Shown one piece after another: positions 1 through 64,000 of a stretch of DNA of 64,000 bases (positions within the stretch are counted from its first letter, which is position 1; every line of letters starts with the position of its first letter). Origin of the DNA: Anaerotignum propionicum DSM 1682. Lineage in GTDB: Bacteria; Bacillota; Clostridia; Lachnospirales; Anaerotignaceae. Position numbers and translations under genes: made by a program. The stretch lies in NCBI RefSeq assembly GCF_001561955.1, contig NZ_CP014223.1:2852001-2916000 (forward strand), given 5' to 3'. The notes below the pieces were generated by a model that worked only from the letters and a program-made list of their open reading frames with translations, searched no databases and was not told the DNA's origin.

Positions 1-2125
1 CCGGTAAGGTGTGGGAGGTGATTGTTAAAATACGTCCGCCACGACTTATATAAGATGAAACTGCACCAAGCTTTATAAATTCCGCTCGTCCATCAAATAA
101 GTCCACAGCACAAATGTCCAGGGTCGCATAGGTTTCTGCTCCCTTTCGTAACAGCAAGGCGGAATTAATCATTTTCACCGCTAAATCCCGTTCAAACCCC
201 GCTTCTGTAAATTGCTCTAAGAGCTCAATGGCAGTTCGACTTTCCTCAGCAGCACCCTTGCCTTGTCCCATGCCGTCAGACAGTGCCATCATGGCAATTC
301 CCTTATCCGTTTCCAAAAATGCCGTGCTATCTCCAATGGGTTGATCCTCTTCGGCTGAAGAAAAGGCAGTTGCCGTTGTCAAACTAAAAGAGGGTACTTC
401 CACAAAGCAAAGGGTACAAATACCGTCTTTCTGGCAATGACAGGTATTTGGCTCCTTTAAAATCATGGGACGATTCATGGTACGTTTCACTAATGGCAAT
501 AGCTTGCTTTTGCAAACACCCCGACAACCGCATCCACGAAAGGAAAGTTGAACCTGTCTGCCATATCGATTCTTCTCTTCCACGACACGCGCATCCCGTA
601 AGCGAATGCCCTCTTTTGCACATTCCTCCTTCAACAATTGCGCTGCCTGCTCCAAAAAGACGCAACCTACTTCAAGCTGACCGGAAAGACCCATTAAAAT
701 ATCGCTTACCGCTGTCATTTGCTGGCTGACCAGCTCCCTGCACTCTGCTAAGCGCCCCAGCCAAAGGCGATCTCTACGGTAACCCTCATAGGATTGGTTT
801 ACCGCATCCACAAAAGTTTCTTTTCTAGCACACATCTGACAAAAATAATCAGGAAGCTGTGCCGATGTAATGTGCCCCCGTTCCTCACAATAGGACAATG
901 CAGAGAATGTCATGCTATATGTACGATATAACTCCTCATTCCAGCAATAATGAGCCATACCGCATCCCTGACAAGCTTTTTCCGCAATGGAGTCCACCAA
1001 TTTAGAAACATCCTTCTTATCCTGTACTTCCTCCTGTTGAACAAAAGTCTTTGATAAAGCCGCAAAGGCCTGAGAAAAACCAAGCAGTCGCTCTTCCAGC
1101 AGTTCTTTCTTTCTGATGTATTTGTCTTTGCTTCCCTCCTGCTCACGTAAACCGCCTGATAACCAAACGAGACAGCTTTTTGGAGTAAGTAAAAATGTGG
1201 TGGCTCCTAATGCCCACCCCGCTGCCCATAAAGGCACGATTAAAGAAGCATCCGTATAAAACAAAAACAGCAAAGGAGATAAAATCAGCGCAAGCACCAG
1301 GGGAAACCTACCAATATCCTTCAGGCACCCTGCAATCAGCCCGCTAACACCAAGAACCGTAAAAAGCAACAAATCAATACCTCCACAAAGATAAAGCAAA
1401 AAACCAAACAGCGTCCCTGCTGCGGCTCCGCCTCCCATTCCATCACGCCATGCACAGGCGGCTAAAAAGAACGCTATAAAAAACGGAAGCAGACCTTGTC
1501 GTAAATATGGCATCTCCATACCCGAAAGACCGGCTAAGGCTCCCCCTAAGAGCAGTACCATCCCTAAGGTTTCCTCTCTACTAGGCACCGGAACTCGCCT
1601 TTTCTCCCATAAAAACATAGCTCCCTTTTGTGCCAATAAAGAAATTCCAATGACCAGAGCACTTTCCACACCGGCGACAACATAATAAAATGTCAAACCA
1701 CCTTTACTGATTGCATAAAAAACACCGGCCAACGCCATGGCAAAAGCGCCAAGAATAGCTTTTTTCAGCATTTCCTCCCGCTCTGTAAATCTTCCCAAGG
1801 TCAACTGAATCGCACATGCGGCCGCCAGTGCTGCCCCTGCCTTCAAAGGCATATCCACAATACAGGCCGCTGCCACAGATATCAATGCGCCCCAGAATAA
1901 AATTCCTTCGCCAAAAAACAAAGAAATATATGCTATGCCCATGGGGCGTAAAAACTGCAGCATTTCTGCTTTACCCCAGCAAACACCCATTCCACATAAG
2001 AGCGCAAACTTTAAAATATCTTTGCCACAAATCAGCTTTGGCGTTTTCTCCCCATAAAGTGGCAACTCAGGGGTTACCCCAGAGCCCTGTCCTACTTGTT
2101 CTAAGATGATTTCTGTTTTTTCCAT
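1..2125 (-). CDS. spoIIE: Stage II sporulation protein E (SpoIIE), C-terminus cut off by window edge
   Basis: The frame is open from an ATG at 2125 to the left edge, so about 708 residues are visible and the end is missing. The N-terminal third is a run of hydrophobic segments (about residues 45-320), as in the ten-helix membrane domain of SpoIIE. A Cys-rich linker follows, then a PP2C phosphatase domain that starts around residue 600 with the metal-binding motif LSDGMGQGKG. In Bacillus, SpoIIE sits at the asymmetric septum and dephosphorylates SpoIIAA to activate sigma F in the forespore. A GGAGGG ribosome site lies 7 bases before the start, and a Spo0A-box-like sequence lies upstream. The gene is direct evidence that the host lineage forms endospores. 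Identity is based on architecture and motif order. Confidence 0.93.
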   Translation of the reverse strand, partial: MEKTEIILEQVGQGSGVTPELPLYGEKTPKLICGKDILKFALLCGMGVCWGKAEMLQFLRPMGIAYISLFFGEGILFWGALISVAAACIVDMPLKAGAALAAACAIQLTLGRFTEREEMLKKAILGAFAMALAGVFYAISKGGLTFYYVVAGVESALVIGISLLAQKGAMFLWEKRRVPVPSREETLGMVLLLGGALAGLSGMEMPYLRQGLLPFFIAFFLAACAWRDGMGGGAAAGTLFGFLLYLCGGIDLLLFTVLGVSGLIAGCLKDIGRFPLVLALILSPLLFLFYTDASLIVPLWAAGWALGATTFLLTPKSCLVWLSGGLREQEGSKDKYIRKKELLEERLLGFSQAFAALSKTFVQQEEVQDKKDVSKLVDSIAEKACQGCGMAHYCWNEELYRTYSMTFSALSYCEERGHITSAQLPDYFCQMCARKETFVDAVNQSYEGYRRDRLWLGRLAECRELVSQQMTAVSDILMGLSGQLEVGCVFLEQAAQLLKEECAKEGIRLRDARVVEEKNRYGRQVQLSFRGCGCRGVCKSKLLPLVKRTMNRPMILKEPNTCHCQKDGICTLCFVEVPSFSLTTATAFSSAEEDQPIGDSTAFLETDKGIAMMALSDGMGQGKGAAEESRTAIELLEQFTEAGFERDLAVKMINSALLLRKGAETYATLDICAVDLFDGRAEFIKLGAVSSYISRGGRILTITSHTLP

Positions 2126-2205
2126 GCGTCTTCCCTCCATATTCCTTATTGTAGGAAAATATGACTGCTTTTTTTGTCATTTGCTGGAGGTATCGTATAG
2201 TTTAT

Positions 2206-2212
2206 TTCGGCA
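2206..2212 (-). promoter_or_regulatory. Putative Spo0A box upstream of spoIIE
   Basis: On the minus strand this reads TGCCGAA, matching the TGNCGAA core of Spo0A boxes, with A/T on both sides. It lies about 80 bp before the spoIIE start, with an AT-rich TATACGAT stretch downstream that could be the -10. In Bacillus spoIIE is activated by Spo0A~P, so the position fits. A 7-bp match alone is weak evidence. Confidence 0.45.
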
Positions 2213-2271
2213 AATTCTTTTATAATATTCCTCTATCTAGAAATCGGCCAGGTCAACGCGTTGAAAACATA

Positions 2272-2309
2272 TAAAAAAGGATTTGCCGTCCATAGACTAC
2301 AAATCCTTT
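2272..2309 (-). terminator. Rho-independent terminator of the SLH protein gene
   Basis: A perfect 10-bp stem (AAAGGATTTG with CAAATCCTTT) and 14-base loop are followed on the minus strand by a T run. It sits just beyond the SLH gene stop and separates it from spoIIE. Confidence 0.85.
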
Positions 2310-2346
2310 CTGTTAAGATTCTGTAAAAATGAAGTTCCACTGCTAT

Positions 2347-5022
2347 TTATTGGTCTTCCGCAGTTATCTTTGTTACTTTATCTTTGCTGTTGACTTTTAA
2401 GGTAACATAACAAGTATTTCCCTTGTCCTCACAGTCCTCAAGAAGATTTTTCAACCCTCTCAAACTATCACTGTAGTTACTCGAATCATATCTTCTGCCC
2501 AAGTTATAAGAAATGGTAACATCAGAATCTACAGACCATGTATATCTATTTCCAGATTTGTCTTTTATTTCAATCTTGTCACTGGAAGTAGAAACACTGT
2601 ATAACTTTCCTTCTTTCGGTCTATCTTCACTCTCATCACCATTCACAATTTTTGCAACAACCTTTGTAACTTCATCCTTGGAATTGAAATAAAGGGTAAC
2701 GGTAATACTCTCATCCCTGTAGAGATTATCCAATGCCGAGATAAGCTTATCCACACTGCTGCTTTTACCATCCAGTGTAACCGTTGGTTCACCCGAAGTA
2801 AAATTATATTCCTTGGTTTTAGAATCAATCCTCGCTCTAATGGACCATCTATCAAGGCTACTTAGTGTTCCTTTTTTGGTCTCGCTGGAGCTCTCATCCT
2901 CTGTAGTTGCCACAACCTTTGTAACCTTGTCTTTGCTGTTCAACGTCAAGGTAACGGTAATCTTCTCTTTGTAGTTCTTTGCAGTTTCGTTTTCACTATC
3001 CAATTTAGAAGCCGTTGTGGTACTGCCATTTAACGTAATCTTCACATCCTCATCCAAATCATAGGTATAATTTACGTCGCCGGCAGTGATAGCAATCTGA
3101 TCCCTTTTCGTCTCAACATATCTTAACGTACCCTTTGTTGCCGCGGTATTTTTACCTACAATATCAGTAACCTCGCCTTTGCTGTTAAAGGTCAACTCCA
3201 CAGTATAGGTATAGTCCTTATAACTGCTTCTCAAAGAGGATAGCGTTACTGATTTATTGTCAATCTTTATTGTGGGATCCTTCAAATCATATTCGTAGCT
3301 CTTACCGTCAACAGTAATTTTGATTGTAGAAGAAGATACTTCTTTTAAAGTACCTTTTGACAAACCAGAATTCTTAGAAGTTACGGAAATTTTCGTAACC
3401 GAATCATATCTGTCTAAGGTTAAAGCCACAGAATAAGGTGTACTGTCATATTTTTCAGTTAACGTGGACAGTTTACTGCTCTTTCCGTCTATCTCAACCT
3501 CCACATCCGGATCAAGATAGTAGCTATAGGTTTTACCGGCAGCCTTCAAATCAAGACGACGGCTGTTAATAAACGATAAGGTTCCATGGGTTTCATCTTC
3601 CATGAAGTCTATCGTAATCGTTGTAACATAACCCTTGCTATCCAGCTTTAGGGTTACTGTATAGTTATTGCTTTTATACTCGTCTAACAATGTAGAGAAA
3701 CGCACTGTTTTTCCATCATATTTTATTGTTACATCCGCATCAGAAAGAGGATATTCGTAGTCTTTGCTACCCACCTGGATCCTTAGCTTTGAATTGCTCA
3801 TATAGGTCAATTTGCCAGCCAGAGGGTTGTTTTTGCTGCTCATAGCCTCAATTTTTGTAACCTCATTTAATTTATCAAAGGTAAGTGTTACGGTATAATC
3901 ATAGTCTTCCATTTCACTCATTAATTTAGAAACGGAGGACTTACTTCCGCCAATTGTTACACTAACACTATCTGACAAACGGAAAGAGGTTTCGTTGCTG
4001 CCATCTTTCACAGTAATTTTACTACTGGTTAATTTCTTCAAAGGAAAAACCTTTGTAGAAATGATTCCTGCCTTGGATTTATTGATGACTACCGTACTGA
4101 TATCTGTATTTGCATATGTAACCGTAACGGTATCCCCGTTGCCGATATCTTTCAGCGCTACGGTTTCATTTTCAAAAGTTACCTTTACGGAAGACTTCTT
4201 TCCAAAAAGATTCACCCCTGAACCATTATCCGTTGCCACACTTAAGAAAACATCCCCATTGGACAACACCATACTGTTTACAACAGTTCCGCTTACAGTG
4301 CCCGAGGTGGGTGCTGTGGGCGTAGTTGGTGTAGTGGGTGTGGTTGGTGTTTGTGACTTAGAATCATTTAAGAAATTATAAGTTTTAACTGACAACACAG
4401 CCATTTCGGAACGGTTGATTTTTGCACTGGGATTAAATTTATTATTGGGATCCCCAACCATAAGGTTCTTACTGTTTAAAAGGGCCAAATAAGGTACAGC
4501 GTCACTTGAAATTTTGCTACTGTCTTTATAAGACAGTGTTGCGCTGTTGTTTGCTGTATAAATTGTGGCCAGTGCCTTACCGAACATCAAGCCTACCTCT
4601 TCTCTGGTGGCATTCTGTGTTCCATTTTTCAATTTCACCAAGTCACTGTTTTCAATGATTTTATTTTCCAGCACATAAGCTGTGGCGCTATAAGCCCATG
4701 TGGGAATATTATAGGCACTCATTACCGTAGACCATTTTGTTACAGTGTCAGATGAAACATCCTGCTTGGTGTATACCTTCATAATAGAATAAATCATCTG
4801 CACAGATTCGCACAAAGTCACGTTATTTCTTGGCTTAGCATACTTCTTACCATTTTCTGTATAACCATTCATTAATCCCAAGGATTGGGCTTGATTAATA
4901 AATTGTGCCGCCCCGGACCAAGGTACTTTATTTATATCCGCAAAGTTAGCGGCAAAGGCTGTTACGCCCATATTTCCAAAAGTGAACATTGCGGCCAATG
5001 TAACCGCTAAAAATCTTTTCAT
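2347..5022 (-). CDS. SLH-domain surface protein with about eight tandem beta-rich repeats
   Basis: 891 residues. The protein opens with a Sec signal peptide (MKRFLAVTLAAMFTFG, cleavage near AFA-AN). S-layer homology modules fill about residues 25-225 and would tether it to cell-wall polymer. A Thr/Pro linker built from TPT units follows, then about eight repeats of 70-90 residues to the C-terminus. Each repeat has the pattern KGTL, a strand ending in Y-x-Y-x-L, a DGK turn, a Leu-rich helix, and a closing strand like VTLTLNSKDKVTKI. The last copy carries the only Cys pair. I do not recognise the repeat as a named family. A GGGGG ribosome site precedes the ATG. The gene stands alone with its own terminator. 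A cell-surface structural or adhesive role is inferred. Confidence 0.85.
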   Translation of the reverse strand: MKRFLAVTLAAMFTFGNMGVTAFAANFADINKVPWSGAAQFINQAQSLGLMNGYTENGKKYAKPRNNVTLCESVQMIYSIMKVYTKQDVSSDTVTKWSTVMSAYNIPTWAYSATAYVLENKIIENSDLVKLKNGTQNATREEVGLMFGKALATIYTANNSATLSYKDSSKISSDAVPYLALLNSKNLMVGDPNNKFNPSAKINRSEMAVLSVKTYNFLNDSKSQTPTTPTTPTTPTAPTSGTVSGTVVNSMVLSNGDVFLSVATDNGSGVNLFGKKSSVKVTFENETVALKDIGNGDTVTVTYANTDISTVVINKSKAGIISTKVFPLKKLTSSKITVKDGSNETSFRLSDSVSVTIGGSKSSVSKLMSEMEDYDYTVTLTFDKLNEVTKIEAMSSKNNPLAGKLTYMSNSKLRIQVGSKDYEYPLSDADVTIKYDGKTVRFSTLLDEYKSNNYTVTLKLDSKGYVTTITIDFMEDETHGTLSFINSRRLDLKAAGKTYSYYLDPDVEVEIDGKSSKLSTLTEKYDSTPYSVALTLDRYDSVTKISVTSKNSGLSKGTLKEVSSSTIKITVDGKSYEYDLKDPTIKIDNKSVTLSSLRSSYKDYTYTVELTFNSKGEVTDIVGKNTAATKGTLRYVETKRDQIAITAGDVNYTYDLDEDVKITLNGSTTTASKLDSENETAKNYKEKITVTLTLNSKDKVTKVVATTEDESSSETKKGTLSSLDRWSIRARIDSKTKEYNFTSGEPTVTLDGKSSSVDKLISALDNLYRDESITVTLYFNSKDEVTKVVAKIVNGDESEDRPKEGKLYSVSTSSDKIEIKDKSGNRYTWSVDSDVTISYNLGRRYDSSNYSDSLRGLKNLLEDCEDKGNTCYVTLKVNSKDKVTKITAEDQ

Positions 5023-5164
5023 AAGTAAATGCCCCCATTCAACTTATATTCATTAAAAACGTACAAGTAAAAGATACTTATACTATAGTTACCAAATTTA
5101 CTATATCATAGAAAAATTGAAAAATCTTTTCAAAAATATTAATCTTACTAAAATTTTCTCCTTT

Positions 5165-6433
5165 TTATTCAGGTTTTTGGTGCAACCATCCAAAATATTC
5201 CAACTTTTTTACATCATATTTCTTCTTATTCTGTTGCACACGGCAATTGGGTTTCATAATCAAATCGTAAATTGTCCCCAGCATTACCTTCCCAGAGGTA
5301 ATATAACAATTTTCATAATCGGATATTTCGAAGCTATCATCATGAAATCTGCCTCTCACACCTGAAAACCCAAATTGTATTGTGGGAATCAGGAAACCCA
5401 AATCTCCCACATCCCCTGAAGCCCCAGAAACAGGGCTTTCCACAATTTCTTCCGAAGAACAGTGGAGAAGCATATTTTCCCTCACCAATTTGTTTAATCC
5501 CTTGGATTGGGCCAATGGTAAATAACCCGCTGTGTTTGAAATCTTATATTCCAAATCCAAAGCCTTGGCACAGTGCTCCACACATCCATCAAACCGTCGG
5601 CAAGCCTCAAATAGTGTTTCGTTGTCGTTGGCTCTCACATAAGTTTCCAATACTGTTTCATCAGGAATGGTATTCACACTACCACCACCTATGGTCAAAA
5701 CCGGATTTAGTCTTAATCCCTTTTCCACAGCAAACTGATCCTTTAAAAAAGAAATGGCATTCATGGCTAAAGTTGCGCCATGCAAGGTGTTCCTTCCTAA
5801 GTGAGGTGCCGCTCCAGAATGTGCAGCACGTCCCATAAAAACCGCTTTTTTTGCCATAAATCCAGCCAAGGTAGAGCTCACATCAAATTTTGTTCTCTCA
5901 TCACCATTGGCATGAGCAGAAAGTACACAATCCACCCCGTCAAAACAGCCTAAGGATATCATATTCTGTTTTCCTGAACGAAATTCCAGTTTTCCTGCGG
6001 CAATTAACTCATCTCGGTATTCAAAATCAATATATTCCTCTGCCGGTGTAAAGTAAAAGCGAACCTTGCAATCAGTCTGCTCCAACATATCCGAATCATG
6101 CAGTGCCTTTAAAAGGGATAATCCCATGGTCGTCTGAATGCTATGCCCGCAGGAATGAATGTTTCCTTTGCCATCCTTTCTGGGCAGGGCGTCAATATCG
6201 GCAACAAAGGCAATATGATAGCCATCTCCCTTCCCAAGGGTGGCAATTACGCCCGTTAGGGCAACCTCTTTTTCATAAGGAATGCCCCATTCTTCCAATA
6301 AATCCGTAATTCTCCTTGCTGTCTCCACCTCACGAAAACCTAATTCAGCACATTGAAAAAATGCATCGCCTCTTTGGAAAATAGCCTGCCTTTCTTTTTC
6401 TAAATATTGCAGAAGTTCTTCCTTTGTAATCAT
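5165..6433 (-). CDS. M20-family amidohydrolase (M20D type)
   Basis: 422 residues from the ATG at 6433. A longer frame reaches 6538, but that start lies inside the upstream gene, and GGGGGTGATATA directly precedes 6433. M20 metal-ligand regions are visible: ADIDALP, HSCGHSIQTT and the Glu pair of TPAEEY. The dimerisation-domain stretch HSGAAPHLGRN is typical of M20D aminoacylases such as the AbgB and hippurate hydrolase group. It probably cleaves an N-acyl or N-aminoacyl bond in the cytoplasm; the substrate cannot be read from sequence. It starts 11 bases after the MBL-fold gene and is probably co-transcribed with it. Confidence 0.85.
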   Translation of the reverse strand: MITKEELLQYLEKERQAIFQRGDAFFQCAELGFREVETARRITDLLEEWGIPYEKEVALTGVIATLGKGDGYHIAFVADIDALPRKDGKGNIHSCGHSIQTTMGLSLLKALHDSDMLEQTDCKVRFYFTPAEEYIDFEYRDELIAAGKLEFRSGKQNMISLGCFDGVDCVLSAHANGDERTKFDVSSTLAGFMAKKAVFMGRAAHSGAAPHLGRNTLHGATLAMNAISFLKDQFAVEKGLRLNPVLTIGGGSVNTIPDETVLETYVRANDNETLFEACRRFDGCVEHCAKALDLEYKISNTAGYLPLAQSKGLNKLVRENMLLHCSSEEIVESPVSGASGDVGDLGFLIPTIQFGFSGVRGRFHDDSFEISDYENCYITSGKVMLGTIYDLIMKPNCRVQQNKKKYDVKKLEYFGWLHQKPE

Positions 6434-6444
6434 TATATCACCCC

Positions 6445-7254
6445 CTATTCCCAATTTAGAACCAAGCCAACGCCAACCTCTTTCACAGGGTTGTGTTGAT
6501 GCAGTGCAGACTTTACCTGAAAAGAGGTACAATGACAAGGATATAAATTTTTAATCTGTTCCTTTGCCAAATAGGAAATGGTTTCCGTTGTTCTCTTATT
6601 GATTTCAAAAAGATGAAAGCCGCCCAAAAGCCCCAGTACCTTTTCTTTTCCCGTAATTTTTTTAGCATTCTCGATGATATTGCAAATTCCTCCATGGGAA
6701 CAGCCTGTAATAATATAGATTCCCTCTTGGGTACGATATGCCAGCGCTGTATCATCCAGAATCATATCCTCTTGGTTGCCGTCTTCCTCTTCCAATACTC
6801 CAATGGGGTACGGCTCTTCAAAAGAAAGGGTTCTGGGAATTTCCCCCAAAAAAACAAGGTTTTCCGTAAGCCAATATGCCTCCTTGGTTTCAAAAAGAGA
6901 AAAATGCTCCTGAACCATTTCTCTATTCAAAGGGCATCCGATAGACAGTCCATCGTAAGTACGATGTTTCAGCGCTGATGGATGGCAAATAAGCCGTGGT
7001 TTGCTTTTTTCACAAATGTCGGACAGAGGAACCAGGCCCCCTGTATGGTCATTATGGCCATGGGACAGAAGAATTCCATCTGCCTTCGTCACATCAATGG
7101 ACATATCCAAAGCATTTTTTAAAAATGCAGAAGAATAGCCAACATCGAACAAAAAGTTTTTTCCCTCTGCCTCAATCCAATAGGAAACCCCCGGCTCCCC
7201 TAAATAGTAAACGTCAATATTTGTATTATTATCCATCAATACAGTTACACGCAT
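6445..7254 (-). CDS. MBL-fold metallo-hydrolase
   Basis: 269 residues. The metallo-beta-lactamase signature LSHGHNDHTGG (HxHxDH) lies near residue 65, and a second ligand region, TGCSHGGICNII, lies near residue 185. Spacing and the TGCSHGG block resemble the subfamily often labelled 7,8-dihydropterin-6-methyl-4-(beta-D-ribofuranosyl)aminobenzene 5'-phosphate synthase, a label transferred from an archaeal enzyme that says little about function here. No signal peptide is present. It is the first gene of a two-gene unit with the amidohydrolase. The specific substrate is unknown. Confidence 0.85.
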   Translation of the reverse strand: MRVTVLMDNNTNIDVYYLGEPGVSYWIEAEGKNFLFDVGYSSAFLKNALDMSIDVTKADGILLSHGHNDHTGGLVPLSDICEKSKPRLICHPSALKHRTYDGLSIGCPLNREMVQEHFSLFETKEAYWLTENLVFLGEIPRTLSFEEPYPIGVLEEEDGNQEDMILDDTALAYRTQEGIYIITGCSHGGICNIIENAKKITGKEKVLGLLGGFHLFEINKRTTETISYLAKEQIKNLYPCHCTSFQVKSALHQHNPVKEVGVGLVLNWE

Positions 7255-7473
7255 CGTATCTCACCTTCCTTATTTTCCCTACCATTATACGTGAAGTATC
7301 AAAGAAACACAAGGATAGGTAAGCCATACATTATTGTGACGAAGATTTTTGAAAAAAAGTTCCTGCATTGCTACTTTTTTCTGCAATGTTCTTAGAAAAA
7401 TGCCTTTTATATTTTTCCATTTATTTATTATTGAACCAACCATAACTATCATTATATAAAAACCCGTATCCCA

Positions 7474-7503
7474 AAAAAAGAGTACAAAAAAATGCACTCT
7501 TTT
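7474..7503 (-). terminator. Rho-independent terminator of pgi
   Basis: An 11-bp stem (AAAAGAGTGCA with TGTACTCTTTT, one G-U pair) is followed by a T run on the minus strand, 37 bp beyond the pgi stop. The rest of 7255-7540 shows no convincing gene. Confidence 0.8.
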
Positions 7504-7540
7504 CGAAACTTTTTTCCATTTAGATGTTAATTTATATAGA

Positions 7541-8875
7541 TTAATCAGCGAGTCTCTTCTCTAACTCAACCTTTAGCGCCTCATAACCAGGCTTACCAAG
7601 CAAAGCAAACATATTTTTCTTATAAGCCTCAACACCGGGTTGATCAAAAGGGTTTACTTCCAAGAGATACCCGCTGATGCCAACGGCTTTTTCAAAGAAA
7701 TAAATCAGTGCACCAAAATGCCATTCATCCATACGGTCTATCTGGATAACCATGTTGGGTACCCCACCATCCATATGAGCAAGCATGGTTCCTCCAAAAG
7801 CCTTATTGTTAACAAATTGCATTTCCTTTCCTGCCAAGAAATTCAATCCATCCCCATCTGCTTCGTCATATGGAATGATTGCAGGGGTTTTCGGCTCCTT
7901 GCACCACAAAACCGTTTCAAAGAAATACCTTCCTCCCTCTTGAATAAACTGACCAAAAGAATGCAAATCCGTTGAAAAATTTGCTGTAACAGGGAAGATA
8001 CCCTTACCTTCCTTTCCTTCACTTTCCCCAAAGAGCTGTTTAAACCACTCTCCAAAGGAGGTCAGATGGGGCTCATAATTTGCTAAAATTTCAATGGTCT
8101 TCCCTTGTTTATAAAGCAAATGACGCATTGCTGCATATTGATAGCATTCATTTTCCTGAATATTTGGATTACTATATGACTCCATTGCCGCCTTTGCACC
8201 ATCCATCACTGCATCAATGTCCACGCCAGCCACAGCCATAGCCAATAAACCCACCGCCGTTAACACTGTAAACCTGCCGCCAATATCATCGGGGATTACA
8301 AAGGTTTCATACCCCTGTTCATTGCACATTTCCTTCAGTGCACCTCTTGTCTGGTCAGTGGTGGCAAATATGCGTTTAGCTGCTTCCTCTTTTCCATACT
8401 TTTTCTCCAAAAGCTGTTTGAAAATGCGAAAGGCAATAGCCGGCTCCGTTGTGGTTCCTGATTTTGAAATCACGTTGATAGAAAAATCCCTATCCCCTAA
8501 AATCTGCAAGATGTCGTTCAAATAAGCTGAGCTGATATTATTTCCTGCAAAGTAAATCTCCGGTGTATCCCTTTTCAGTTGATTATAATATGGACTTTTG
8601 ATAAATTCCAAGGCAGTTCTTGTCCCCAGATAAGAGCCGCCAATGCCAACCACAATCAGCACACTGCTATCCCGTCTGATTTTTGCAGCGGCCTTTTTGA
8701 TACTGGCGAACTCTTCTTTATTATAATTTTCCGGTAAATCAACCCAACCAACAAAATCATTTCCTCTGCCTGTTTTATTGTGGAGCGCCTCATGACAACG
8801 GCGAACCTCTGGCGAAAGAGCAAAAATCTCCGTTTTTTGTACTGCTTCCCCTTGCACTGTGAATTTAATTCCCAT
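7541..8875 (-). CDS. pgi: Glucose-6-phosphate isomerase
   Basis: 444 residues, the usual length of the compact Firmicutes Pgi. Signature regions are clear: [16 protein letters not shown] in the SIS domain, [31 protein letters not shown] and the [14 protein letters not shown] block. The cytoplasmic enzyme interconverts glucose-6-phosphate and fructose-6-phosphate in glycolysis. A ribosome site GGAGGAA precedes the ATG. It has its own terminator, and a hairpin lies between it and the LysM-G5 gene upstream. Confidence 0.97.
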
Positions 8876-8901
8876 TTAAATTCCTCCTTCTTTCTGTGAA
8901 A

Positions 8902-8930
8902 GGCATACCTCCTGACTTGGAAAGTATGCC
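8902..8930 (-). terminator. Hairpin between the LysM-G5 gene and pgi (weak terminator or attenuator)
   Basis: A 7-bp stem (GGCATAC with GTATGCC) and 15-base loop. No long T run follows, so termination would be inefficient. Confidence 0.4.
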
Positions 8931-8944
8931 CTCTTTGCAGTATA

Positions 8945-10060
8945 TTATAAGGTTCCTCTTACGATGATTTCTGGAACAGGCTGAGTGATAATTTCTTTGG
9001 AAATTTCTTTTTCTTCCTGAACAAAGCCATTTATCCTCGTAATTTGAATTGTGCTCTTTTTCTGTCCGGCGCGACCCTGTTGCTTCACTTTTTGATAGCT
9101 TTTGGGTTGGGTGTTGTCCGTTTGATATTCATAAGTTTTGGGTTCCACTGTGGTTAAAACTTGAGTTTCTATTGTCTTTACAGAAATTTTGGGCTTACTG
9201 ATGGGAACATTAAGCACCTGACCCACATGGATGCCTGTTTGTACGGTCATCCCTGGATTTAATTTCAGCAAATCTTCCAAAGTACATTCATACTTTTTGG
9301 CAATTTTAAATAATGCGTCATTCGATACTACGGTATAAGTCCCTGTAACCATTGTGGTGGATTGCAGGGATGCTATGGCATCTTTTTCTGAAAGAACCTC
9401 ATCAGAATCCACATAGTCGGTGGCAACAGTAACAGTTTCCAACCACTCCGTCTTTGCCTCAACTCCTTCAGCAGGAAGGTAAGGCTCCTTTATGGCCTTT
9501 AAAACGTTGTTTGCCTGCTCCTCATTGGCCAAAACAACTCCTTTGCCTCCATCAATCATAATAATGGCCGCATTGACTTTATATGTAACCATATTCCGAA
9601 TTTTCGGTATCAAATGCTCCAGGGTGCAGACATCCTTTTTTCGGCTGCTTCCAATATGAATGCCAACTGTTTTTATTTCCTCGTTTAGCTTAACCTGGGC
9701 ACCAACAATCCCTGCAAGCTGCGTTTCAATTGTGCCCGTAATGGTTTTTGCGCTCACCCCACGCCCCTCCAGTACACCAACACTTTCTGCTCCAACGAAA
9801 ACCTCAGTGCCATCTTTTCGCACAAAAAGAAACAAAATCACCACAAAAATCAGTACAGCTATCCCCAAAAGCATTTGTTTTTTAGGCAATGATATTCGAC
9901 TTTTGGGCCTTCTCCTTTGCCCATTTTGGGGCTTTTGCAACCTTTTTGTTCGATTTTCGTTATTCTGCTTCGATGCCTTTCTCTTTTTTACTCCGTATAT
10001 TACCCGCTCATCTCTGCGGGGAAAATTTTCCTTTTCATCAATCACCTTGGTACCACCCAC
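8945..10060 (-). CDS. LysM and G5 domain membrane protein without a peptidase domain
   Basis: 371 residues. A basic N-terminal cytoplasmic stretch of about 65 residues leads into one membrane helix (LLGIAVLIFVVILFLFV). A domain of unknown type follows, then a LysM module (about residues 240-285, YTVVSNDALFKIAKKYECT to GQVLNVP) and a C-terminal G5 domain (about residues 295-371) with the usual V-T-x-x-x and G-x-V-Q-E-x-x pattern. Such proteins in Clostridia usually continue into an M23 peptidase; here the frame ends right after G5. It is probably a peptidoglycan-binding envelope protein anchored outside the membrane. It may bind or position a partner enzyme, but that is inference. Confidence 0.8.
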   Translation of the reverse strand: MGGTKVIDEKENFPRRDERVIYGVKKRKASKQNNENRTKRLQKPQNGQRRRPKSRISLPKKQMLLGIAVLIFVVILFLFVRKDGTEVFVGAESVGVLEGRGVSAKTITGTIETQLAGIVGAQVKLNEEIKTVGIHIGSSRKKDVCTLEHLIPKIRNMVTYKVNAAIIMIDGGKGVVLANEEQANNVLKAIKEPYLPAEGVEAKTEWLETVTVATDYVDSDEVLSEKDAIASLQSTTMVTGTYTVVSNDALFKIAKKYECTLEDLLKLNPGMTVQTGIHVGQVLNVPISKPKISVKTIETQVLTTVEPKTYEYQTDNTQPKSYQKVKQQGRAGQKKSTIQITRINGFVQEEKEISKEIITQPVPEIIVRGTL

Positions 10061-10256
10061 TTTCCCTTATCTCATTCGACTAAAACTAATATTATTGTAA
10101 ATTATTCAACAGCGGATTGCAAGTAAAAGACAGCATAACCGAAAAACTGTGCCCCAACGATAAAATTACTCTGCTATTAGAATAGTATTCCTTGATAAAA
10201 GTAAGTATTGCCTTTTGTAAACTCCGAATTCCGGCTCATAATTTGCAAAGGCATAT

Positions 10257-10285
10257 AAAAAACCATAGGGTTCCCTATGGCTTTA
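10257..10285 (-). terminator. Rho-independent terminator with no obvious gene
   Basis: On the minus strand, GCCATAGGG and CCCTATGG form a tight stem followed by a six-T run. It lies 115 bp downstream of the GntR terminator, and no coding frame is seen between the two. It may be a back-up terminator or the end of a small RNA. Confidence 0.6.
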
Positions 10286-10401
10286 ATGCCGGACAAAGTG
10301 ATTGTTATACAACTAAGGAAAGCAATGCACTCAAGAGCCACTGCTATTTAGATATAAAAAATTTCTTACACGAAAGAAAGGTAAAAAGAAATTGAATTTT
10401 A

Positions 10402-10428
10402 AAGGGTGTCGGCTTTGCCGACACCCTT
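10402..10428 (-). terminator. Rho-independent terminator of the ispE-GntR unit
   Basis: A 12-bp stem (AAGGGTGTCGGC with GCCGACACCCTT) and 3-base loop, then an AT-rich tail on the minus strand, 29 bp beyond the GntR stop. Confidence 0.8.
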
Positions 10429-10456
10429 CCTCCATGCTCTCCGGGAGCATTATTAA

Positions 10457-11131
10457 TTATTTATTGCGAATAGAACGCAAAATAAACTCTGTGTGATATT
10501 TGATGTGACCATGGGCAACTGTTGCACCTTCATCAGCATCATGATTTTCGATTGCTCGTAATATCCCTCTATGATGGGCAACAACGGCAGGGATTGAACT
10601 GTCTGCCTTTAAATGTGCCATACGATAGCGGTAAAGCTGAATACGTAAATTCTGATAAATCTGAGCTAATTTGTCATTTTCTGTTGACTTTAGTATCAGG
10701 TCGTGAAAATCCTCATCAAGCTGAATAATTCGTTCCAAATCATTTTCGTCAATGGCACGCTCAAACTCGCCCTCCAACTTCTTCAACTGTTGAAGATCTT
10801 CTTTCTTCATCTTCACGCAGGCAATGCTGGTGGCAAGACTTTCCAAAGCCCCTCTAACCTCAAGAATATTAACAATATCCTTTTCGCTCATATCCAGCAC
10901 CTGGGCTCCCTTTCTGGGCACAAGCTCCACCAGATTTTCCAATGCCAGCATACGCAATGCCTCTCTGACGGGAGTTCTGCTAACACCAAGCTTATCTGCC
11001 AGCTGATTCTCCATCAGTCTTTCGCCGGGAACTAATTTCCCCACTAAAATTGCCTCTCTCAAGGTATGAAAAACTACGTCCCGAAGTGGCAGGTACTCAT
11101 TGGTATTAATATTAAATTTTGTTTCTTCCAT
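10457..11131 (-). CDS. GntR-family transcriptional regulator (FadR/FCD type)
   Basis: 224 residues. The winged helix-turn-helix is N-terminal (VSRTPVREALRMLALENLVE, about residues 40-65), and an all-alpha FCD effector domain fills the rest, with the expected metal/ligand Asp and His residues (DEDFHDLIL, VVAHHRGILRAIENHD). I place the start at the ATG at 11131, because GAGAGGAG lies 8 bases before it; an upstream GTG start at 11161 is less likely. It overlaps the end of ispE by 20 bp, so the two are co-transcribed. The effector is probably a small organic acid, as is usual for FCD proteins, but cannot be named. Confidence 0.88.
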   Translation of the reverse strand: MEETKFNINTNEYLPLRDVVFHTLREAILVGKLVPGERLMENQLADKLGVSRTPVREALRMLALENLVELVPRKGAQVLDMSEKDIVNILEVRGALESLATSIACVKMKKEDLQQLKKLEGEFERAIDENDLERIIQLDEDFHDLILKSTENDKLAQIYQNLRIQLYRYRMAHLKADSSIPAVVAHHRGILRAIENHDADEGATVAHGHIKYHTEFILRSIRNK

Positions 11132-12026
11132 TTCTTTGTTCTCCTCTCTTACCACTGTCACTGTGGTAAATCTTGGTGGCTACAACCTCCTTCAAACCGA
11201 ATTTTTTCCGGATTGCCGATGCCGCCTTCTTTGCATTCTCTTCTTCCTTAAACAGCCCAAAAACCGTAGGACCGCTCCCGCTCATCAAGGCACCTTCCGC
11301 ACCAAGATGAACCAATTCCTCCTTTAGCTGAGCAATTTGCGGATGCATGGGTATAGTCACAGTCTCCAGAACGTTTCCCAGAAGCCTCCCCATTTTTGTA
11401 ATATCCGCCTCAGCCATAGCTTGTATCATCCCTTTTGTATCGGGATGATCCTGGACACTCTGCCAATCCAATCCACGGTATACCGTCGCCGTAGAAACGC
11501 TGACAGGAAGCTTCGCCAGTACAACATAACACATAGGACATTGGCATTTCACCGGCGTCAAGATTTCTCCAACACCCTCAGATACTACTGTTCCCCTTTG
11601 AACGCAGTATGGGATGTCTGACCCCAAAAGAAAAGCCAAGCTTTCCAATTCTTTCATGGAAAGCCCTAAATCAAACAAGCGATTCATTCCAACCAATACA
11701 GCCGCACAATCCGCACTTCCCCCTGCTAAGCCTGCAGCCACAGGAATGCGCTTATCAATTTCGATAAAAACGCCTTCCGTGATGCCGTATTTGGCCTTCA
11801 TCAGCTCTGCCGCACGGTACGCCAAATTGCGGTTATCCGTGGGCAACCAAGAGAGGTTGCTTTTTAAAATAATTTCATCTTTTTGGATTCGCTTCATGTA
11901 AATTCCGTCGTACAAGCTAACTGTCTGCATAATGCTCTGAATAAGATGATAGCCGTCCTCACGCTTGCCTGTTACATCCAATGTTAAGTTGATTTTTGCT
12001 CTTGCTCTTAATCTAATGTCTTTCAA
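11112..12026 (-). CDS. ispE: 4-(cytidine 5'-diphospho)-2-C-methyl-D-erythritol kinase
   Basis: 304 residues, GHMP kinase fold. The N-terminal ARAKINLTLDVTGKREDGYH and the glycine-rich ATP loop PVAAGLAGGSADCAAVL are diagnostic, and a third motif, LMSGSGPTVFGLF, is near residue 270. The enzyme phosphorylates CDP-methylerythritol in the MEP route to isoprenoids. It shares 20 bp with the downstream GntR gene, a pairing common in Clostridia. Confidence 0.96.
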   Translation of the reverse strand: MKDIRLRARAKINLTLDVTGKREDGYHLIQSIMQTVSLYDGIYMKRIQKDEIILKSNLSWLPTDNRNLAYRAAELMKAKYGITEGVFIEIDKRIPVAAGLAGGSADCAAVLVGMNRLFDLGLSMKELESLAFLLGSDIPYCVQRGTVVSEGVGEILTPVKCQCPMCYVVLAKLPVSVSTATVYRGLDWQSVQDHPDTKGMIQAMAEADITKMGRLLGNVLETVTIPMHPQIAQLKEELVHLGAEGALMSGSGPTVFGLFKEEENAKKAASAIRKKFGLKEVVATKIYHSDSGKRGEQRNGRNKI

Positions 12027-12220
12027 AATACACCCTCATGAATAATAATACTGTATACATTGTCTTCTTTATTGTACAATATTTTCGACAAAGTTACAAC
12101 TGCCATCTTATACAAAAAAACTGGTAACTCCACTATGAAAAACGCTAATAAAAAAATAATGGCTTATTTTGATCCTTTCTTCCTTATAATTTAGACAAGT
12201 CCCTTTCCGAAAAATTCCTC

Positions 12221-12248
12221 TTGCAATTTAAAGACAGTGGTGTATAAT
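12221..12248 (+). promoter_or_regulatory. Promoter of the riboflavin operon
   Basis: TTGCAA and TATAAT separated by 16 bp, ending about 20 bp before the FMN riboswitch. Spacing and position fit a vegetative sigma-A promoter. Confidence 0.75.
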
Positions 12249-12265
12249 GGTGTCGTAAAACATAA

Positions 12266-12376
12266 TACCTCTTCAGGGCAGGGTGAAACTCCCGATCGGC
12301 GGTAAAGTCCGCGAGCGAAAGCAGGATTTGGTGAAATTCCAAAACCGACAGTATAGTCTGGATGGAAGAAGAGCAA
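12266..12376 (+). ncRNA. FMN riboswitch (RFN element)
   Basis: The near-invariant RFN segments appear in order: AGGGCAGGGTGAAACTCCCG, GGCGGTAAAGTCCGCGAGC, GCAGGATTTGGTGAAATTCC, AACCGACAGTATAGTCTGG and the closing ATGGAAGAAGAG. The P1 helix is CTCTTC (12269-12274) with GAAGAG (12368-12373). It sits between a good promoter and ribD, and a strong terminator lies 130 bases downstream. FMN binding would therefore be expected to favour early termination of the rib operon. Confidence 0.97.
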
Positions 12377-12508
12377 ACATAAAAATGGCAATTTATTTCT
12401 TTTCGATTGCCCCTTTTTACAGCAATATTTCTATGCCTTTTTGGCATACCATAAATTCCTTTTCATGGATTTATGGAGCTTCTTTTGCTGTTTCAAAATG
12501 TTTGATAT

Positions 12509-12548
12509 GCCCTGTATGAGCTTTTTTGGCACATACAGGGCTTTTTAT
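12509..12548 (+). terminator. Terminator of the FMN riboswitch expression platform
   Basis: A 10-bp stem (GCCCTGTATG with CATACAGGGC) and five-T run, 140 bp before the ribD start. Two smaller hairpins lie between it and the aptamer (around 12433-12447 and 12449-12476). The antiterminator pairing partner is not obvious by eye. Confidence 0.85.
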
Positions 12549-12687
12549 TGTGAATTTGCGGTTTCATTTTGTGTGTACTTTGAATACAAAGAATCGCATT
12601 TCCCCTCTTATACAGAGGTCTCTTTCTCTATCCACTTCTTTGGGAACTCTTTCCCGCCTTTCCCCTGAAGGAAAGGAAGTTATCCCT

Positions 12688-13803
12688 ATGGTAAATGAAA
12701 AATATATGAAACGCGCTATCACTTTGGCAAAAAAAGCACTGGGCTATACCAGTCCAAACCCATTGGTAGGAGCAGTTATCGTAAAAGACAATAAAATCAT
12801 TGGCGAAGGCTATCACCATAAAGCCGGCGAACCCCATGCCGAGCGCATGGCTCTTGCTGATTGTAAGGAAAGCCCAAAAGGGGCAACGATTTATGTCACG
12901 CTAGAGCCTTGCTGCCATCAAGGGCGTACGCCCCCTTGCACGGATGCCATTATTGAAGCAGGCATTCAGCATGTGGTCATCGGATCTTCTGACCCCAACC
13001 CTTTAGTCATGGGCAAAGGCATAAAAACATTGCGTGAACGGGGCATCACTGTAACCTCTCATTTTTTACAAAAGGAATGTGACGAAATAAATCAAGTATT
13101 TTTTCACTACATCACAACAAAAATGCCCTATGTGGCACTGAAATATGCCATGACTGCCGACGGCAAAATTGCTACTGTAACAGGTGCTTCCCGTTGGATT
13201 AGCAATGAGGCCTCGCGACAACACGCGCACAAGTTGCGCCATCAGTACAGCAGTATCTTAGTGGGCATCGAAACGGTCTTGCAGGATGATCCTTTGCTAA
13301 ATTGCAGACTCGAACATGCAGTACAGCCTATCCGTATTATTTGCGATAGTCACCTGCGTATACCTTTGGAAAGTCAAATTTGTAAAACAGCAAAAGTATA
13401 TGAAACCATTATCGCTTATGCTAATGATACCATGGGAAAAAAAGGCGTTTTAGAGAGCCTTGGTCTTACATTATGGCAGTTGCCTGATGAAAACAACAAG
13501 GTATCTTTGCCCAATCTTTTAAAAAAATTAGGAGAAAATGGCGTTGACAGCGTTTTGGTTGAAGGTGGCGGAAGTATACACTTTTCTTTTTTGCAGTCTC
13601 ACCTAGCCCAGAAACTATATATTTATTTTGCCCCTAAAATCTTTGGTGGTAAGGATGCAAAAACTCCTGTGGGAGGAAGAGGTATTATTCACCCGGATGA
13701 TGCCTTCAGGCTAAAACTTTTGCATAGTCAAGTGCTGAATGGGGACATTTTATTAGAATATGAAATAGAATCAAAACAAGGGAACAAAAAGGCAATTTTC
13801 TAA
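12688..13803 (+). CDS. ribD: Bifunctional riboflavin deaminase/reductase RibD
   Basis: 371 residues. The N-terminal deaminase domain has the zinc signature HAERMAL and the CCHQGRTPPCTDA block, with TSPNPLVGAVIV near the start. The C-terminal reductase domain begins around residue 145 (YVALKYAMTADGKIAT) and has VLVEGGGSIHFSFL near its end. It performs the second and third steps of riboflavin synthesis. I chose the ATG at 12688, preceded by AGGAAG; the longer open frame from 12526 runs through the riboswitch terminator and is not credible. First gene of the rib operon. Confidence 0.96.
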   Translation: MVNEKYMKRAITLAKKALGYTSPNPLVGAVIVKDNKIIGEGYHHKAGEPHAERMALADCKESPKGATIYVTLEPCCHQGRTPPCTDAIIEAGIQHVVIGSSDPNPLVMGKGIKTLRERGITVTSHFLQKECDEINQVFFHYITTKMPYVALKYAMTADGKIATVTGASRWISNEASRQHAHKLRHQYSSILVGIETVLQDDPLLNCRLEHAVQPIRIICDSHLRIPLESQICKTAKVYETIIAYANDTMGKKGVLESLGLTLWQLPDENNKVSLPNLLKKLGENGVDSVLVEGGGSIHFSFLQSHLAQKLYIYFAPKIFGGKDAKTPVGGRGIIHPDDAFRLKLLHSQVLNGDILLEYEIESKQGNKKAIF

Positions 13804-13906
13804 CCTTCTTCACCCTTTGAAAAATTCTTGCATAAAGTGGACGAATATTCTTGGATTTGTTGCAGTGTAATTCCCCGAGAGTAAACCTAAGAAAAGGAGA
13901 TGCTGT

Positions 13907-14551
13907 ATGTTTACAGGTTTGATTGAAGAAATCGGTTATATCGAAAAAATAACTTCACAAAATAGTAGTGGTCAGTTGTTGATTCACGCAAAAACAATAC
14001 AGGAAGGCACAAAACTGGGAGATAGCATTGCAGTAAATGGCGTTTGTCTCACTGTAACCAATGTAACGAAAACTTCTTTTACTGCCGACGTTATGCCGGA
14101 AACCCTAAAACGGAGTAATCTTGGCAAAATGCAAAAAGGTTCTCCTGTTCATTTGGAACGTGCGATGGCGGCAAACGGACGCTTTGGCGGGCACATGGTG
14201 AGCGGTCATATCGACGGTACGGGCATAATCTCGGGGAAAAAGCAGGAAGGAAATGCAATCCGTCTTTTCATTACCGCAGATACACCGCTTTTGCGACAAA
14301 TGATTGAAAAAGGCTCTATCGCCATTGATGGTGTCAGCCTAACAGTCATTTCCGTGGAACAGTCCCAGTTTTCCGTGGGTATTATCCCCCATACAAGTAC
14401 ACAGACCATTTTATTGGATAAAAAAATCGGGGATAGCGTAAATCTGGAAACAGATGTTATCGCCAAATATATACAACGTTTTTTTGAAAACAACAGTCAA
14501 CATCAGGAGAAACCTTTAACCTTAGAATTTCTAAGAGAGAATGGATTTTAG
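13907..14551 (+). CDS. ribE: Riboflavin synthase, alpha subunit
   Basis: 214 residues with the internal duplication of lumazine-binding domains. [10 protein letters not shown] and VNGVCLTV open the first half; [12 protein letters not shown] and [10 protein letters not shown] belong to the second. It dismutates two dimethylribityl-lumazine molecules to riboflavin. AAAGGAG precedes the ATG. Second gene of the FMN-controlled operon, 11 bp before ribBA. Confidence 0.97.
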
Positions 14552-14562
14552 GAGGAGAAAAA

Positions 14563-15768
14563 ATGTACAATTATCACACCATTGAAGAAGCATTGGAAGA
14601 ACTGAAGCAAGGAAAAATCATTCTTGTCACTGACGACCCAGACCGTGAAAACGAAGGAGATTTTATCTGTGCCGCAGAATTTGCCACCCAGGAAAATGTA
14701 AACTTTATGGCGAAATACGGTAAAGGTTTAATCTGTATGCCAATGAGTGAGGAATTGGGGCATAAACTAGGCCTGCCCCAAATGGTATCGGAAAATACAG
14801 ACAATCACTCCACAGCCTTCACCGTATCCATTGACCATGTGGATACCACCACAGGAATTTCAGCCGCAGAACGTTCCATCACAGCCCTTAAATGTGTGGA
14901 GGAGGATGCAAAACCTAAGGACTTCCGCAGACCGGGGCATATGTTCCCCTTAATTGCCAGAAAAGGCGGGGTTTTAAAAAGAGAAGGTCACACCGAAGCC
15001 ACAGTGGATTTAATGCGTCTTGCAGGTTTAAAGGAATGTGGTCTTTGCTGTGAAATTATGGCAGAGGATGGCACCATGATGCGGACACCAGAGCTGTGGA
15101 AGGTTGCAAAGGAACATAATCTAAAATTTATTACCATACATGATTTGCAAAACTACTGCCGCCGCCATGAAAAACATGTACGTTGCGAAGCAGTGGCAAA
15201 CCTGCCGACTCCTTATGGAGAGTTTAAAATCTATGGCTATGTAAACGATATCACCGGGGAGCATCACGTTGCCTTAGTGAAAGGGGAAATCGGCAATGGA
15301 AAGGACATCCTGTGCCGTGTGCACTCAGAATGCCTAACCGGAGATGTTTTTGGCTCCTGCCGTTGTGACTGCGGTCAGCAGCTTGCCGCCGCCATGAGAC
15401 AAATTGAGAAAAAAGGCAGAGGGATTCTTTTATATATGCGTCAGGAAGGCAGAGGCATTGGCTTAATCAATAAATTAAAGGCATATGCTCTGCAAGAACA
15501 GGGTCAGGACACAGTAGAGGCAAACATTGCCCTTGGCTTTGCACCTGATTTAAGAGAATACTGGATTGGTGCACAAATTTTGCAGGATTTAGGTGTCAAG
15601 GAGTTACATCTTCTTACAAACAATCCTGAAAAGGTTTATGGTTTGGGGGGTTTTGGCGTGGAAATTACGAAGCGGGTGCCCATCGAAATCCAGCCCCAAG
15701 AATACGATTTGGAGTATTTAAGAACAAAGCAAGAAAAGATGGGACATATTTTTTCCACTATTCTTTAA
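14563..15768 (+). CDS. ribBA: Bifunctional DHBP synthase / GTP cyclohydrolase II
   Basis: 401 residues. The N-terminal RibB half (about residues 1-200) contains the acidic loop [12 protein letters not shown] and the HxxxH region [13 protein letters not shown]. The C-terminal RibA half has zinc ligands in [17 protein letters not shown] and the substrate motif [19 protein letters not shown]. It makes both precursors of lumazine, from ribulose-5-phosphate and from GTP. AGGAGGAG lies just before the start. Confidence 0.97.
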
Positions 15769-15946
15769 AATTTCAGGATAAATTCCTGATACACTGTCCC
15801 AAGCACTGCAAAGGGGCAACACTTTAGCTCCTCGTGAGTTACTCGTTTGTATCCAACAATCTTGGAAGGTACAATTGAAAAGGCATAACCCAAGCTTTAT
15901 AAACAGAAACTGTCATTCATTTATGCAGTACTGTCAAAAAGGGAAA

Positions 15947-15978
15947 AGTAATAACTACTAGTAATAACTACAAGTAAT
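15947..15978 (+). repeat. 13-bp tandem repeat in the ribBA-ribH gap
   Basis: Two and a half copies of AGTAATAACTACW inside the 269-bp gap between ribBA and ribH. No gene or clear terminator is seen in this gap. It is short and may be chance slippage, but it is the only structure found there. Confidence 0.5.
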
Positions 15979-16037
15979 ATGTGCTCTAGATAAAAATTTG
16001 TACTACGGAATATTTTATATTAGGAGGGAATACTACC

Positions 16038-16514
16038 ATGAAATTGATTCAAGGAAATTTAATTGCAACAGATATGAAGGTGGCCATTGTGGCATCTCGT
16101 TTTAATGATTTTATCGTTGGAAAGCTCATAGACGGAGCGGAGGATGCGCTTCTACGTCACGGTGTTGACCCAGACAACATTTCATTGGTGCGGGTTCCAG
16201 GGGCATTTGAAATCCCCCCTGCGGCAAAGCTTATGGTAAACAGCGGTGCATATGATGCGGTTATTTGCCTGGGTGCTGTCATTCGCGGCGCAACCACCCA
16301 TTATGACTATGTTTGCAGTGAGGTGTCCAAAGGAATCGCCCATCTTTCCATGGAAACCGACACTCCTGTTCTTTTTGGTGTTGTTACCACGGAAAATATT
16401 GAGCAGGCCATTGAACGGGCAGGAACAAAAGCCGGAAATAAGGGATATGATACCGCATTGGCAGCCATTGAAATGGTAAACCTTTCTGGCGAAATGAAAA
16501 AGATAGGAAAATAA
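16038..16514 (+). CDS. ribH: 6,7-dimethyl-8-ribityllumazine synthase
   Basis: 158 residues. [38 protein letters not shown] and [12 protein letters not shown] are all standard for the beta subunit, and the catalytic His lies in TTHYDYV. It condenses the products of the RibA/RibD and RibB branches. AGGAGGG precedes the ATG. It lies 269 bp after ribBA and may be transcribed by read-through or from its own promoter. Confidence 0.97.
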
Positions 16515-16533
16515 ATTCACCCTTAGAATCAAT

Positions 16534-16596
16534 AAGGGGATTTCCAAACAGGAATGGATTCTTCATTGAGAATTGCCATATGAATCCCCTTTTTAA
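16534..16596 (+). terminator. Terminator of the rib operon
   Basis: AAGGGGATT pairs with AATCCCCTT, followed by a T run. The loop is about 40 bases and may fold internally. Confidence 0.65.
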
Positions 16597-16771
16597 AATA
16601 AACCAACAGATACCGGATTACAAATCAAACAGCCTTTTTTAGAGAGCCTTATCTCTAAATCCGCCAATGGTTAAATTTTCTTTAATTATTTAGAAAATCT
16701 GTATTGAATCGTATTTTTGTATTATAATCAATATACATAATACAACAATTTATCCTGATGGGAGGGATTCA

Positions 16772-17842
16772 ATGGAGGATTTTTATATAAAAAATAAACA
16801 AGCAGTACAAAACTTAATCATCCTTTGCGGGGGAATACTGGCCTGTTTTCTGTTTTTCCGCTATTTATTTCCGATTTTTTTGCCTTTTATTTTAGGCTGG
16901 TTATTAAGCTTATTGTTTATTCCTCTGGCGGATCAGTTGGAGAAATATCACATTCCCCGTTGGGCAGGGGCTCTTGTGGGAATTCTTATTTTTATTTCTA
17001 TCCTAGGGTTTTTAGGGTATTTTGCTGGGAATCAGCTTTACCAACAGCTTCAAAACCTACTGAATGACCTACCCTATTATCTAGAAAAGATGGAGGAAGG
17101 CTTGACTCTATTCTGGATAGAGATAAATAACCTTCTTATGGATTTGCCTGATGAATTCACAAACATAACCGCAAACTTACAAGATGGAATATTTAGTATT
17201 TTGCTTTCCTTGGTTCAAAGCAGTGGCTCTGTTTCAATGATTGCCGCCGTTCCAAAGATTTTGCTGGGGTTTTTCATTGCCTTATTTTCTGCTTTTTTCT
17301 TCACGAAGGATAAAGAGGGCATTCATAGGGCATTTAAAACCCATGTTGAACCACTTCTGGGAGGTTCTTTAGAGGCTACCAAGCGAGATTTAGCCACCTC
17401 CCTTTGGGGATATGCAAAAACACAGTTGATACTCATGGGCTATATTTTTCTCATTAGTATCATTGGTTTATATCTTTTTCATTCCCCTTATGCTTTGTTG
17501 TTGAGTGTAGCCATCGCCATCATAGACGCTCTCCCATTCTTTGGAAGTGGTTTTATTCTTTGGCCTGGCGCAGTATTTCACTTTGTATTGGGCAATAACG
17601 TCTTAGGAATCGGTTATCTTGTTATTTACGGTGTCGTTCAAGTTGTACGTCAGTTGATGCAACCCAAAATACTTGGTGACCAAATTGGAATGCATCCATT
17701 GCTGGCTCTATTTTCCATGTACTTTGGATATCGCTGTATCGGCTTTTGGGGGCTGATTCTTGGGCCCATTGTTGCTGTTGTTTTACGAACCATCCTTTTG
17801 TTTCAACAAAAAAATAACCGTGACTTATCTTCTAATCATTGA
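16772..17842 (+). CDS. AI-2E family permease, YtvI-like sporulation membrane protein
   Basis: 356 residues with about seven to eight membrane helices: two at the N-terminus, one around residue 75, and a cluster in the C-terminal half. A soluble helical stretch around residues 95-160 and the C-terminal pattern QPKILGDQIGMHPLLALFSM mark the AI-2E/PerM family. Length and divergence fit the YtvI branch known from sporulating Firmicutes. The transported substrate of this branch is not established. GGAGGG precedes the ATG. Confidence 0.8.
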   Translation: MEDFYIKNKQAVQNLIILCGGILACFLFFRYLFPIFLPFILGWLLSLLFIPLADQLEKYHIPRWAGALVGILIFISILGFLGYFAGNQLYQQLQNLLNDLPYYLEKMEEGLTLFWIEINNLLMDLPDEFTNITANLQDGIFSILLSLVQSSGSVSMIAAVPKILLGFFIALFSAFFFTKDKEGIHRAFKTHVEPLLGGSLEATKRDLATSLWGYAKTQLILMGYIFLISIIGLYLFHSPYALLLSVAIAIIDALPFFGSGFILWPGAVFHFVLGNNVLGIGYLVIYGVVQVVRQLMQPKILGDQIGMHPLLALFSMYFGYRCIGFWGLILGPIVAVVLRTILLFQQKNNRDLSSNH

Positions 17843-17873
17843 AAGGGTGTCGACTATGTCGACACCCTTTTTT
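17842..17873 (+). terminator. Strong terminator after the AI-2E/YtvI-type gene
   Basis: A 13-bp perfect stem (AAAGGGTGTCGAC with GTCGACACCCTTT), a 3-base loop and a T run. It closely resembles the GntR terminator at 10402-10428. It may also work for the convergent traX-like gene. Confidence 0.9.
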
Positions 17874-17884
17874 CCGGAGCTAAC

Positions 17885-18511
17885 TTAAATCAATTCTCTT
17901 ATTCCAACTAAAATCATCAGATGCAATGGATAAAAAACATAGAAAAAATACTTAGGTAAATGTATTGTTTTTTTCCAGTCCATCCCAGCCAAAGGAAAAG
18001 CAAGAATGGATATGCCTTGCAACCAGGTTCCTGTAACATAGCCATACGCTACTTGTAAAACGCTCTGCCAATAAAACGAAACTGCCCGAGCAGATTCATA
18101 AAACCCATATAAAAAAATGGTAGCCACGCCATACCAGCTATAACTGCATTTTACCCAATAGGATAGAATCAGCAATCCTCCTGCCAAAAACCTCTCTTTG
18201 CCCTCTCTTCTCCATAGCCATAACACCACACCGCCTAAGGCTAAGGTGAAAAGTGGATTTAAATTGGTATTATCAAAGGCCAATCTGTAAATGGGCTGAG
18301 AAATCACTGCCGCCACCAGAATGCGAAAAAGATACCTTTGAAAATTTGATGTATGCTCTACCCCTTGGGCAATGCCATATGCAAACAGCGGAAAGGACAG
18401 CCGCCCTATGAGGCGAAACCCAATCTGCTCAGGGAAAAACAATGCTCCAATATGATCTATCAGCATCAAAACCGCCGCCAGTGCCGCAGTAAAATGATTT
18501 CGCTTCTCCAT
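17885..18511 (-). CDS. TraX family membrane protein
   Basis: 208 residues with about six to seven hydrophobic helices. The TraX pattern is visible: KRNHFTAALAAVLMLIDHIG at the start, then GFRLIGRLSFPLFAYGIAQG and YFFYVFYPLHLMILVGIRE at the end. F-plasmid TraX acetylates pilin; chromosomal relatives in Firmicutes are probably membrane acyltransferases of unknown substrate. The start overlaps the cysK stop, so the two genes are translationally coupled. Confidence 0.85.
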   Translation of the reverse strand: MEKRNHFTAALAAVLMLIDHIGALFFPEQIGFRLIGRLSFPLFAYGIAQGVEHTSNFQRYLFRILVAAVISQPIYRLAFDNTNLNPLFTLALGGVVLWLWRREGKERFLAGGLLILSYWVKCSYSWYGVATIFLYGFYESARAVSFYWQSVLQVAYGYVTGTWLQGISILAFPLAGMDWKKTIHLPKYFFYVFYPLHLMILVGIRELI

Positions 18512-19440
18512 TACTCATCCCCAAACATAGCAGTGGAAAGATAACGCTCGCCAGTATCAGGCAAAAATACAACAATATTCTTCCCTGCATTTTCAGGACG
18601 TTCCGCTACCTTCATTGCGGCAAAAACCGCGGCACCAGAAGAAATACCCACCAAAAGTCCCTCTGTTTTTGCTACTTCTTTTCCAAATCGAAAGGCTTCC
18701 TCATTTTCCACAGCAATAATTTCATCATAAATTTCAGTATTTAATATGGAAGGAACAAAGTTTGCACCGATCCCCTGAATCCCATGGGAACCTGCCACAC
18801 CCTTAGACAACAAGGGGGATGATGCAGGTTCAACGGCAATTATCTGAACCTCAGGGTTCTTCTCTTTCAAATACTTACCTACCCCGGAAATTGTGCCCCC
18901 TGTACCGATTCCTGCAACAAAAATATCAACCTTACCTTCTGTATCCTGAAAAATCTCAGGACCTGTTGTTTCATAATGGGCTTTTACATTAGCAGGGTTA
19001 TCAAACTGCCCAGGCACAAAGGAATTGGGGATTTCTTTTTGCAATTCCTCTGCCTTCTCAATGGCACCAGCCATCCCTTTTGCCCCCGGCGTCAACACCA
19101 ACTCCGCCCCGAAGGCTTTCATCAGCATGCACCGCTCCATGCTCATGGAATCGGGCATAACAATAAGGGCACGGTACCCCTTTGCCGCAGCCACAACCGC
19201 TAAGCCAATCCCTGTATTTCCACTGGTAGGCTCAATAATTGTGGCACCCGCCTGCAAAATTCCCCTTTCCTCTGCATCCTCAATCATAGCCTTCGCCACT
19301 CTATCCTTGGCACTGCCCCCTGGATTCATAAATTCAACCTTCGCCAGCAATTTTGCCTGCAGATTATATTTCTTTTCAAATTGTGTCAACTCCAATAATG
19401 GCGTTTTTCCGATTAACTGTTCAATGCTTTGATAAATCAT
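18511..19440 (-). CDS. cysK: Cysteine synthase A (O-acetylserine sulfhydrylase)
   Basis: 309 residues, PLP fold type II. FMNPGGSAKDRVA carries the PLP lysine, SGNTGIGLA binds substrate, and GIGTGGTISGVG holds the PLP phosphate. It makes cysteine from O-acetylserine and sulfide. I start at MIYQ (19440), because AAAGGA ends right at the first ATG (19449) and sits 8 bases before the second. No T-box or S-box was seen in the 250-bp upstream region. Confidence 0.95.
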   Translation of the reverse strand: MIYQSIEQLIGKTPLLELTQFEKKYNLQAKLLAKVEFMNPGGSAKDRVAKAMIEDAEERGILQAGATIIEPTSGNTGIGLAVVAAAKGYRALIVMPDSMSMERCMLMKAFGAELVLTPGAKGMAGAIEKAEELQKEIPNSFVPGQFDNPANVKAHYETTGPEIFQDTEGKVDIFVAGIGTGGTISGVGKYLKEKNPEVQIIAVEPASSPLLSKGVAGSHGIQGIGANFVPSILNTEIYDEIIAVENEEAFRFGKEVAKTEGLLVGISSGAAVFAAMKVAERPENAGKNIVVFLPDTGERYLSTAMFGDE

Positions 19441-19702
19441 CTTTTTCATCCTTTCTGCTTCCTTTTATTGTTCAAATGGTACCACTGATGCAAATTCTCA
19501 TCAAGCAATATCTCTATTGTTATTCCCTTCCTTTTATGCTACTATGAAAAATGAATTTGTAAATCATTTTTTTCGATGTTCTGAAAAAAAATAACATTTC
19601 ATATCCTTTTCTTGTAATGTTTCAACACTCATTTTTGAAGAAAAGCCTTGAAGCAATTTGTTCAGCACTCGAATTGAATTTAAAGAAAGGATCTGACTAC
19701 TT

Positions 19703-20572
19703 ATGAAACTCGGTCGTAACGACCTCTGCTGGTGCAACAGCGGTAAAAAATATAAGCAATGCCATGGAGCAATGGATGATAAAATTGCACAGTACAAAGC
19801 AAAAGGGGCAACCGTTCCCTCACATAAGATCATCAAAATACCGGAACAAATTGAGGGTATTCGAAAGGCCGGAAAATTAAATACAGAAATTTTAGATATG
19901 GTGGCAGAAAAAATTTGTGCCGGTATGTCTACAGAGGATATCAATACCCTTGTACACGAATATACCATCTCCCACGGAGGCACACCAGCACCCTTGGGCT
20001 ACTGCGGATATCCAAAAAGCGTGTGCACCTCCGTAAACAATGTCATTTGCCATGGCATCCCCTCCCCTGATGAAGTTCTAAAGGATGGAGATATTATTAA
20101 CGTTGATGTTACTACAATATTAAATGGCTATTATGCTGATGCCTCCCGTATGTTCTGCATTGGAGAAGTCAGCCCAGAGGCAAAAAAATTAGTGCAGGTA
20201 ACAAAAGAATCCGTGGATCTAGCATTAAAAGAAGTAAAACCTTGGGGCTTCTTAGGGGACATCGGCTTTGTCATCAGCGAGTATATTCACGCCAACGGCT
20301 ACACCGTTTTGCGGGATATCGGCGGTCATGGTGTTGGCAATGATTTTCATGAAGACCCTTATGTTTGCCACGTTGGCAAACGAGGAAAGGGTATGCTTTT
20401 GGTTCCAGGCATGGTTTTTACCATTGAACCCATGGTAAACGCAGGAAAAGAAGAGTTTTTCCAAGATGAAGAAAATGGATGGACTATTTACACAAAGGAC
20501 GGCTCTTTATCAGCCCAGTGGGAATACACCGTCCTTGTAACAGAAGATGGTGCAGAGATAATTACCCATTAA
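19703..20572 (+). CDS. map: Type I methionine aminopeptidase with N-terminal SEC-C zinc motif
   Basis: 289 residues. The first 25 residues are a SEC-C motif (GRNDLCWCNSGKKYKQCHG). The rest is the pita-bread peptidase, with metal ligands in NVDVTTILNGYYADAS, GGHGVGNDFHEDP, FTIEPM and QWEYTVLVTE. It removes the initiator methionine from nascent proteins. The SEC-C appendage is known in a clostridial subset and probably helps ribosome contact. AAAGGAT precedes the start. An MFS gene follows after 18 bp. Confidence 0.93.
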   Translation: MKLGRNDLCWCNSGKKYKQCHGAMDDKIAQYKAKGATVPSHKIIKIPEQIEGIRKAGKLNTEILDMVAEKICAGMSTEDINTLVHEYTISHGGTPAPLGYCGYPKSVCTSVNNVICHGIPSPDEVLKDGDIINVDVTTILNGYYADASRMFCIGEVSPEAKKLVQVTKESVDLALKEVKPWGFLGDIGFVISEYIHANGYTVLRDIGGHGVGNDFHEDPYVCHVGKRGKGMLLVPGMVFTIEPMVNAGKEEFFQDEENGWTIYTKDGSLSAQWEYTVLVTEDGAEIITH

Positions 20573-20590
20573 ATTTGATGAGGTTTAAAT

Positions 20591-21772
20591 ATGAAAAAGG
20601 ATAATTTAGTCTATTTTTACGGGGCACTACAAGGAACCTACTGGATGAGCTATGGATGTATCGCCAGCTTTGCTGCGGTGTACTTGTTAGACCAAGGCTT
20701 TAACGATGGCAGTATTGGACTATTGATTGCGATTTCCAGCTTTCTCTCAGTTCTTTTACAACCCATCATTGCTTCAGCGGCGGATAAAGGTACACGGTTT
20801 ACGGTAAAGGGAGCTTTTGTCATTTTGTGCCTTGCACAAATTGTACCTTTTGTGCTCCTGTCTGTATTCAGCCCTCCTATGATTATTGTAGCTGTCTTAT
20901 ATGGGCTGATTATCCTATTGGGGCTTTCCATGCAGCCAATCCTGAGCGCATTCGGCATGCAATTGATACAAAACGGAATTCCCCTGAATTTTGGTGTTGC
21001 AAGGGGCATTGGTTCCTTCGCCTACTCCGTATTAACCTTCTTTTTAGGAACATTGACTGTACTTTTTTCCACCAAGTGCATCCCTGTGATTGCTTGCGGA
21101 TTAATCGTTGTGGTTTTGCTTATTTTAAAGCAATTCCCAGAAATGGATTCCCAGAAATCCGTAAATCCTATACAGGGAGGTACCCTTACCGTTTTAAAAA
21201 GTAATCCCCGTTTTGCCTTACTTGTATTGGGCATTGCCTGTATTTTTATATCTCATAGTGCAATCAATAATTACATGATACATATTTTAAAGCGAATCGG
21301 AAAAGGTAACGAAGCTTTGGGGCAGATTATGGCATTTACCGCCCTATTGGAAGTTCCAACCATGCTTTTGTGCACAAAGATCATTCGTAAATGGGATTGT
21401 GGAAAGCTGCTTCAGGTTACAGCCATATTTTTTGTGTTTAAAGCAGTTGGTGTAACCCTTGCTTCCAATATCTCCTTGCTGTATATTGCATTAAGCTTTC
21501 AAGCTATTTCCTTTGCACCCTTTACGGCAGCAATTGTATATTATGTGAGCACTGCCTTAGAAAAACATGATCAGGTGAAAGGCCAATCTCTAATCACCAT
21601 TGGCATCACCATCGGAAATATCCTTGGCAGTCTTGTGGGAGGATATCTATTGCAATTTTTCAACGTAGGCGTTATGTTGTGGCTATTCTCAGCACTATGT
21701 ATCATTGGTATGGTATTCTTCCTTATGGGTGTGAACCGCACCCCCAGGGAGGATATTGCCTGCCAAGTCTAG
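20591..21772 (+). CDS. MFS transporter (PPP/HcaT-like group)
   Basis: 393 residues with about twelve membrane helices. The opening FYGALQGTYWMSYGCIASFA and the overall length resemble MFS_1-like proteins of the phenylpropionate permease (HcaT) group. The substrate cannot be assigned. It is probably co-transcribed with map and ends before a hairpin. Confidence 0.75.
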   Translation: MKKDNLVYFYGALQGTYWMSYGCIASFAAVYLLDQGFNDGSIGLLIAISSFLSVLLQPIIASAADKGTRFTVKGAFVILCLAQIVPFVLLSVFSPPMIIVAVLYGLIILLGLSMQPILSAFGMQLIQNGIPLNFGVARGIGSFAYSVLTFFLGTLTVLFSTKCIPVIACGLIVVVLLILKQFPEMDSQKSVNPIQGGTLTVLKSNPRFALLVLGIACIFISHSAINNYMIHILKRIGKGNEALGQIMAFTALLEVPTMLLCTKIIRKWDCGKLLQVTAIFFVFKAVGVTLASNISLLYIALSFQAISFAPFTAAIVYYVSTALEKHDQVKGQSLITIGITIGNILGSLVGGYLLQFFNVGVMLWLFSALCIIGMVFFLMGVNRTPREDIACQV

Positions 21773-21798
21773 GTTTTCATGCTTTTTAATTTCAAAAT

Positions 21799-21848
21799 AA
21801 AAAAAGTCCGTTTTATGTCAATACAATGACGCAAAATCGGGCTTTTTT
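21799..21848 (+). terminator. Terminator, possibly bidirectional
   Basis: AGTCCGTTTT pairs with AAAATCGGGCT with a small bulge, flanked by an A run on the left and a T run on the right. It serves the MFS gene and possibly the convergent decarboxylase gene. Confidence 0.7.
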
Positions 21849-21864
21849 ATTGTATTTGAACGTC

Positions 21865-23091
21865 TTAATTGTAAGCATCCACTACAGAGCCATCACAACG
21901 CAAAATCAGCTGTGGCGGAGGCGATTGCCATGAAAATTGCATGGGACTTAAAACGGCTCCATAGCTCCCCGCATTGGAAATTGCTATCAAATCCCCCACA
22001 TTGAGTTTGGGCATTATGATATTCTTTGAAATAACATCTGATGCAGTGCACAAATTTCCCATGAGGGTTACTTCTTCCTCTTCCTTTTCGTTAGTTAGCG
22101 GAACAAATTGAAAGGCATCTTTGCTTGTAAACAAAGGCTCACTGCCATCAAGAGTATTTTCCTTGGCATAATGCAACACAAGCTGTGCTAAGGACGGACG
22201 GATGAAGCCATTCAATGTATTATGGAGAATAATAAAGGTGATTCCCATAGATACTTTTTTATCCAATACCCGTGTAATATAATATCCGCTCTCTCCTACC
22301 ACATAGCGACCTGTTTCCAAAATAAGGTTTACTCCTCCTAACTTCTCCTGAAATTCTTTCATAAAAGCGGATGTTTTTTCTCCTAAATATTTGGTATCTA
22401 ATGGCAATTCTTTCTTTGCATAGGGTATCCCCAGCCCAGAACCCATATTAATAAAGGTAAGCCTATAACCAATCGCCTCTTGAAACTTAATTGCCAATAA
22501 AAGCATCCTTTTATAATACGCCTCAAGAACCTGTGCCTTCAATTCTTGACTGCGTAAATGCACATGAATACCCACTATTTTTATATGGGATAGAGCCCTC
22601 CACCTTGGAATCCATTCATATACTTGTTCCTCATCTATTCCGAATTTTGAAGAAACACCTTCGTCTCCAAAAAAAGTAAAATTGGGATTGATCCGAATTC
22701 CAATTTCAGCGGTCATATTTCGCTCCTTTGCCACTTCCTGAATCAAAGAAACCTCATTGATGCTATCCGCAATAATTGTAGAAAGATCCAAAGCTCCTTC
22801 AATATCTTCCTTGCTTTTTCCCGGTGCTGAATATTGTATCTTTTCGGGCGGTAAGCCAAACCTCTTGGCCAATCTCACTTCCCCAAGGCTGGCTGCATCT
22901 GCACCAAACCCTTGTGAGAATATGGTTTCAACAATTGCCGGTGCAGGGTTGGACTTCAACGAATACAGAAATTCGATTCCCTTGAAATCCTCTTTTAATC
23001 GATTTGCAGCTGAAATAATTTTCCTCTCATCATAGAAATAAAAGCTATTATATTTTTTTGCCTGTTCTAACATGATTTCCTTATTTTCCAC
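21865..23091 (-). CDS. Fold-type III PLP-dependent decarboxylase (DapDC/ODC superfamily)
   Basis: 408 residues. The N-terminal alanine-racemase-like barrel has the PLP lysine in LYSLKSNPAP, HVHLRSQ near residue 175 and the phosphate loop NMGSGLGIPY. The C-terminal beta domain has LETGRYVVGESGYYI and the catalytic Cys region GNLCTASDVI. Missing family-specific blocks make diaminopimelate decarboxylase uncertain; the siderophore or ornithine/D-amino-acid branches are alternatives. Translation starts at GTG (23091), with a full AGGAGGT 7 bases upstream. It is monocistronic, so context gives no substrate. Confidence 0.8.
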   Translation of the reverse strand: MENKEIMLEQAKKYNSFYFYDERKIISAANRLKEDFKGIEFLYSLKSNPAPAIVETIFSQGFGADAASLGEVRLAKRFGLPPEKIQYSAPGKSKEDIEGALDLSTIIADSINEVSLIQEVAKERNMTAEIGIRINPNFTFFGDEGVSSKFGIDEEQVYEWIPRWRALSHIKIVGIHVHLRSQELKAQVLEAYYKRMLLLAIKFQEAIGYRLTFINMGSGLGIPYAKKELPLDTKYLGEKTSAFMKEFQEKLGGVNLILETGRYVVGESGYYITRVLDKKVSMGITFIILHNTLNGFIRPSLAQLVLHYAKENTLDGSEPLFTSKDAFQFVPLTNEKEEEEVTLMGNLCTASDVISKNIIMPKLNVGDLIAISNAGSYGAVLSPMQFSWQSPPPQLILRCDGSVVDAYN

Positions 23092-23702
23092 TTACTTCAC
23101 CTCCTGAATGAAAATGCATGTAAAGCTGTACTGTTTACAAGATATCCTGATTTTTCTAATTATAAGGGTATTATAACATAGAAGGCTCAGAGGAATGCAA
23201 GGAAGAAAACTATATCAACAATAGAAGAAATCCGCAATACCAATCTTTATAATATTCAGTCCCTTCAGTTATTTTCAACCAGTTTTGACACCAAAACTTC
23301 CTATTTCAATTGTTTGAGCAAGCCCACTATGAATGTATTTCAAAAACATAAATACGAAACGAAATCTTTTCTCCTAGAAAAAAATTTTTCTTTTTTTCTC
23401 CACCACACAAAGGGGCTTTGACTAAAATCTGAAATACCAATCCAAAGCTAGCGTTTCTTTCCTTTGTGTGATTCTTTTCAACAGATTATCTCAAATAGAT
23501 TCTGAAACGAAAAATCCTGTTTTTCTATACCATCTGGGAATTTACTACATTGATGAAACTTTATATCTTGAGAAACTCTTTCAAGCATGTTTCACAGAAA
23601 GCAAGCATTTTTACTCCAGATTAAAAGAAAGGGAAATTTTATTTCTTTCACTTCGCGGCTAATCCGTTTAAATTAAGGTCCACCCCTATCACCCCAAAAA
23701 GT
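23092..23702 (-). other. 610-bp gap with no convincing gene
   Basis: No frame with a ribosome site is seen. A 10-bp inverted repeat (CACACAAAGG at 23404-23413 with CCTTTGTGTG at 23461-23470) is the only structure noted. Promoters for the flanking GTG-started decarboxylase gene are presumably here. Confidence 0.5.
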
Positions 23703-24890
23703 TTATTCTCTTTCGAATAATAGGGTTCGTGCAGTCTCATTAAGGGTTTCCGTAAATTTTTTCGTTTTATATCGCGCAGGCAGTTGGATGGTGCTATCGG
23801 AAATTTCTGATAATTCATCGGAAGCAATGCCCAGTTTCATACTCATCTTTGCAATATTTTCCACCCTATTCTTCTGACTTAGGGCAGAATGATAGACCGC
23901 ATCTGCATTTTGGCTCGTTATAATTACCAAATCTTCCATAGATTCCATTTGATCACCAACCATATCAGAAATTCTATTCTGTTCATCACTAATGGCGTTG
24001 ATTTTTTCAACCATGATAATCACTTTTTGAAAGGATTGACTCATATTTTGGAGATTTTCTTCTATTAATTTTGAAAAAGCTACGCCCCTATCTACGCTTT
24101 CGTTATTTTGTGCAATATCACAGTAAACATTGTTTACATCACTTTTCATGGTCAAAATCTGTTCCTCAATATCCTTTACAAATACCTCTGTCATATGTGA
24201 AAGGTTCTTAAATTCAGATGCAACTACAGTAAACCCCTGCCCTGCCTGACCGGCTCTGGCCGCTTCAATGGACGCATTAATAGAAATCAGCTTCATATTA
24301 GACAAAATTGCAGTTATCTCTTTCAACATTCCCGAAATTTTCTCTGATGTTTCCTTCAAAGTTTCTATGGCGTTTGCGGCATTGCCACTTGTGAGCTTTA
24401 TTTTTCCAATCACCTCAACAATATTCATGATTTCTGTTTTGCTATTGGAGATGGTTTGTCCGGAATTTCTGCTATTTTCATCAAGCTGATAAGCCATTTC
24501 TCTGGTGGTGCTTGCCAATGAAACCAAATTTTTAATTGCGGCAGATGATTTGGTGATAATTTGATTCACCTCTGTCATTTGACCTGCCATTTGGGTGGAC
24601 TGCTGAAAAAGAGTTTTTGAATATGTATTGCTTTCATCCACAGTAAGTTCAATTTCTGCTGAGACCGATTTTATACTCCCTGAAACCACTGCTAATTCCT
24701 GAGACAATTTATTTTTGTCATGCTTATTTTCAATCAAGGTTCGATTCCATATGAATTGACCAATAATCCCCACGAAAACACAACCGATTATGCTGACGAC
24801 CTTGAATAGATTTGGTTCAACTACAAAACACAAGAGAACTAAAACAAGGGTCCATATTCCATGAATAACCACAACTCCATATTTTTTCAT
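23703..24890 (-). CDS. Methyl-accepting chemotaxis protein without a sensor domain
   Basis: 395 residues. Two membrane helices lie at the N-terminus (residues about 5-50) with almost no extracellular loop, then a long coiled coil. The signalling hairpin tip is around SIEAARAGQAGQGFTVVASE. The stimulus may be sensed in the membrane or through partners, since no Cache or PAS domain is present. I start at ATG 24890, because GGGAGG is 7 bases before it; a TTG at 24896 would be too close. A strong hairpin ends 10-20 bp before the ribosome site. Confidence 0.9.
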   Translation of the reverse strand: MKKYGVVVIHGIWTLVLVLLCFVVEPNLFKVVSIIGCVFVGIIGQFIWNRTLIENKHDKNKLSQELAVVSGSIKSVSAEIELTVDESNTYSKTLFQQSTQMAGQMTEVNQIITKSSAAIKNLVSLASTTREMAYQLDENSRNSGQTISNSKTEIMNIVEVIGKIKLTSGNAANAIETLKETSEKISGMLKEITAILSNMKLISINASIEAARAGQAGQGFTVVASEFKNLSHMTEVFVKDIEEQILTMKSDVNNVYCDIAQNNESVDRGVAFSKLIEENLQNMSQSFQKVIIMVEKINAISDEQNRISDMVGDQMESMEDLVIITSQNADAVYHSALSQKNRVENIAKMSMKLGIASDELSEISDSTIQLPARYKTKKFTETLNETARTLLFERE

Positions 24891-24913
24891 AACCAATCCT
24901 CCCTAAAAAAATA

Positions 24914-24959
24914 CTCCTCTCAGCGCTTCATTGTGTAAACAAATTTGCGCTGAGAGGAG
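24914..24959 (-). terminator. Terminator-like hairpin abutting the MCP ribosome site
   Basis: A perfect 13-bp stem (CTCCTCTCAGCGC with GCGCTGAGAGGAG) and 20-base loop, then ATTTTTTT and immediately GGGAGG of the MCP gene. It would stop transcripts arriving from the right just before the MCP coding region, so it is either the terminator of the small membrane gene or an attenuator. Confidence 0.75.
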
Positions 24960-25049
24960 CCCCATTACTCGACAAAATATTTTATTGAAGATATTACCAT
25001 ATAACATTCCATATTGCAAGAAATAATTCATTGAAAAAATATCAGAACC

Positions 25050-25376
25050 TCAAACAAGTTTATTTTCGTTTTCTTGCATTACTACTGCTTCGTCTTGCTC
25101 CTCTAAGGGCTCAAGTGCTTTGATTCGATTTTCCAGTTCTTCTATTTTGGTCTGTAATTCAATATAGATAGAAATCAAAATTGTAAAGAACAAAGCAACT
25201 GTTGCAATTGTTGCAATTACACTTTGAAAAATCAGCGCACCGAAGAAAAGAAGAATTATACACATAATAAAACATATTACAAATGTCTCAAAAAAACGTT
25301 TTATTTTCAACGCCCCCATCCGATAAGCTAAAGTATCTATAAACCAGTATAACATAATTTTACATTTTTTCTCCAC
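25050..25376 (-). CDS. Small membrane protein with C-terminal coiled coil
   Basis: Up to 108 residues. Two hydrophobic helices (about residues 30-75) are followed by an acidic coiled coil (ELQTKIEELENRIKALEPLE). The reported start is a GTG with no ribosome site; a later ATG (MLYWFIDTL, residue 8) has only a distant GGAGA, so the true start is uncertain. The family is not recognised. It lies between the prophage left end and the chemotaxis gene, in host sequence. Confidence 0.5.
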   Translation of the reverse strand: MEKKCKIMLYWFIDTLAYRMGALKIKRFFETFVICFIMCIILLFFGALIFQSVIATIATVALFFTILISIYIELQTKIEELENRIKALEPLEEQDEAVVMQENENKLV

Positions 25377-25466
25377 AATTTTCAGAAAAATTACTTTCGC
25401 TAAAAGAATTTGACTCTAAATTCTGATAACATACTGCATTAGCTTCCCGTTGTTTCAACTTTTAAA

Positions 25467-25503
25467 AACAAAAAAACCCAACATATCTTTCGACTGTTGA
25501 GTT
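25467..25503 (-). terminator. Original tRNA-Leu terminator, displaced by the prophage
   Basis: AACTCAACA pairs with TGTTGGGTT on the minus strand, followed by a T run. It lies 9 bp outside the left 64-bp repeat, where the terminator of the uninterrupted tRNA-Leu gene would be. Confidence 0.75.
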
Positions 25504-25511
25504 CACTTATT

Positions 25512-25575
25512 CATTGATGCGGATGACAGGACTTGAACCTGCACCAGGAAACCCCGACTAGAACCTGAATCTAGC
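25512..25575 (-). repeat. attL: 64-bp direct repeat containing the 3' part of tRNA-Leu
   Basis: Identical base for base to 51612-51675. It holds the last 58 bases of the tRNA (part of the anticodon arm, variable arm, T arm and acceptor 3' strand); the 5' part is missing, so this copy cannot make a tRNA. It marks the left prophage boundary. Confidence 0.95.
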
Positions 25576-25639
25576 CGATAATTTCTAACATTTAATATCC
25601 GCAAAGAACCCCTAAAAATCAACCTTTACAACACTCATT

Positions 25640-25673
25640 CGCTAGATTATTTCTAATTTCACTCGCTAGATTA
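25640..25673 (+). repeat. Two copies of CGCTAGATTA beside attL
   Basis: Copies at 25640-25649 and 25664-25673, 24 bp apart. The core CGCTAGATT equals the 5' side of the tRNA-Leu anticodon arm at the integration site. They may be integrase arm-type sites. Confidence 0.45.
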
Positions 25674-25743
25674 CTTATCAAAGTACATATAAAATTATAA
25701 CGAATAAATTTAAAAAAGTAAAGAATATTCCATTAACAAAAAA

Positions 25744-25773
25744 AGGGTATATAGCTATTAAACTATATACCCT
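25744..25773 (-). terminator. Terminator of the phage late transcript
   Basis: AGGGTATATAG pairs with CTATATACCCT, followed by a long T run on the minus strand, just after the XhlA-like gene. Confidence 0.88.
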
Positions 25774-25781
25774 AAAATTTA

Positions 25782-26057
25782 TTACATCGTTCCCCCACTC
25801 AACAAAAACCCAACCACAGCAGCCACAATAAAAGTAATTGCTTTCTCAACAATACTTTCCCATCTCTTAGCTGGTTTTTCAGCTAAAGCCTTTACATCTG
25901 CTTTAATTTCTCCAACATCTTTCTTTATGTAACTTTGCTCAGTTTCCATTTTTGCGAAAGCATTTGTAAGCTGCTCTAAATTATCCTGACGTTTTTCTAA
26001 CTTATCCTGTCGTACCTCTACATTCTCAATTCTTACTGACATTTCATCATGATTCAT
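25782..26057 (-). CDS. XhlA-like phage protein (haemolysin XhlA family)
   Basis: 91 residues: a heptad-rich N-terminal half (VEVRQDKLEKRQDNLEQL) and a single C-terminal membrane helix (IVEKAITFIVAAVVGFLL). This is the layout of B. subtilis PBSX XhlA, which works with a holin in lysis. It is the last gene of the late transcript, 13 bp after the Tal-like gene. The main holin and endolysin lie elsewhere in this prophage, so it may be an accessory lysis protein. Confidence 0.7.
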   Translation of the reverse strand: MNHDEMSVRIENVEVRQDKLEKRQDNLEQLTNAFAKMETEQSYIKKDVGEIKADVKALAEKPAKRWESIVEKAITFIVAAVVGFLLSGGTM

Positions 26058-26070
26058 TCCATCAACCCCT

Positions 26071-27330
26071 TTATGTTACTAAATTTCCATTACTATCTAT
26101 TATTGTTTTCCATGTACCATTAACCCCTGTGCTACTGAATTGCAAGCCACCAGTACCCCAGCGAAACAATTTTGTTGCCTGTGTGTAATTAACATTATCC
26201 ATGCTGATATAAAGTGTATTGTTTGCTATGGTAATATTACCACTGATAAGGTTTAATACCTGTTTTACCTCAGTGCTTGCACCCAAAGCAGTTGAAAGGC
26301 TTTTCTCTCCGCTGGTAATACTGCTTGTAATATCTGCCACAAAATCCCCTAATTCAACGGTACTGTATTTCTCCAATAAACAATCCCACTCATAAGAGAT
26401 AACCTTCGCTTTCTTACTAAAGTTCATCTTACTATTTACCACTGTCACAACGTCCCCTAATTGAACATCTTCAAGGATAGCAAAGTTCTTATATTCCTCT
26501 GTCTTTGCCAATAGCTGAAAATCAGCCTTAATATTTACCGTTGGCAAGTCTACCCCACTATTCAATATACTTTGGGCAAAAGCTGTAAGTTGTGCCTGTG
26601 TGGTAAGGGAAGAATCTTCATACTTTCTTGCTTTGGGATACGGATAGTCATTGATATGTGAACTACTCACAGGCGAACCTATTAAGCCATCCTTACCAAT
26701 AGGAAATATTTTTGTGGCTACCTCGCTAATATCTTCCTCAATCACTAAGCCTATAAGGTTTTTACTATATCGGATAGAAACCCCTTTATCACTGCCAATG
26801 GAGGGTAAGAAGGAAATATTATAATTATCCCTTAATATCTCACCACCAAAAACAGAAACAAAACTATCATTGTCTTTCCCATCTCCTAAAAGTGCAGCTA
26901 TAGGATTGATACTAGATACTGCCATGCTTCCTGTGCCTGTCAGTGTGGTATTAAATGTAAATGGCATAGAATAATTAAAACTTGATTTCAAGCTATTCAA
27001 TGTGCTTTGTGGTGTCTGTGCTGTGATACCGCATGATTGAATAAAGTTATCCAGTAAATCATAAAAGATATGACGGGCATTCACTGCAATACTTTCCATA
27101 GTAGGCTTAATGTTATAAATCCTGAAAGGCTGTTTTCCCCTTGGCGTACTTACACATAAAATACGTCCCTTTTCAATGTCCTCCCATTTCCCCCACTCAT
27201 CATAAGGGTGTTCCATCTCCAATTCATACAGGCCGTTTAACTCCTCTTTTACAGTACAAAGGCTCGGAAGCAATGCCCCCAAGCCCAAAGTATCAAATGT
27301 TGTGCTATTCTTTTCATGTATGGTAATCAT
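26071..27330 (-). CDS. Tail-tip protein, Tal-like (minor structural/endopeptidase-tail family)
   Basis: 419 residues. The N-terminal 300 residues match the gp27-like fold of phage minor structural proteins (ELNGLYELEMEHPYDEW, IRYSKNLIGLVIEEDISEVA, LQLGDVVTVVNSKM-type stretch). The C-terminal region is a short stalk and fibre-like beta segment (ISMDNVNYTQATKLFRWGTG). No lytic domain is appended. It shares one base with the upstream XkdX-like gene. In most related phages Tal follows Dit directly; here it comes after BppU and XkdX. Confidence 0.75.
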   Translation of the reverse strand: MITIHEKNSTTFDTLGLGALLPSLCTVKEELNGLYELEMEHPYDEWGKWEDIEKGRILCVSTPRGKQPFRIYNIKPTMESIAVNARHIFYDLLDNFIQSCGITAQTPQSTLNSLKSSFNYSMPFTFNTTLTGTGSMAVSSINPIAALLGDGKDNDSFVSVFGGEILRDNYNISFLPSIGSDKGVSIRYSKNLIGLVIEEDISEVATKIFPIGKDGLIGSPVSSSHINDYPYPKARKYEDSSLTTQAQLTAFAQSILNSGVDLPTVNIKADFQLLAKTEEYKNFAILEDVQLGDVVTVVNSKMNFSKKAKVISYEWDCLLEKYSTVELGDFVADITSSITSGEKSLSTALGASTEVKQVLNLISGNITIANNTLYISMDNVNYTQATKLFRWGTGGLQFSSTGVNGTWKTIIDSNGNLVT

Positions 27331-27467
27331 TAAACCACCTCATACTCCTGCCCTGTGATTTCTGCAAACTGCTCTGCTGTGATTTTGCCACTTTTTACGA
27401 ACATGCCTACATTCTCAGCAGAATAAATCTGAGAATCAAAATACCGCTTTACAATTTTATAAATCAT
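27330..27467 (-). CDS. XkdX-like small phage protein
   Basis: 45 residues, below common gene-calling limits. The sequence runs from MIYKIVKRYFDSQIYSAENV to KITAEQFAEITGQEYEVV, matching the XkdX pattern (KRYYD..., then a K-x-G-x-I-T-x-E-x-F/Y-x-E-I-T-G ending). The start overlaps the upstream stop as ATGA and the stop touches the Tal-like start. Its function in tail assembly is unknown, but the family is almost always beside baseplate genes. Confidence 0.85.
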   Translation of the reverse strand: MIYKIVKRYFDSQIYSAENVGMFVKSGKITAEQFAEITGQEYEVV

Positions 27468-27790
27468 CTCACCACCCCCTGTTGATTCAGCAGTAATTCT
27501 GCTAATGTTATATCAATTTCTGTCTGCTTGCTTAGAATCAATTGCTGATTTAACAGCATTTCAGCTTGTAGGACTTCATCTTCTATGAGTTCCATTGGGT
27601 CTGGCTCCAATTCTGGAATAATAGGTTTATTTGCTTTGTATTCTTCTTTCGTTATTTCCACTATTTCCTCTGACGGAATATTGTTTACTTCATATTTCAA
27701 AAATATATATCCTTCATAAGAATAACTTTCTTCGTATACGCATCCAGCTTTTATTTCTGGAAGTACATTTCCTTGTTTTTTATAATACAT
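27464..27790 (-). CDS. Phage baseplate-region protein of unknown function
   Basis: 108 residues. An N-terminal beta-rich part (YYKKQGNVLPEIKAGCVYEE) leads to an acidic Pro-rich middle and a C-terminal helix (LQAEMLLNQQLILSKQTEID). No family is recognised. It lies between BppU and XkdX, overlapping the latter by 4 bp, so a tail-fibre or baseplate accessory role is likely from position only. Confidence 0.7.
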   Translation of the reverse strand: MYYKKQGNVLPEIKAGCVYEESYSYEGYIFLKYEVNNIPSEEIVEITKEEYKANKPIIPELEPDPMELIEDEVLQAEMLLNQQLILSKQTEIDITLAELLLNQQGVVR

Positions 27791-27799
27791 AATAGCCTC

Positions 27800-28855
27800 C
27801 TATTCGTATAAAGCATAAAAAATTCTTATGTTTCTTGTTGAGGTGGGGTTGTAAGTTATGGTTAAGTTATTATTAAATTCTATAACTGAAAAATGTTGTC
27901 CAGAGTATCCTGAATATGAGCTTGCTTTTAGAATTTCCATATCGCTCATCGAGGTAGTCAAATACAACCAAGCCATTGCATTCCCAGAACTATAACCCAT
28001 CGTGTTAGTATACGATTTACCATCAACGCTAATTGTTATACTGTCAGAAATATTAACTGATAATGCCGTTACGCTATAAAATAAACCAGCCCCATTAATT
28101 ACTGTTGTGTTGTTACTGCTTACTCCTGCAGTTACAGACGCCATCTTCCTTGATAAAAACATTTGCTTTTTGTTGATTAATGCATTTAGCTTCCCCATTA
28201 CCGTCCCTGCCGTTGCCGTTCCACCTGTGTCCGCAGTATTCCCCAACCTCTGCACAACCCCATCCACAGAGTTGTTATTGATTGCATTTTGTAGCAATGT
28301 TGTCAAATCCTTGGAAACATAGTTGCAAAGATATTCCCAAGCATCCCACATGGTATCAATGGTAAGCTGCCCTGCAATCTCCCCGGGGACACCGATATTT
28401 TGCACCATGGTAGTCATTAAGTCATGGGCTTCGTAAAGGTTTTGATATAGCACCACCAATGCGCCATATTCGTTACTACTTTCCACAGCTCCTGCAGAAA
28501 TCAGACTTTTCACTATATGTATCTTAAAGGGCTGTGTGCTGAGAACTTCCAAATTATTTTTGTACAAAATTATCTGCACTTCCAAGTCCTGCGCCACGGC
28601 CAACGCCTGAGAAGTCAATTCAAACTGGCACCTTCCTGCGGTTGCATTGGTAATGGCTCCGTTGTTATAAAACTCCGTCCCATCAGCCTTTTTCCCATAT
28701 ATTCTAACCTCATGCCCTGTGAGGTTAATTGCTGTACTGCCGTCTAATAAAATAACATCTAAATATCGGCTTTTGGTATCATTTTGCACGGCTGTAATAA
28801 TACTTGTTACTTCTTTATTTACATCAATTTCTAATTTCTTATAGACTTGCGCCAT
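27800..28855 (-). CDS. BppU-family baseplate upper protein / receptor-binding component
   Basis: 351 residues. The N-terminal domain (about residues 1-115) has the BppU features: LEIDVNKEVTSIITAVQNDT, then LTGHEVRIYGKKADGTEFYN. A helical linker follows, and the last 120 residues form a Ser/Thr/Asn-rich beta domain (TITYNPTSTRNIRIFYALYE) typical of receptor-contacting tips. It starts directly after Dit. It probably links the Dit hub to the host receptor, as in lactococcal phage TP901-1. Confidence 0.8.
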   Translation of the reverse strand: MAQVYKKLEIDVNKEVTSIITAVQNDTKSRYLDVILLDGSTAINLTGHEVRIYGKKADGTEFYNNGAITNATAGRCQFELTSQALAVAQDLEVQIILYKNNLEVLSTQPFKIHIVKSLISAGAVESSNEYGALVVLYQNLYEAHDLMTTMVQNIGVPGEIAGQLTIDTMWDAWEYLCNYVSKDLTTLLQNAINNNSVDGVVQRLGNTADTGGTATAGTVMGKLNALINKKQMFLSRKMASVTAGVSSNNTTVINGAGLFYSVTALSVNISDSITISVDGKSYTNTMGYSSGNAMAWLYLTTSMSDMEILKASSYSGYSGQHFSVIEFNNNLTITYNPTSTRNIRIFYALYE

Positions 28856-28856
28856 C

Positions 28857-29558
28857 TTATAACCATCTCCAATTCGGTTTTATTTCTAATCTTGTTACAC
28901 TTCCCGTCCAACTGATTGTATTCGCCCCCTCTTGAAATTTAGGGAAATCCAACGCTGAAAAGGAATTGTTTTTATTTGTACTATCCTTATAAACTTCTTG
29001 AATCTCACTGTTGATAGTGACATAGCCGTCAATTCCAGTAATCGTGTAGTTTTTTTCATTAATCGTAAGTGCGATATTCCCTGTACCATAAACTGTGATA
29101 ATTGGTTCGCTGTAAATGGTTCCTTGGTTGTAAATCGTTGTGGGTGCAGTAAGACTCAATTCCTCATCTGCTTTATCCACAGAATATTTAAAAGGGAAAC
29201 AATCAAACTGTACTAGGAAATCATTCAAATTCAGCAGAATGTTATTAAAAGGTATCTGGTTCTTGATGAATGCCCGATATACTTTATCTGGTTCACTGCT
29301 GAAAATAACTTCGCCATAACCATTCAGCCAAGCGCTAACATCATCAATACGGCTTCTGTCCATCACCTGACATTCGGCTTCTTTTGTATAGTTTTCATAT
29401 GTATTGGTATCCTCATGTAAGATACCGTTTCGCCCAGCAATTTGGATTTCATTTACCCTTTTTGTTGGTTTATAAATGGAGGGTGCTTTCAGCATAACCA
29501 CACCCATATCAAGGGAATTTATCCCTTTAAACGTAAAATATTGATACACCTTAAACAC
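28857..29558 (-). CDS. Distal tail protein (Dit)
   Basis: 233 residues. The N-terminal belt region (FKGINSLDMGVVMLKAPSIY, RVNEIQIAGRNGILHEDTN) and the C-terminal galectin-like half fit the Siphovirus Dit family. Dit forms the hub joining tail tube to baseplate. It overlaps the end of the tape measure gene by 8 bp, the usual order. Confidence 0.88.
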   Translation of the reverse strand: MFKVYQYFTFKGINSLDMGVVMLKAPSIYKPTKRVNEIQIAGRNGILHEDTNTYENYTKEAECQVMDRSRIDDVSAWLNGYGEVIFSSEPDKVYRAFIKNQIPFNNILLNLNDFLVQFDCFPFKYSVDKADEELSLTAPTTIYNQGTIYSEPIITVYGTGNIALTINEKNYTITGIDGYVTINSEIQEVYKDSTNKNNSFSALDFPKFQEGANTISWTGSVTRLEIKPNWRWL

Positions 29559-31521
29559 CTCCTGTAGCTAATTTCTTAGATTTCCTGTAAAATTCCATTT
29601 CTCTCATTAAGTCCCCTGTAGTTCTGCCGTTGCTGTTCTCAACTTTTTCAATGTTTACAATAAAGTTTTCCGTCTTGCTTCCACCGTTTTCTCCATTGCG
29701 GTATCTATCGGCTTCGGCTTGTGTCAGTACCATTTCCCCTTTGTGTAGAATAGACTTATACCCATCAAAAGGAACATAGGACAAGCCGTTTCTATGGCTG
29801 CCGTCTGAGTCGTCATCGTCCTCCGACATTTCACTTTTACTTTTTCTCCAGAATGTTAATTTATCAGTCAGCCAATCTACTGTATCTTGCACCCATTTTT
29901 TTATGTTTTCCCAAACTTCTTTAATTCCGTCCCAAACACCTGTGAAAATTGCCTTACCTGCATTCTTGAAATCCTGAATCTTATCATGGATGGCTGTCTT
30001 TATTTCTTCAACCTTCGTAGAGATTGTAGTTTTGATGTTTTCCCAAACCTCAGAAATTTTTGCAAACAACTCTTCACATTTCTGTTTTACGGTATCCCAA
30101 TTCATATACAGAGCAACACCAGCGGCAACCAATAACCCGATTGCAGTTACTATCACCCCAAACGGATTTGCGGCCATAACCGCATTTAATGCTGCTTGTA
30201 CCGTTGTTGTACCTGTGATAGCGGTTTGCACTGCTGTAAATAAAGGAATTACTGTATTAATCACATTGAATGCAACAAACCCAGCCACCGCACCCGCTAA
30301 AATAGGGATAATAATATTCAGATTATCCGTTACAAAGGTAATGGCAGCTCCTACATTATCCATAATTCCTTGAAAGGTTTCTTGAATTGAAGGCATATTT
30401 TCTTGTATGTAGTTAGCAAACTCATTCAGCTTTGGTAAGAGCTTTTCCCCCAAAGGAATCATTAAACCCACTTCCATTTGTCTACCAACACCTTGGAAGG
30501 CATTTCCTAAGCTATCATACTTAATTTCCTTGATTTGGTTCATGGTATCCACTGTACCATTAAAATAATCTGACATTTCCATTGCGCCTAATATGGCTTT
30601 ATCGCCCACATCTTCCCACATAGTACCGAAAAGATTAACCCCTGCAATGTTTCTTTGTACAGGGTCATCAATACTATTTAGGGCTTCCGTAACTTTCCAG
30701 TAGGCTTCTTGCGCACTTTCACCGCCTTGTGAAAATTTGTCCTGCATCTCCTGTGCATTCAACCCTAAAATGCTAAAGGCTTCATTTGTTGTGTCACTAC
30801 CATCCTTTACACGGATACCAAACTCTTTGAAAGCATCACCAACTTTATCAATGTCAAAGACGCCTTCCATTGCCCCATCATGGAATACATTGAACATGTC
30901 CTCAGCACTAAAGCCAAGCTGTTCAAAATGTACCGAATATTCATTGATACTATCCAGTAAGTTTCCATTTTTGTCTAAGCCATACTGAGAACCTTGGGCA
31001 ATTAGGTTAAAAGCTTCTTCCGAAGTAATACCAAACTGCTTCATCATCATGTCGGCAGCTCTGGTGCTTTCCTGCACCTCATACCCAAAAGTATCACGAA
31101 GGGCAATGGCATTTTCCGTCATATCTTCCAACTCATCCCCCGCCAGCCCCGTTTGATTCTTCACCTCTGCCATTGCTGTGGCAATATCCTCAAAACTTTC
31201 ACCGTAATTATTTGCATAGATATTTTTAAGGGATTGCTCTAGCCCTTCCATTTCGGTATCTGTTGCGCCTGTCTGTGTTTGGAGGGTATTAAAAGATTGC
31301 TTTAATTCATCAGCCTTTTTGACACAATCCACCACAGCATCCGCAGTCTTTTTGATAGCTGCACCAATAGCAAAACCAGCTGCTAACTTTTTCAATGCAT
31401 CTTTTAAACCAACACTTTTCCCATCTGCATTTTCAACTTTACCACTGAAATTTTCTAGTTGTTGGGTACTGTCTCCGCTATCAACCTGTATTCTAGCAAC
31501 CAAAGCACCTAAGTCAATCAT
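29551..31521 (-). CDS. Tape measure protein
   Basis: 656 residues. Long helical N-terminal half with TMP-core features (GFAIGAAIKKTADAVVDCVK, ETNEAFSILGLNAQEMQ-like repeats), then strongly hydrophobic segments (IIIPILAGAVAGFVAFNVIN; PFGVIVTAIGLLVAAGVALY) and a basic C-terminal tail. At about 0.15 nm per residue this would give a tail near 100 nm. It overlaps the upstream chaperone frame by 4 bp (ATGA). Confidence 0.92.
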   Translation of the reverse strand: MIDLGALVARIQVDSGDSTQQLENFSGKVENADGKSVGLKDALKKLAAGFAIGAAIKKTADAVVDCVKKADELKQSFNTLQTQTGATDTEMEGLEQSLKNIYANNYGESFEDIATAMAEVKNQTGLAGDELEDMTENAIALRDTFGYEVQESTRAADMMMKQFGITSEEAFNLIAQGSQYGLDKNGNLLDSINEYSVHFEQLGFSAEDMFNVFHDGAMEGVFDIDKVGDAFKEFGIRVKDGSDTTNEAFSILGLNAQEMQDKFSQGGESAQEAYWKVTEALNSIDDPVQRNIAGVNLFGTMWEDVGDKAILGAMEMSDYFNGTVDTMNQIKEIKYDSLGNAFQGVGRQMEVGLMIPLGEKLLPKLNEFANYIQENMPSIQETFQGIMDNVGAAITFVTDNLNIIIPILAGAVAGFVAFNVINTVIPLFTAVQTAITGTTTVQAALNAVMAANPFGVIVTAIGLLVAAGVALYMNWDTVKQKCEELFAKISEVWENIKTTISTKVEEIKTAIHDKIQDFKNAGKAIFTGVWDGIKEVWENIKKWVQDTVDWLTDKLTFWRKSKSEMSEDDDDSDGSHRNGLSYVPFDGYKSILHKGEMVLTQAEADRYRNGENGGSKTENFIVNIEKVENSNGRTTGDLMREMEFYRKSKKLATGGV

Positions 31522-31787
31522 TTATTGTCACCTCCGAACCGTTCCTTTAATTTACCCCTATCAGGTGTCGTTTGCTGTAAAAGCCAACAGTCCTCCAGAT
31601 ACTCTTTACCTTCCTTAGATTGCTTCATATCGTGAATGAACGCATCTCTAAAAAGTTGTTTATAGGTATCCATTCCAAGGCTTAAGCATTCATCAAAATT
31701 TAACCCTGAATAATCGGATACTTTTTTTAATTCCTCTGTTTCCGTTGTCAAGTATTCCTTGACTTCCTCCCCTGTATCAGAGGGCAT
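31518..31787 (-). CDS. Tail assembly chaperone, second frame (gpGT-type extension)
   Basis: 89 residues if started at its own ATG (31787), but that ATG has no ribosome site. The frame is open back to the GGGGGAA slip site at 31802-31808 in the preceding gene, so it is probably made mainly as a -1 frameshift extension. Mostly helical and charged. The position between the first chaperone frame and the tape measure gene is the classic G-T position. Sequence family not recognised beyond that. Confidence 0.75.
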   Translation of the reverse strand: MPSDTGEEVKEYLTTETEELKKVSDYSGLNFDECLSLGMDTYKQLFRDAFIHDMKQSKEGKEYLEDCWLLQQTTPDRGKLKERFGGDNK

Positions 31788-31808
31788 ATAGGGGAGAACT
31801 ATTCCCCC
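31765..31808 (-). promoter_or_regulatory. Putative programmed -1 frameshift signal
   Basis: On the minus strand the first chaperone frame ends AAA ATG GGG GAA TAG. A one-base slip back at GGG gives GGA ATA GTT and so on, straight into the second frame. Three bases after GGGGGAA a 9-bp stem (31790-31798 with 31765-31773) with 16-base loop could stimulate slippage. Confidence 0.7.
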
Positions 31809-32155
31809 ATTTTCAGATTTTTGTAATAATAATCAAAGTATTCCTTTAATACCTCAAACAAAATATCATAGGGGATTTTCTCAATTTCACTTTCTGTGAT
31901 TTCAAGCAATTCTTTTTTCTTTGTGAGCTTATGAAAGAAACCTTTCTTTTCAATAGTTACAGGCTCTCGTCTGTTGAAAATACGGAACAAAAGGTTATAC
32001 AATAATGTCTGTGCTGTTTTTTCGTCCATTTCCTTATTTTGCATATCAAAGAAACTAAGCTCCATAGCTCTGGTAGGTTTCTGCAATTTCAAAATACTAC
32101 CGTCAAGCCATTTTACTTCATATAGTTCGGTTGAAGCTTTCTGCAAATCTAGCAT
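31799..32155 (-). CDS. Tail assembly chaperone, first frame
   Basis: 118 residues, helical, with a basic patch in the middle (EKKGFFHKLTKKKELLEITE). It opens MLDLQKASTELYEVKWLDGS and lies between the tail tube gene and the tape measure gene, where gpG-like chaperones are found. It ends with the slip site described in the frameshift entry. Chaperones of this kind coat the tape measure during tail assembly and are absent from the virion. Confidence 0.8.
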   Translation of the reverse strand: MLDLQKASTELYEVKWLDGSILKLQKPTRAMELSFFDMQNKEMDEKTAQTLLYNLLFRIFNRREPVTIEKKGFFHKLTKKKELLEITESEIEKIPYDILFEVLKEYFDYYYKNLKMGE

Positions 32156-32180
32156 TTATTTCACTCCTTTTTTTAAATAG

Positions 32181-32215
32181 AAAAGGGACACCATTTTTAT
32201 GGTATCCCCCTTTAG
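32181..32215 (-). terminator. Internal terminator after the tail tube gene
   Basis: On the minus strand AAAGGGGGATACCAT pairs with ATGGTGTCCCTTTT (one bulge), then an AT-rich tail with a T run. It lies 5 bp past the tail tube stop and before the chaperone gene, so it is probably partial. Confidence 0.65.
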
Positions 32216-32219
32216 TCAT

Positions 32220-32762
32220 TTACGCTGTAATACCGCTATCTTCTTCCTTATACAGAATCAGAGTTCCTTCGTTATCCTGTGGCTGCGCTTTAAATTCTGC
32301 GTTGATAACCGTTTCCTTATCTTTAGCAAATGCAAGTTCAAATCCAGCTTCATTGCTGCCGACAATTGTAATACGAATATCACCGTCCACCGCATCCTCA
32401 TGTACAAAATGGATTACATATTTCTTCCCATCATATTTAGATGCACCACCGATTTTTACAATTCTGATTTTCTTTGTTGCATCCTCTGTCACTCTCGCAG
32501 TAGAACAAAGTTTTTGCAATGTTTTTCCATTCCAAGTCATAACACCAGATTTTAAAACGGCTTCTTCATCGGTAATCATTTTTTTAGATACTATACCTAA
32601 ATCATCCTTTGCTTCGTAAAAACTAGGTTTATAACTCAACGTTGCACCGCCCTGAATGTATCCCAAAAGTTTAGTTTCGACTTCCAAAACAGCATCTTCA
32701 GGTAAAGCACCAGTAAATTCATCAATGTACAGTTTGCCACTACCTAATACGATTTTTTCCAT
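32220..32762 (-). CDS. Major tail (tube) protein
   Basis: 180 residues, beta-rich. It begins GSGKLYIDEFTGALPED and contains LLGYIQGGATLSYKPSFYEA, the pattern of phi13/TP901-type major tail proteins. Placement between the connector genes and chaperones agrees. An internal terminator follows. No C-terminal Ig-like domain is present. Confidence 0.85.
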   Translation of the reverse strand: MEKIVLGSGKLYIDEFTGALPEDAVLEVETKLLGYIQGGATLSYKPSFYEAKDDLGIVSKKMITDEEAVLKSGVMTWNGKTLQKLCSTARVTEDATKKIRIVKIGGASKYDGKKYVIHFVHEDAVDGDIRITIVGSNEAGFELAFAKDKETVINAEFKAQPQDNEGTLILYKEEDSGITA

Positions 32763-32764
32763 GT

Positions 32765-33145
32765 TTAAATCATCCTTTCTCGAATTGACAAAATAAAATA
32801 AGCCTTAATGATGTGTTGTTTGGTTTCTTCAATAAAAAGACTCCCTCCACCATTCAAGGCTACGTTTAAAATGTCATTGTTTAATTGTTTATTTCCAACT
32901 GTAATTAATAGCTGTTTTACTCTACTCAATATACTCTCAGCTTTACCATAATCGGGACTAATACAGTTCATTTCTAGCTTGCTTTGTGCCTTAATTCCAT
33001 CACTCGAAATGATAGAATATTTATAGCTGATACAAGTTTCAGCTTTCCCTTGATTCATATAAATTTTACTGTCTGATACAGTAGCACCCAAGAGGGAATA
33101 TAATTCACTGTCAGCTTTTAGAATTGTTAAAATTTCATTCAGCAT
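32765..33145 (-). CDS. Tail terminator / completion protein (DUF3168-like position)
   Basis: 126 residues from the ATG at 33145, which has GGGGGTG 7 bases upstream; a longer frame to 33322 overlaps the previous gene and is a shadow. It begins MLNEILTILKADSELYSLLG, like head-tail joining proteins that cap the tail tube. It overlaps the gp10-like gene by 11 bp and precedes the tail tube gene. Assignment rests on size, opening and position. Confidence 0.7.
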   Translation of the reverse strand: MLNEILTILKADSELYSLLGATVSDSKIYMNQGKAETCISYKYSIISSDGIKAQSKLEMNCISPDYGKAESILSRVKQLLITVGNKQLNNDILNVALNGGGSLFIEETKQHIIKAYFILSIRERMI

Positions 33146-33440
33146 TGTCAAGCACCCCCTTAAAACAATCCTTAATTTCTTGTATGTTTTCCTGTATACT
33201 GTCCTCAAGAAATGGATTCTTTTCATGATGGTAAGGCGCATATTCAACATTACTTCCAATATAGCAAGTACCATCTTCCACATCATGGGTAATACTTTTT
33301 CTAAGTGTGGCTGTTTTAACACCTACTTTTCTTTTTGCATCATTTTCCACAATATATCCTGCCTTATCCAGTCCTTTATCTATCACAGAGGGAAGTATAT
33401 TTTTTATAACATTCTCAATATTTAAAGAAATCTCATTCAT
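33135..33440 (-). CDS. HK97 gp10-like head-tail adaptor protein
   Basis: 101 residues. The pattern LDKAGYIVENDAKRKVGVKTATLRKSI then IGSNVEYAPYHHEKNPFL fits the HK97-gp10/SPP1 gp16.1 type, although shorter than usual. It overlaps its neighbours on both sides by a few bases. It forms part of the neck between capsid and tail. Confidence 0.75.
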   Translation of the reverse strand: MNEISLNIENVIKNILPSVIDKGLDKAGYIVENDAKRKVGVKTATLRKSITHDVEDGTCYIGSNVEYAPYHHEKNPFLEDSIQENIQEIKDCFKGVLDNAE

Positions 33441-33733
33441 ACCTTCACCTCTTCCAATATAAGCTGTGCTAATCGTCCATTGATGAAAGAAATTATTTTA
33501 TACTCATGACTAAAATTTGAAATCATGTATTCTGCTCCAAGTTCAAATTTATCGTAAGGTGTAACCCCTTGTAATGCCTTTACAAAATAACAAGTTTCTG
33601 TTCCCAATACTTTAATATGTTGTTCATTGATATGAACAGAAATATTTTCTAGGAATTCAAAATCATTTTTGCTATTGCCGTAATCATCAAAATTTTCTAC
33701 CAGTTGAAATAATTTATAGGTTTCATATCTCAT
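33437..33733 (-). CDS. Head closure protein (putative)
   Basis: 98 residues, beta-rich (HINEQHIKVLGTETCYFVKA, AQLILEEV). It lies between the connector and the gp10-like gene, where SPP1 gp16-type stoppers occur. The family is not recognised with certainty. ATGA overlaps exist at both ends. Confidence 0.6.
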   Translation of the reverse strand: MRYETYKLFQLVENFDDYGNSKNDFEFLENISVHINEQHIKVLGTETCYFVKALQGVTPYDKFELGAEYMISNFSHEYKIISFINGRLAQLILEEVKV

Positions 33734-33984
33734 AGAAATCTCACCTTACTTCTAGGCTTTGCTACGCTATCCAACATAACTCTAATATAATAAGGATAAA
33801 ACTCATTATAGTTTTCTGTTGTGCCAGAAATTGAAATACTATTTAATCCCTCATTACCCTCTTTGGTTTTATGACATTTTGCCATTTCCTGAATCATGGC
33901 GAAGTGCTTTACATTGGTTTCATCATAGGTAATATTGGTATAGGCTTCAAAAACAGCTTTGGCAACATCTAAATACTGTTCTAT
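33730..33984 (-). CDS. gp6-like head-tail connector with an AUA start codon
   Basis: 84 residues, absent from ordinary ORF lists. The frame EQYLDVAKAVFEAYTNITYD is open from an in-frame TGA just upstream to a stop that overlaps the next start as ATGA. No ATG, GTG or TTG lies near its beginning; ATA at 33982-33984 has GAGGTG five bases upstream, so ATA is the best start. The first ATG in frame (33895-33897) would remove about a third of the protein. Size, helical opening and position after the capsid gene fit gp6-like connectors. Confidence 0.7.
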   Translation of the reverse strand: MEQYLDVAKAVFEAYTNITYDETNVKHFAMIQEMAKCHKTKEGNEGLNSISISGTTENYNEFYPYYIRVMLDSVAKPRSKVRFL

Positions 33985-34000
33985 TTTCTCACCTCATTAT

Positions 34001-34028
34001 AAAAGGGTGCATCAAACTTGACACACCC
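34001..34028 (-). terminator. Internal terminator after the capsid gene
   Basis: GGGTGTGTCA pairs with TGATGCACCC (two G-U pairs) with a 4-base loop, then TTTTATAAT on the minus strand. It stands 14 bp past the capsid stop and just before the AUA-started gene. Confidence 0.8.
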
Positions 34029-34041
34029 CTCTCAATACAAT

Positions 34042-34827
34042 TTAAGCTTTCTTTGTTAACTTAATGCTATAGGTTTCATCTACCAAAGCCATAACACCAT
34101 ATCTATCATAAGTCACAGTATTATCTTTTGTTTCAATATCTCTATCCTGTTCCACAGAACCTTCTTTCTTTACAAAGAATTTAATTGCATCTTTCTTTGT
34201 AATATAGGCAGTGTCCGCTGGTACAAGTTTGGAGAATAGAACAGGCAGTCCACAAATCGTGCCAAACTGTCCAGTATATAAAATTTCGCCTTGCTTGCTG
34301 GAAATGAAATCGCTGTCCTTTCTAATTTTTGCTCGTAAGTCATTACCCATGATAATGAACATATTTTCTTCAACTTCCTTATTCAATTCTGCAAGGGCAT
34401 CTACAATTGCTGCATAATTAAAAGCTGTGTACTCAAATCCATTTGAGATTTTTGCAAGTTCAGTAAAATAATCTGTCTTAATCTTGTTAGCCATTACAAC
34501 TGACGCACCACTTGTTGCAGTATCAAGTAAGTATGGGTCTTGCATCACATCCATATCATTGTATCTAAATGTCTGCTGGTATCTTTCAATTTCATACTCA
34601 GTGGGTACGAACGCAACACTACCGATTACAGTATTTTTTGCTCCCTTTTCAAGCTTTTCAACTGCACCGCTGTAAGTATACTTATTTACAATCTTTTTCA
34701 AACCTGCTACACCAGACAAAGAAGAGTCTACTGTCATAAGAGAACGAGCATCCAAAAGGGTATTTACCAAATCTGTCATTTTGTTCTCAATAATAAAATT
34801 TTCATATCCTGTTCCTAAAGTTGCCAT
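34042..34827 (-). CDS. Major capsid protein
   Basis: 261 residues, HK97-fold type. The N-terminal arm is short, without a protease-cleaved delta domain, consistent with a separate scaffold gene. Features include EYEIERYQQTFRYNDMDVMQ and TGQFGTICGLPVLFSKLVPA followed by a strand-rich C-terminus. The scaffold gene lies immediately upstream. Confidence 0.87.
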   Translation of the reverse strand: MATLGTGYENFIIENKMTDLVNTLLDARSLMTVDSSLSGVAGLKKIVNKYTYSGAVEKLEKGAKNTVIGSVAFVPTEYEIERYQQTFRYNDMDVMQDPYLLDTATSGASVVMANKIKTDYFTELAKISNGFEYTAFNYAAIVDALAELNKEVEENMFIIMGNDLRAKIRKDSDFISSKQGEILYTGQFGTICGLPVLFSKLVPADTAYITKKDAIKFFVKKEGSVEQDRDIETKDNTVTYDRYGVMALVDETYSIKLTKKA

Positions 34828-34851
34828 AAATTAATCATCCTTTCTATAAGC

Positions 34852-35418
34852 TTACATTTTTGCAAGCTGTTCATATAATTCTTTGTTGTTTTGATAAAGT
34901 GCTGTCTGTTCTGACATACTCATTTTCCTAAACTGCTCCTTGGTAATATTGCCCTCTAAGCCAGTGGTAGAAGCTTTCGGCGTATTGCTACCAATTCTTG
35001 ATTGTACTTCCTTTGCTACTGCCGCCTTGAAAAGCTTGTCCAAACTATCAATCCTAGATTGTGCTTCTTCCACATCATCACCAATCTCAATTAAATCTGC
35101 AAATCTAGCATCTAAGCCCCTAGCAGATAATACTTTGGTGATTTCTGTTTTCGTCTGCATTACATTAAACTCTCTAAGCTTGTCTTTCAGCTCTTGAATC
35201 TCCATATCCTTTTCAGCCTGTTTTCTCTGCTGTTCATCCAAGCCAGAAAGAGAAAGCTTCTTTTCATAATCTTTTTGCTGTTTTTTTAAAGCCTGTGTTA
35301 CTCGTTTATCAGCTTCAGCTTGAAGTAAAGCCATAACCTCTTCTTGAGTGTATGTCTTGTTTTCTGTATTTTCTGTTTCCTGTGTTTCATCAACATTAAT
35401 GTTTGTATTTTCTTCCAT
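34852..35418 (-). CDS. Capsid scaffolding protein (DUF4355 type)
   Basis: 188 residues. Acidic N-terminus, a long central coiled coil (about residues 25-95, rich in K/E/Q), and a C-terminal region SRIGSNTPKASTTGLEGNIT then FRKMSMSEQTALYQNN. This is the usual DUF4355 layout found before capsid genes. It is expected to organise procapsid assembly and then leave. Confidence 0.88.
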   Translation of the reverse strand: MEENTNINVDETQETENTENKTYTQEEVMALLQAEADKRVTQALKKQQKDYEKKLSLSGLDEQQRKQAEKDMEIQELKDKLREFNVMQTKTEITKVLSARGLDARFADLIEIGDDVEEAQSRIDSLDKLFKAAVAKEVQSRIGSNTPKASTTGLEGNITKEQFRKMSMSEQTALYQNNKELYEQLAKM

Positions 35419-35546
35419 AATAAATTCCTCCTATGAAGTTTCGGCAAATTTGCCAACCCTTAATTCTGTATTGTAATAGTTGTTTATTTAAAGCCTAACC
35501 CCTAAAAAGGCATAAAAATAACACCATCCCAAATTGGGAGAATGCT

Positions 35547-36302
35547 CTAATTAATATCAATTAATATGGTGCAATGGCAATGGGGATGCAGAGGAAGTAC
35601 ACTCTCATTTATATTAAAATGCTTCCCTGTAAACTCTCTCACACAATCATCACAAGCATCAGGTTCAATTAAAATGCTATAACTGTTATATCCCCTGTCC
35701 ATAGCTTTTTGCCTTGCAGATTCATTAAATATACGTCCAGTTTCCGTTACTGTAATCCTTTTGCTACTGGAATATGCCACATTCATTCTTTCCTGCAATA
35801 CCTTTGCAACTTTTCTTACGTCTTTCCCCTGTAATGCTGACTTAGTAATGCTATCCTCAATCTGCAAGCGTAATTTATCCATATCAATCCATATACGTTC
35901 TGAAAAATTTGCACCCTTATAATTTTGACTGACAATTTGCTTTGCTACCTGTTCATCCATAAAAGAGAATGTACCCTTGATACCAAGAAATTTATCCATG
36001 CTTTCATACCCATTGCGAAAAGTATTATATAGGCTTGTTTGCATATACTCTATGTTGGTTTCTCCAAGCTTCCTTAATTCTTTGGAAAGTAATGCTTGTA
36101 AGTTGGACATTCTATTTCTCTGATATAAGGCTGATTGGGATATTTCACCCTCACCAGCCATATCAAGCCAAATATTAAGTAACTCAGTTCTGATATTTTT
36201 AAAGGCTTTCCGATACAATAATTTTAGTGGACGTGTCACTTGCTTTTCAGATAGCTTAAGCGCATTCTCCATTCTTTCAGCCCAATAAGCTTTATTGTTC
36301 AT
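35547..36302 (-). CDS. Minor capsid protein with MuF-type head morphogenesis domain
   Basis: About 251 residues from ATG 36302; upstream ATG and GTG codons at 36308-36314 are alternatives because the ribosome site is poor. The C-terminal MuF signature is complete: VTETGRIFNESARQKAMDRG, then the zinc-like CDDCVREFTGKHF and LPLHPHCHCTIL. It overlaps the end of the portal gene. SPP1 gp7 relatives are packaged in a few copies and help DNA ejection. Confidence 0.88.
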   Translation of the reverse strand: MNNKAYWAERMENALKLSEKQVTRPLKLLYRKAFKNIRTELLNIWLDMAGEGEISQSALYQRNRMSNLQALLSKELRKLGETNIEYMQTSLYNTFRNGYESMDKFLGIKGTFSFMDEQVAKQIVSQNYKGANFSERIWIDMDKLRLQIEDSITKSALQGKDVRKVAKVLQERMNVAYSSSKRITVTETGRIFNESARQKAMDRGYNSYSILIEPDACDDCVREFTGKHFNINESVLPLHPHCHCTILIDIN

Positions 36303-37608
36303 TATCATCACCACTTAAAATATCTTCCTCATATGAATTAATAGCGTTTTCATGCTCTATTGCAGACAATTCCCCATCAATATCTGAAATAAACGGAATT
36401 TGTGAAATTAGCGAACGCTTGCTAATATAAGGTGCCATTTTAGCCACAAAATCACCGATACTTACTAAATCTAAGGGAATATTTCTAAGGAACGTAATTT
36501 TTAAATCATCAATAGAAATACTACTCCCTAAAAGAGTATAATAATTGCATACCATTTCCCAACGGTTCAATAATGCTTTGCGGAAAAAGGTTTCCTTGAT
36601 AGCACATTTCTGCTCAAGAGACAACATAGACAATTTTGCTTGTGTCGCCGTTGTATGAGATTTGTTTTCCAACTCACTGATACAAGAGAACATCTTAATA
36701 TCACTTGCAAGGCGATTCTTATAATTTTCATTCTCGGTATCGTTGGAATCCTTATTTAAAAATGAAATGCTTGCTTGTTGTCCTTCTCCAATTCCATCTA
36801 CTGCAATAATTCGATTCTGCTTCATGGCATAAATATCCTCATTAGCTAAACCAGTATTAATCGCAAGCAAATAGGAATCATTCAATTCTTCTCTGAAATT
36901 TGCGGTATCTGATAGACTAATATCATAACCATCAATTAAATGATGTACCTTTTCCGCATCCCCTGTTAAATCCTCATTATTATAGTAAATATTAATGGGA
37001 ACTTCTCTGAAATAGTGGCTCTCTTGACCTGTTCGTACTGTCCCATTTACAGACTTCTTATAGTATGTTACTTCTCTACTGTCATACACTTCAATAGTAG
37101 TCGTAGTTTCATTTGTAAGAATATCTGTACTATCCCAAAAGCGAATACAATAATTCAATTCTTTGGTAATATCCGTAGAATAAATAGGAATTACAGTGCT
37201 AGGCTCAATTTTCTCAAATTGTACCTGTTTATCTGCGTTAATAAAAAGGAGCTCCGCAGCTATACCATAAATTGAGCAATCCTTTGCAATGCTCTGGTTA
37301 TGCGAAACTTCCTTTACTGCATATGAAGTTAAAATAGATTTCAATTCTTCGCTTTGTGTGTCATAGGTCACTGGCTTACCAGCAAAGTAGCCACTAATCA
37401 ATGTAGTGGTATATTCAGCCCAAGGGGAAGCAATTTTATTATTAGGTTTACTGAAGTCCTTAAAAGTACGGTTCATAATTTTATCGTTCTTGCAATCAAA
37501 ATATCGCTTGTTTTTCAATAGTCTCGGCTGATAACGGAACTTGAAATCATCTATGTACTTTTCAATACGTTCTATGGTTAATGCTGTGTTTTTATCTAGG
37601 TAATACAA
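36292..37608 (-). CDS. Portal protein (SPP1 gp6 family)
   Basis: 438 residues. The opening LTIERIEKYIDDFKFRYQP and the block NKIASPWAEYTTTLISGYFA are typical, as is the C-terminal acidic tail. It forms the dodecameric DNA gate at one capsid vertex. It follows TerL by 12 bp and overlaps the MuF gene. Confidence 0.9.
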   Translation of the reverse strand: MYYLDKNTALTIERIEKYIDDFKFRYQPRLLKNKRYFDCKNDKIMNRTFKDFSKPNNKIASPWAEYTTTLISGYFAGKPVTYDTQSEELKSILTSYAVKEVSHNQSIAKDCSIYGIAAELLFINADKQVQFEKIEPSTVIPIYSTDITKELNYCIRFWDSTDILTNETTTTIEVYDSREVTYYKKSVNGTVRTGQESHYFREVPINIYYNNEDLTGDAEKVHHLIDGYDISLSDTANFREELNDSYLLAINTGLANEDIYAMKQNRIIAVDGIGEGQQASISFLNKDSNDTENENYKNRLASDIKMFSCISELENKSHTTATQAKLSMLSLEQKCAIKETFFRKALLNRWEMVCNYYTLLGSSISIDDLKITFLRNIPLDLVSIGDFVAKMAPYISKRSLISQIPFISDIDGELSAIEHENAINSYEEDILSGDDNEQ

Positions 37609-37620
37609 TTTCTCACCCCT

Positions 37621-38865
37621 TTACAATCGTGCTGTTAATATATTAGCTTTTTTCTTTATGGACTGGATGGAATAACGTAGGGCATCAATCGCATGGTTAA
37701 AATCATCAATCGGAACATTGATATATTCCCCTGTCTGCTTATTTTTTTCCCAAGTATAGTTATCCAGTTCTAAAATAGTATTTTCACATTTCTTATGGAC
37801 AATAATTTTATACTCTTGCAACTTATTAATCCCATGAAGAATACTATCTTTTCCCTTGCGACATTTACGAATTCTATCTATGCCCATTCTCCGCAAATCA
37901 GTAATATCCTTCGGATTCGCACAATCTGCGACAATAACATTTTTATGCCATCCTTTTTCTTTGACTTCCCTTGCAATGTCAGTATTTAGCATACCTTTTT
38001 TATAAATTTCATCACAGATATATAAAGTTTTCGTCTTTTCATCCACCAGTGATAAAATAACCGTTGTCGGGTCATTGCTGAAACCAAAGTCCATTCCTGT
38101 ACAAGTATGTAATTCATTGTTATTCTGAACTAACTCATGCATGTCAAAATTTTGTACTTCCCAATTGCTAAAAATAAGCTTGTCCGTTGTTTGAAATAAG
38201 CCGTTCGCAAGAATATTATATAGCCTTGGATTTCTTTCTTTTATGGGAAGCAAAACTTCATCATGGTATGTGTCGGGTAGGAATTTATTGTCCCGATAGG
38301 TTGTATGTAATATTGTTGTATTTTTGGGTACTGTTTCGGTATCGAAGCCAAAGTAAGAATAAATCCAGTTTGACTTACTCATTGGATTAAAGGAAATTAG
38401 CACTTGCAGATTTTTATATTTTCTGGAACGGATAGAACCATTCAGCGCAATAAAATCATCCTGTGAAAATAAATTTGCTTCATCCAAATATAAATCTGAA
38501 ATTTCTGAGATACCTTTTGCTTTTTCTTCATTGTCCAACCCTTTGAAAATAAACTCACTCCCATTGGGCAATTTCACTGTCATATCGGAACGATTGATTT
38601 CCACTTTGCCTAATTTTCTTATCTGCCATTCGTCCAGTAAGTCCATTAATTCTCGCCAGATACCTTGTTTAATTGCATTGGTTGTTTTCATCATGCAAAG
38701 AATACGGCGCTTATTAGATAGGGATTTATGAAGTAATTTCTGAAATATGAATTTTGTTTTGCCCGAACCTCTGCCACCATAATAGACTTCATATCTGTTT
38801 GAATAATCTGTTAAGTATGGGGAGTATACGGGGTTAAATATATTTTTGTCTATTGTTATATTCAT
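37621..38865 (-). CDS. Terminase large subunit (PBSX/SPP1 type)
   Basis: 414 residues. The ATPase domain has Walker A YGGRGSGKTKFI near residue 30 and Walker B DLYLDEANLF near residue 125. The nuclease domain has GMDFGFSNDPTTVIL, VIVADCANPKDITDL and DDFNHAIDALRY, each with an acidic metal ligand. It packages DNA into the prohead. Unusually, it lies 555 bp from TerS. Confidence 0.95.
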   Translation of the reverse strand: MNITIDKNIFNPVYSPYLTDYSNRYEVYYGGRGSGKTKFIFQKLLHKSLSNKRRILCMMKTTNAIKQGIWRELMDLLDEWQIRKLGKVEINRSDMTVKLPNGSEFIFKGLDNEEKAKGISEISDLYLDEANLFSQDDFIALNGSIRSRKYKNLQVLISFNPMSKSNWIYSYFGFDTETVPKNTTILHTTYRDNKFLPDTYHDEVLLPIKERNPRLYNILANGLFQTTDKLIFSNWEVQNFDMHELVQNNNELHTCTGMDFGFSNDPTTVILSLVDEKTKTLYICDEIYKKGMLNTDIAREVKEKGWHKNVIVADCANPKDITDLRRMGIDRIRKCRKGKDSILHGINKLQEYKIIVHKKCENTILELDNYTWEKNKQTGEYINVPIDDFNHAIDALRYSIQSIKKKANILTARL

Positions 38866-39420
38866 TTTTTGTTGTCATCCTCCTTATGTTAGGTTGTGCG
38901 TACTATGCATATCCTGCATGATTGAAAATAGCGTTTCCAAATTAGAAATCGCTTTCTATTTTGTAGCGACACCCGTTTTGGGGTGGTAAAACACCACCTC
39001 ATATAAGTATCCTTATGATGGATACATTGGTTTCTTTTTTTTGAGTAACCTTTTCAGATTTCTGAAAACCTTCCCCATCTTCAGCCTTTGGTAAATTTAC
39101 CAAACCTTGATTGAACTCTGGTAATAAAATTAGCTGTGTGATATATCTGTACTCAAACAGGGGGATGGGTATATTTTAAAAGGGTGTTCCCCCTACCTAA
39201 CTTATAAACTACTTCATTCTGTCCTTGTGTCGTGGATTTCTTCATTAATTTTCACTGTTATATTACTATTAGTACCAACAGATAAAATTTTTATTTGATT
39301 GTTACATTAAATAAAGCCTATGAAATCAACGTTTATAGCTATTTCCCATAGGCTTTAATCTGTTCACGAAACAGTAATTTTGCGAATAGTTAATTGTATA
39401 ATATAGAAGTAACTTATAGT
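38866..39420 (-). other. 555-bp TerS-TerL gap with palindromes, no gene seen
   Basis: No frame with a ribosome site is seen. It holds a perfect 18-bp palindrome TTTGGTAAATTTACCAAA (39087-39104), an inverted repeat TTTTCAGA/TCTGAAAA around 39052-39069 and a hairpin GGTGGT/ACCACC around 38979-38995. It could contain the packaging (pac/cos) site and a promoter for the late genes. Confidence 0.5.
39313..39356 (-). terminator. Terminator after TerS
   Basis: AAAGCCTATG pairs with CATAGGCTTT; the 24-base loop folds further through GAAAT/ATTTC. An AT-rich tail follows on the minus strand. It would separate TerS transcription from TerL. Confidence 0.75.
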
Positions 39421-39831
39421 TTAATCGACATCTTCACTATCATCTACAAGCTTAATTGTAATAGTTTCTGTGGTATTTTGGTTGACTTCCAACTTATTGT
39501 TTAAGTAGAAACTACTCTCATCATCTTCCAGCACCATTCTTATAGCTGGCATCACATCTCTATAACTTGCATTCTCCAATACATCTCCTAGTCTTTTCCA
39601 AGCTTTATTCTTAAATTGTCTTCTCATTACTTTTCTTTCTTTTTCCAACTCTTGACTAAATAAATCTTGCTTGTACCAATCGTAATATGTACTTGGAGAA
39701 ACTCCTATAGCCTCATAAACTCCTTTACCCTGTTTCCCCTCATAAACAATCAAATAAATAGCTTCTGTTTGTTGTTTGGTTAAACCTGTTGCAGGAATAT
39801 ATTTTCCATCTTTATCTCTATTTTTTGGCAT
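39421..39831 (-). CDS. Terminase small subunit
   Basis: 136 residues. The N-terminal helix-turn-helix (LTKQQTEAIYLIVYEGKQGK to VSPSTYYDWYKQD) and the helical middle with FKNKAWKRLGDVLENAS match the phBC6A51-type small terminase. It recognises viral DNA for packaging. Divergent from the membrane protein gene next door. Confidence 0.82.
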   Translation of the reverse strand: MPKNRDKDGKYIPATGLTKQQTEAIYLIVYEGKQGKGVYEAIGVSPSTYYDWYKQDLFSQELEKERKVMRRQFKNKAWKRLGDVLENASYRDVMPAIRMVLEDDESSFYLNNKLEVNQNTTETITIKLVDDSEDVD

Positions 39832-39895
39832 ATTATGACTTCCTTTCTATGTAAATATATGGTATTATAGTAATAAATCTTTTAGGAGGAAACTT

Positions 39896-40291
39896 ATGTC
39901 CCGTATTTTCTTTATTGCTGTATATATGATTATTTCCTCCATTGCAACAATCAAAACACCTGCATTTAATAATCCACAACAAACTCTTATTTGTTATTTT
40001 GTAATATTGAGCATAGGTGAATTGGTTGACTTATTCGCTTATGCAATTGCGTATAAGATAGCAGGATTTTTTAAAAATATTCTTGGATTGAATGGATATG
40101 AAACAAGTGTTAAACATTGGAAAACAAGATGTATATTTGCCCTCTTATATTTAATTTTTACGCTTACACCATTATCAACAGAATTAGCTAGAAACATTAC
40201 AATCCTAATCTATGATTATCTCGCCACACAAGGAAATAAACTCATTACAGAAATTTGTAATTCATTTACACCTGTACCTCCTGAATATTAA
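39896..40291 (+). CDS. Three-helix membrane protein on the opposite strand (moron candidate)
   Basis: 131 residues. Hydrophobic segments lie at about residues 1-20 (signal-anchor-like), 30-60 and 80-115, with no recognised domain. A strong AGGAGG precedes the ATG. It is transcribed against the structural genes, between TerS and the endolysin. Such singletons in prophages often act in the lysogen, for example in superinfection exclusion, but nothing in the sequence proves that here. Confidence 0.75.
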   Translation: MSRIFFIAVYMIISSIATIKTPAFNNPQQTLICYFVILSIGELVDLFAYAIAYKIAGFFKNILGLNGYETSVKHWKTRCIFALLYLIFTLTPLSTELARNITILIYDYLATQGNKLITEICNSFTPVPPEY

Positions 40292-40293
40292 TA

Positions 40294-40854
40294 TCATCTG
40301 TTAATCACAGGAATTTTTCCCTTGCTTCCAACTTTCAACCCTAGCACCTCGGCAATGTCCCTTGTCTTAATATAAGTAGTTCCATCCTTACGAATCAATT
40401 CAACAGTAAATTCCTTACCATTAACAATCAACTTATCCTTCTCAACCACCTCGTCGTCCTCCATTACTGGTGCTTTCCAGCTTTTATTAATCTCAAAATG
40501 TGGCTTATCTGGTGTACTCCATGTGCCGCCCCAAGTGATACCTAAACGCTTTGCAATCTCTCCGCACTTGGAGAAGAAAGCACTATCAGAATACTCTTGC
40601 CCCTTAACATTTTTGCAAATATCCCAAGCCATTCTACTAGTATGCCTACTATTTTTTGTCCATGTAACCACATTTCCTGCCCTAGTTCTGCCTTGCTCAT
40701 ATAGCCAGTTTTGCCGTTGCTGCGGACGATAAGTTTCTGTAATGCAAACAATCAATCCAACCTTTTTGCACTCGTCTCGGAACAGATTACAGGCTATTTG
40801 AGCCAGTGGAGACAACTCTTGAATGTCTCTACAAGGCTTAGTTATGTCACTCAT
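40294..40854 (-). CDS. Endolysin, M15-type L-alanyl-D-glutamate peptidase
   Basis: 186 residues from ATG 40854, which has AAGGAGG upstream; a frame to 40920 overlaps the holin and is not used. The catalytic domain (about residues 1-130) has zinc ligands in SRHTSRMAWDIC and KPHFEIN and the fold marker CITETYRPQQRQNWLYEQGR. The last 50 residues (VNGKEFTVELIRKDGTTYIK) form a small beta domain that probably binds wall. It overlaps the holin stop by 8 bp. Confidence 0.92.
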   Translation of the reverse strand: MSDITKPCRDIQELSPLAQIACNLFRDECKKVGLIVCITETYRPQQRQNWLYEQGRTRAGNVVTWTKNSRHTSRMAWDICKNVKGQEYSDSAFFSKCGEIAKRLGITWGGTWSTPDKPHFEINKSWKAPVMEDDEVVEKDKLIVNGKEFTVELIRKDGTTYIKTRDIAEVLGLKVGSKGKIPVINR

Positions 40855-41065
40855 TATTCTCAACCTCCTTATTTGGCGATTGAATTCCTTTCTGGTATTG
40901 GCTACCAAAATAAAAAGCAATTACCACTGAGAAAATAGTCAGAAATTGTTCTCCACTGATTCTACCAATTACAGCCAAATAGCTGAATATAGCAGTCAAT
41001 AGTATTGTAACTATGCTTTTCACTGTCAATAAGTTTTGAATTGTAATTTTTGCATTATCGCTCAT
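40847..41065 (-). CDS. Holin
   Basis: 72 residues with two hydrophobic stretches (TVKSIVTILLTAIFSYLAVI and FLTIFSVVIAFYFGSQYQKG) and a charged C-terminus. Direct overlap with the endolysin supports the call. It would open the membrane at the end of infection. The lysis pair lies upstream of TerS, not after the tail genes. Confidence 0.88.
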   Translation of the reverse strand: MSDNAKITIQNLLTVKSIVTILLTAIFSYLAVIGRISGEQFLTIFSVVIAFYFGSQYQKGIQSPNKEVENNE

Positions 41066-41096
41066 TTTTACACTTCCTTATATGTAATAGTAGAAA

Positions 41097-41120
41097 GGAT
41101 ACCGAAAAAATCGGTACCCC
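41097..41120 (-). terminator. Hairpin after the nuclease-like gene
   Basis: On the minus strand GGGTACCGA pairs with TCGGTATCC across a T-rich loop. The following tail is only moderately T-rich, so it is a weak terminator or a processing hairpin. Confidence 0.5.
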
Positions 41121-41137
41121 TAAATAATGTCTAGCCC

Positions 41138-41674
41138 TTATAAAACCTCATCAATATCATCAATATCAAGCAGTCTAACATACTTAATTAAATTATGATT
41201 ATTTTCAATGCACCAATCAGAGAATTTATTGATATTAACTAGAATTCCTGTAACTTCTCTATTATCAATCTTCTTAGTAATGCTTCTCAAGTTTAATTTG
41301 TGGCTGTTTATGTATTCTTCTAATGTTGACTTGGTATACATCCATAGGACACCATTGTATTCGTCAATGTAGCAATAACAGGTTGATTTAGAATTGTAAT
41401 ACCATCCTTTTTTACCTGTATCTTGGTAAGTCTCAATAAACATATTCCCTGTCCTATGCATTACTGAATCAAACTTAACGTCAAATTTAGCAATAGTACC
41501 ATCTGTATACTGGACAATAAAATCAATACCACTTTCAATTCCTAAAAATCCATCTTCCCCTACATTAATACAAATAATACCTTTGTCGATACAGAAATCA
41601 TGAAACCACTTTTCTCCTACTTTGCCATGTTTTAAATCTTTTGTAAATTGATAATTACTCATTCTGTTAGTCAC
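41138..41674 (-). CDS. Phage protein with a possible PD-(D/E)XK nuclease core
   Basis: 178 residues. GKVGEKWFHDFCIDKG, then ESGIDFIVQY, then AKFDVKFDS give an E...D...(E/D)xK-like series in the order found in PD-(D/E)XK nucleases. This is read by eye and the fold is not certain. Translation starts at GTG (41674) with AAAGG five bases upstream, or at ATG 41662. It lies just upstream of the lysis genes. A role in DNA processing or resolution is inferred. Confidence 0.55.
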   Translation of the reverse strand: MTNRMSNYQFTKDLKHGKVGEKWFHDFCIDKGIICINVGEDGFLGIESGIDFIVQYTDGTIAKFDVKFDSVMHRTGNMFIETYQDTGKKGWYYNSKSTCYCYIDEYNGVLWMYTKSTLEEYINSHKLNLRSITKKIDNREVTGILVNINKFSDWCIENNHNLIKYVRLLDIDDIDEVL

Positions 41675-41749
41675 TCTTACCTTTCTTTAAATCGTTTGAA
41701 TAGTGTCTCTCACCTTGCGACCAAATGGACGCAGGGTATAATTTTTTAC

Positions 41750-41778
41750 AATAAAAAAAGTTGTACATGATGTACAAC
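41750..41778 (-). terminator. Terminator after the 41810-42406 gene
   Basis: GTTGTAC pairs with GTACAAC, followed by six Ts on the minus strand. Confidence 0.8.
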
Positions 41779-41809
41779 CAACTACCTACATAAATTAAAT
41801 TAGCAATAA

Positions 41810-42406
41810 CTAACTTCTAACTATAACAAAAGGATACCCCTCACAAGTTATCCCAAAATCAGCTTTTATTTGTTTATTTAACCTTACTCTTTTTAAGTCA
41901 TAGGCGTTCAATATTTCCTGCATTGATTTCTTCCATTGTAATTCCATTTTCTGTGTTTTCTTTAATTCGCTTTCTAATATATACTTATCTGTTCCGATAG
42001 CGTTTGCAACCATTTTAGCTAACTCTGTTGTAGCATCATCTGATTTTTCACTTGTACCTTTTTTATTCTCATACTTGTACTGGGGAAACACCTTGTCAGC
42101 TAATTCTGTACCAAACGTCCTTAATACATATTCTCTACTTATACCCTTTAATGTAATATTATTTTCTTTTAATATTTTTGCAATCTCTTCTGAATTTGAT
42201 AGAGAAGTGACTCCATATTCTTCAAATGAATAGAAGTTCGTTAATTTTTTATGTCCATATTTTATAGCAATTGCTCTAGCTTTCGCTAATTCATCCTCTG
42301 GTATCTTTTCTACGGTTACTTTGTCCAGCATATTCAATAATGTAAATAATGTTAATGATTGTGAGAATGTTTGGCTTCTATTAGGATTTATTTCACACAC
42401 TTTCAT
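41810..42406 (-). CDS. Phage early protein of unknown function
   Basis: 198 residues, helical, lysine-rich toward the C-terminus. It contains a possible HTH-like stretch (LKENNITLKGISREYVLRTF). Not recognised as a family. The start overlaps the primase stop (TAATG), so it is coupled to the primase and probably works with it in replication. Confidence 0.7.
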   Translation of the reverse strand: MKVCEINPNRSQTFSQSLTLFTLLNMLDKVTVEKIPEDELAKARAIAIKYGHKKLTNFYSFEEYGVTSLSNSEEIAKILKENNITLKGISREYVLRTFGTELADKVFPQYKYENKKGTSEKSDDATTELAKMVANAIGTDKYILESELKKTQKMELQWKKSMQEILNAYDLKRVRLNKQIKADFGITCEGYPFVIVRS

Positions 42407-43650
42407 TAATGTAGTATAACTTCCAAAAATAAAGGTTTTCCATCAACTTGTAAATCCTCATTAACGTACTGTGTAAAGTGCATCAACAATTTCTGAATAT
42501 GATGTTTCCTAGTCCTAATCAATTTTGATAACTCTGGAAATTCTTCTTTAAATTCTTCAGTATCAAGATAATTTGCACTGTCAATCATTAATTGTTTCTG
42601 CTGTCTTGTCCAATCACTTTCAACTAATTCTAATCCATATACCGCTTTGATAAATTCAATCGCTTCACTTCTTCTACAGTGTGCTAATTCCTCTGTAATT
42701 CCTATGATAGTTCTTACTTTATCACAACCAAAACATTTATATAATGGTGTTCCATTATCAGAAATATAAATATGTGCTGAAGGTGAATCATCTTCATGTG
42801 ATGGTAGAATACAGTTGAACATTTCATTACTTACTCCTAAATATTCCGCTAAATCAATACTGTTTATGTAACTATATAAATCATTCTGACACTTAAATAT
42901 GGTGAGGGGGGTTTTAATAGTAGGTGATAAAGAAGATATCTTATTATTACCTACCCCTAAATCCCCCATACCGAGAATAACCCTTAATTTATCAGCATTC
43001 CTATCCATAATAGCTTGAATATTTTCCCCTGATTTATTGACAATATTACATTCTTTCTTAACTTTATCTACCTTACCACTATTGGCAATAAGAGCTTTCT
43101 TAACCTTAGCAGACTTAATTTCCTCCACATAATGTTTACTTATAATTTCATCAGTGTTAATCGTAGCTGAATAATCTTCATAAATTAACATTCTACCGCC
43201 AAAGAATAATCTGCTGCCATCTTTACATTTTATGTCACAATGTTTGAAAGCTTCCATTAACGATGATTGAATTTTATCTCTGGTTTCAATATCTGTAATC
43301 ACTCTATCAGCACAGAATACCAATCTAAATTTTTCATGCTCTGGTGTATAACTAAAACTGGTATACCCAAAACAAGGTGATATATTTAATTCCTTGCATC
43401 TAATTAATTCCTCTTGAATAGTTGTACCCTCGTCAAAATCTAAAGCAAATAGTTGCTGCTGAATCCAGTCAGTTGTTTTCTTGCCATTTAAATATGCTGG
43501 CTTAAACGTGGCTCCATGTGATAACCCTTGTGCCAAATCCTCAATAGATATTTCTGTTTTGGTTAAATTCTTTTGAACACTTGCAATTTCATAGCCTTGT
43601 GGTTTGCTTTCGTACCTTTTGCCATAATACATACATTTTACTTTTGTCAT
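42406..43650 (-). CDS. Phage primase with CHC2-type zinc finger
   Basis: 414 residues. The N-terminal half resembles a primase-polymerase core (FALDFDEGTTIQEELIRC; GYTSFSYTPEHEKFRLVFCA; GSRLFFGGRM). Near residue 275 a CHC2-like zinc finger appears (NCILPSHEDDSPSAHIY, then YKCFGC). No helicase domain follows, so host DnaB or another phage protein must supply that activity. AAGGAGG precedes the ATG. Confidence 0.8.
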   Translation of the reverse strand: MTKVKCMYYGKRYESKPQGYEIASVQKNLTKTEISIEDLAQGLSHGATFKPAYLNGKKTTDWIQQQLFALDFDEGTTIQEELIRCKELNISPCFGYTSFSYTPEHEKFRLVFCADRVITDIETRDKIQSSLMEAFKHCDIKCKDGSRLFFGGRMLIYEDYSATINTDEIISKHYVEEIKSAKVKKALIANSGKVDKVKKECNIVNKSGENIQAIMDRNADKLRVILGMGDLGVGNNKISSLSPTIKTPLTIFKCQNDLYSYINSIDLAEYLGVSNEMFNCILPSHEDDSPSAHIYISDNGTPLYKCFGCDKVRTIIGITEELAHCRRSEAIEFIKAVYGLELVESDWTRQQKQLMIDSANYLDTEEFKEEFPELSKLIRTRKHHIQKLLMHFTQYVNEDLQVDGKPLFLEVILH

Positions 43651-43677
43651 AATTTAATATCCTCCTTATTTCTTTGC

Positions 43678-43708
43678 ATAAAAAAAGCCACTCCAATAAT
43701 TGAGTGGT
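43678..43708 (-). terminator. Terminator between the DUF5659-like gene and primase
   Basis: CCACTC pairs with GAGTGG, then seven Ts on the minus strand. The 230-bp gap also holds two small CTTCAAAGG hairpins. Confidence 0.8.
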
Positions 43709-43880
43709 TAATATCTGGTAACTATGTTTTTACGAACCCCTTTGAAGTGAAACGTTAATCAATATGTTGGCAAAGCGACCAATGGTCTGTCTGGCAATCA
43801 ATGATTTCAAACTCAAATTGTATTATTGGTACGCCTTCAAAGGCGAATCAAAAATACTATTCCCCTTCAAAGGTGAGAAC

Positions 43881-44066
43881 CTATTTCTTAAACATCAAAC
43901 AACATTCATTCAATTCTGGTGTATTCTCAAATAGAAATACCTTATACTTTGATTTCTCTTCACCCTGTTTAGGGTAGGCATCTGTTACTTTTGATACATT
44001 GAATCCATTTCTAACTAAGTGCATCATTAATTGTAGGCTATGAATGACTTTAAAATTTTTATTCAT
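43881..44066 (-). CDS. Small phage protein, DUF5659-like
   Basis: 61 residues. The pattern LMMHLVRNGFNVSKVTDAYP then KYKVFLFENTPELNECCLMF resembles DUF5659 proteins, small alpha-beta proteins of unknown role in Firmicutes phages. A ribosome site AAGGAGAGG lies about 10 bases upstream. Confidence 0.65.
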   Translation of the reverse strand: MNKNFKVIHSLQLMMHLVRNGFNVSKVTDAYPKQGEEKSKYKVFLFENTPELNECCLMFKK

Positions 44067-44092
44067 TGGATATATCCTCTCCTTTAGATATT

Positions 44093-44123
44093 ATGGGCAT
44101 ACGCCGAAACTGGCGTACCCCAT
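44093..44123 (-). terminator. Hairpin after the ParB/DUF3102 gene
   Basis: ATGGGGTACGCC pairs with GGCGTATGCCCAT around a GTTTC-type loop. No strong T run follows, so termination may be partial. Confidence 0.55.
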
Positions 44124-44135
44124 TTAGTTATTAAT

Positions 44136-44888
44136 TTATTTCATTTCATCTAAATGTTTTTTAGCTTCTCTGTAATAATCCATTTGACCACACATACAAT
44201 TACCAATACAAAACCAAGAAAATAATTCTTTTTCATATGAATCATTTCCTTTTTTATCATAATAAAAGTATCTAGCTGGAATAGTTTCAATCCCTAAATC
44301 TTTACAAGCTCTAACACGTTGATGTCCAGAAACAATCATTTTATCTTGAGTAATTATAATTGATTCAATAACTCCTGATGTTTCAATACTTCTTAGGAAA
44401 TTAATATATTGCTCCCCTACAATGTTAGGGAAATATTTTGTGTGGTTAGGAAATTCTTTTAATTCTGAAACTTTAACTTGATATGAGTTGTAATCTCTTT
44501 CATCTTGATTGATAATATTTTTTACATTTTTGATTTTTTCTTTCAATTCCCTAGTGGTTATACTCTCAATGTCATTTTCCTCTATAAACGCATCTCTTTT
44601 TTCATCTGGTAAATCCATAAGTAAAAATAGTTTCGTCTGCCCCAAATTGGAAAGCGAATTCGAATTTGACACATTAAATGTAGTTGCCAACTGCATAAAT
44701 TTGTTTGCTGTTCTTTGTGTAAAATCAAACTTTTCTTCTAACCAAATACCCCATGTACCATGATTTAACTGGCTCTTAGCTTCAATTAATGCTTTACCAA
44801 TTAAAATAATATTGCGTGCTGTTTGTTCTTTCAGTTGGATGATTTCATTTTCAATTACCTCTAAATTTCTTACTGTTAAATTTTCCAT
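44136..44888 (-). CDS. DUF3102-ParB fusion protein
   Basis: 250 residues from ATG 44888 with AAAGGAG upstream. The N-terminal DUF3102-like half (EIIQLKEQTARNIILIGKAL; HGTWGIWLEEKFDFTQRTAN) precedes a ParB/Srx-like half (ELKEFPNHTKYFPNIVGEQY; MIVSGHQRVRACKDLGIETI). The C-terminus has a Cys cluster (WFCIGNCMCGQMDYY). In phages such proteins are thought to act in DNA partition or as regulators; newer work links ParB-like folds to nucleotide-dependent DNA binding. Confidence 0.8.
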   Translation of the reverse strand: MENLTVRNLEVIENEIIQLKEQTARNIILIGKALIEAKSQLNHGTWGIWLEEKFDFTQRTANKFMQLATTFNVSNSNSLSNLGQTKLFLLMDLPDEKRDAFIEENDIESITTRELKEKIKNVKNIINQDERDYNSYQVKVSELKEFPNHTKYFPNIVGEQYINFLRSIETSGVIESIIITQDKMIVSGHQRVRACKDLGIETIPARYFYYDKKGNDSYEKELFSWFCIGNCMCGQMDYYREAKKHLDEMK

Positions 44889-44935
44889 TTTACATCTTCT
44901 CCTTTTAGTTTGTATTTTGAAAGTATTTTGATAAT

Positions 44936-44960
44936 AAAAAAGCACCTGTTTAGATGCTTA
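44936..44960 (-). terminator. Terminator upstream of the ParB/DUF3102 gene
   Basis: AAGCATC pairs with GGTGCTT, followed by six Ts on the minus strand, about 40 bp before the ParB ribosome site. Confidence 0.65.
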
Positions 44961-45000
44961 GTTTCTTGGTGGTGGTGATGATAGAGTTAGAAATTACCCT

Positions 45001-45184
45001 CTCCATAGTAACTTAAAAATAGTCCTAGTTCTAGGGCGAAATTGACACTAGATTTGCGAATTCACCTCTTTTTTTGTAAATTTAAATATGTCCTCCATAG
45101 TAACTTAAAAAAAGTGTCACAAACATTGATAAATCAACATTTTTTAAATTTACAAAACGCAATTAGACCTCTTTTTTTGCAAAT
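45001..45184 (-). repeat. Repeat-dense noncoding region, candidate replication origin
   Basis: CTCCATAGTAACTTAAAAA occurs at 45001-45019 and 45093-45111 (92 bp apart), with a partial third copy at 45373-45383. ACCTCTTTTTTTG is repeated at 45064 and 45167. TTTGTAAATTTAAA (from 45073) has an exact inverted partner at 45143-45156. The whole 590-bp gap (44889-45480) has no gene. Iteron-like repeats beside early genes suggest an origin or operator cluster. Confidence 0.55.
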
Positions 45185-45480
45185 AGGGGAGTACACAAAT
45201 TGCATTCTCACATCTTTTATTACACTTTTTGCTCGTCCCCTTATTGTAATTATCTCTGTTTTTGAAAATTTATAAAAAGTGGTTGAAACCCTTGTAAACA
45301 GTGGGTTTGAGAGACTTAACAAAAAATAAATGTCAACACATCAAGAATTTTTATACATTTTTACATTTCCTTCTCCATAGTAGACGATTAATAAAACAAT
45401 TACTTACTATACACTAAAGCAATTCTGACATAAGCTCTACAACCATTGATTTTACTAGGTTTGTAGCACTTTTAAAACCG

Positions 45481-46257
45481 TTACATTTTACTACTCCTAA
45501 ATTTTTGTACCCGTTCTTTCGTTTTTTGATTTTCTACTATTTCAGCACATTCTCGGCAATAACTCATATTGGAAGCAGTTCTTCTTTTCAAAACCCCGCA
45601 TCTTTTACATCTAAAAAACTTTTCTCCACAATATAGCAAATATTCATATCCTAAATTTCTAAAATCATCAATCTTCAGCACCTCTTCAGATTCCGTCTTA
45701 TCTATGTAACAAACATTTACACTTAAATTATTTACCAACTTATTCATTTTTATTAAACCCAATGCTTTCATATCGTGAATCATAAAGCATTGTTCTTTTA
45801 TCGTAGCAGTAACATTAGCCATCCTAAAAATATCTTTAAAATCATAGTTTATCCAATCACGATTGTTCTCGTTTACCATATTGCGATATTTTGCAAGACA
45901 TAACATTGTAAAAGCGATTCGTTTCATAGGCTTACTTTTTATGCCGTCAATTGTTAGTAATTCGTTTTTAGTAACTGGTATATAATCAATATTTATCAAA
46001 TCACGTTTTTTTGCGTGTTTTGCAATATTAAGTAATAAATCTTGCCACTGAGAAATAGCAAAATTATAATATTTTTCTTCCATTATTTTTACAAGTCGTT
46101 TATATATTTGATTTGGTTTTAAATTTTCAACATGATATAAATATTTAGCAACAATTCTTAAATCGTATGATGGTTTTTTGCTCAATTTAGGCTCTTTTAA
46201 TACGTTCTCTGCGTACTCTTTTTCTTTTAAAATTATGTTAATACTAAACCTCTCCAA
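45481..46257 (-). CDS. Phage early protein with C-terminal zinc ribbon
   Basis: 258 residues, basic, mostly helical. Near the C-terminus two CxxC pairs (CKRCGVLKRRT and YCREC) form a likely zinc ribbon, followed by a Lys/Arg-rich tail. It overlaps the previous gene by 14 bp and lies next to the repeat region. DNA binding, perhaps in replication initiation, is inferred from position and ribbon. No family recognised. Confidence 0.6.
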   Translation of the reverse strand: MERFSINIILKEKEYAENVLKEPKLSKKPSYDLRIVAKYLYHVENLKPNQIYKRLVKIMEEKYYNFAISQWQDLLLNIAKHAKKRDLINIDYIPVTKNELLTIDGIKSKPMKRIAFTMLCLAKYRNMVNENNRDWINYDFKDIFRMANVTATIKEQCFMIHDMKALGLIKMNKLVNNLSVNVCYIDKTESEEVLKIDDFRNLGYEYLLYCGEKFFRCKRCGVLKRRTASNMSYCRECAEIVENQKTKERVQKFRSSKM

Positions 46258-47104
46258 TCTGTGTTTGTTTCATTGAATATTTTTCACCTATGTATAAAAT
46301 ATTTCCATTTTCATCTTTTTCTGGATAATTAACAATGTAATTATTTTTTTCCAATAAATTTTCTATAACTTGTGAACTACACATGTCCCAAACAAATTGT
46401 TTTGACTTATTTGTAGGGTAACATAAATCAATTAATATATTTGCAAGTTCTTTTTGGTCAGGACATATACATGAACACTCTTGTTTAAATACAGTCAGCA
46501 TCATGTTTTTTTGTTCAAATGCATCATCGTCGTTAATTCGTTCTCTTTTAATTAGTTGTTGATATTTTTGCAATTTATCGCAATAGTCTTTATATATCTT
46601 TTCAATTTTATTTTTAGTATAAGCAGAATAATTTACGCTTGATTTTAAAATAGAGTAATCGAATGTGTTGTTATTTTTAAAGTTGGCTAAGTAGTCATCA
46701 AACTCATTTTCAAACAACCAACAGATTTTATTTACTAAGCAATTATGTGTCCCCACTGGCATACGATAATCATAATATTTTAAAAATTCTATTTCTTGAG
46801 TGGTCTTGTTGGGTTTATTTTTTAATTCATTGATAGTAAATTTAAACTCTGTTTGACATTTCTTATTTGAATCAGTTATGTATTTTTTATATATCCTTCT
46901 TACGTCTGGGTAAATGTATTGCATGAAGTACGGTTTTTTATCAGCCACAAGCCGCTTATTAAATTCTTTCAACTCACGCTGTTCTTTTGAGTCGTCATCT
47001 TTAATTTTATTTGAACCATAGTCAAACCAATGTTTAGGTCTAGGTTTTGCAATAATTCCTTTTGTTTTATCAATAGCATTCTGCTGAAATAACTGACCAC
47101 ACAT
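46244..47104 (-). CDS. Phage protein of unknown function, possibly 5'-truncated
   Basis: 286 residues, Lys/Asn/Tyr-rich. KPYFMQYIYPDVRRIYKKYI and YRMPVGTHNCLVNKICWLFE look like conserved blocks of a larger phage family whose function I do not know. The ATG has no ribosome site at normal distance: AAAGGAG lies 23 bases upstream and the frame stays open back past it without another usual start. The gene may therefore have lost its 5' part. It overlaps the zinc-ribbon gene. Confidence 0.6.
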   Translation of the reverse strand: MCGQLFQQNAIDKTKGIIAKPRPKHWFDYGSNKIKDDDSKEQRELKEFNKRLVADKKPYFMQYIYPDVRRIYKKYITDSNKKCQTEFKFTINELKNKPNKTTQEIEFLKYYDYRMPVGTHNCLVNKICWLFENEFDDYLANFKNNNTFDYSILKSSVNYSAYTKNKIEKIYKDYCDKLQKYQQLIKRERINDDDAFEQKNMMLTVFKQECSCICPDQKELANILIDLCYPTNKSKQFVWDMCSSQVIENLLEKNNYIVNYPEKDENGNILYIGEKYSMKQTQIGEV

Positions 47105-47145
47105 AATTCTATATTCTTTTTTGCTTCTCCTTTTGGTACCTCTAT

Positions 47146-47174
47146 TTGCTAATTAAAGATACATGTGTTATATT
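47146..47174 (+). promoter_or_regulatory. Promoter of the HExxH protein gene
   Basis: TTGCTA and TATATT separated by exactly 17 bp, 23 bp before the start codon, with AAAGGAG between. Confidence 0.7.
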
Positions 47175-47197
47175 TATTATTAAAGGAGTGGTAAAAA

Positions 47198-47932
47198 ATG
47201 TATACCATTGAAGAAATTAATATAGAGATAGAAAAATTCTGCAAATCAACTTCATACAAAATACCACCTATTAAACATTGTTTACATGTTAATAGTGATG
47301 ATTTTATAGCTCAAGTACGTCGTAATAATGAGATAGAAAATGGATATGAACTATTAATATCTAATGACATTTACAAGTATAAAAAAGAATATCAAAAAGC
47401 TGTTTTATGGCATGAATTTACTCATATGTATGATTCTCTAAAATTTAAAGACGAATCTAAAATTGTTTTTGACGCAATGATTAAAACATTTTCTGAATCT
47501 CATGCAACTACAGTAGAATTGAAATATTTATTACATATCTCAATGAATCAAACATCACGAATTAATTTAAATAATAGAGTTTTGACTTGGAGAAATGGTA
47601 AAGAAAACTTAGACCTGATTACAGCTAATTATATAAATCAAAGCATACATCACTTTAATAATTTTTTATTAACCAAAAATCCATATGATTTTAATTCTGG
47701 TAGAACTCAGTTTTGCTACTTTTGCGGTTATTTAATGTTAGAAGACAAAACAAAAGCATGCAAATTATTAGATGGTGTTATGTGTTATTTCCCTGAGCAA
47801 TACAGAAAAAATCTATCTGAATTAGGTAAAGCTATATTAATTTATGATGTAAATAAAATTGTTTCAACATATGACATTTTTACATCCCAAGCAATGCTTT
47901 ATGGGATGCCAACTAAGAAAAATCAAACGTGA
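47198..47932 (+). CDS. Putative zinc metallopeptidase (HEFTH motif)
   Basis: 244 residues. The motif AVLWHEFTHMYDSLKF near residue 72 has the HExxH zinc signature with a hydrophobic helix before it, as in gluzincins and ImmA/IrrE peptidases. A downstream Glu in FSESHATTVELKYL could be the third ligand. A Cys pair (FCYFCGYLM) occurs later. No signal peptide or helix-turn-helix. It has its own promoter and AAAGGAG site and is transcribed against the early genes. It might cleave a phage regulator as ImmA does in ICEBs1, or act as a cargo gene; neither is shown. Confidence 0.7.
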   Translation: MYTIEEINIEIEKFCKSTSYKIPPIKHCLHVNSDDFIAQVRRNNEIENGYELLISNDIYKYKKEYQKAVLWHEFTHMYDSLKFKDESKIVFDAMIKTFSESHATTVELKYLLHISMNQTSRINLNNRVLTWRNGKENLDLITANYINQSIHHFNNFLLTKNPYDFNSGRTQFCYFCGYLMLEDKTKACKLLDGVMCYFPEQYRKNLSELGKAILIYDVNKIVSTYDIFTSQAMLYGMPTKKNQT

Positions 47933-47959
47933 AAATAGTTGTTCATTAAAATAACAAAA

Positions 47960-47992
47960 AATTAGGAATAGATAGCTTATCCACTCCTAATT
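47960..47992 (-). terminator. Terminator of the small early gene (minus strand)
   Basis: AATTAGGA pairs with TCCTAATT, followed by TTTT on the minus strand. Confidence 0.65.
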
Positions 47993-47995
47993 AAT

Positions 47996-48036
47996 AGGTA
48001 TACTGCATTTTAGGGTATACCTAAATAATTTTTAAC
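47996..48036 (+). terminator. Terminator of the HExxH protein gene (plus strand)
   Basis: AGGTATAC pairs with GTATACCT, with an AT-rich TAATTTTT tail on the plus strand. It interlocks with the opposing terminator. Confidence 0.65.
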
Positions 48037-48259
48037 TCTGACACACAAGCTTGTCCTCATACCATTTGATTCCAGCGGTATTATTTACATGAGTTACAGG
48101 TGCTTCAAATTTGACGCTCCCCATCTGAACTAATACACCATTTTCAATCACTGGTGGTGTATATATTGCTTTAATCTCATTTTCTTTCTGTTTCATAGCA
48201 CATAATTTCTCTGCTGTTACAGATACGATAGTTTTTGCAACTTCATTTAATAATCTCAT
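48032..48259 (-). CDS. Small phage early protein of unknown function
   Basis: 75 residues from ATG 48259, which has AAAGGAG upstream; a longer frame to 48313 lacks a ribosome site. N-terminal amphipathic helix (LLNEVAKTIVSVTAEKLCAM), then a Pro/Val-rich part. No family recognised. It is the first gene behind the leftward promoter of the lysogeny switch, with a leader of about 480 bases. Confidence 0.65.
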   Translation of the reverse strand: MRLLNEVAKTIVSVTAEKLCAMKQKENEIKAIYTPPVIENGVLVQMGSVKFEAPVTHVNNTAGIKWYEDKLVCQS

Positions 48260-48737
48260 TTGAATCTCTCCTTTAATTTGTATTGTCAACTTTATTGACA
48301 TTAGAAATTTCACTTGACATTTTGGTTTTAAAAATTATCATTTTGGTGGATTGTTTGGAGCGAAAATAGAGTTTTCCCAACAAGTGGAAAGATACCTCTA
48401 TTAATCATCACTTCGGAGCCATTGCCCTTCGCTTAATACTGTACGAGTCTAATTTTCATTAGTAAGCCTAATAACCAAGTATGTATATCCCCTTGTCAGC
48501 TTATATCCTCTTATACCGTTCCACCCTCTTATTCTTTGTTTATTGTGAGTTTATACAAGAAAAATTCTCACTGACGCATATAATCCCTAGTACAGTGTAG
48601 GAAGTTACTGCGAATGATTTTTTGCATCGGCTCATTACACCTTATCTTATTTAGTACCTATTGTCCGTTAGAGGGACATTAGAAACAAGGGAAGTATATG
48701 CTTTCAAACCTTGGGTGATATTAAGTATCTATTTGAT
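48260..48737 (-). other. About 480-nt untranslated leader, possible structured RNA
   Basis: It runs from the leftward promoter (48744-48772) to the small early gene. No credible frame. Local hairpins are visible, for example TAGAG/CTCTA with TTTCC/GGAAA inside (48367-48400) and GTGAG/CTCAC around 48550-48575. It has fewer A/T runs than its surroundings. Confidence 0.45.
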
Positions 48738-48815
48738 ATCTAAAATATATCACAAAGGTTTTGTCGAGTCAATATCTTTTTGATATCTATTTGAATACTT
48801 GAACTTTGATATCTA
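48732..48815 (+). promoter_or_regulatory. Three copies of an 11-bp operator in the lysogeny switch
   Basis: TTTGATATCTA occurs exactly at 48732-48742, 48779-48789 and 48805-48815. Copy 3 fills the spacer of the rightward promoter. Copies 1 and 2 flank the leftward promoter. The adjacent plus-strand gene encodes a ribbon-helix-helix protein, the natural candidate to bind them. Confidence 0.8.
48744..48772 (-). promoter_or_regulatory. Leftward (early/lytic) promoter
   Basis: On the minus strand TTGACT and TATATT with a 17-bp spacer. Operator copy 2 lies 6 bp upstream of the -35 and copy 1 lies at the start of the transcript. Confidence 0.75.
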
Positions 48816-48826
48816 TATGATATAAT
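48799..48826 (+). promoter_or_regulatory. Rightward promoter of the Arc-type repressor
   Basis: TTGAAC and TATAAT with a 16-bp spacer that contains operator copy 3. The start codon of the RHH gene is 27 bp downstream. Confidence 0.8.
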
Positions 48827-48852
48827 TAAGATATTGAAAGGTGGTTATAAAA

Positions 48853-49047
48853 ATGGCAGTTCAACAAAATCCTTACCCTTTAAGAATTGATAAAAATACA
48901 ATGGATAAATTTAAGATTATAGCAAAAGAAAATGGACGTTCTGTAAATAAAGAGATTGAAATATTATTGAAGAATGTTATTTCCGAATATGAAGCTGAAC
49001 ATGGGAAAATTGAAATAGATGAAGATGAGCTATATAAAAAAAAATAG
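48853..49047 (+). CDS. Arc-type ribbon-helix-helix repressor
   Basis: 64 residues. NPYPLRIDKNTMDKFKIIAK then NGRSVNKEIEILLKNVI gives the strand-helix-helix of Arc/MetJ proteins; an acidic tail follows. AAAGGTGG lies 9 bases before the ATG. No CI-like repressor is seen in this prophage, so this protein probably holds lysogeny by repressing the leftward promoter and its own. Three matching operators surround the promoter pair. Confidence 0.85.
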   Translation: MAVQQNPYPLRIDKNTMDKFKIIAKENGRSVNKEIEILLKNVISEYEAEHGKIEIDEDELYKKK

Positions 49048-49118
49048 ATATATAACTAATTCAAGATTTAGATTAAAAAATTATAGTACAGTACCGCTAA
49101 GTAAAAGGAGGTTGTTAC

Positions 49119-49424
49119 ATGGACAATGATATAAAAAATTTACTTACTGATATATCAACTTTACTTGATACAAAATTACAACCAATTAACGAAAAATTAT
49201 ATAGTTTAGAGCAAGGACAAAATGAAATCAAATTAACTTTAGAAAATCAAACCAATAAGAATATACAGTTATTAGTAGAAGGATATATGGGGAATATTGA
49301 CAAGATTGAGAAACTAGATTTTATTGCGGAAGATGTAAGTAATATTAACTTAGATATTAAACTATTGAAAAATGCAATACTTCATAATACAGAGGAAATT
49401 ACCAGATTGAAAATGATAAAATAA
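49119..49424 (+). CDS. Coiled-coil phage protein downstream of the repressor
   Basis: 101 residues, acidic, heptad-rich throughout (LEQGQNEIKLTLENQTNKNI; NINLDIKLLKNAILHNTEEI). A strong AGGAGG precedes the ATG, and it shares the repressor transcript. No domain recognised. It may be a repressor partner or antirepressor-like protein, by position only. Confidence 0.7.
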   Translation: MDNDIKNLLTDISTLLDTKLQPINEKLYSLEQGQNEIKLTLENQTNKNIQLLVEGYMGNIDKIEKLDFIAEDVSNINLDIKLLKNAILHNTEEITRLKMIK

Positions 49425-49430
49425 TTTATA

Positions 49431-49460
49431 GGGATGTGCATTAAATGCATATCCTTTTTT
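49431..49460 (+). terminator. Terminator of the repressor transcript
   Basis: GGATGTGCA pairs with TGCATATCC, then six Ts. Confidence 0.88.
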
Positions 49461-49750
49461 CTTTGTCAAATAACAAAGAGTATATTTTAAGAATATACCC
49501 CTATTTTCGTTTCAAATGTTTTAGGTGAAGAATTGCTCAAAAAAAGTAGTATCGTTTAAAATAGAGTGGAAAAACGTGCATTTTTCTAAGGGATATAGAT
49601 AAAGGATGGTCAATATTGAATGGAGTAACGAGCGGATTTTTCCGTTGGTTGAACCATGTTAAATTTAACATAGTTGAGTGAGGGTATATAACGTTTTGTT
49701 ACCCACCATACTCTGTGGATGAGGTATGCCCTGTTTTAGGGTATACCTAC
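49461..49750. other. 290-bp gap with palindromes
   Basis: A perfect 16-bp palindrome ATGTTAAATTTAACAT (49656-49671) and a hairpin GGTATGCCCT/AGGGTATACC (49721-49746, one mismatch) are seen. No gene. Confidence 0.5.
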
Positions 49751-50355
49751 AATTAAGCTGATAGGAATAATATTCCGTATAGGTATGCCTTAAATGGTGG
49801 ATACCATATTTTTTCTGTTTCTCCTTTTTGCTCTAACTCATCAACAGACATCTTCATCTGTTTGGCAATATCTTCTTGAGATTTTTTAGAATTAGCAACT
49901 TCCGCATTTTGCGGTAATTGCTCTTTATATTGGTTAGACCCATTACCTCCAACAGTCACTCCATACAATCTTTCCAACTCTTTAATTCTCAGCCCCACTT
50001 TTTGGCTACAATATCACGAGATTTGCCTTGTTCTACCAGAGGTGCCGAAACTGGCACATCTGCTATTTGCTTAGCGCTGGATGCTTCTGGCGGTTCTGCC
50101 ATGAGCTGTGTTTTCCCGTTTAATAAGGCTTGTCTTCCTTGTTCATCCCGTTCCGCCAGTTTCGGCACAATGTTTAAGTCCGTACGTTCTCCTTGTCTTT
50201 TGTTGTTTTCTTTTTGGACTTCCACCAAATTTGGGGTAATACCACTTTCAACACTTTGATATTGGTTGCCGTAAAATTTGACCTGTTTTTCTTTTGCTTG
50301 TTTCTCATAAATAGGGCGATACTTTTCGGCAACAGCAATTCTTTGAATTGGATTG
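49751..50355 (-). pseudogene. Decayed ParB-like DNA-binding protein gene
   Basis: The first part reads NLNPIQRIAVAEKYRPIYEK in frame to GKSRDIVAKKWG and a stop; the second part, in another frame, continues LRIKELERLYGVTVGGNG to the end. Together they resemble the middle and C-terminal region of ParB-like proteins from mobile elements (NLNPIQ..., then S-R-D-x-V-A-x-K). The N-terminal domain is missing, and a frameshift lies near 49990. Base composition is richer in G/C than nearby phage genes, so it may be a remnant of another element. Confidence 0.65.
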
Positions 50356-50449
50356 AGATTTCTTTACCTATTCTACTAGCGAAAACGTCAATCTACAGAG
50401 ATTACAGAGGTTTTAACACATTGGTTGACTAATTCTATGCCTAAAAAAA

Positions 50450-50492
50450 ATACCCCCTTAAAAAGCAATATTTATGCTTAAAAAGGGGTATA
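50450..50492 (-). terminator. Terminator of the integrase gene
   Basis: ATACCCC and AGCA on one arm pair with TGCT and GGGGTAT on the other; a run of Ts follows on the minus strand. Confidence 0.75.
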
Positions 50493-50500
50493 TATTATAT

Positions 50501-51457
50501 TTACCTACGTTTACTCTCTATATGAATTCGTGTTTTATTCTGGTTAATTTCCAGTGTATCCAGTGGATTAAATTGGCTGTAATTCAACGATAAATCTTTG
50601 CTAAACATATTTACATATTCTTTTACTACCGTTAAATCACTGTGCCCTAATAGCTTTTGTAAGCGAAAAATATCACCGCCATTAAGAATCCATTTTTTTG
50701 CAAATGTATGACGATATAAATGAGAGGATGTTTTTATTACTCCCCTACTTCTATTGTATTTAACAAGCATTTCTTGATAGGTACGCAAATCTGATTTTCC
50801 TCCAAAAGAATTGCAAAATAAATAATCATCACTAGTACCCTTTCTGTAGTTAAGATATTCCTTTAAGATAACAGCTAAACTATCCGACATAGGAATTATC
50901 TGGGCTTTTCTATTTTTACTTGTATTCATCTGAATTAATTGGTTGTTAAAATCCAAATCGCGTATCTTTATATCTAACGCTGAAGAAATTCTATTTCCAG
51001 TAGCTAATAAATAATTAGAATACACCCAAGTCTTGTACTCCGTAAAATCAGTATTTTTAAGGTTAGGTTTCTTAAGTAATACTTTTAATTCTTCATCTGT
51101 GTATGTTTCTTTTATTTTCTTATCAGCCTTGGGGAGTTTAATTTTAAATTGCGGTATCCACTCATTATCCATACAAAAATAAAAAAATGCCCTTAAATCT
51201 CTTAAATAAGATTGCACAGTAATATCATTACAACCTCTTTCTCTTAAATAAAGGATAAAACCATCTATTTTCAATAAATTAATAGTGCTTAAACTCCAAT
51301 CTGCTGCTATTGAATATTTCTCTAGTACAGAAAAATGAACCCTGTAAATATCTAATGTTTTTTCAGACAAATTTCTTACTTTACAGCGAACAATATATTG
51401 CTCAAAACATTCTGACATGGTAATAGGTTCATTCTGATTAAGGCTAATTTTTTTCAT
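50501..51457 (-). CDS. Phage tyrosine integrase
   Basis: 318 residues. The N-terminal SAM-like core-binding domain runs to about residue 110. In the catalytic domain the Arg is in TGNRISSAL, the Lys in NTSKNRKAQ, HxxR in HLYRHTFAKK, the second His in LGHSDLT and the Tyr nucleophile in VVKEYVNMFS. I start at ATG 51457: GAAAGGA ends at an upstream ATG (51466) and is 8 bases before this one. It ends against the repressor side and starts about 160 bp from the attachment tRNA. No excisionase gene is recognised. Confidence 0.95.
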   Translation of the reverse strand: MKKISLNQNEPITMSECFEQYIVRCKVRNLSEKTLDIYRVHFSVLEKYSIAADWSLSTINLLKIDGFILYLRERGCNDITVQSYLRDLRAFFYFCMDNEWIPQFKIKLPKADKKIKETYTDEELKVLLKKPNLKNTDFTEYKTWVYSNYLLATGNRISSALDIKIRDLDFNNQLIQMNTSKNRKAQIIPMSDSLAVILKEYLNYRKGTSDDYLFCNSFGGKSDLRTYQEMLVKYNRSRGVIKTSSHLYRHTFAKKWILNGGDIFRLQKLLGHSDLTVVKEYVNMFSKDLSLNYSQFNPLDTLEINQNKTRIHIESKRR

Positions 51458-51512
51458 TTTAGACATCCTTTCAATTAAAAAATCACTCGTTAAACCCTAT
51501 ATTTTTTAAAAA

Positions 51513-51526
51513 GAATCTAGCGCGTC
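51513..51526 (+). repeat. 14-bp copy of the tRNA anticodon-arm sequence in the integrase leader
   Basis: GAATCTAGCGCGTC here is identical to 51667-51680 in tRNA-Leu and has the same orientation. It may be an integrase arm or control site, or a trace of the crossover region. Confidence 0.55.
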
Positions 51527-51557
51527 AAAATCATATGAAAGCATGAAAAAATGGGAA

Positions 51558-51594
51558 CTAAAAAAACTCAACAAGTGTAAAAACCGTTGAGTTT
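51558..51594 (-). terminator. Phage-supplied terminator for tRNA-Leu
   Basis: AAACTCAAC pairs with GTTGAGTTT, then seven Ts on the minus strand. It lies 18 bp from the right repeat and resembles the host terminator at 25467-25503. Confidence 0.8.
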
Positions 51595-51611
51595 ATGGGT
51601 AATTCTAATTA

Positions 51612-51675
51612 CATTGATGCGGATGACAGGACTTGAACCTGCACCAGGAAACCCCGACTAGAACCTGAATCTAGC
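51612..51675 (-). repeat. attR: 64-bp direct repeat inside tRNA-Leu
   Basis: Identical to 25512-25575. Here the sequence continues into a complete tRNA gene. Confidence 0.95.
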
Positions 51676-51701
51676 GCGTCTGCCAATTCCGCCACATCCG
51701 C
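51618..51701 (-). tRNA. tRNA-Leu (anticodon CAG)
   Basis: 84 bases with a class II variable arm. The acceptor stem is GCGGATG/CATCCGC, the anticodon stem CTAGA/TCTAG encloses loop TTCAGGT (anticodon CAG), and the T loop is GGTTCAAGTCC. CCA is not encoded. The 3' part comes from the phage. Confidence 0.95.
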
Positions 51702-51774
51702 ATGTGGACAACTCGCTAAGTAATAATAATATATTCGACCAAAAAAGTCAAGGGATTTCTTCAATTTTTTTCTC

Positions 51775-52362
51775 CTACAGAAAAAATTGTATTAAAACAG
51801 GCACAAGCAACGTGCAAGTGATTCCACTCATAAAAGCAATGACAGCCGTCTTGCCATCAGTATGTTTACTAATCATCCCCAAAGTAGTATCCATAGCTGT
51901 CGCCCCTGCTGGCGCAATGGCACTATAAGAATTTAAGTATTTCACCAAAAAAGGAATTAGAATAAAGGTAAGCATTTCACGAAATACGTTAGATAAAAAG
52001 GATATGGTTCCTCCAACAGGATTTCCCGCATTTGTTAAAATGATTCCAGATAAGCTGTACCAACCCAAGCCTGCGGTAATTGCCATTCCTTCTTTAAAAT
52101 GCATCTGGGTAATCAGTGCTGCAATGGCACCACCACACAAGGAACCTAAAATTACACCGAGAGGAATCAGGAGAATGCGAAAGCCCAATTGGCGCACCTG
52201 ACTAAAAACTTGACGATTTAGCCCCAAATCTATGCCAACTGAAAATAATAATATCAAAAGCATAAAAGAAGATGCTTCATCTAAAAAAGCTGCTATCTCC
52301 ATAGGCATATACATGCCTCCAAGAATGCCCAATGCCAGTACAATTAAAATGGCTATACTCAT
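51775..52362 (-). CDS. LysO-type lysine exporter, C-terminal half as a separate protein
   Basis: 195 residues with about five to six helices. MSIAILIVLALGILGGMYMP and GLGWYSLSGIILTNAGNPVG match the C-terminal part of LysO (YbjE, DUF340), which exports lysine and thialysine in E. coli. There the protein is a single chain of about 300 residues. Here the two parts overlap by 4 bp and would assemble together. Confidence 0.82.
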   Translation of the reverse strand: MSIAILIVLALGILGGMYMPMEIAAFLDEASSFMLLILLFSVGIDLGLNRQVFSQVRQLGFRILLIPLGVILGSLCGGAIAALITQMHFKEGMAITAGLGWYSLSGIILTNAGNPVGGTISFLSNVFREMLTFILIPFLVKYLNSYSAIAPAGATAMDTTLGMISKHTDGKTAVIAFMSGITCTLLVPVLIQFFL

Positions 52363-52640
52363 TTTTCCCCCTCCTTTTCAAAAAACAGCTTACTCAAAAG
52401 AAATACAAAAAGGATACTGCCAATAACTGATGAAATGGCAAATAACAGAGCCTTCCCGCCCAATACAGGTAAATTCCGAATCACATCGCCATTTCTGCCT
52501 ATGCTAACCCCCATGCAAAAAATCAAGAGCATAAGCCAGAGGGTTTCCAGACGACAATTTAATTTAATTTGTTTTTCCTTAAGTAGTCCAAAAAAACCAA
52601 TTGCAAAACCCATTGCCAAAACCAAAAAAATCTTCCACAT
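52359..52640 (-). CDS. LysO-type exporter, N-terminal half as a separate protein
   Basis: 93 residues with three helices. It contains LLIFCMGVSIGRNGDVIRNL, the conserved block of the LysO N-terminal region. It ends in a charged tail (FFEKEGEK) and overlaps the next gene by ATGA. The 190-bp region upstream holds no gene. Confidence 0.82.
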   Translation of the reverse strand: MWKIFLVLAMGFAIGFFGLLKEKQIKLNCRLETLWLMLLIFCMGVSIGRNGDVIRNLPVLGGKALLFAISSVIGSILFVFLLSKLFFEKEGEK

Positions 52641-52797
52641 TTACATTCCCCCATAAATATTTTCATTCTTACATCGGTTTACAATTCATTCAGGTAATCA
52701 AGTCTTCAAGAAATTGCTTGCACTATAAACCCCACTAAAATTACTTTATAATATGCCCATAGACCTTAGAATGGCAACCATTCCCCCTTATGAATAA

Positions 52798-52832
52798 AAA
52801 AGCTGCCCCCGAAATACGAGGGCAACACTTTT
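52798..52832 (-). terminator. Terminator of the ABC-F/threonine aldolase unit
   Basis: GTTGCCC pairs with GGGCAGC around a TCGTATTTCGG centre, followed by a T run on the minus strand. It overlaps the last bases of the aldolase gene. Confidence 0.75.
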
Positions 52833-53868
52833 ATCGAGCATCATCTTTTAACAACTGCACAACCTTATCAATTTCTTCCTTGGAAACATAATTATGGGTC
52901 ACAAACCGCATCATTCCGTTGTCCTCACCGTTGATGCGTACATCATGCTCAGCCATATATTTTACCAATGTAGCAGAATCCATGGGGAAGTCCTTTAGGC
53001 GGAAAAACACCATATTAATTTGCTGACGTTCCTCATAAACCTCCAAGCCTTCAACTTCTTTCAAGCTTGTACACAAATATTTTGCATTATCATGATCTTC
53101 CTGCAATCTTCTTGACATTTCCTTCAGTGCAAGAATACCCGCTGCCGCCAAAATACCCACCTGACGCATACCGCCACCAAGAATTTTCCGCTTTCTTCTC
53201 GCCTTGGTAATAAACTCTTTGCTACCCATCAATAGGGACCCGGCGGGAGCACAAAGGCCTTTGGACAAGCACACAGAAATGGTATCTGTATATTGCGCCA
53301 TGTCTTTTACATCCACATTTAAATAAGTAGCTGCATTAAAGATACGTGCACCATCAACATAAACGGGCAATTGATATTTTTCAGCAAGCGCCTTCACTTG
53401 TTTCATATACTCCAAAGACCGTACCTGACCATCAGAATCTGCATTTTCATAACTAATCAGCGCAGTTCTTGGTTGATGAATATCATCTGGGTCTTTTCTG
53501 ATATAGTGCTCAACCAAATCCAGAGACATTTCACCCTTAACATTGGGTACAGAGCGCAACTGTGCACCTGCAATGATTGCGGACGCCCCTACCTCATGGG
53601 CAATTATATGGCAGTTATCAGGAAGGATAACCTCCTCACCCCTTTGTACATGGGTGAATAAAGCAAGCTGATTGGCCATTGTCCCCGTGGGAACAAAAAG
53701 GGCACTTTCTTTGCCAAAAATTTCAGCAGCCAATCTCTCCAGCTCATTGATTGTGGCGTCGTCTCCGTAAACGTCATCGCCAACCACAGCGCTTGCCATT
53801 GCTTTTCTCATTTCTTCCGTTGGTACAGTTACTGTGTCACTTCTGAAATCAATTTTTCCGTTAATCAA
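52831..53868 (-). CDS. ltaE: L-threonine aldolase (low specificity)
   Basis: 345 residues, PLP fold type I. IDFRSDTVTVPTEEMRKAMA, GDDVYGDD, PTGTMANQLAL and the lysine site VCLSKGLCAPAGSLL are characteristic. It splits threonine or allo-threonine into glycine and acetaldehyde. Translation appears to start at TTG (53868), with GAGGAGG 8 bases upstream inside the end of the ABC-F gene; no ATG is near. The gap to that gene is 3 bases, so translation is coupled. Confidence 0.93.
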   Translation of the reverse strand: MINGKIDFRSDTVTVPTEEMRKAMASAVVGDDVYGDDATINELERLAAEIFGKESALFVPTGTMANQLALFTHVQRGEEVILPDNCHIIAHEVGASAIIAGAQLRSVPNVKGEMSLDLVEHYIRKDPDDIHQPRTALISYENADSDGQVRSLEYMKQVKALAEKYQLPVYVDGARIFNAATYLNVDVKDMAQYTDTISVCLSKGLCAPAGSLLMGSKEFITKARRKRKILGGGMRQVGILAAAGILALKEMSRRLQEDHDNAKYLCTSLKEVEGLEVYEERQQINMVFFRLKDFPMDSATLVKYMAEHDVRINGEDNGMMRFVTHNYVSKEEIDKVVQLLKDDAR

Positions 53869-53871
53869 CCC

Positions 53872-55500
53872 TTACGCCTCCTCTGTCAATTTTAAGCGCA
53901 AATTATTAATCTCTTCATCTTCCAAATATTCATCATAAGTCATTTGTCTGTCAATGATTCCACCTGGTAGAATTTCAATAATCCTATCAGCAATGGTCTG
54001 TACAAACTGATGGTCATGAGAATCAAAAAGCAGTGTACCTTTATATTCAGACAAACCTTCGTTTAACGCGGTGATTGCCTCCAAATCCAAATGGTTTGTG
54101 GGCTCGTCCATAATCAATACGTTGGCACCGCTCATCATCATCTTACAAAGCATGCAACGAACTTTTTCACCACCGGACAGAACATTGGCAGATTTCAAAG
54201 CTTCCTCACCACTAAAGAGCATGCGTCCAAGCCATCCACGAATATCCGCATCATACTGCTCGCCTTCCTTGGCAAAGGGTCTCAGCCACTCAATCAAAGA
54301 TTCTTTGCAGCCTTCAAAATATTCTGAATTATCCTTAGGGAAATATCCTGTTTTGGTTGTAATGCCCCATTTGAATTTGCCTTCATCAGGCTCCATTTCC
54401 CCCATCAAAATCTGGAATAAAGCAGTTCTTGCAATTTCGTCCTTGCCTACAAAGGCAACCTTTTCGTTAGGACGAATCATAAAACTAATGTTATCCAAAA
54501 TCTTTTTGCCATCAATTGTTTTAGAAATATTCTCTACCAATAAAACATCATTTCCCACTTCTCTATCTTGCTTAAAGCTACAGAAGGGATAGCGTCTACT
54601 GGAAGGCTTAACGGTATCCATCTGAAGGTTATCCAACAATTTCTTTCTGCTGGTCGCCTGCTTAGCCTTAGAAGCATTTGCGCTAAAGCGCTGAATGAAT
54701 TCCTGTAATTCCTTCATTTTCTGCTCTGTCCGTTTATTCTGGTCTTTAATTTGACGCTGGGTCAACTGGGTAAAGCTATACCAGAAATCATAGTTACCAA
54801 CAAACATTGTAATTTTACCATAATCAATATCCGCAATATTGGTACAAACCTTGTTTAAGAAATGTCTATCATGGGATACAACAATAACGGTATTTTCAAA
54901 GTTCATTAAGAAGTCTTCTAACCATCTGATTGCATGAATATCCAAATGGTTGGTTGGCTCGTCCAGAAGTAAAATATCAGGATTTCCAAATAACGCCTGA
55001 GCCAAAAGCACCTTTACCTTCTGGGTACCTGTCAATTCCTTCATTTTTACATAATGCAATTCATTGGTGATACCCAAGCCGTTTAACAAGATTTCCGCAT
55101 TAGATTCTGCAGACCATCCGTCCAATTCTGCGAATTCCCCTTCCAGCTCAGAAACCTTAATACCATCCTCATCGGTAAAATCCGCCTTGGAATAAAGCTC
55201 TTCTTTTTCCTTCATAATTTCATACAATCTTTTATGACCATACAAAACCGTCTGAACAACTTCCAATTCATCAAACAGGAAGTGATCCTGCTTCAAAACA
55301 GCCATTCTTTCGCCGGGAGTTATAAATACAGAACCTTTGTTGGGTTCAATTTCCCCAGATAAAATTTTTAAAAAAGTAGACTTTCCGGCGCCATTGGCAC
55401 CAATGAGTCCATAACAATTTCCTTTTGTAAAGTTAATATTTACATCATTAAAAAGCACTCTGCCCCCGTATTGAAGGCTGACACCTTGTGCTGCGATCAT
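53872..55500 (-). CDS. ABC-F family ATPase (YbiT/YkpA-like)
   Basis: 542 residues, two ABC cassettes, no membrane part. Cassette 1 has GANGAGKST and LLLDEPTNHLD; the linker (about residues 235-300) is basic and helical. Cassette 2 has the signature LSGGEKVR and LIMDEPTNHLD, but its Walker A is FVGKDEIARTAL, without the usual GxGKS/T. ABC-F proteins bind the ribosomal E site and relieve stalls; some give antibiotic resistance. This clade looks like a housekeeping translation factor, not a resistance protein. Confidence 0.9.
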   Translation of the reverse strand: MIAAQGVSLQYGGRVLFNDVNINFTKGNCYGLIGANGAGKSTFLKILSGEIEPNKGSVFITPGERMAVLKQDHFLFDELEVVQTVLYGHKRLYEIMKEKEELYSKADFTDEDGIKVSELEGEFAELDGWSAESNAEILLNGLGITNELHYVKMKELTGTQKVKVLLAQALFGNPDILLLDEPTNHLDIHAIRWLEDFLMNFENTVIVVSHDRHFLNKVCTNIADIDYGKITMFVGNYDFWYSFTQLTQRQIKDQNKRTEQKMKELQEFIQRFSANASKAKQATSRKKLLDNLQMDTVKPSSRRYPFCSFKQDREVGNDVLLVENISKTIDGKKILDNISFMIRPNEKVAFVGKDEIARTALFQILMGEMEPDEGKFKWGITTKTGYFPKDNSEYFEGCKESLIEWLRPFAKEGEQYDADIRGWLGRMLFSGEEALKSANVLSGGEKVRCMLCKMMMSGANVLIMDEPTNHLDLEAITALNEGLSEYKGTLLFDSHDHQFVQTIADRIIEILPGGIIDRQMTYDEYLEDEEINNLRLKLTEEA

Positions 55501-55644
55501 AGTATATTCTCTCCTTTTTTCAAGTCAATCCTTTTTATTATAGCATCATCCCACAAAAAAAACAGTATTATTTATGAAATCCATTCATTATCAGCACTTC
55601 TTACGTTTTTTTACTGAAATTCATCCCTTTCCTCTTCATTTTAC

Positions 55645-55676
55645 CAAAAAAATAAAACCCCTGTTTTCACAAGGGT
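55645..55676 (-). terminator. Terminator of the lipoprotein gene
   Basis: ACCCTTGT pairs with ACAGGGGT, followed by TTTTATTTTTTT on the minus strand. Confidence 0.85.
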
Positions 55677-55766
55677 CTCAGGCTATCGAAATAAAGTAAC
55701 TATTCTTTGAAAAATGCACTGCTCTTTCAAGGTTTTTTCATGTGCCTGAAAAAGCACACGCTTTAT

Positions 55767-56660
55767 CTACTTTTTATCCTTTGCAGAATTGCTTTCTATC
55801 AAAGAAATTTCTTTTTCATAATTAATGGCACTTCTCGCTCCAGATGGAATATCTATCTTTTTCACTTCTCCCAGCTTAGAAATATTTTGCGTAATCGTAT
55901 ATTTTTCAACCTTGATAGACTCAGTACCTTCCTGCCCCAATTCCTGCAAAACATGGTTCATAACAGTTTCTAAGGTTTTCCCAAAATCAACGGTAAAGGA
56001 AAGGGGTGTTCCATCCTCTTTTAACTGAATTTCAAAGGGAACTGCTTCCACATCAGAATAATAATTTTCACCAACACCATTCATTCCCGCAATCTGTAGG
56101 AAAAATCCCGCTTCGGATACGTCATAAACCTTTTGCGCCGGTATCTCTCCGGTTATGGTCACAATACCGCTTTTTGCAGAAACCAGCTTCCATTTATCCC
56201 CTGCATCCAACAAAATACTCATATCCTTAACGGCATCATACATGCCCACAAACTTCTTCGCATTTTCTTCTGCCAATGTCATTTCTGTCCACTGTCCATC
56301 ATATGACATATACATGTTTACATCATCATTCACTTTTTCCAAATACATTTGAGAATCCATCGTTGTCTTTCCAAACAAGTCTTGAGTTAAAATCCCCACT
56401 GCCAATGGTTCTCGAAGCATTTCAATTTTAGCTTTTGAAATTGTTTTGTCTTCCTCTTTACCCATTTGCGCCTCTGCATAAAAATCAGCGGCAAAGCTTG
56501 GGGCTGCTTCCAGCTTCGCCTTCGCCGAAGCAATATAATTCTCTGTTCCGCCTTCGGCCAAAGCTACTTCCACATTGGAGGTAGGTTTTGCATTGCATCC
56601 ACTTAAGAAAACCATTACACATAAAGCCATAGTGATTGCAACTTTAATTTTATTTTTCAC
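55767..56660 (-). CDS. Lipoprotein, LppX/DUF6612-like
   Basis: 297 residues. The signal MKNKIKVAITMALCVMVFLS ends in a lipobox LSGC. The mature part has the pattern of LolA/LppX-like half-barrels (SAKAKLEAAPSFAADFYAEA; MYMSYDGQWTEMTLAEENAK; LSFTVDFGKTLETVMNHVLQ). It is anchored outside the membrane; function unknown. The 450-bp region upstream (56661-57112) holds only a hairpin (GGATGTC/GACATCC, near 56711-56735) and no gene. Confidence 0.8.
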   Translation of the reverse strand: MKNKIKVAITMALCVMVFLSGCNAKPTSNVEVALAEGGTENYIASAKAKLEAAPSFAADFYAEAQMGKEEDKTISKAKIEMLREPLAVGILTQDLFGKTTMDSQMYLEKVNDDVNMYMSYDGQWTEMTLAEENAKKFVGMYDAVKDMSILLDAGDKWKLVSAKSGIVTITGEIPAQKVYDVSEAGFFLQIAGMNGVGENYYSDVEAVPFEIQLKEDGTPLSFTVDFGKTLETVMNHVLQELGQEGTESIKVEKYTITQNISKLGEVKKIDIPSGARSAINYEKEISLIESNSAKDKK

Positions 56661-57112
56661 CCTAACACCTCCTTTAGCAATTCATCAGAAACCATAAAAA
56701 TTACGGGATCAGGATGTCCATAAGGTCGACATCCATTGAAAAAAGCTCATTTGCTTTTAGCCTTTTTCAATTATCCTTTAACAAATAGTTGCGCCCTTGC
56801 TACCAAAAGGTCATTGAAACGCCTATTCCTCTGGACTGGGGCAATGCCCATCCTAGGGATTCTTTTTTCATCCGCCTTCACATTCATAGCCTGCCAATCA
56901 GACACCGCATGAGTAAAGTGGTGCTTTCAGTGAAGAAGATAAGAATTCATAAATTTATGGTTACATTTATTCTATCCAAATATATATGCCCTTTCAAGGG
57001 ATTTTGAAATGTTTCAGAAAAATATAAGAAATGCTTCTTTTTCTTAATAGTTCTCTCCACTTTTCCGATATTTTCTGGAATTTTTTTACTTTATTCGCCA
57101 CTTGGACTTTTT
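56661..57112. other. 450-bp gap, no gene seen
   Basis: Apart from the GGATGTC/GACATCC hairpin near 56711-56735 and a CCCTTTCAAGGG palindrome near 56990, nothing is recognised. It must hold the lipoprotein promoter. Confidence 0.5.
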
Positions 57113-57835
57113 TTAATCCCGCACAATCTCCGCCAAATGGCAAATTACCTCACCTGCTAAAACCATCCCGGCTGACGGAGGCACAAAAGAGAGGCTGCCC
57201 GGTATCTGTCTCTTTCCGCTTTCCCCAGACTCCCGTGGTTTTCTCGGCAGTTCCTTGGAAAAAACCACCTTAACGTCTCGTATGTCTCTATCTTTCAGTT
57301 CTTTGCGCATCACCTTCGCCAAAGGACAAACAGAGGTCTTTGCAATATCCGCCACTTCAAATTTGGAAGGGTCAATCTTATTTCCCGTTCCCATACAGCT
57401 AATGATGGGCACGCCTGCTTTTTTTGCCTCTTCAATTAATATTATTTTGGAGGTAATCATATCTATGGCATCCACGATATAATCGTATTTCCCAAAATCA
57501 ATCAAACCTCTGTTTTCATTGGTAAAAAAAACAGAATGTGTCTCCACTGTTGTTTGCGGTAAAATATCATAAATACGTTCTTTCATTACCTCTGTTTTAA
57601 ACTGCCCCACAGTTTTTTGGGTTGCAATGAGCTGGCGGTTCATGTTTGTTAAGGACACACAATCACCATCAATCAGGGTTAAATGCCCGATTCCTCCCCT
57701 TGCCAATGCTTCCGTGGCAAAGGAGCCGACTCCACCTATTCCAAAAACAGCGACCTTTGCCTGCTTTAACTTGCTTAAACCGTCTTCCCCCAACAAAAGC
57801 TCTGCTCTGGATAACTCGTGTAATTCTTTCTGCAT
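57113..57835 (-). CDS. tcdA: tRNA threonylcarbamoyladenosine dehydratase
   Basis: 240 residues, E1-like fold. The ATP loop is VFGIGGVGSFATEALARGG, then DGDCVSLTNMNRQLIA; DYIVDAIDMITSKIILIEEA and SVCPLAKVMRKELKDRDI complete the TcdA/CsdL pattern. It cyclises t6A at tRNA position 37 to ct6A. It lies 1 base after the FUSC-HAD gene. Confidence 0.93.
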   Translation of the reverse strand: MQKELHELSRAELLLGEDGLSKLKQAKVAVFGIGGVGSFATEALARGGIGHLTLIDGDCVSLTNMNRQLIATQKTVGQFKTEVMKERIYDILPQTTVETHSVFFTNENRGLIDFGKYDYIVDAIDMITSKIILIEEAKKAGVPIISCMGTGNKIDPSKFEVADIAKTSVCPLAKVMRKELKDRDIRDVKVVFSKELPRKPRESGESGKRQIPGSLSFVPPSAGMVLAGEVICHLAEIVRD

Positions 57836-57836
57836 T

Positions 57837-59204
57837 TCATTTCACCTTTTTCTTTTTTTCATTCCTCAGCTCTTTAGGCAAAGATTGCCAAGGCAAAGGC
57901 TCATATATGTGGAACATCTTACGGACAATGCTGTCACCTGCGCCCCTTAGCTGATAGTCCGCCGCCTTTACGGCATCTTCGCTGGCATCAACCGTTACAA
58001 AGGACAAGTCTGCTGCCTGCATCATGGACGCATCATTCTTGTTACTTCCGAAAACCACCGTTTTTTTCTGAGGCATCTTTTCCAAAAGCCTATTCATCAT
58101 ATATTCCTTTGTGGCATTTTTATGATAAATTTTTAAATGACAGTAGTCTTTTGGGGTCTCCAATTTATCCCTCAAAAAGAGAAGTTCTCTCTCTTTATCT
58201 ATTTCAACCAATTTTTCCGTAACAAAGTCCGCAGTCTCATCCTTTACTACAAGGAGAATATAAACTACAATGCCCTCCTCGGGACGCTCTCCATAAACAT
58301 AGTTTCTATGGGGGGAAAGACGCAGTTGGTGATAAAGCTTTTGTTCTTCTTCATTTTTAAAGTCATGATAATAAATCAGCAGAACATCCTGCCAAACTAC
58401 GTTTAAAAAATAATGTAAATCCAGCTCCCGCAAAAAAGCTTCAATCTTCTCCGTCATCGCCTTGGAAAGACCGTGACAAGCTAAATAACGCTTCTCATTC
58501 ATATCATAAAGCACAGCCCCATCCATTGCGATAATTGGCAATTTCATATGAAGCATGCCTATATCCGCCATTAGTGATGCAGGCGTACGTTCCGTTGCAA
58601 TGGTAAACGCCATGCCATCCTTTAGCAACTGATTCAATTCAAAAATGCTATAGGGGGTCATTCCGGTTTTTTCTCCATAGATTACCCCATCAAACCCAGA
58701 TACAAAAAGAAAGTCCTTCTCTTTGCGTCGGGGTAAATGAGCCATATTTACTCCCAAAGAGACTAAAATCCCCACGATGGTTTCCACAGAACGATTGACT
58801 GCATCCATAAGGGGTGTGGAATCGCCAGTGCTTAAAGTAACACTTAATAAAACAACCCCCGCTAAAGCTGAGGCTCCTGGTTTTTTTAACAACACTGTTG
58901 TGTATAAAACAGGGATAACCGTTAAGGATATCACCAAAAAATGCACATACTCATATTCAGGAGGAATGTATAAGCTCACAGATGCCGCAATCAACCCGAA
59001 AACTGCCCCTATGATCGTTCCAATAATACGGTTAAAAGCCACATCCACACTATGCTCCACATAAGGCTGCATGCAAATAATTGCAGCAATAGCAGAAAAA
59101 ATAGGCTTACCATTTCCGCCCGTTAAACTGCTGATTAAAAAACATATTCCCACAGCGATTGCTGTTTTAATCATACGCATGCCTATTCTTGGAAAATATG
59201 CCAT
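57837..59204 (-). CDS. FUSC-type membrane domain fused to a Cof-like HAD domain lacking its nucleophile
   Basis: 455 residues from ATG 59204, which has AAGGAG 8 bases upstream; the GTG at 59213 overlaps that site. Residues about 10-155 hold about six helices of the aromatic acid exporter/FUSC type (KPIFSAIAAIICMQPYVEHS; GTIIGAVFGLIAASVSLYI). The rest is a Cof-like HAD protein with a full cap region and the motif VFGSNKNDASMMQAAD. Motif I reads VSGFDGVIY, where the usual first Asp of DxDGT is Gly. The HAD part is therefore probably not a phosphatase and may bind a ligand. Confidence 0.82.
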   Translation of the reverse strand: MAYFPRIGMRMIKTAIAVGICFLISSLTGGNGKPIFSAIAAIICMQPYVEHSVDVAFNRIIGTIIGAVFGLIAASVSLYIPPEYEYVHFLVISLTVIPVLYTTVLLKKPGASALAGVVLLSVTLSTGDSTPLMDAVNRSVETIVGILVSLGVNMAHLPRRKEKDFLFVSGFDGVIYGEKTGMTPYSIFELNQLLKDGMAFTIATERTPASLMADIGMLHMKLPIIAMDGAVLYDMNEKRYLACHGLSKAMTEKIEAFLRELDLHYFLNVVWQDVLLIYYHDFKNEEEQKLYHQLRLSPHRNYVYGERPEEGIVVYILLVVKDETADFVTEKLVEIDKERELLFLRDKLETPKDYCHLKIYHKNATKEYMMNRLLEKMPQKKTVVFGSNKNDASMMQAADLSFVTVDASEDAVKAADYQLRGAGDSIVRKMFHIYEPLPWQSLPKELRNEKKKKVK

Positions 59205-59433
59205 TCTACGCACTCCTTAAGTCTAATTTTTCTCTTCACAAGTATAAAAGCATATGTCACAGCTGTCAAGCTTCAAAAAAGGCTAAAAGTAGCAGGTATT
59301 TTGAAAACAGCAAAGAAAAAAAGCCCCACTGCTTTACACGGATTTTTTATTACAAATCCTGGAAACATAGGCTTTACATTTTTACAAACAAAGGATAACC
59401 TCTCCTGTTGAAAATCATTCCAATGAACAATCC

Positions 59434-59459
59434 GAGGCAAAGGATTTCTCCTTTGCCTC
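59434..59459 (-). terminator. Hairpin after the alcohol dehydrogenase gene
   Basis: An 11-bp perfect stem (GAGGCAAAGGA with TCCTTTGCCTC) and 4-base loop. It has no good T run on the minus strand, so it is a weak terminator. The remainder of 59205-59483 has no gene. Confidence 0.55.
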
Positions 59460-59483
59460 AAAAGTTTCACTCTATGTATTACA

Positions 59484-60578
59484 TTAAGCGGTTGCCTTCA
59501 GATTAAAATCCTCAAGCTCCAAAATTGCTGCCTTAATCATATCAGTGGTGATTTCATAAGGCGTATAGTCCAAATCATACTTTTTAACTGCTGCCTCTAA
59601 AACAGGATCCAATTCCTCAACGGAAACCTCAATATCAGACAGCTTTGTAGGTAAGTTCATTCCCTTGTAGAACGCAAAGAAACGATCCAATAAGTCATAC
59701 TGCTTATCCAGTGTCAATAAAACCAATGTGCCGTAAGAAACAACTTCGCCATGACGATGTCTTTCCTCAACCTGAGGCAGCATGGTCATACTGTTAAACA
59801 GCGCATGTGCCAAATTGGTATTATACTTATGGGAATCTACCATATTAGATACCATACCAGTGTTAATGAAAATATCCAAAGCAACCTGCTCAATGGCCTC
59901 GGAAGGGCGGTTTAACCGACAATCTTCCATAGCTTGGATACCATATTTCAGCAAAGGCTCTGTACAGCAGCTGCACATAGCAACCCCAGCCTGCTCGGAT
60001 AAGGTTAATTCCGACTCTTTGCCTCTTGCAGAAAATTTAACTTCCGCTTCCTTGCTCATGCCGTCGCCAATACCTGCCCAAAGATATACCTCTGGAGCCT
60101 CTGCGATAACCTTTGTTGAAATAAATACATGCACAGGTGGTCTTTCCACACGGAAAAAATCACGGAATACATGATTTGTGTGATAATAAATTCCCAATGC
60201 GGAAATACACGCGCAGGTCGCTGCAATGGTAGGGAAAGTGAAATAAGGTTTTTTCAGATGATCTGCAACCAACTTTGCACAATCAATCGCTTTGCCGCCC
60301 CCGACGCAAAAAACCATATCTGCTTCTTTTACCACATCCAATTGCTGCAATTCCTCAGCGTACTCAAAAGCCGCCTCTCCTTTATACCAAATAAAATCGG
60401 TAATTTTTACGGAGCTCCCCTGCGTTGCTTCCAATAAATACTCTTTGGTCTTTTCCATCGCTGTTTTGCCGCCAATGACTACCGCCTTTGTCCCATAAGG
60501 TGAACATACAGCTTCTATCTCACGATATGCGTTCTCCCCAGCTGTATAGCCAGGGAAAAAAATAGAATTACTCTCCAT
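59484..60578 (-). CDS. Iron-type alcohol/glycerol dehydrogenase family protein
   Basis: 364 residues. The nucleotide site is VGGGKAIDCAK; metal ligands are likely in GIGDGMSKEAE, NLAHALFN and RHRHGEVVSYGT. The closest style is GldA and sn-glycerol-1-phosphate dehydrogenase. A Cys-rich stretch (VAMCSCCTEPLL) is unusual. It acts on an alcohol or polyol with NAD(P); the substrate is not determined. Confidence 0.82.
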   Translation of the reverse strand: MESNSIFFPGYTAGENAYREIEAVCSPYGTKAVVIGGKTAMEKTKEYLLEATQGSSVKITDFIWYKGEAAFEYAEELQQLDVVKEADMVFCVGGGKAIDCAKLVADHLKKPYFTFPTIAATCACISALGIYYHTNHVFRDFFRVERPPVHVFISTKVIAEAPEVYLWAGIGDGMSKEAEVKFSARGKESELTLSEQAGVAMCSCCTEPLLKYGIQAMEDCRLNRPSEAIEQVALDIFINTGMVSNMVDSHKYNTNLAHALFNSMTMLPQVEERHRHGEVVSYGTLVLLTLDKQYDLLDRFFAFYKGMNLPTKLSDIEVSVEELDPVLEAAVKKYDLDYTPYEITTDMIKAAILELEDFNLKATA

Positions 60579-60705
60579 CTCGACAACCCCCTTATCGATT
60601 TAAAAACAAACCCATTTGTAAAAAGTGATACTATATATTGCGTCAAAGAATAAGGAATACTGTATATTGTATTCAAATAAAGCTTATACTTTGACTGCAT
60701 TCCGA

Positions 60706-60735
60706 AAGCCCCCGACGCCAAAAGGCGTGGGGCTT
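60706..60735 (-). terminator. GC-rich hairpin after etfA
   Basis: AAGCCCC and ACGCC on one arm pair with GGCGT and GGGGCTT on the other, with a 4-T loop on the minus strand. The T tail is short. It lies about 120 bp past the etfA stop. Confidence 0.6.
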
Positions 60736-60856
60736 GCGAAATTCTTAAGTTAAATACCGCATCATTCTTTAACCTGAGCACTCCAATAGGCTTACAAAGC
60801 ATCCAGCGGGATTTATACGGTATTGCCTTATATTAAAATATTCGACAAACAAACCC

Positions 60857-61909
60857 TTAGTTGTTTGCCTTTGCTGCTTTATATTTTCTGATTGCATCAG
60901 CCAATTTAGGCAGGATTACCTTAACGTCACCAACGATACCCAAGTCGGAAACTTCGAAGATGGGAGCTGTGTCGTTTTTGTTGATGGAAATAACCAATTC
61001 GGAGTTTTCCATACCTGCAACGTGCTGAATTGCACCTGAAATACCACAAGCCATGTACAGGTCAGGGCGTACTGTCTTACCTGTCTGACCAACCTGACGA
61101 TCTTTTTCAATCCAACCAGCGTCAACACATGCTCTGGAAGAACCAACTTCTGCGCCCAATGCATCTGCTACGTCTCTGATTAAATCGAAGCCCTGTGCAC
61201 CACCAATACCACGGCCACCGGAAACGATCAATTTTGCTTCTGTCAAGTCAACAGCCTTCTTGTCAGCCTTTACAACTTCAAGAATTTCAACGTTCATATC
61301 AGCGTCTGTAAAATCAACGTTGAATTTGATTAATTCGCCTGTTCTTGCTGTGTCTTTTGCAATTCTCTTCATAACACCAGGACGTACTGTTGCCATCTGA
61401 GGTTTTGTTCTAGGGCACATCAATGTTGCCATGATGTTACCACCGAATGCAGGACGAGTCATAAGAAGTGCTCTTGTAGGATCTTCACAGCCCATAGCTG
61501 CTTCCTTCGCGAATTCTTCTTCTGTCTTTGCCATTCTCAAGCCTGTTGTATCTGCAACCAAACCTGTTTTTACACGGCTAGCTACACGAGGAGCCACGTC
61601 ACGGCCGATGGAAGATGCACCAAACAGCATGATCTCAGGATCATATTCGTTAACGATTGCTGTGATAGCTTTTGTATAAGGCTCTGTTACATACTCTTTC
61701 AAATAAGGGCTGTCAACAAGGATAACCTTGTCTGCGCCATAGTGGAAAAGTTTGTCAACCTGACCTTCAATTTCATGACCCAACAGGACTGCAACTACTT
61801 CATCCTTGAGGTCTTCTTTTAATCTGGTGGATTCGCCGATCAGCTCAAGGCCTACGTTCTGAACCTTGCCGCTTCTTTGCTCTATTACTACAAAAATACC
61901 TTTGCTCAT
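60857..61909 (-). CDS. etfA: Electron transfer flavoprotein, alpha subunit
   Basis: 350 residues. The C-terminal FAD domain has LIVSGGRGIGGAQGFDLIRD, VGSSRACVDAGWIEKDRQVG and the block VRPDLYMACGISGAIQHVAG. It forms a heterodimer with EtfB and exchanges electrons with the dehydrogenase encoded upstream; in anaerobes such complexes bifurcate electrons to ferredoxin. Last gene of the bcd-etfB-etfA operon. Confidence 0.97.
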   Translation of the reverse strand: MSKGIFVVIEQRSGKVQNVGLELIGESTRLKEDLKDEVVAVLLGHEIEGQVDKLFHYGADKVILVDSPYLKEYVTEPYTKAITAIVNEYDPEIMLFGASSIGRDVAPRVASRVKTGLVADTTGLRMAKTEEEFAKEAAMGCEDPTRALLMTRPAFGGNIMATLMCPRTKPQMATVRPGVMKRIAKDTARTGELIKFNVDFTDADMNVEILEVVKADKKAVDLTEAKLIVSGGRGIGGAQGFDLIRDVADALGAEVGSSRACVDAGWIEKDRQVGQTGKTVRPDLYMACGISGAIQHVAGMENSELVISINKNDTAPIFEVSDLGIVGDVKVILPKLADAIRKYKAAKANN

Positions 61910-62043
61910 AGGTGTTTCCTCCTTAAATTTTTCAGCATCTTTCTAAACATAGCCTAGCTTGCCTAGAAAATGCCCTGACCCTTTGCCGTTCAAAATCTTT
62001 TTTCACGGCACATTTTATGTACAAGAAAAATCTGTTATCTAAA

Positions 62044-62835
62044 CTAGATAATGAATTTCTCTTCCAATTTATTCACAATTGCTTCTACAGCCTGTTCAGG
62101 TGTAAGGTCGTTCAATACAGTACCTGCACCCTTCATTTCCTTTGTGAAGGATTTGTATACGTTTGTAGGAGAGCCCTTCAAACCGATCATATCCAATTCC
62201 AAACCATCCTTCAATTCTTCAAAGCCAATGGTTTTGATTTCTTTGGTGTATGCTTCGAATACGCCGCCAACAGACATATATCTAGGCTCAGCCAATTCTG
62301 CAATTGCAGTCAAAAGGCAAGGTGTTTTCACCTTCACAATGTGATAGCCATCTTCAAACTGTCTTTTTACAGTAACATAATCCGCTCCTGCATCTACGAT
62401 TTCTTCTACATAAGAAACCTGAGGCAAGTGCAATTTTTCAGCAATCTGAGGACCAACCTGAGCTGTGTCACCATCGATTGCCTGACGGCCTGTGATAATT
62501 ACATCATAGCCAACTTTATCTAAAGCCGCAGCCAAAATGCCGGATGTAGCATAAGTATCGGAACCACCAAATTCTCTGGCGGAAACAAGGTAAGCTTCGT
62601 CGCAACCCATTGCCAATGCTTCTCTCAAAGCAACATCTGCCTGAGGAGGGCCCATGGATACAACAGTAACTGTGCCACCCATTTTTTCTTTCAATGTCAA
62701 GGCAGCTTCAATGCCTGTCTTATCGTCGTGGTTAATAATAGAGGGAACACCGTCACGAATCAGTGTGCCTGTTTTTGGATCAATCTTTACTTCTACGGTA
62801 TCAGGTACCTGCTTGATACAAACAACTATTTTCAT
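62044..62835 (-). CDS. etfB: Electron transfer flavoprotein, beta subunit
   Basis: 263 residues from ATG 62835, the family start (MKIVVCIKQVPDTVEVKIDP); an ATG at 62856 lies next to the ribosome site AAAGGAG and is less likely. The signature VITGRQAIDGDTAQVGPQIA binds the second nucleotide. Partner of EtfA. Confidence 0.96.
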   Translation of the reverse strand: MKIVVCIKQVPDTVEVKIDPKTGTLIRDGVPSIINHDDKTGIEAALTLKEKMGGTVTVVSMGPPQADVALREALAMGCDEAYLVSAREFGGSDTYATSGILAAALDKVGYDVIITGRQAIDGDTAQVGPQIAEKLHLPQVSYVEEIVDAGADYVTVKRQFEDGYHIVKVKTPCLLTAIAELAEPRYMSVGGVFEAYTKEIKTIGFEELKDGLELDMIGLKGSPTNVYKSFTKEMKGAGTVLNDLTPEQAVEAIVNKLEEKFII

Positions 62836-62911
62836 AGGAAAAGTTTCTCCTTTCATATTTTGGAATCTTTTAGGATTGTGTTCTTACATTGGAAAACACA
62901 TCTGTAGCAAA

Positions 62912-64000
62912 TTATTTCAAGCCTAACCAGCTGGAGATAACCATTTTCTGCACTTCGGATGTACCTTCGTAGATTTCTGTGATTTTTGCGTCACGCATCA
63001 TTCTTTCCATAGGGTAATCTCTTGTATAACCATATCCGCCGAATAACTGAACGCATCTTCTTGTTACATCGCTTGCTGTAGAACCAGCCATATATTTTGC
63101 CATAGCAGACAGGTGGCTGTAAGGTCTATGAGCATCTTTTTCACAAGCTGCTTTGTAAACCAAAAGCTTTGTAGCTTCTACCTTTGTTGCCATATCAGCC
63201 AATTCAAACTGTGTGTTCTGGAACTGGCCAATTCTCTTTTTGAACTGCTTTCTTTCCATTACATATTTCACGCATTCTTCGATAGCGCCTTCTGCAATAC
63301 CCAATGCCTGAGAAGCAATACCAATACGTCCGCCATCCAATGTCTGCATTGCGATTTTGAAGCCCTGTCCTTCTTTACCCAAAAGATTTTCTTTGGGGAT
63401 ACGGCAGTTTTCCATAATCAGATCGCAGGTTGCGGAACCGCGAATACCCATTTTTCTTTCCTTTTTGCCGATAGAGAACCCGGGTGTATCTTTTTCCACG
63501 ATAAATGCGGAAATACCACGGTTGCCCTTTGCTTTATCTGTCATTGCAATAATTACATAGATTTCTGCATAGCCTGCATTTGTAATGAATACCTTTGTGC
63601 CATTCAATACATATTCATCGCCATCCAGCTTTGCTGTTGTCTGCTGCATGGAGGAATCAGTACCTGCACTGGGTTCAGTTAAACCAAAAGCACCCAATTT
63701 CTCACCCTTAGCCAAAGGTACCAAATATTTCTGCTTCTGCTCCTCAGTACCAAACATATAGATTGGGCCAGCACACAAGGATGTGTGGGCAGAAACAATT
63801 ACTGATGTTGTTGCGCAAACCTTGCCAAGCTCTTCCACTGCCATCGAGTAAGATAAATAATCTCCGCCAGCGCCGCCATATTCTTTAGGGAAAGGAATAC
63901 CCATAAACCCGAATCTTGCCAGCTTGCTTATCGATTCCACAGGAAATCTCTCTTCTTCATCAAGCTCTTCTGCCAAAGGTTTAACCTCTGTTTCAGCGAA
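62912..64000 (-). CDS. bcd: Acyl-CoA dehydrogenase, short-chain/butyryl type, N-terminus beyond window
   Basis: About 362 residues are visible; the frame is open to the right edge and about 15-25 residues are missing. GFMGIPFPKEYGGAGGDYLS, AFGLTEPSAGTDSS, FVTNAGY-like and QLFGGYGYTRDYPMERMMRD are standard, with the catalytic Glu in EIYEGTSEVQ. It reduces crotonyl-CoA-type substrates in a complex with EtfAB, a route to butyrate or related acids. First visible gene of the operon. Confidence 0.94.
   Translation of the reverse strand, partial: FAETEVKPLAEELDEEERFPVESISKLARFGFMGIPFPKEYGGAGGDYLSYSMAVEELGKVCATTSVIVSAHTSLCAGPIYMFGTEEQKQKYLVPLAKGEKLGAFGLTEPSAGTDSSMQQTTAKLDGDEYVLNGTKVFITNAGYAEIYVIIAMTDKAKGNRGISAFIVEKDTPGFSIGKKERKMGIRGSATCDLIMENCRIPKENLLGKEGQGFKIAMQTLDGGRIGIASQALGIAEGAIEECVKYVMERKQFKKRIGQFQNTQFELADMATKVEATKLLVYKAACEKDAHRPYSHLSAMAKYMAGSTASDVTRRCVQLFGGYGYTRDYPMERMMRDAKITEIYEGTSEVQKMVISSWLGLK

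Follow-up and report, generated by a model that had tools for sequence, protein, structure and literature searches.

A prophage Arc-type repressor gene with conserved putative operator sites adjoins a predicted structured RNA of clostridial mobile elements

Two divergent promoters that share a threefold repeated sequence, next to a gene for a small ribbon-helix-helix (RHH) protein, raise the question of what such an arrangement controls in a clostridial prophage. We analyzed this locus in a stretch of 64,000 nucleotides of the genome of Anaerotignum propionicum DSM 1682 (the window), where the initial annotation had proposed a main lysogeny switch. The prophage extends from ~25.5 to 51.6 kb of the window and is delimited by two copies of the 3' part of tRNA-Leu, at 51612 and 25512, which agree over at least 43 bp. 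A tyrosine integrase (50501..51466, reverse strand) adjoins tRNA-Leu (51616-51702), and terminase, portal, head, and tape-measure genes are present. As had been stated initially, there is no CI-like XRE repressor among the 25 prophage ORFs scanned for regulators (18 with Pfam and 7 structural ones with PHROGs, some small ORFs lying outside the scan). One of the 18, at 39421-39831, matches HTH_Tnp_1_2, which is of the transposase/terminase type. Two adjoining ORFs in 41810-43650, the first with a sub-threshold match to a DnaG zinc ribbon, match opposite ends of the PHROG 25531 profile (617 positions) and are thus possibly one split gene.

The start of the RHH gene is best set at the ATG at 48853, in agreement with its orthologs, giving a protein of 64 aa (48853..49047, forward strand). 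Its assignment to the Arc type holds: it matches Pfam Arc at 21.9 bits (cut-off 20.4), PHROG 3180 'Arc-like repressor' at 8.3e-7 and, among PDB profiles, pArc at 6.3e-6 across two repeats and natural Arc (1arq) at 0.02, while DUF6364 scores 24.2, under its own cut-off of 27.3. The DNA-reading strand of the protein is NPYPLR. The gene is followed by an ORF of 101 aa with no assigned role (49119..49424, forward strand; PHROG 33872 at 0.0015) and by a terminator-like site found by sequence search (49430..49456, forward strand), which lies past the end of the repressor operon.

The sequence TTTGATATCTA occurs in three exact copies, at 48732, 48779, and 48805, all on the forward strand, with no further exact copy in the 64 kb. 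None of 5000 dinucleotide shuffles of the 140 bp around them (48713-48852) reached a threefold exact 11-mer; threefold 10-mers arose in 4 and 9-mers in 14. Copies with up to two mismatches are not enriched in the whole window (49 found vs 41.95 expected). The layout relative to the promoters is the one described initially, with one site in the spacer of the repressor promoter and two bracketing the leftward promoter. The leftward promoter, TTGACT-17-TATATT (48744..48772, reverse strand), and the rightward one, TTGAAC-16-TATAAT (48799..48826, forward strand), which is the repressor gene's own, were found by sequence search; each scores 10/12 and has a TG preceding the second hexamer, and promoter-like matches as a class are not above chance in the region (14 found vs 20.1 in shuffles). 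Predicted operator copy 1 (48732..48742) lies 1 bp past the leftward -10, approximately at the inferred transcription start, copy 2 (48779..48789) lies 6 bp before the leftward -35, and copy 3 (48805..48815) occupies spacer positions 1 to 11, out of 16, in the rightward promoter.

These sites travel with the protein. A search of 392 genomes of the window's order found an RHH homolog (E<=1e-5) in 67, and 30 loci were fetched from these matches for a comparison of sites and DNA-reading strands with 33 rows in all, in which L205 and L067 represent the same locus and the upstream lengths of L207 and L214 are atypical. The comparison follows the check that the initial annotation had itself proposed, a search of relatives for the sites together with the RHH gene. 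In all five relatives examined that have the strand NPYPLR[IV], sites with at most one mismatch occur before the gene (3 in L201, 3 in L202, 1 in L203, 2 in L204, and 2 in L036, a viral contig); among the 27 rows whose strand differs, 2 have one site. The distance between the first two sites is that of the window, 47 bp, in L201, L204, and L036, and 58 bp in L202. In the same three loci, operator copy 1 has a counterpart at the matching place and TTTGATATCTT stands at the position of copy 2; conservation of copy 3 in relatives is weaker. Another prophage in the genome of the window (L037) and a locus of genome G019 (L067) have a homolog with the strand FTMRM and a divergent region with three copies of TGACATCA, a threefold 8-mer that is modest on its own (31 and 57 of 2000 shuffles reach it). 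GAYATCA is common to the two site sets. The layout described initially is confirmed, and its conservation is stronger than the window alone could tell. This co-conservation of sites and DNA-reading strand suggests that the Arc-type protein binds the repeated operators, and the pairs NPYPLR/GATATCA and FTMRM/GACATCA would form a natural specificity series for RHH proteins.

The leftward promoter had been taken for a lytic promoter, and this part of the initial proposal was not supported. It faces a gene-free stretch of ~470 bp, most of which is a predicted structured RNA that the initial annotation missed. Beyond it come an ORF of 77 aa (48032..48265, reverse strand) with no Pfam or PHROG match, a terminator-like site of 15 pairs on the same strand (47960..47992), found by sequence search before the lytic genes (terminator-like sites in 3 kb: 2 found vs 0.7 expected), and a convergent ORF (47198..47932, forward strand). 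The long leftward gene run begins at 47104, and no operator-like site with up to two mismatches was found in 47105-47197. Since the terminator-like site and the convergent ORF come before 47104, the leftward promoter would here yield the RNA and the 77-aa ORF. The convergent ORF has a HEFTH metallopeptidase-like motif, noted by eye, and we considered it as an ImmA-type protease; its Pfam match (Peptidase_M76, 0.0054) is under the cut-off.

The predicted RNA, 378 nt as delimited (48335..48712, reverse strand), was recognized by DNA similarity, which reaches ~48306-48743 in relatives, and by covariation. There is no ORF of at least 40 aa on its strand within 48335-48712, and no Rfam 15 covariance-model match overlaps it in the window or at 8 other loci. 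Its similarity at the DNA level is 85% to L037 and, in genomes of other genera, 82% to G019 and 71% over a part to G017. For wider searches, we used two covariance models, R1 for a core of 162 nt and R2 with 108 positions, the latter covering the most conserved part, a core of three hairpins (48532..48641, reverse strand). An exact-pattern scan of 84,980 species genomes gave 16 matches, 11 of which fit R1 at E<=3.2e-10; all 11 are titled Clostridia, Clostridium, or Eubacteriales, and two of them are G017 and G019 again. The other five (Porticoccaceae, Sphingobium, Sinobacteraceae, Planctomycetaceae, and Hephaestia) fail R1 and were rejected. Among the 392 genomes of the window's order, only the window's own genome (G000), G017, and G019 have true matches; weak R1 matches in G342, G196, and G222 (E 1.5e-4 to 4.7e-4) fall inside protein ORFs or extend across them and were judged to be chance. 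With R2, the RNA was found in 72 of the 292 genomes of one Clostridia family (that of G397), none with more than 4 copies. In the class as a whole, 6 of 391 genomes, distributed over four families, have it, 4 of the 6 being already among the earlier loci, two of them to judge by identical coordinates. These counts are probably lower bounds for the genomes drawn, given the stricter filters in searches of more than 40 genomes and the exact patterns of the scan, and the 59 R2 matches among the 59 chosen loci follow from the choice of loci.

None of the 46 viral-contig pattern loci that were compared with the RNA model fits it, the core patterns of the second clade described below gave nothing in viral scans, and blastn with the window RNA and one RNA of that clade gave nothing in phage and plasmid collections. 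A single viral record contains the RNA, and it corresponds to the prophage of the window itself or to a close twin. We found no named match for the family in Rfam 15 or in the literature searched; it may be an unnamed entry of the motif set of PMC8040213, in which candidate structured RNAs of human microbiomes are reported to number in the thousands.

The copies fall into two clades. Clade 1 consists of the window, L037, G019, and G017, and in all four a promoter stands directly before the RNA: besides that of the window, TTGACA-17-TATTAT in L037 and in the G019 locus (L039), and TTGACA-17-TATATT, noted by eye, in G017 (L058). The RHH gene and the RNA occur together in three loci only, the window, L037, and G019. 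The latter two repeat the design of the window with another site and another repressor strand. In G017, an XRE-type protein of 69 aa (HTH_3 at 7.7e-5, 23.1 bits, cut-off 23) replaces the RHH protein, and ATAATGAAATCATTAT-type palindromes lie at the RNA promoter. The regulators of clade 1 thus vary around a constant RNA: RHH with NPYPLR, RHH with FTMRM, and XRE. A possible antisense promoter, TTGACA-16-TATCAT (48314..48341, forward strand; 11/12), lies at the 3' end of the window RNA, directed toward the repressor gene, and a promoter-like site opposite the RNA strand recurs in L037 (12870-12897) and L039 (18418-18390). Such a site could drive repressor synthesis across the RNA region, which we regard as a lead. 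In L037 (G000:C1 2215000-2234000) and L039 (G019:C12), whose hosts belong to two genera, the integrase adjoins ORFs that by eye resemble glyceraldehyde-3-phosphate dehydrogenase.

Clade 2 has other neighbors. Neighboring genes were clustered for 52 of the 59 loci, including four of clade 1 (L115, L127, L131, L148, L149, L151, and L154 were left out). A relaxase gene of one cluster lies on the same strand and starts 458-865 nt after the core start in 23 of the 52 loci, and three example relaxases of this cluster match Mob_Pre at 8.2e-44 or better. Other loci have a MobA/VirD2-type relaxase (L179), a NikA/MobC-type protein (L170), or an integrase (L161), and clade 2 sits in what look like integrated mobilizable elements. 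No RHH gene recurs beside the RNA in the neighbor clusters of this clade. A terminator-like site is present 130-30 nt before the core in 42 of 47 clade-2 loci, compared with 5% in mononucleotide shuffles (the 48th, L178, has too short an upstream sequence), and in 2 of the 4 clade-1 loci. Among the loci listed, these upstream sites differ in sequence from one locus to another, and no promoter is evident by eye upstream of the clade-2 RNA. We considered a group II intron, given that clade 2 follows terminator-like sites, and found no Rfam match to one. In L157, L169, and L175, among the loci listed, a short insertion breaks the RNA, at positions that coincide or lie close together.

Does the conserved stretch act as RNA, and on the strand proposed? 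In an alignment of 11 distinct sequences, compensatory changes exceed those of shuffles: 91.7% of the cells pair, 10 of the 23 pairs are double-changed, and the covariation is 0.296 vs 0.137 in shuffles, with 0 of 500 reaching the observed value and slid controls at 0.115 or less. With 48 distinct rows, 94.7% of the cells pair, 17 pairs are double-changed (111 double-changed cells vs 25.5 in shuffles), and the covariation is 0.361 vs 0.160, with slid controls at 0.076 or less; the model served to fit this alignment, and its shuffles ignore relatedness, so that relatedness alone can exceed the shuffle controls. A separate alignment (A5) of 40 clade-2 copies, made from the 52 loci after leaving out the four of clade 1, seven truncated or interrupted ones, and L158 at a contig end, has 44 predicted pairs, 16 of them with a double change. 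For the single sequence, the advantage of folding over shuffles is mild (z -1.50), and the same holds for its complement (z -1.56); the case for structure therefore rests on covariation. Regarding the strand, 38 clade-2 rows give a consensus energy of -28.0 with 44 pairs in sense vs -14.0 with 25 pairs in antisense. The energies of two core alignments also favor sense (-18.2 vs -15.0 and -14.0 vs -9.7), whereas their covariation term has no sense preference (1.9 vs 2.42 in A3, 2.32 vs 2.33 in A4). Finally, the core has 76 G.U cells vs 23 A.C cells on the RNA strand.

Single-strand origins of Mob/Pre plasmids and ICEs are conserved folded non-coding stretches near a relaxase gene, and the stretch could likewise act as single-stranded DNA, either as such an origin or as part of a transfer origin. 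This would also account for its place before the relaxase genes, and the clade-2 loci, with their upstream terminator-like sites and no evident promoter among those listed, are in line with it. Against this stand the clade-1 promoters, which have sites in matching positions, the wobble pairs and the better consensus fold on the RNA strand, and the occurrence of the RNA in two tailed-phage prophages, in neither of which a relaxase gene was noticed; we consider this explanation quite improbable. We give even less credence to a 5' leader, an attenuator or sensor of the next gene. No terminator-like site is listed between the RNA and the 77-aa ORF, and a stretch resembling a ribosome-binding site, noted by eye, precedes this ORF. 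Yet the next gene varies: small ORFs in L002 and L009 have an end resembling the PPVIENGVLVQ stretch of the window's 77-aa ORF, G019 has an unrelated ORF of 154 aa, relaxases follow elsewhere, and in L059 the next ORF past the RNA is on the opposite strand.

The initial proposal itself casts the RHH protein as primary lysogeny repressor and takes the leftward promoter for the early lytic one; it has some support in other loci. L037 is a prophage with terminase and portal genes in which the genes past the RNA run in the RNA direction with no terminator-like site listed on that strand between the RNA and the early genes, so that its promoter may feed them. In L233, the strand divergent from the RHH gene continues to RecT and SSB genes. 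Given the lack of XRE among the scanned ORFs of the window prophage, a primary role of the RHH protein is still conceivable there. Nevertheless, XRE-type proteins lie to the right of the module in 4 of 5 relatives (L036, L230, L231, and L233; one of the two in L036 is under the cut-off), where the RHH protein would be at most one of two regulators, and in the window the terminator-like site and the convergent ORF separate the promoter from the lytic genes. What stands of the proposal is an RHH gene with its own sites between divergent promoters; as a primary switch, we find it unlikely.

The relatives point to another kind of module. Small RHH-type genes lie opposite or beside the RHH gene in L036, L230, L231, and L233. 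Two match PHROG 582 'Arc-like repressor' (L036:2712-2852 at 7.9e-4, L233:9444-9560 at 3.6e-5), two others match a PHROG 'Arc-like repressor' (L230:9796-10014 at 1.1e-7, L233:9903-10058 at 2.8e-7), and the remaining ones were recognized by eye. Of these small RHH-type ORFs, one with REQTTIRLP or EQITIRLP is convergent with the NPYPLR gene, at or over its end, in each of the four relatives (L036 3164-3307, L230 9796-10014, L231 6697-6828, and L233 9903-10058). The divergent genes of L233 include an AntA/KilAC antirepressor (ANT 2.5e-35, AntA 2e-26), with RecT and SSB further along, and a Rha-type gene occurs on the contig of L231; in L232, the stretch listed shows neither an XRE protein nor a clear divergent partner. 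In P22, the antirepressor ant is regulated by mnt, arc, and sar within immI, which an excerpt of PMC11016777 describes as a region of secondary immunity. The likeness lies in small RHH repressors within a secondary immunity module and in the participation of an RNA (PMC11016777, same excerpt), as well as, through the relatives, in the second small RHH-type gene and, in one of them, the antirepressor. Promoters with repeated sites beside an RHH gene are the immI-like feature found in the window. The window differs in that its apparent target is a structured RNA of ~380 nt and not an antirepressor, with no Mnt or Ant gene adjoining: no Mnt-like second RHH gene was found in the neighboring ORFs (Pfam, PHROG), and under the leftward promoter we encountered the RNA and the 77-aa ORF, the latter having no family match in the same databases, and no antirepressor. 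In P22, sar acts as an antisense RNA by binding to the ant mRNA. In the window, repressor gene, sites, and promoter are present, and the RNA, to judge by the comparison of loci, stands where relatives have protein genes.

The best reading, which we consider likely, is that the Arc-type protein represses its own gene and the leftward promoter of the ~380-nt RNA, in a module of the immI kind. The 64-aa protein would bind the three sites, acting on its own gene through site 3 and closing the RNA promoter through sites 1 and 2. The main product of this promoter would be the structured RNA, plus the 77-aa ORF, with transcription ending before the lytic genes. Loss or dilution of the repressor would release the RNA, which may then act in trans, on repressor loss or when the phage infects, to induce or take over. 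In relatives, the module faces small RHH-type genes and, in one, an antirepressor; here, this position is taken by an RNA whose family occurs also in relaxase-bearing integrated elements. More tentatively, and with somewhat less than even confidence, we suggest that the RNA founds a widespread family of RNAs carried by mobile elements of Clostridia, which would act in trans on induction or transfer and to which phages have added local repressors (two Arc-type specificities and one XRE), the RNA effector replacing protein genes, including the antirepressor, in an immI-like module; the antisense promoter may add a second layer.

The RNA appears to be the more interesting object of the locus, a structured family of clostridial mobile elements for which we found no name, beside an Arc-type repressor with conserved sites. 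A repressor module of a known type appears to target a conserved structured RNA that recurs in integrated elements of Clostridia without an Rfam 15 match, and the adjoining repressor genes offer a handle for switching this RNA on and off. The question of function is shared with GOLLD and ROOL, described in an excerpt of PMC12286853 as large structured RNAs of prophages and phages without known function. The action in trans proposed here may be likened to the rise of GOLLD during lysis (PMC12286853, in the same excerpt). The window RNA is shorter, has no Rfam 15 match, occurs also in relaxase-bearing integrated elements, and adjoins a repressor gene with sites. The small RNA DicF acts by base pairing, and its operon is under DicA, which, unlike the repressor of the window, is not an RHH protein. 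The dicBF operon (DicF and DicB) of the cryptic prophage Qin is similar in being, in the available portion of PMC10448788, a repressed prophage operon that combines a small RNA with a small protein.

Two further observations concern the surroundings of the module. The sequence TTTTAGGGTATACCTA occurs on either side of it, at 47980-48030 and 49719-49750 of the window. Outside the prophage, an FMN riboswitch lies at 12265-12377, and the ORFs downstream of it resemble riboflavin genes.
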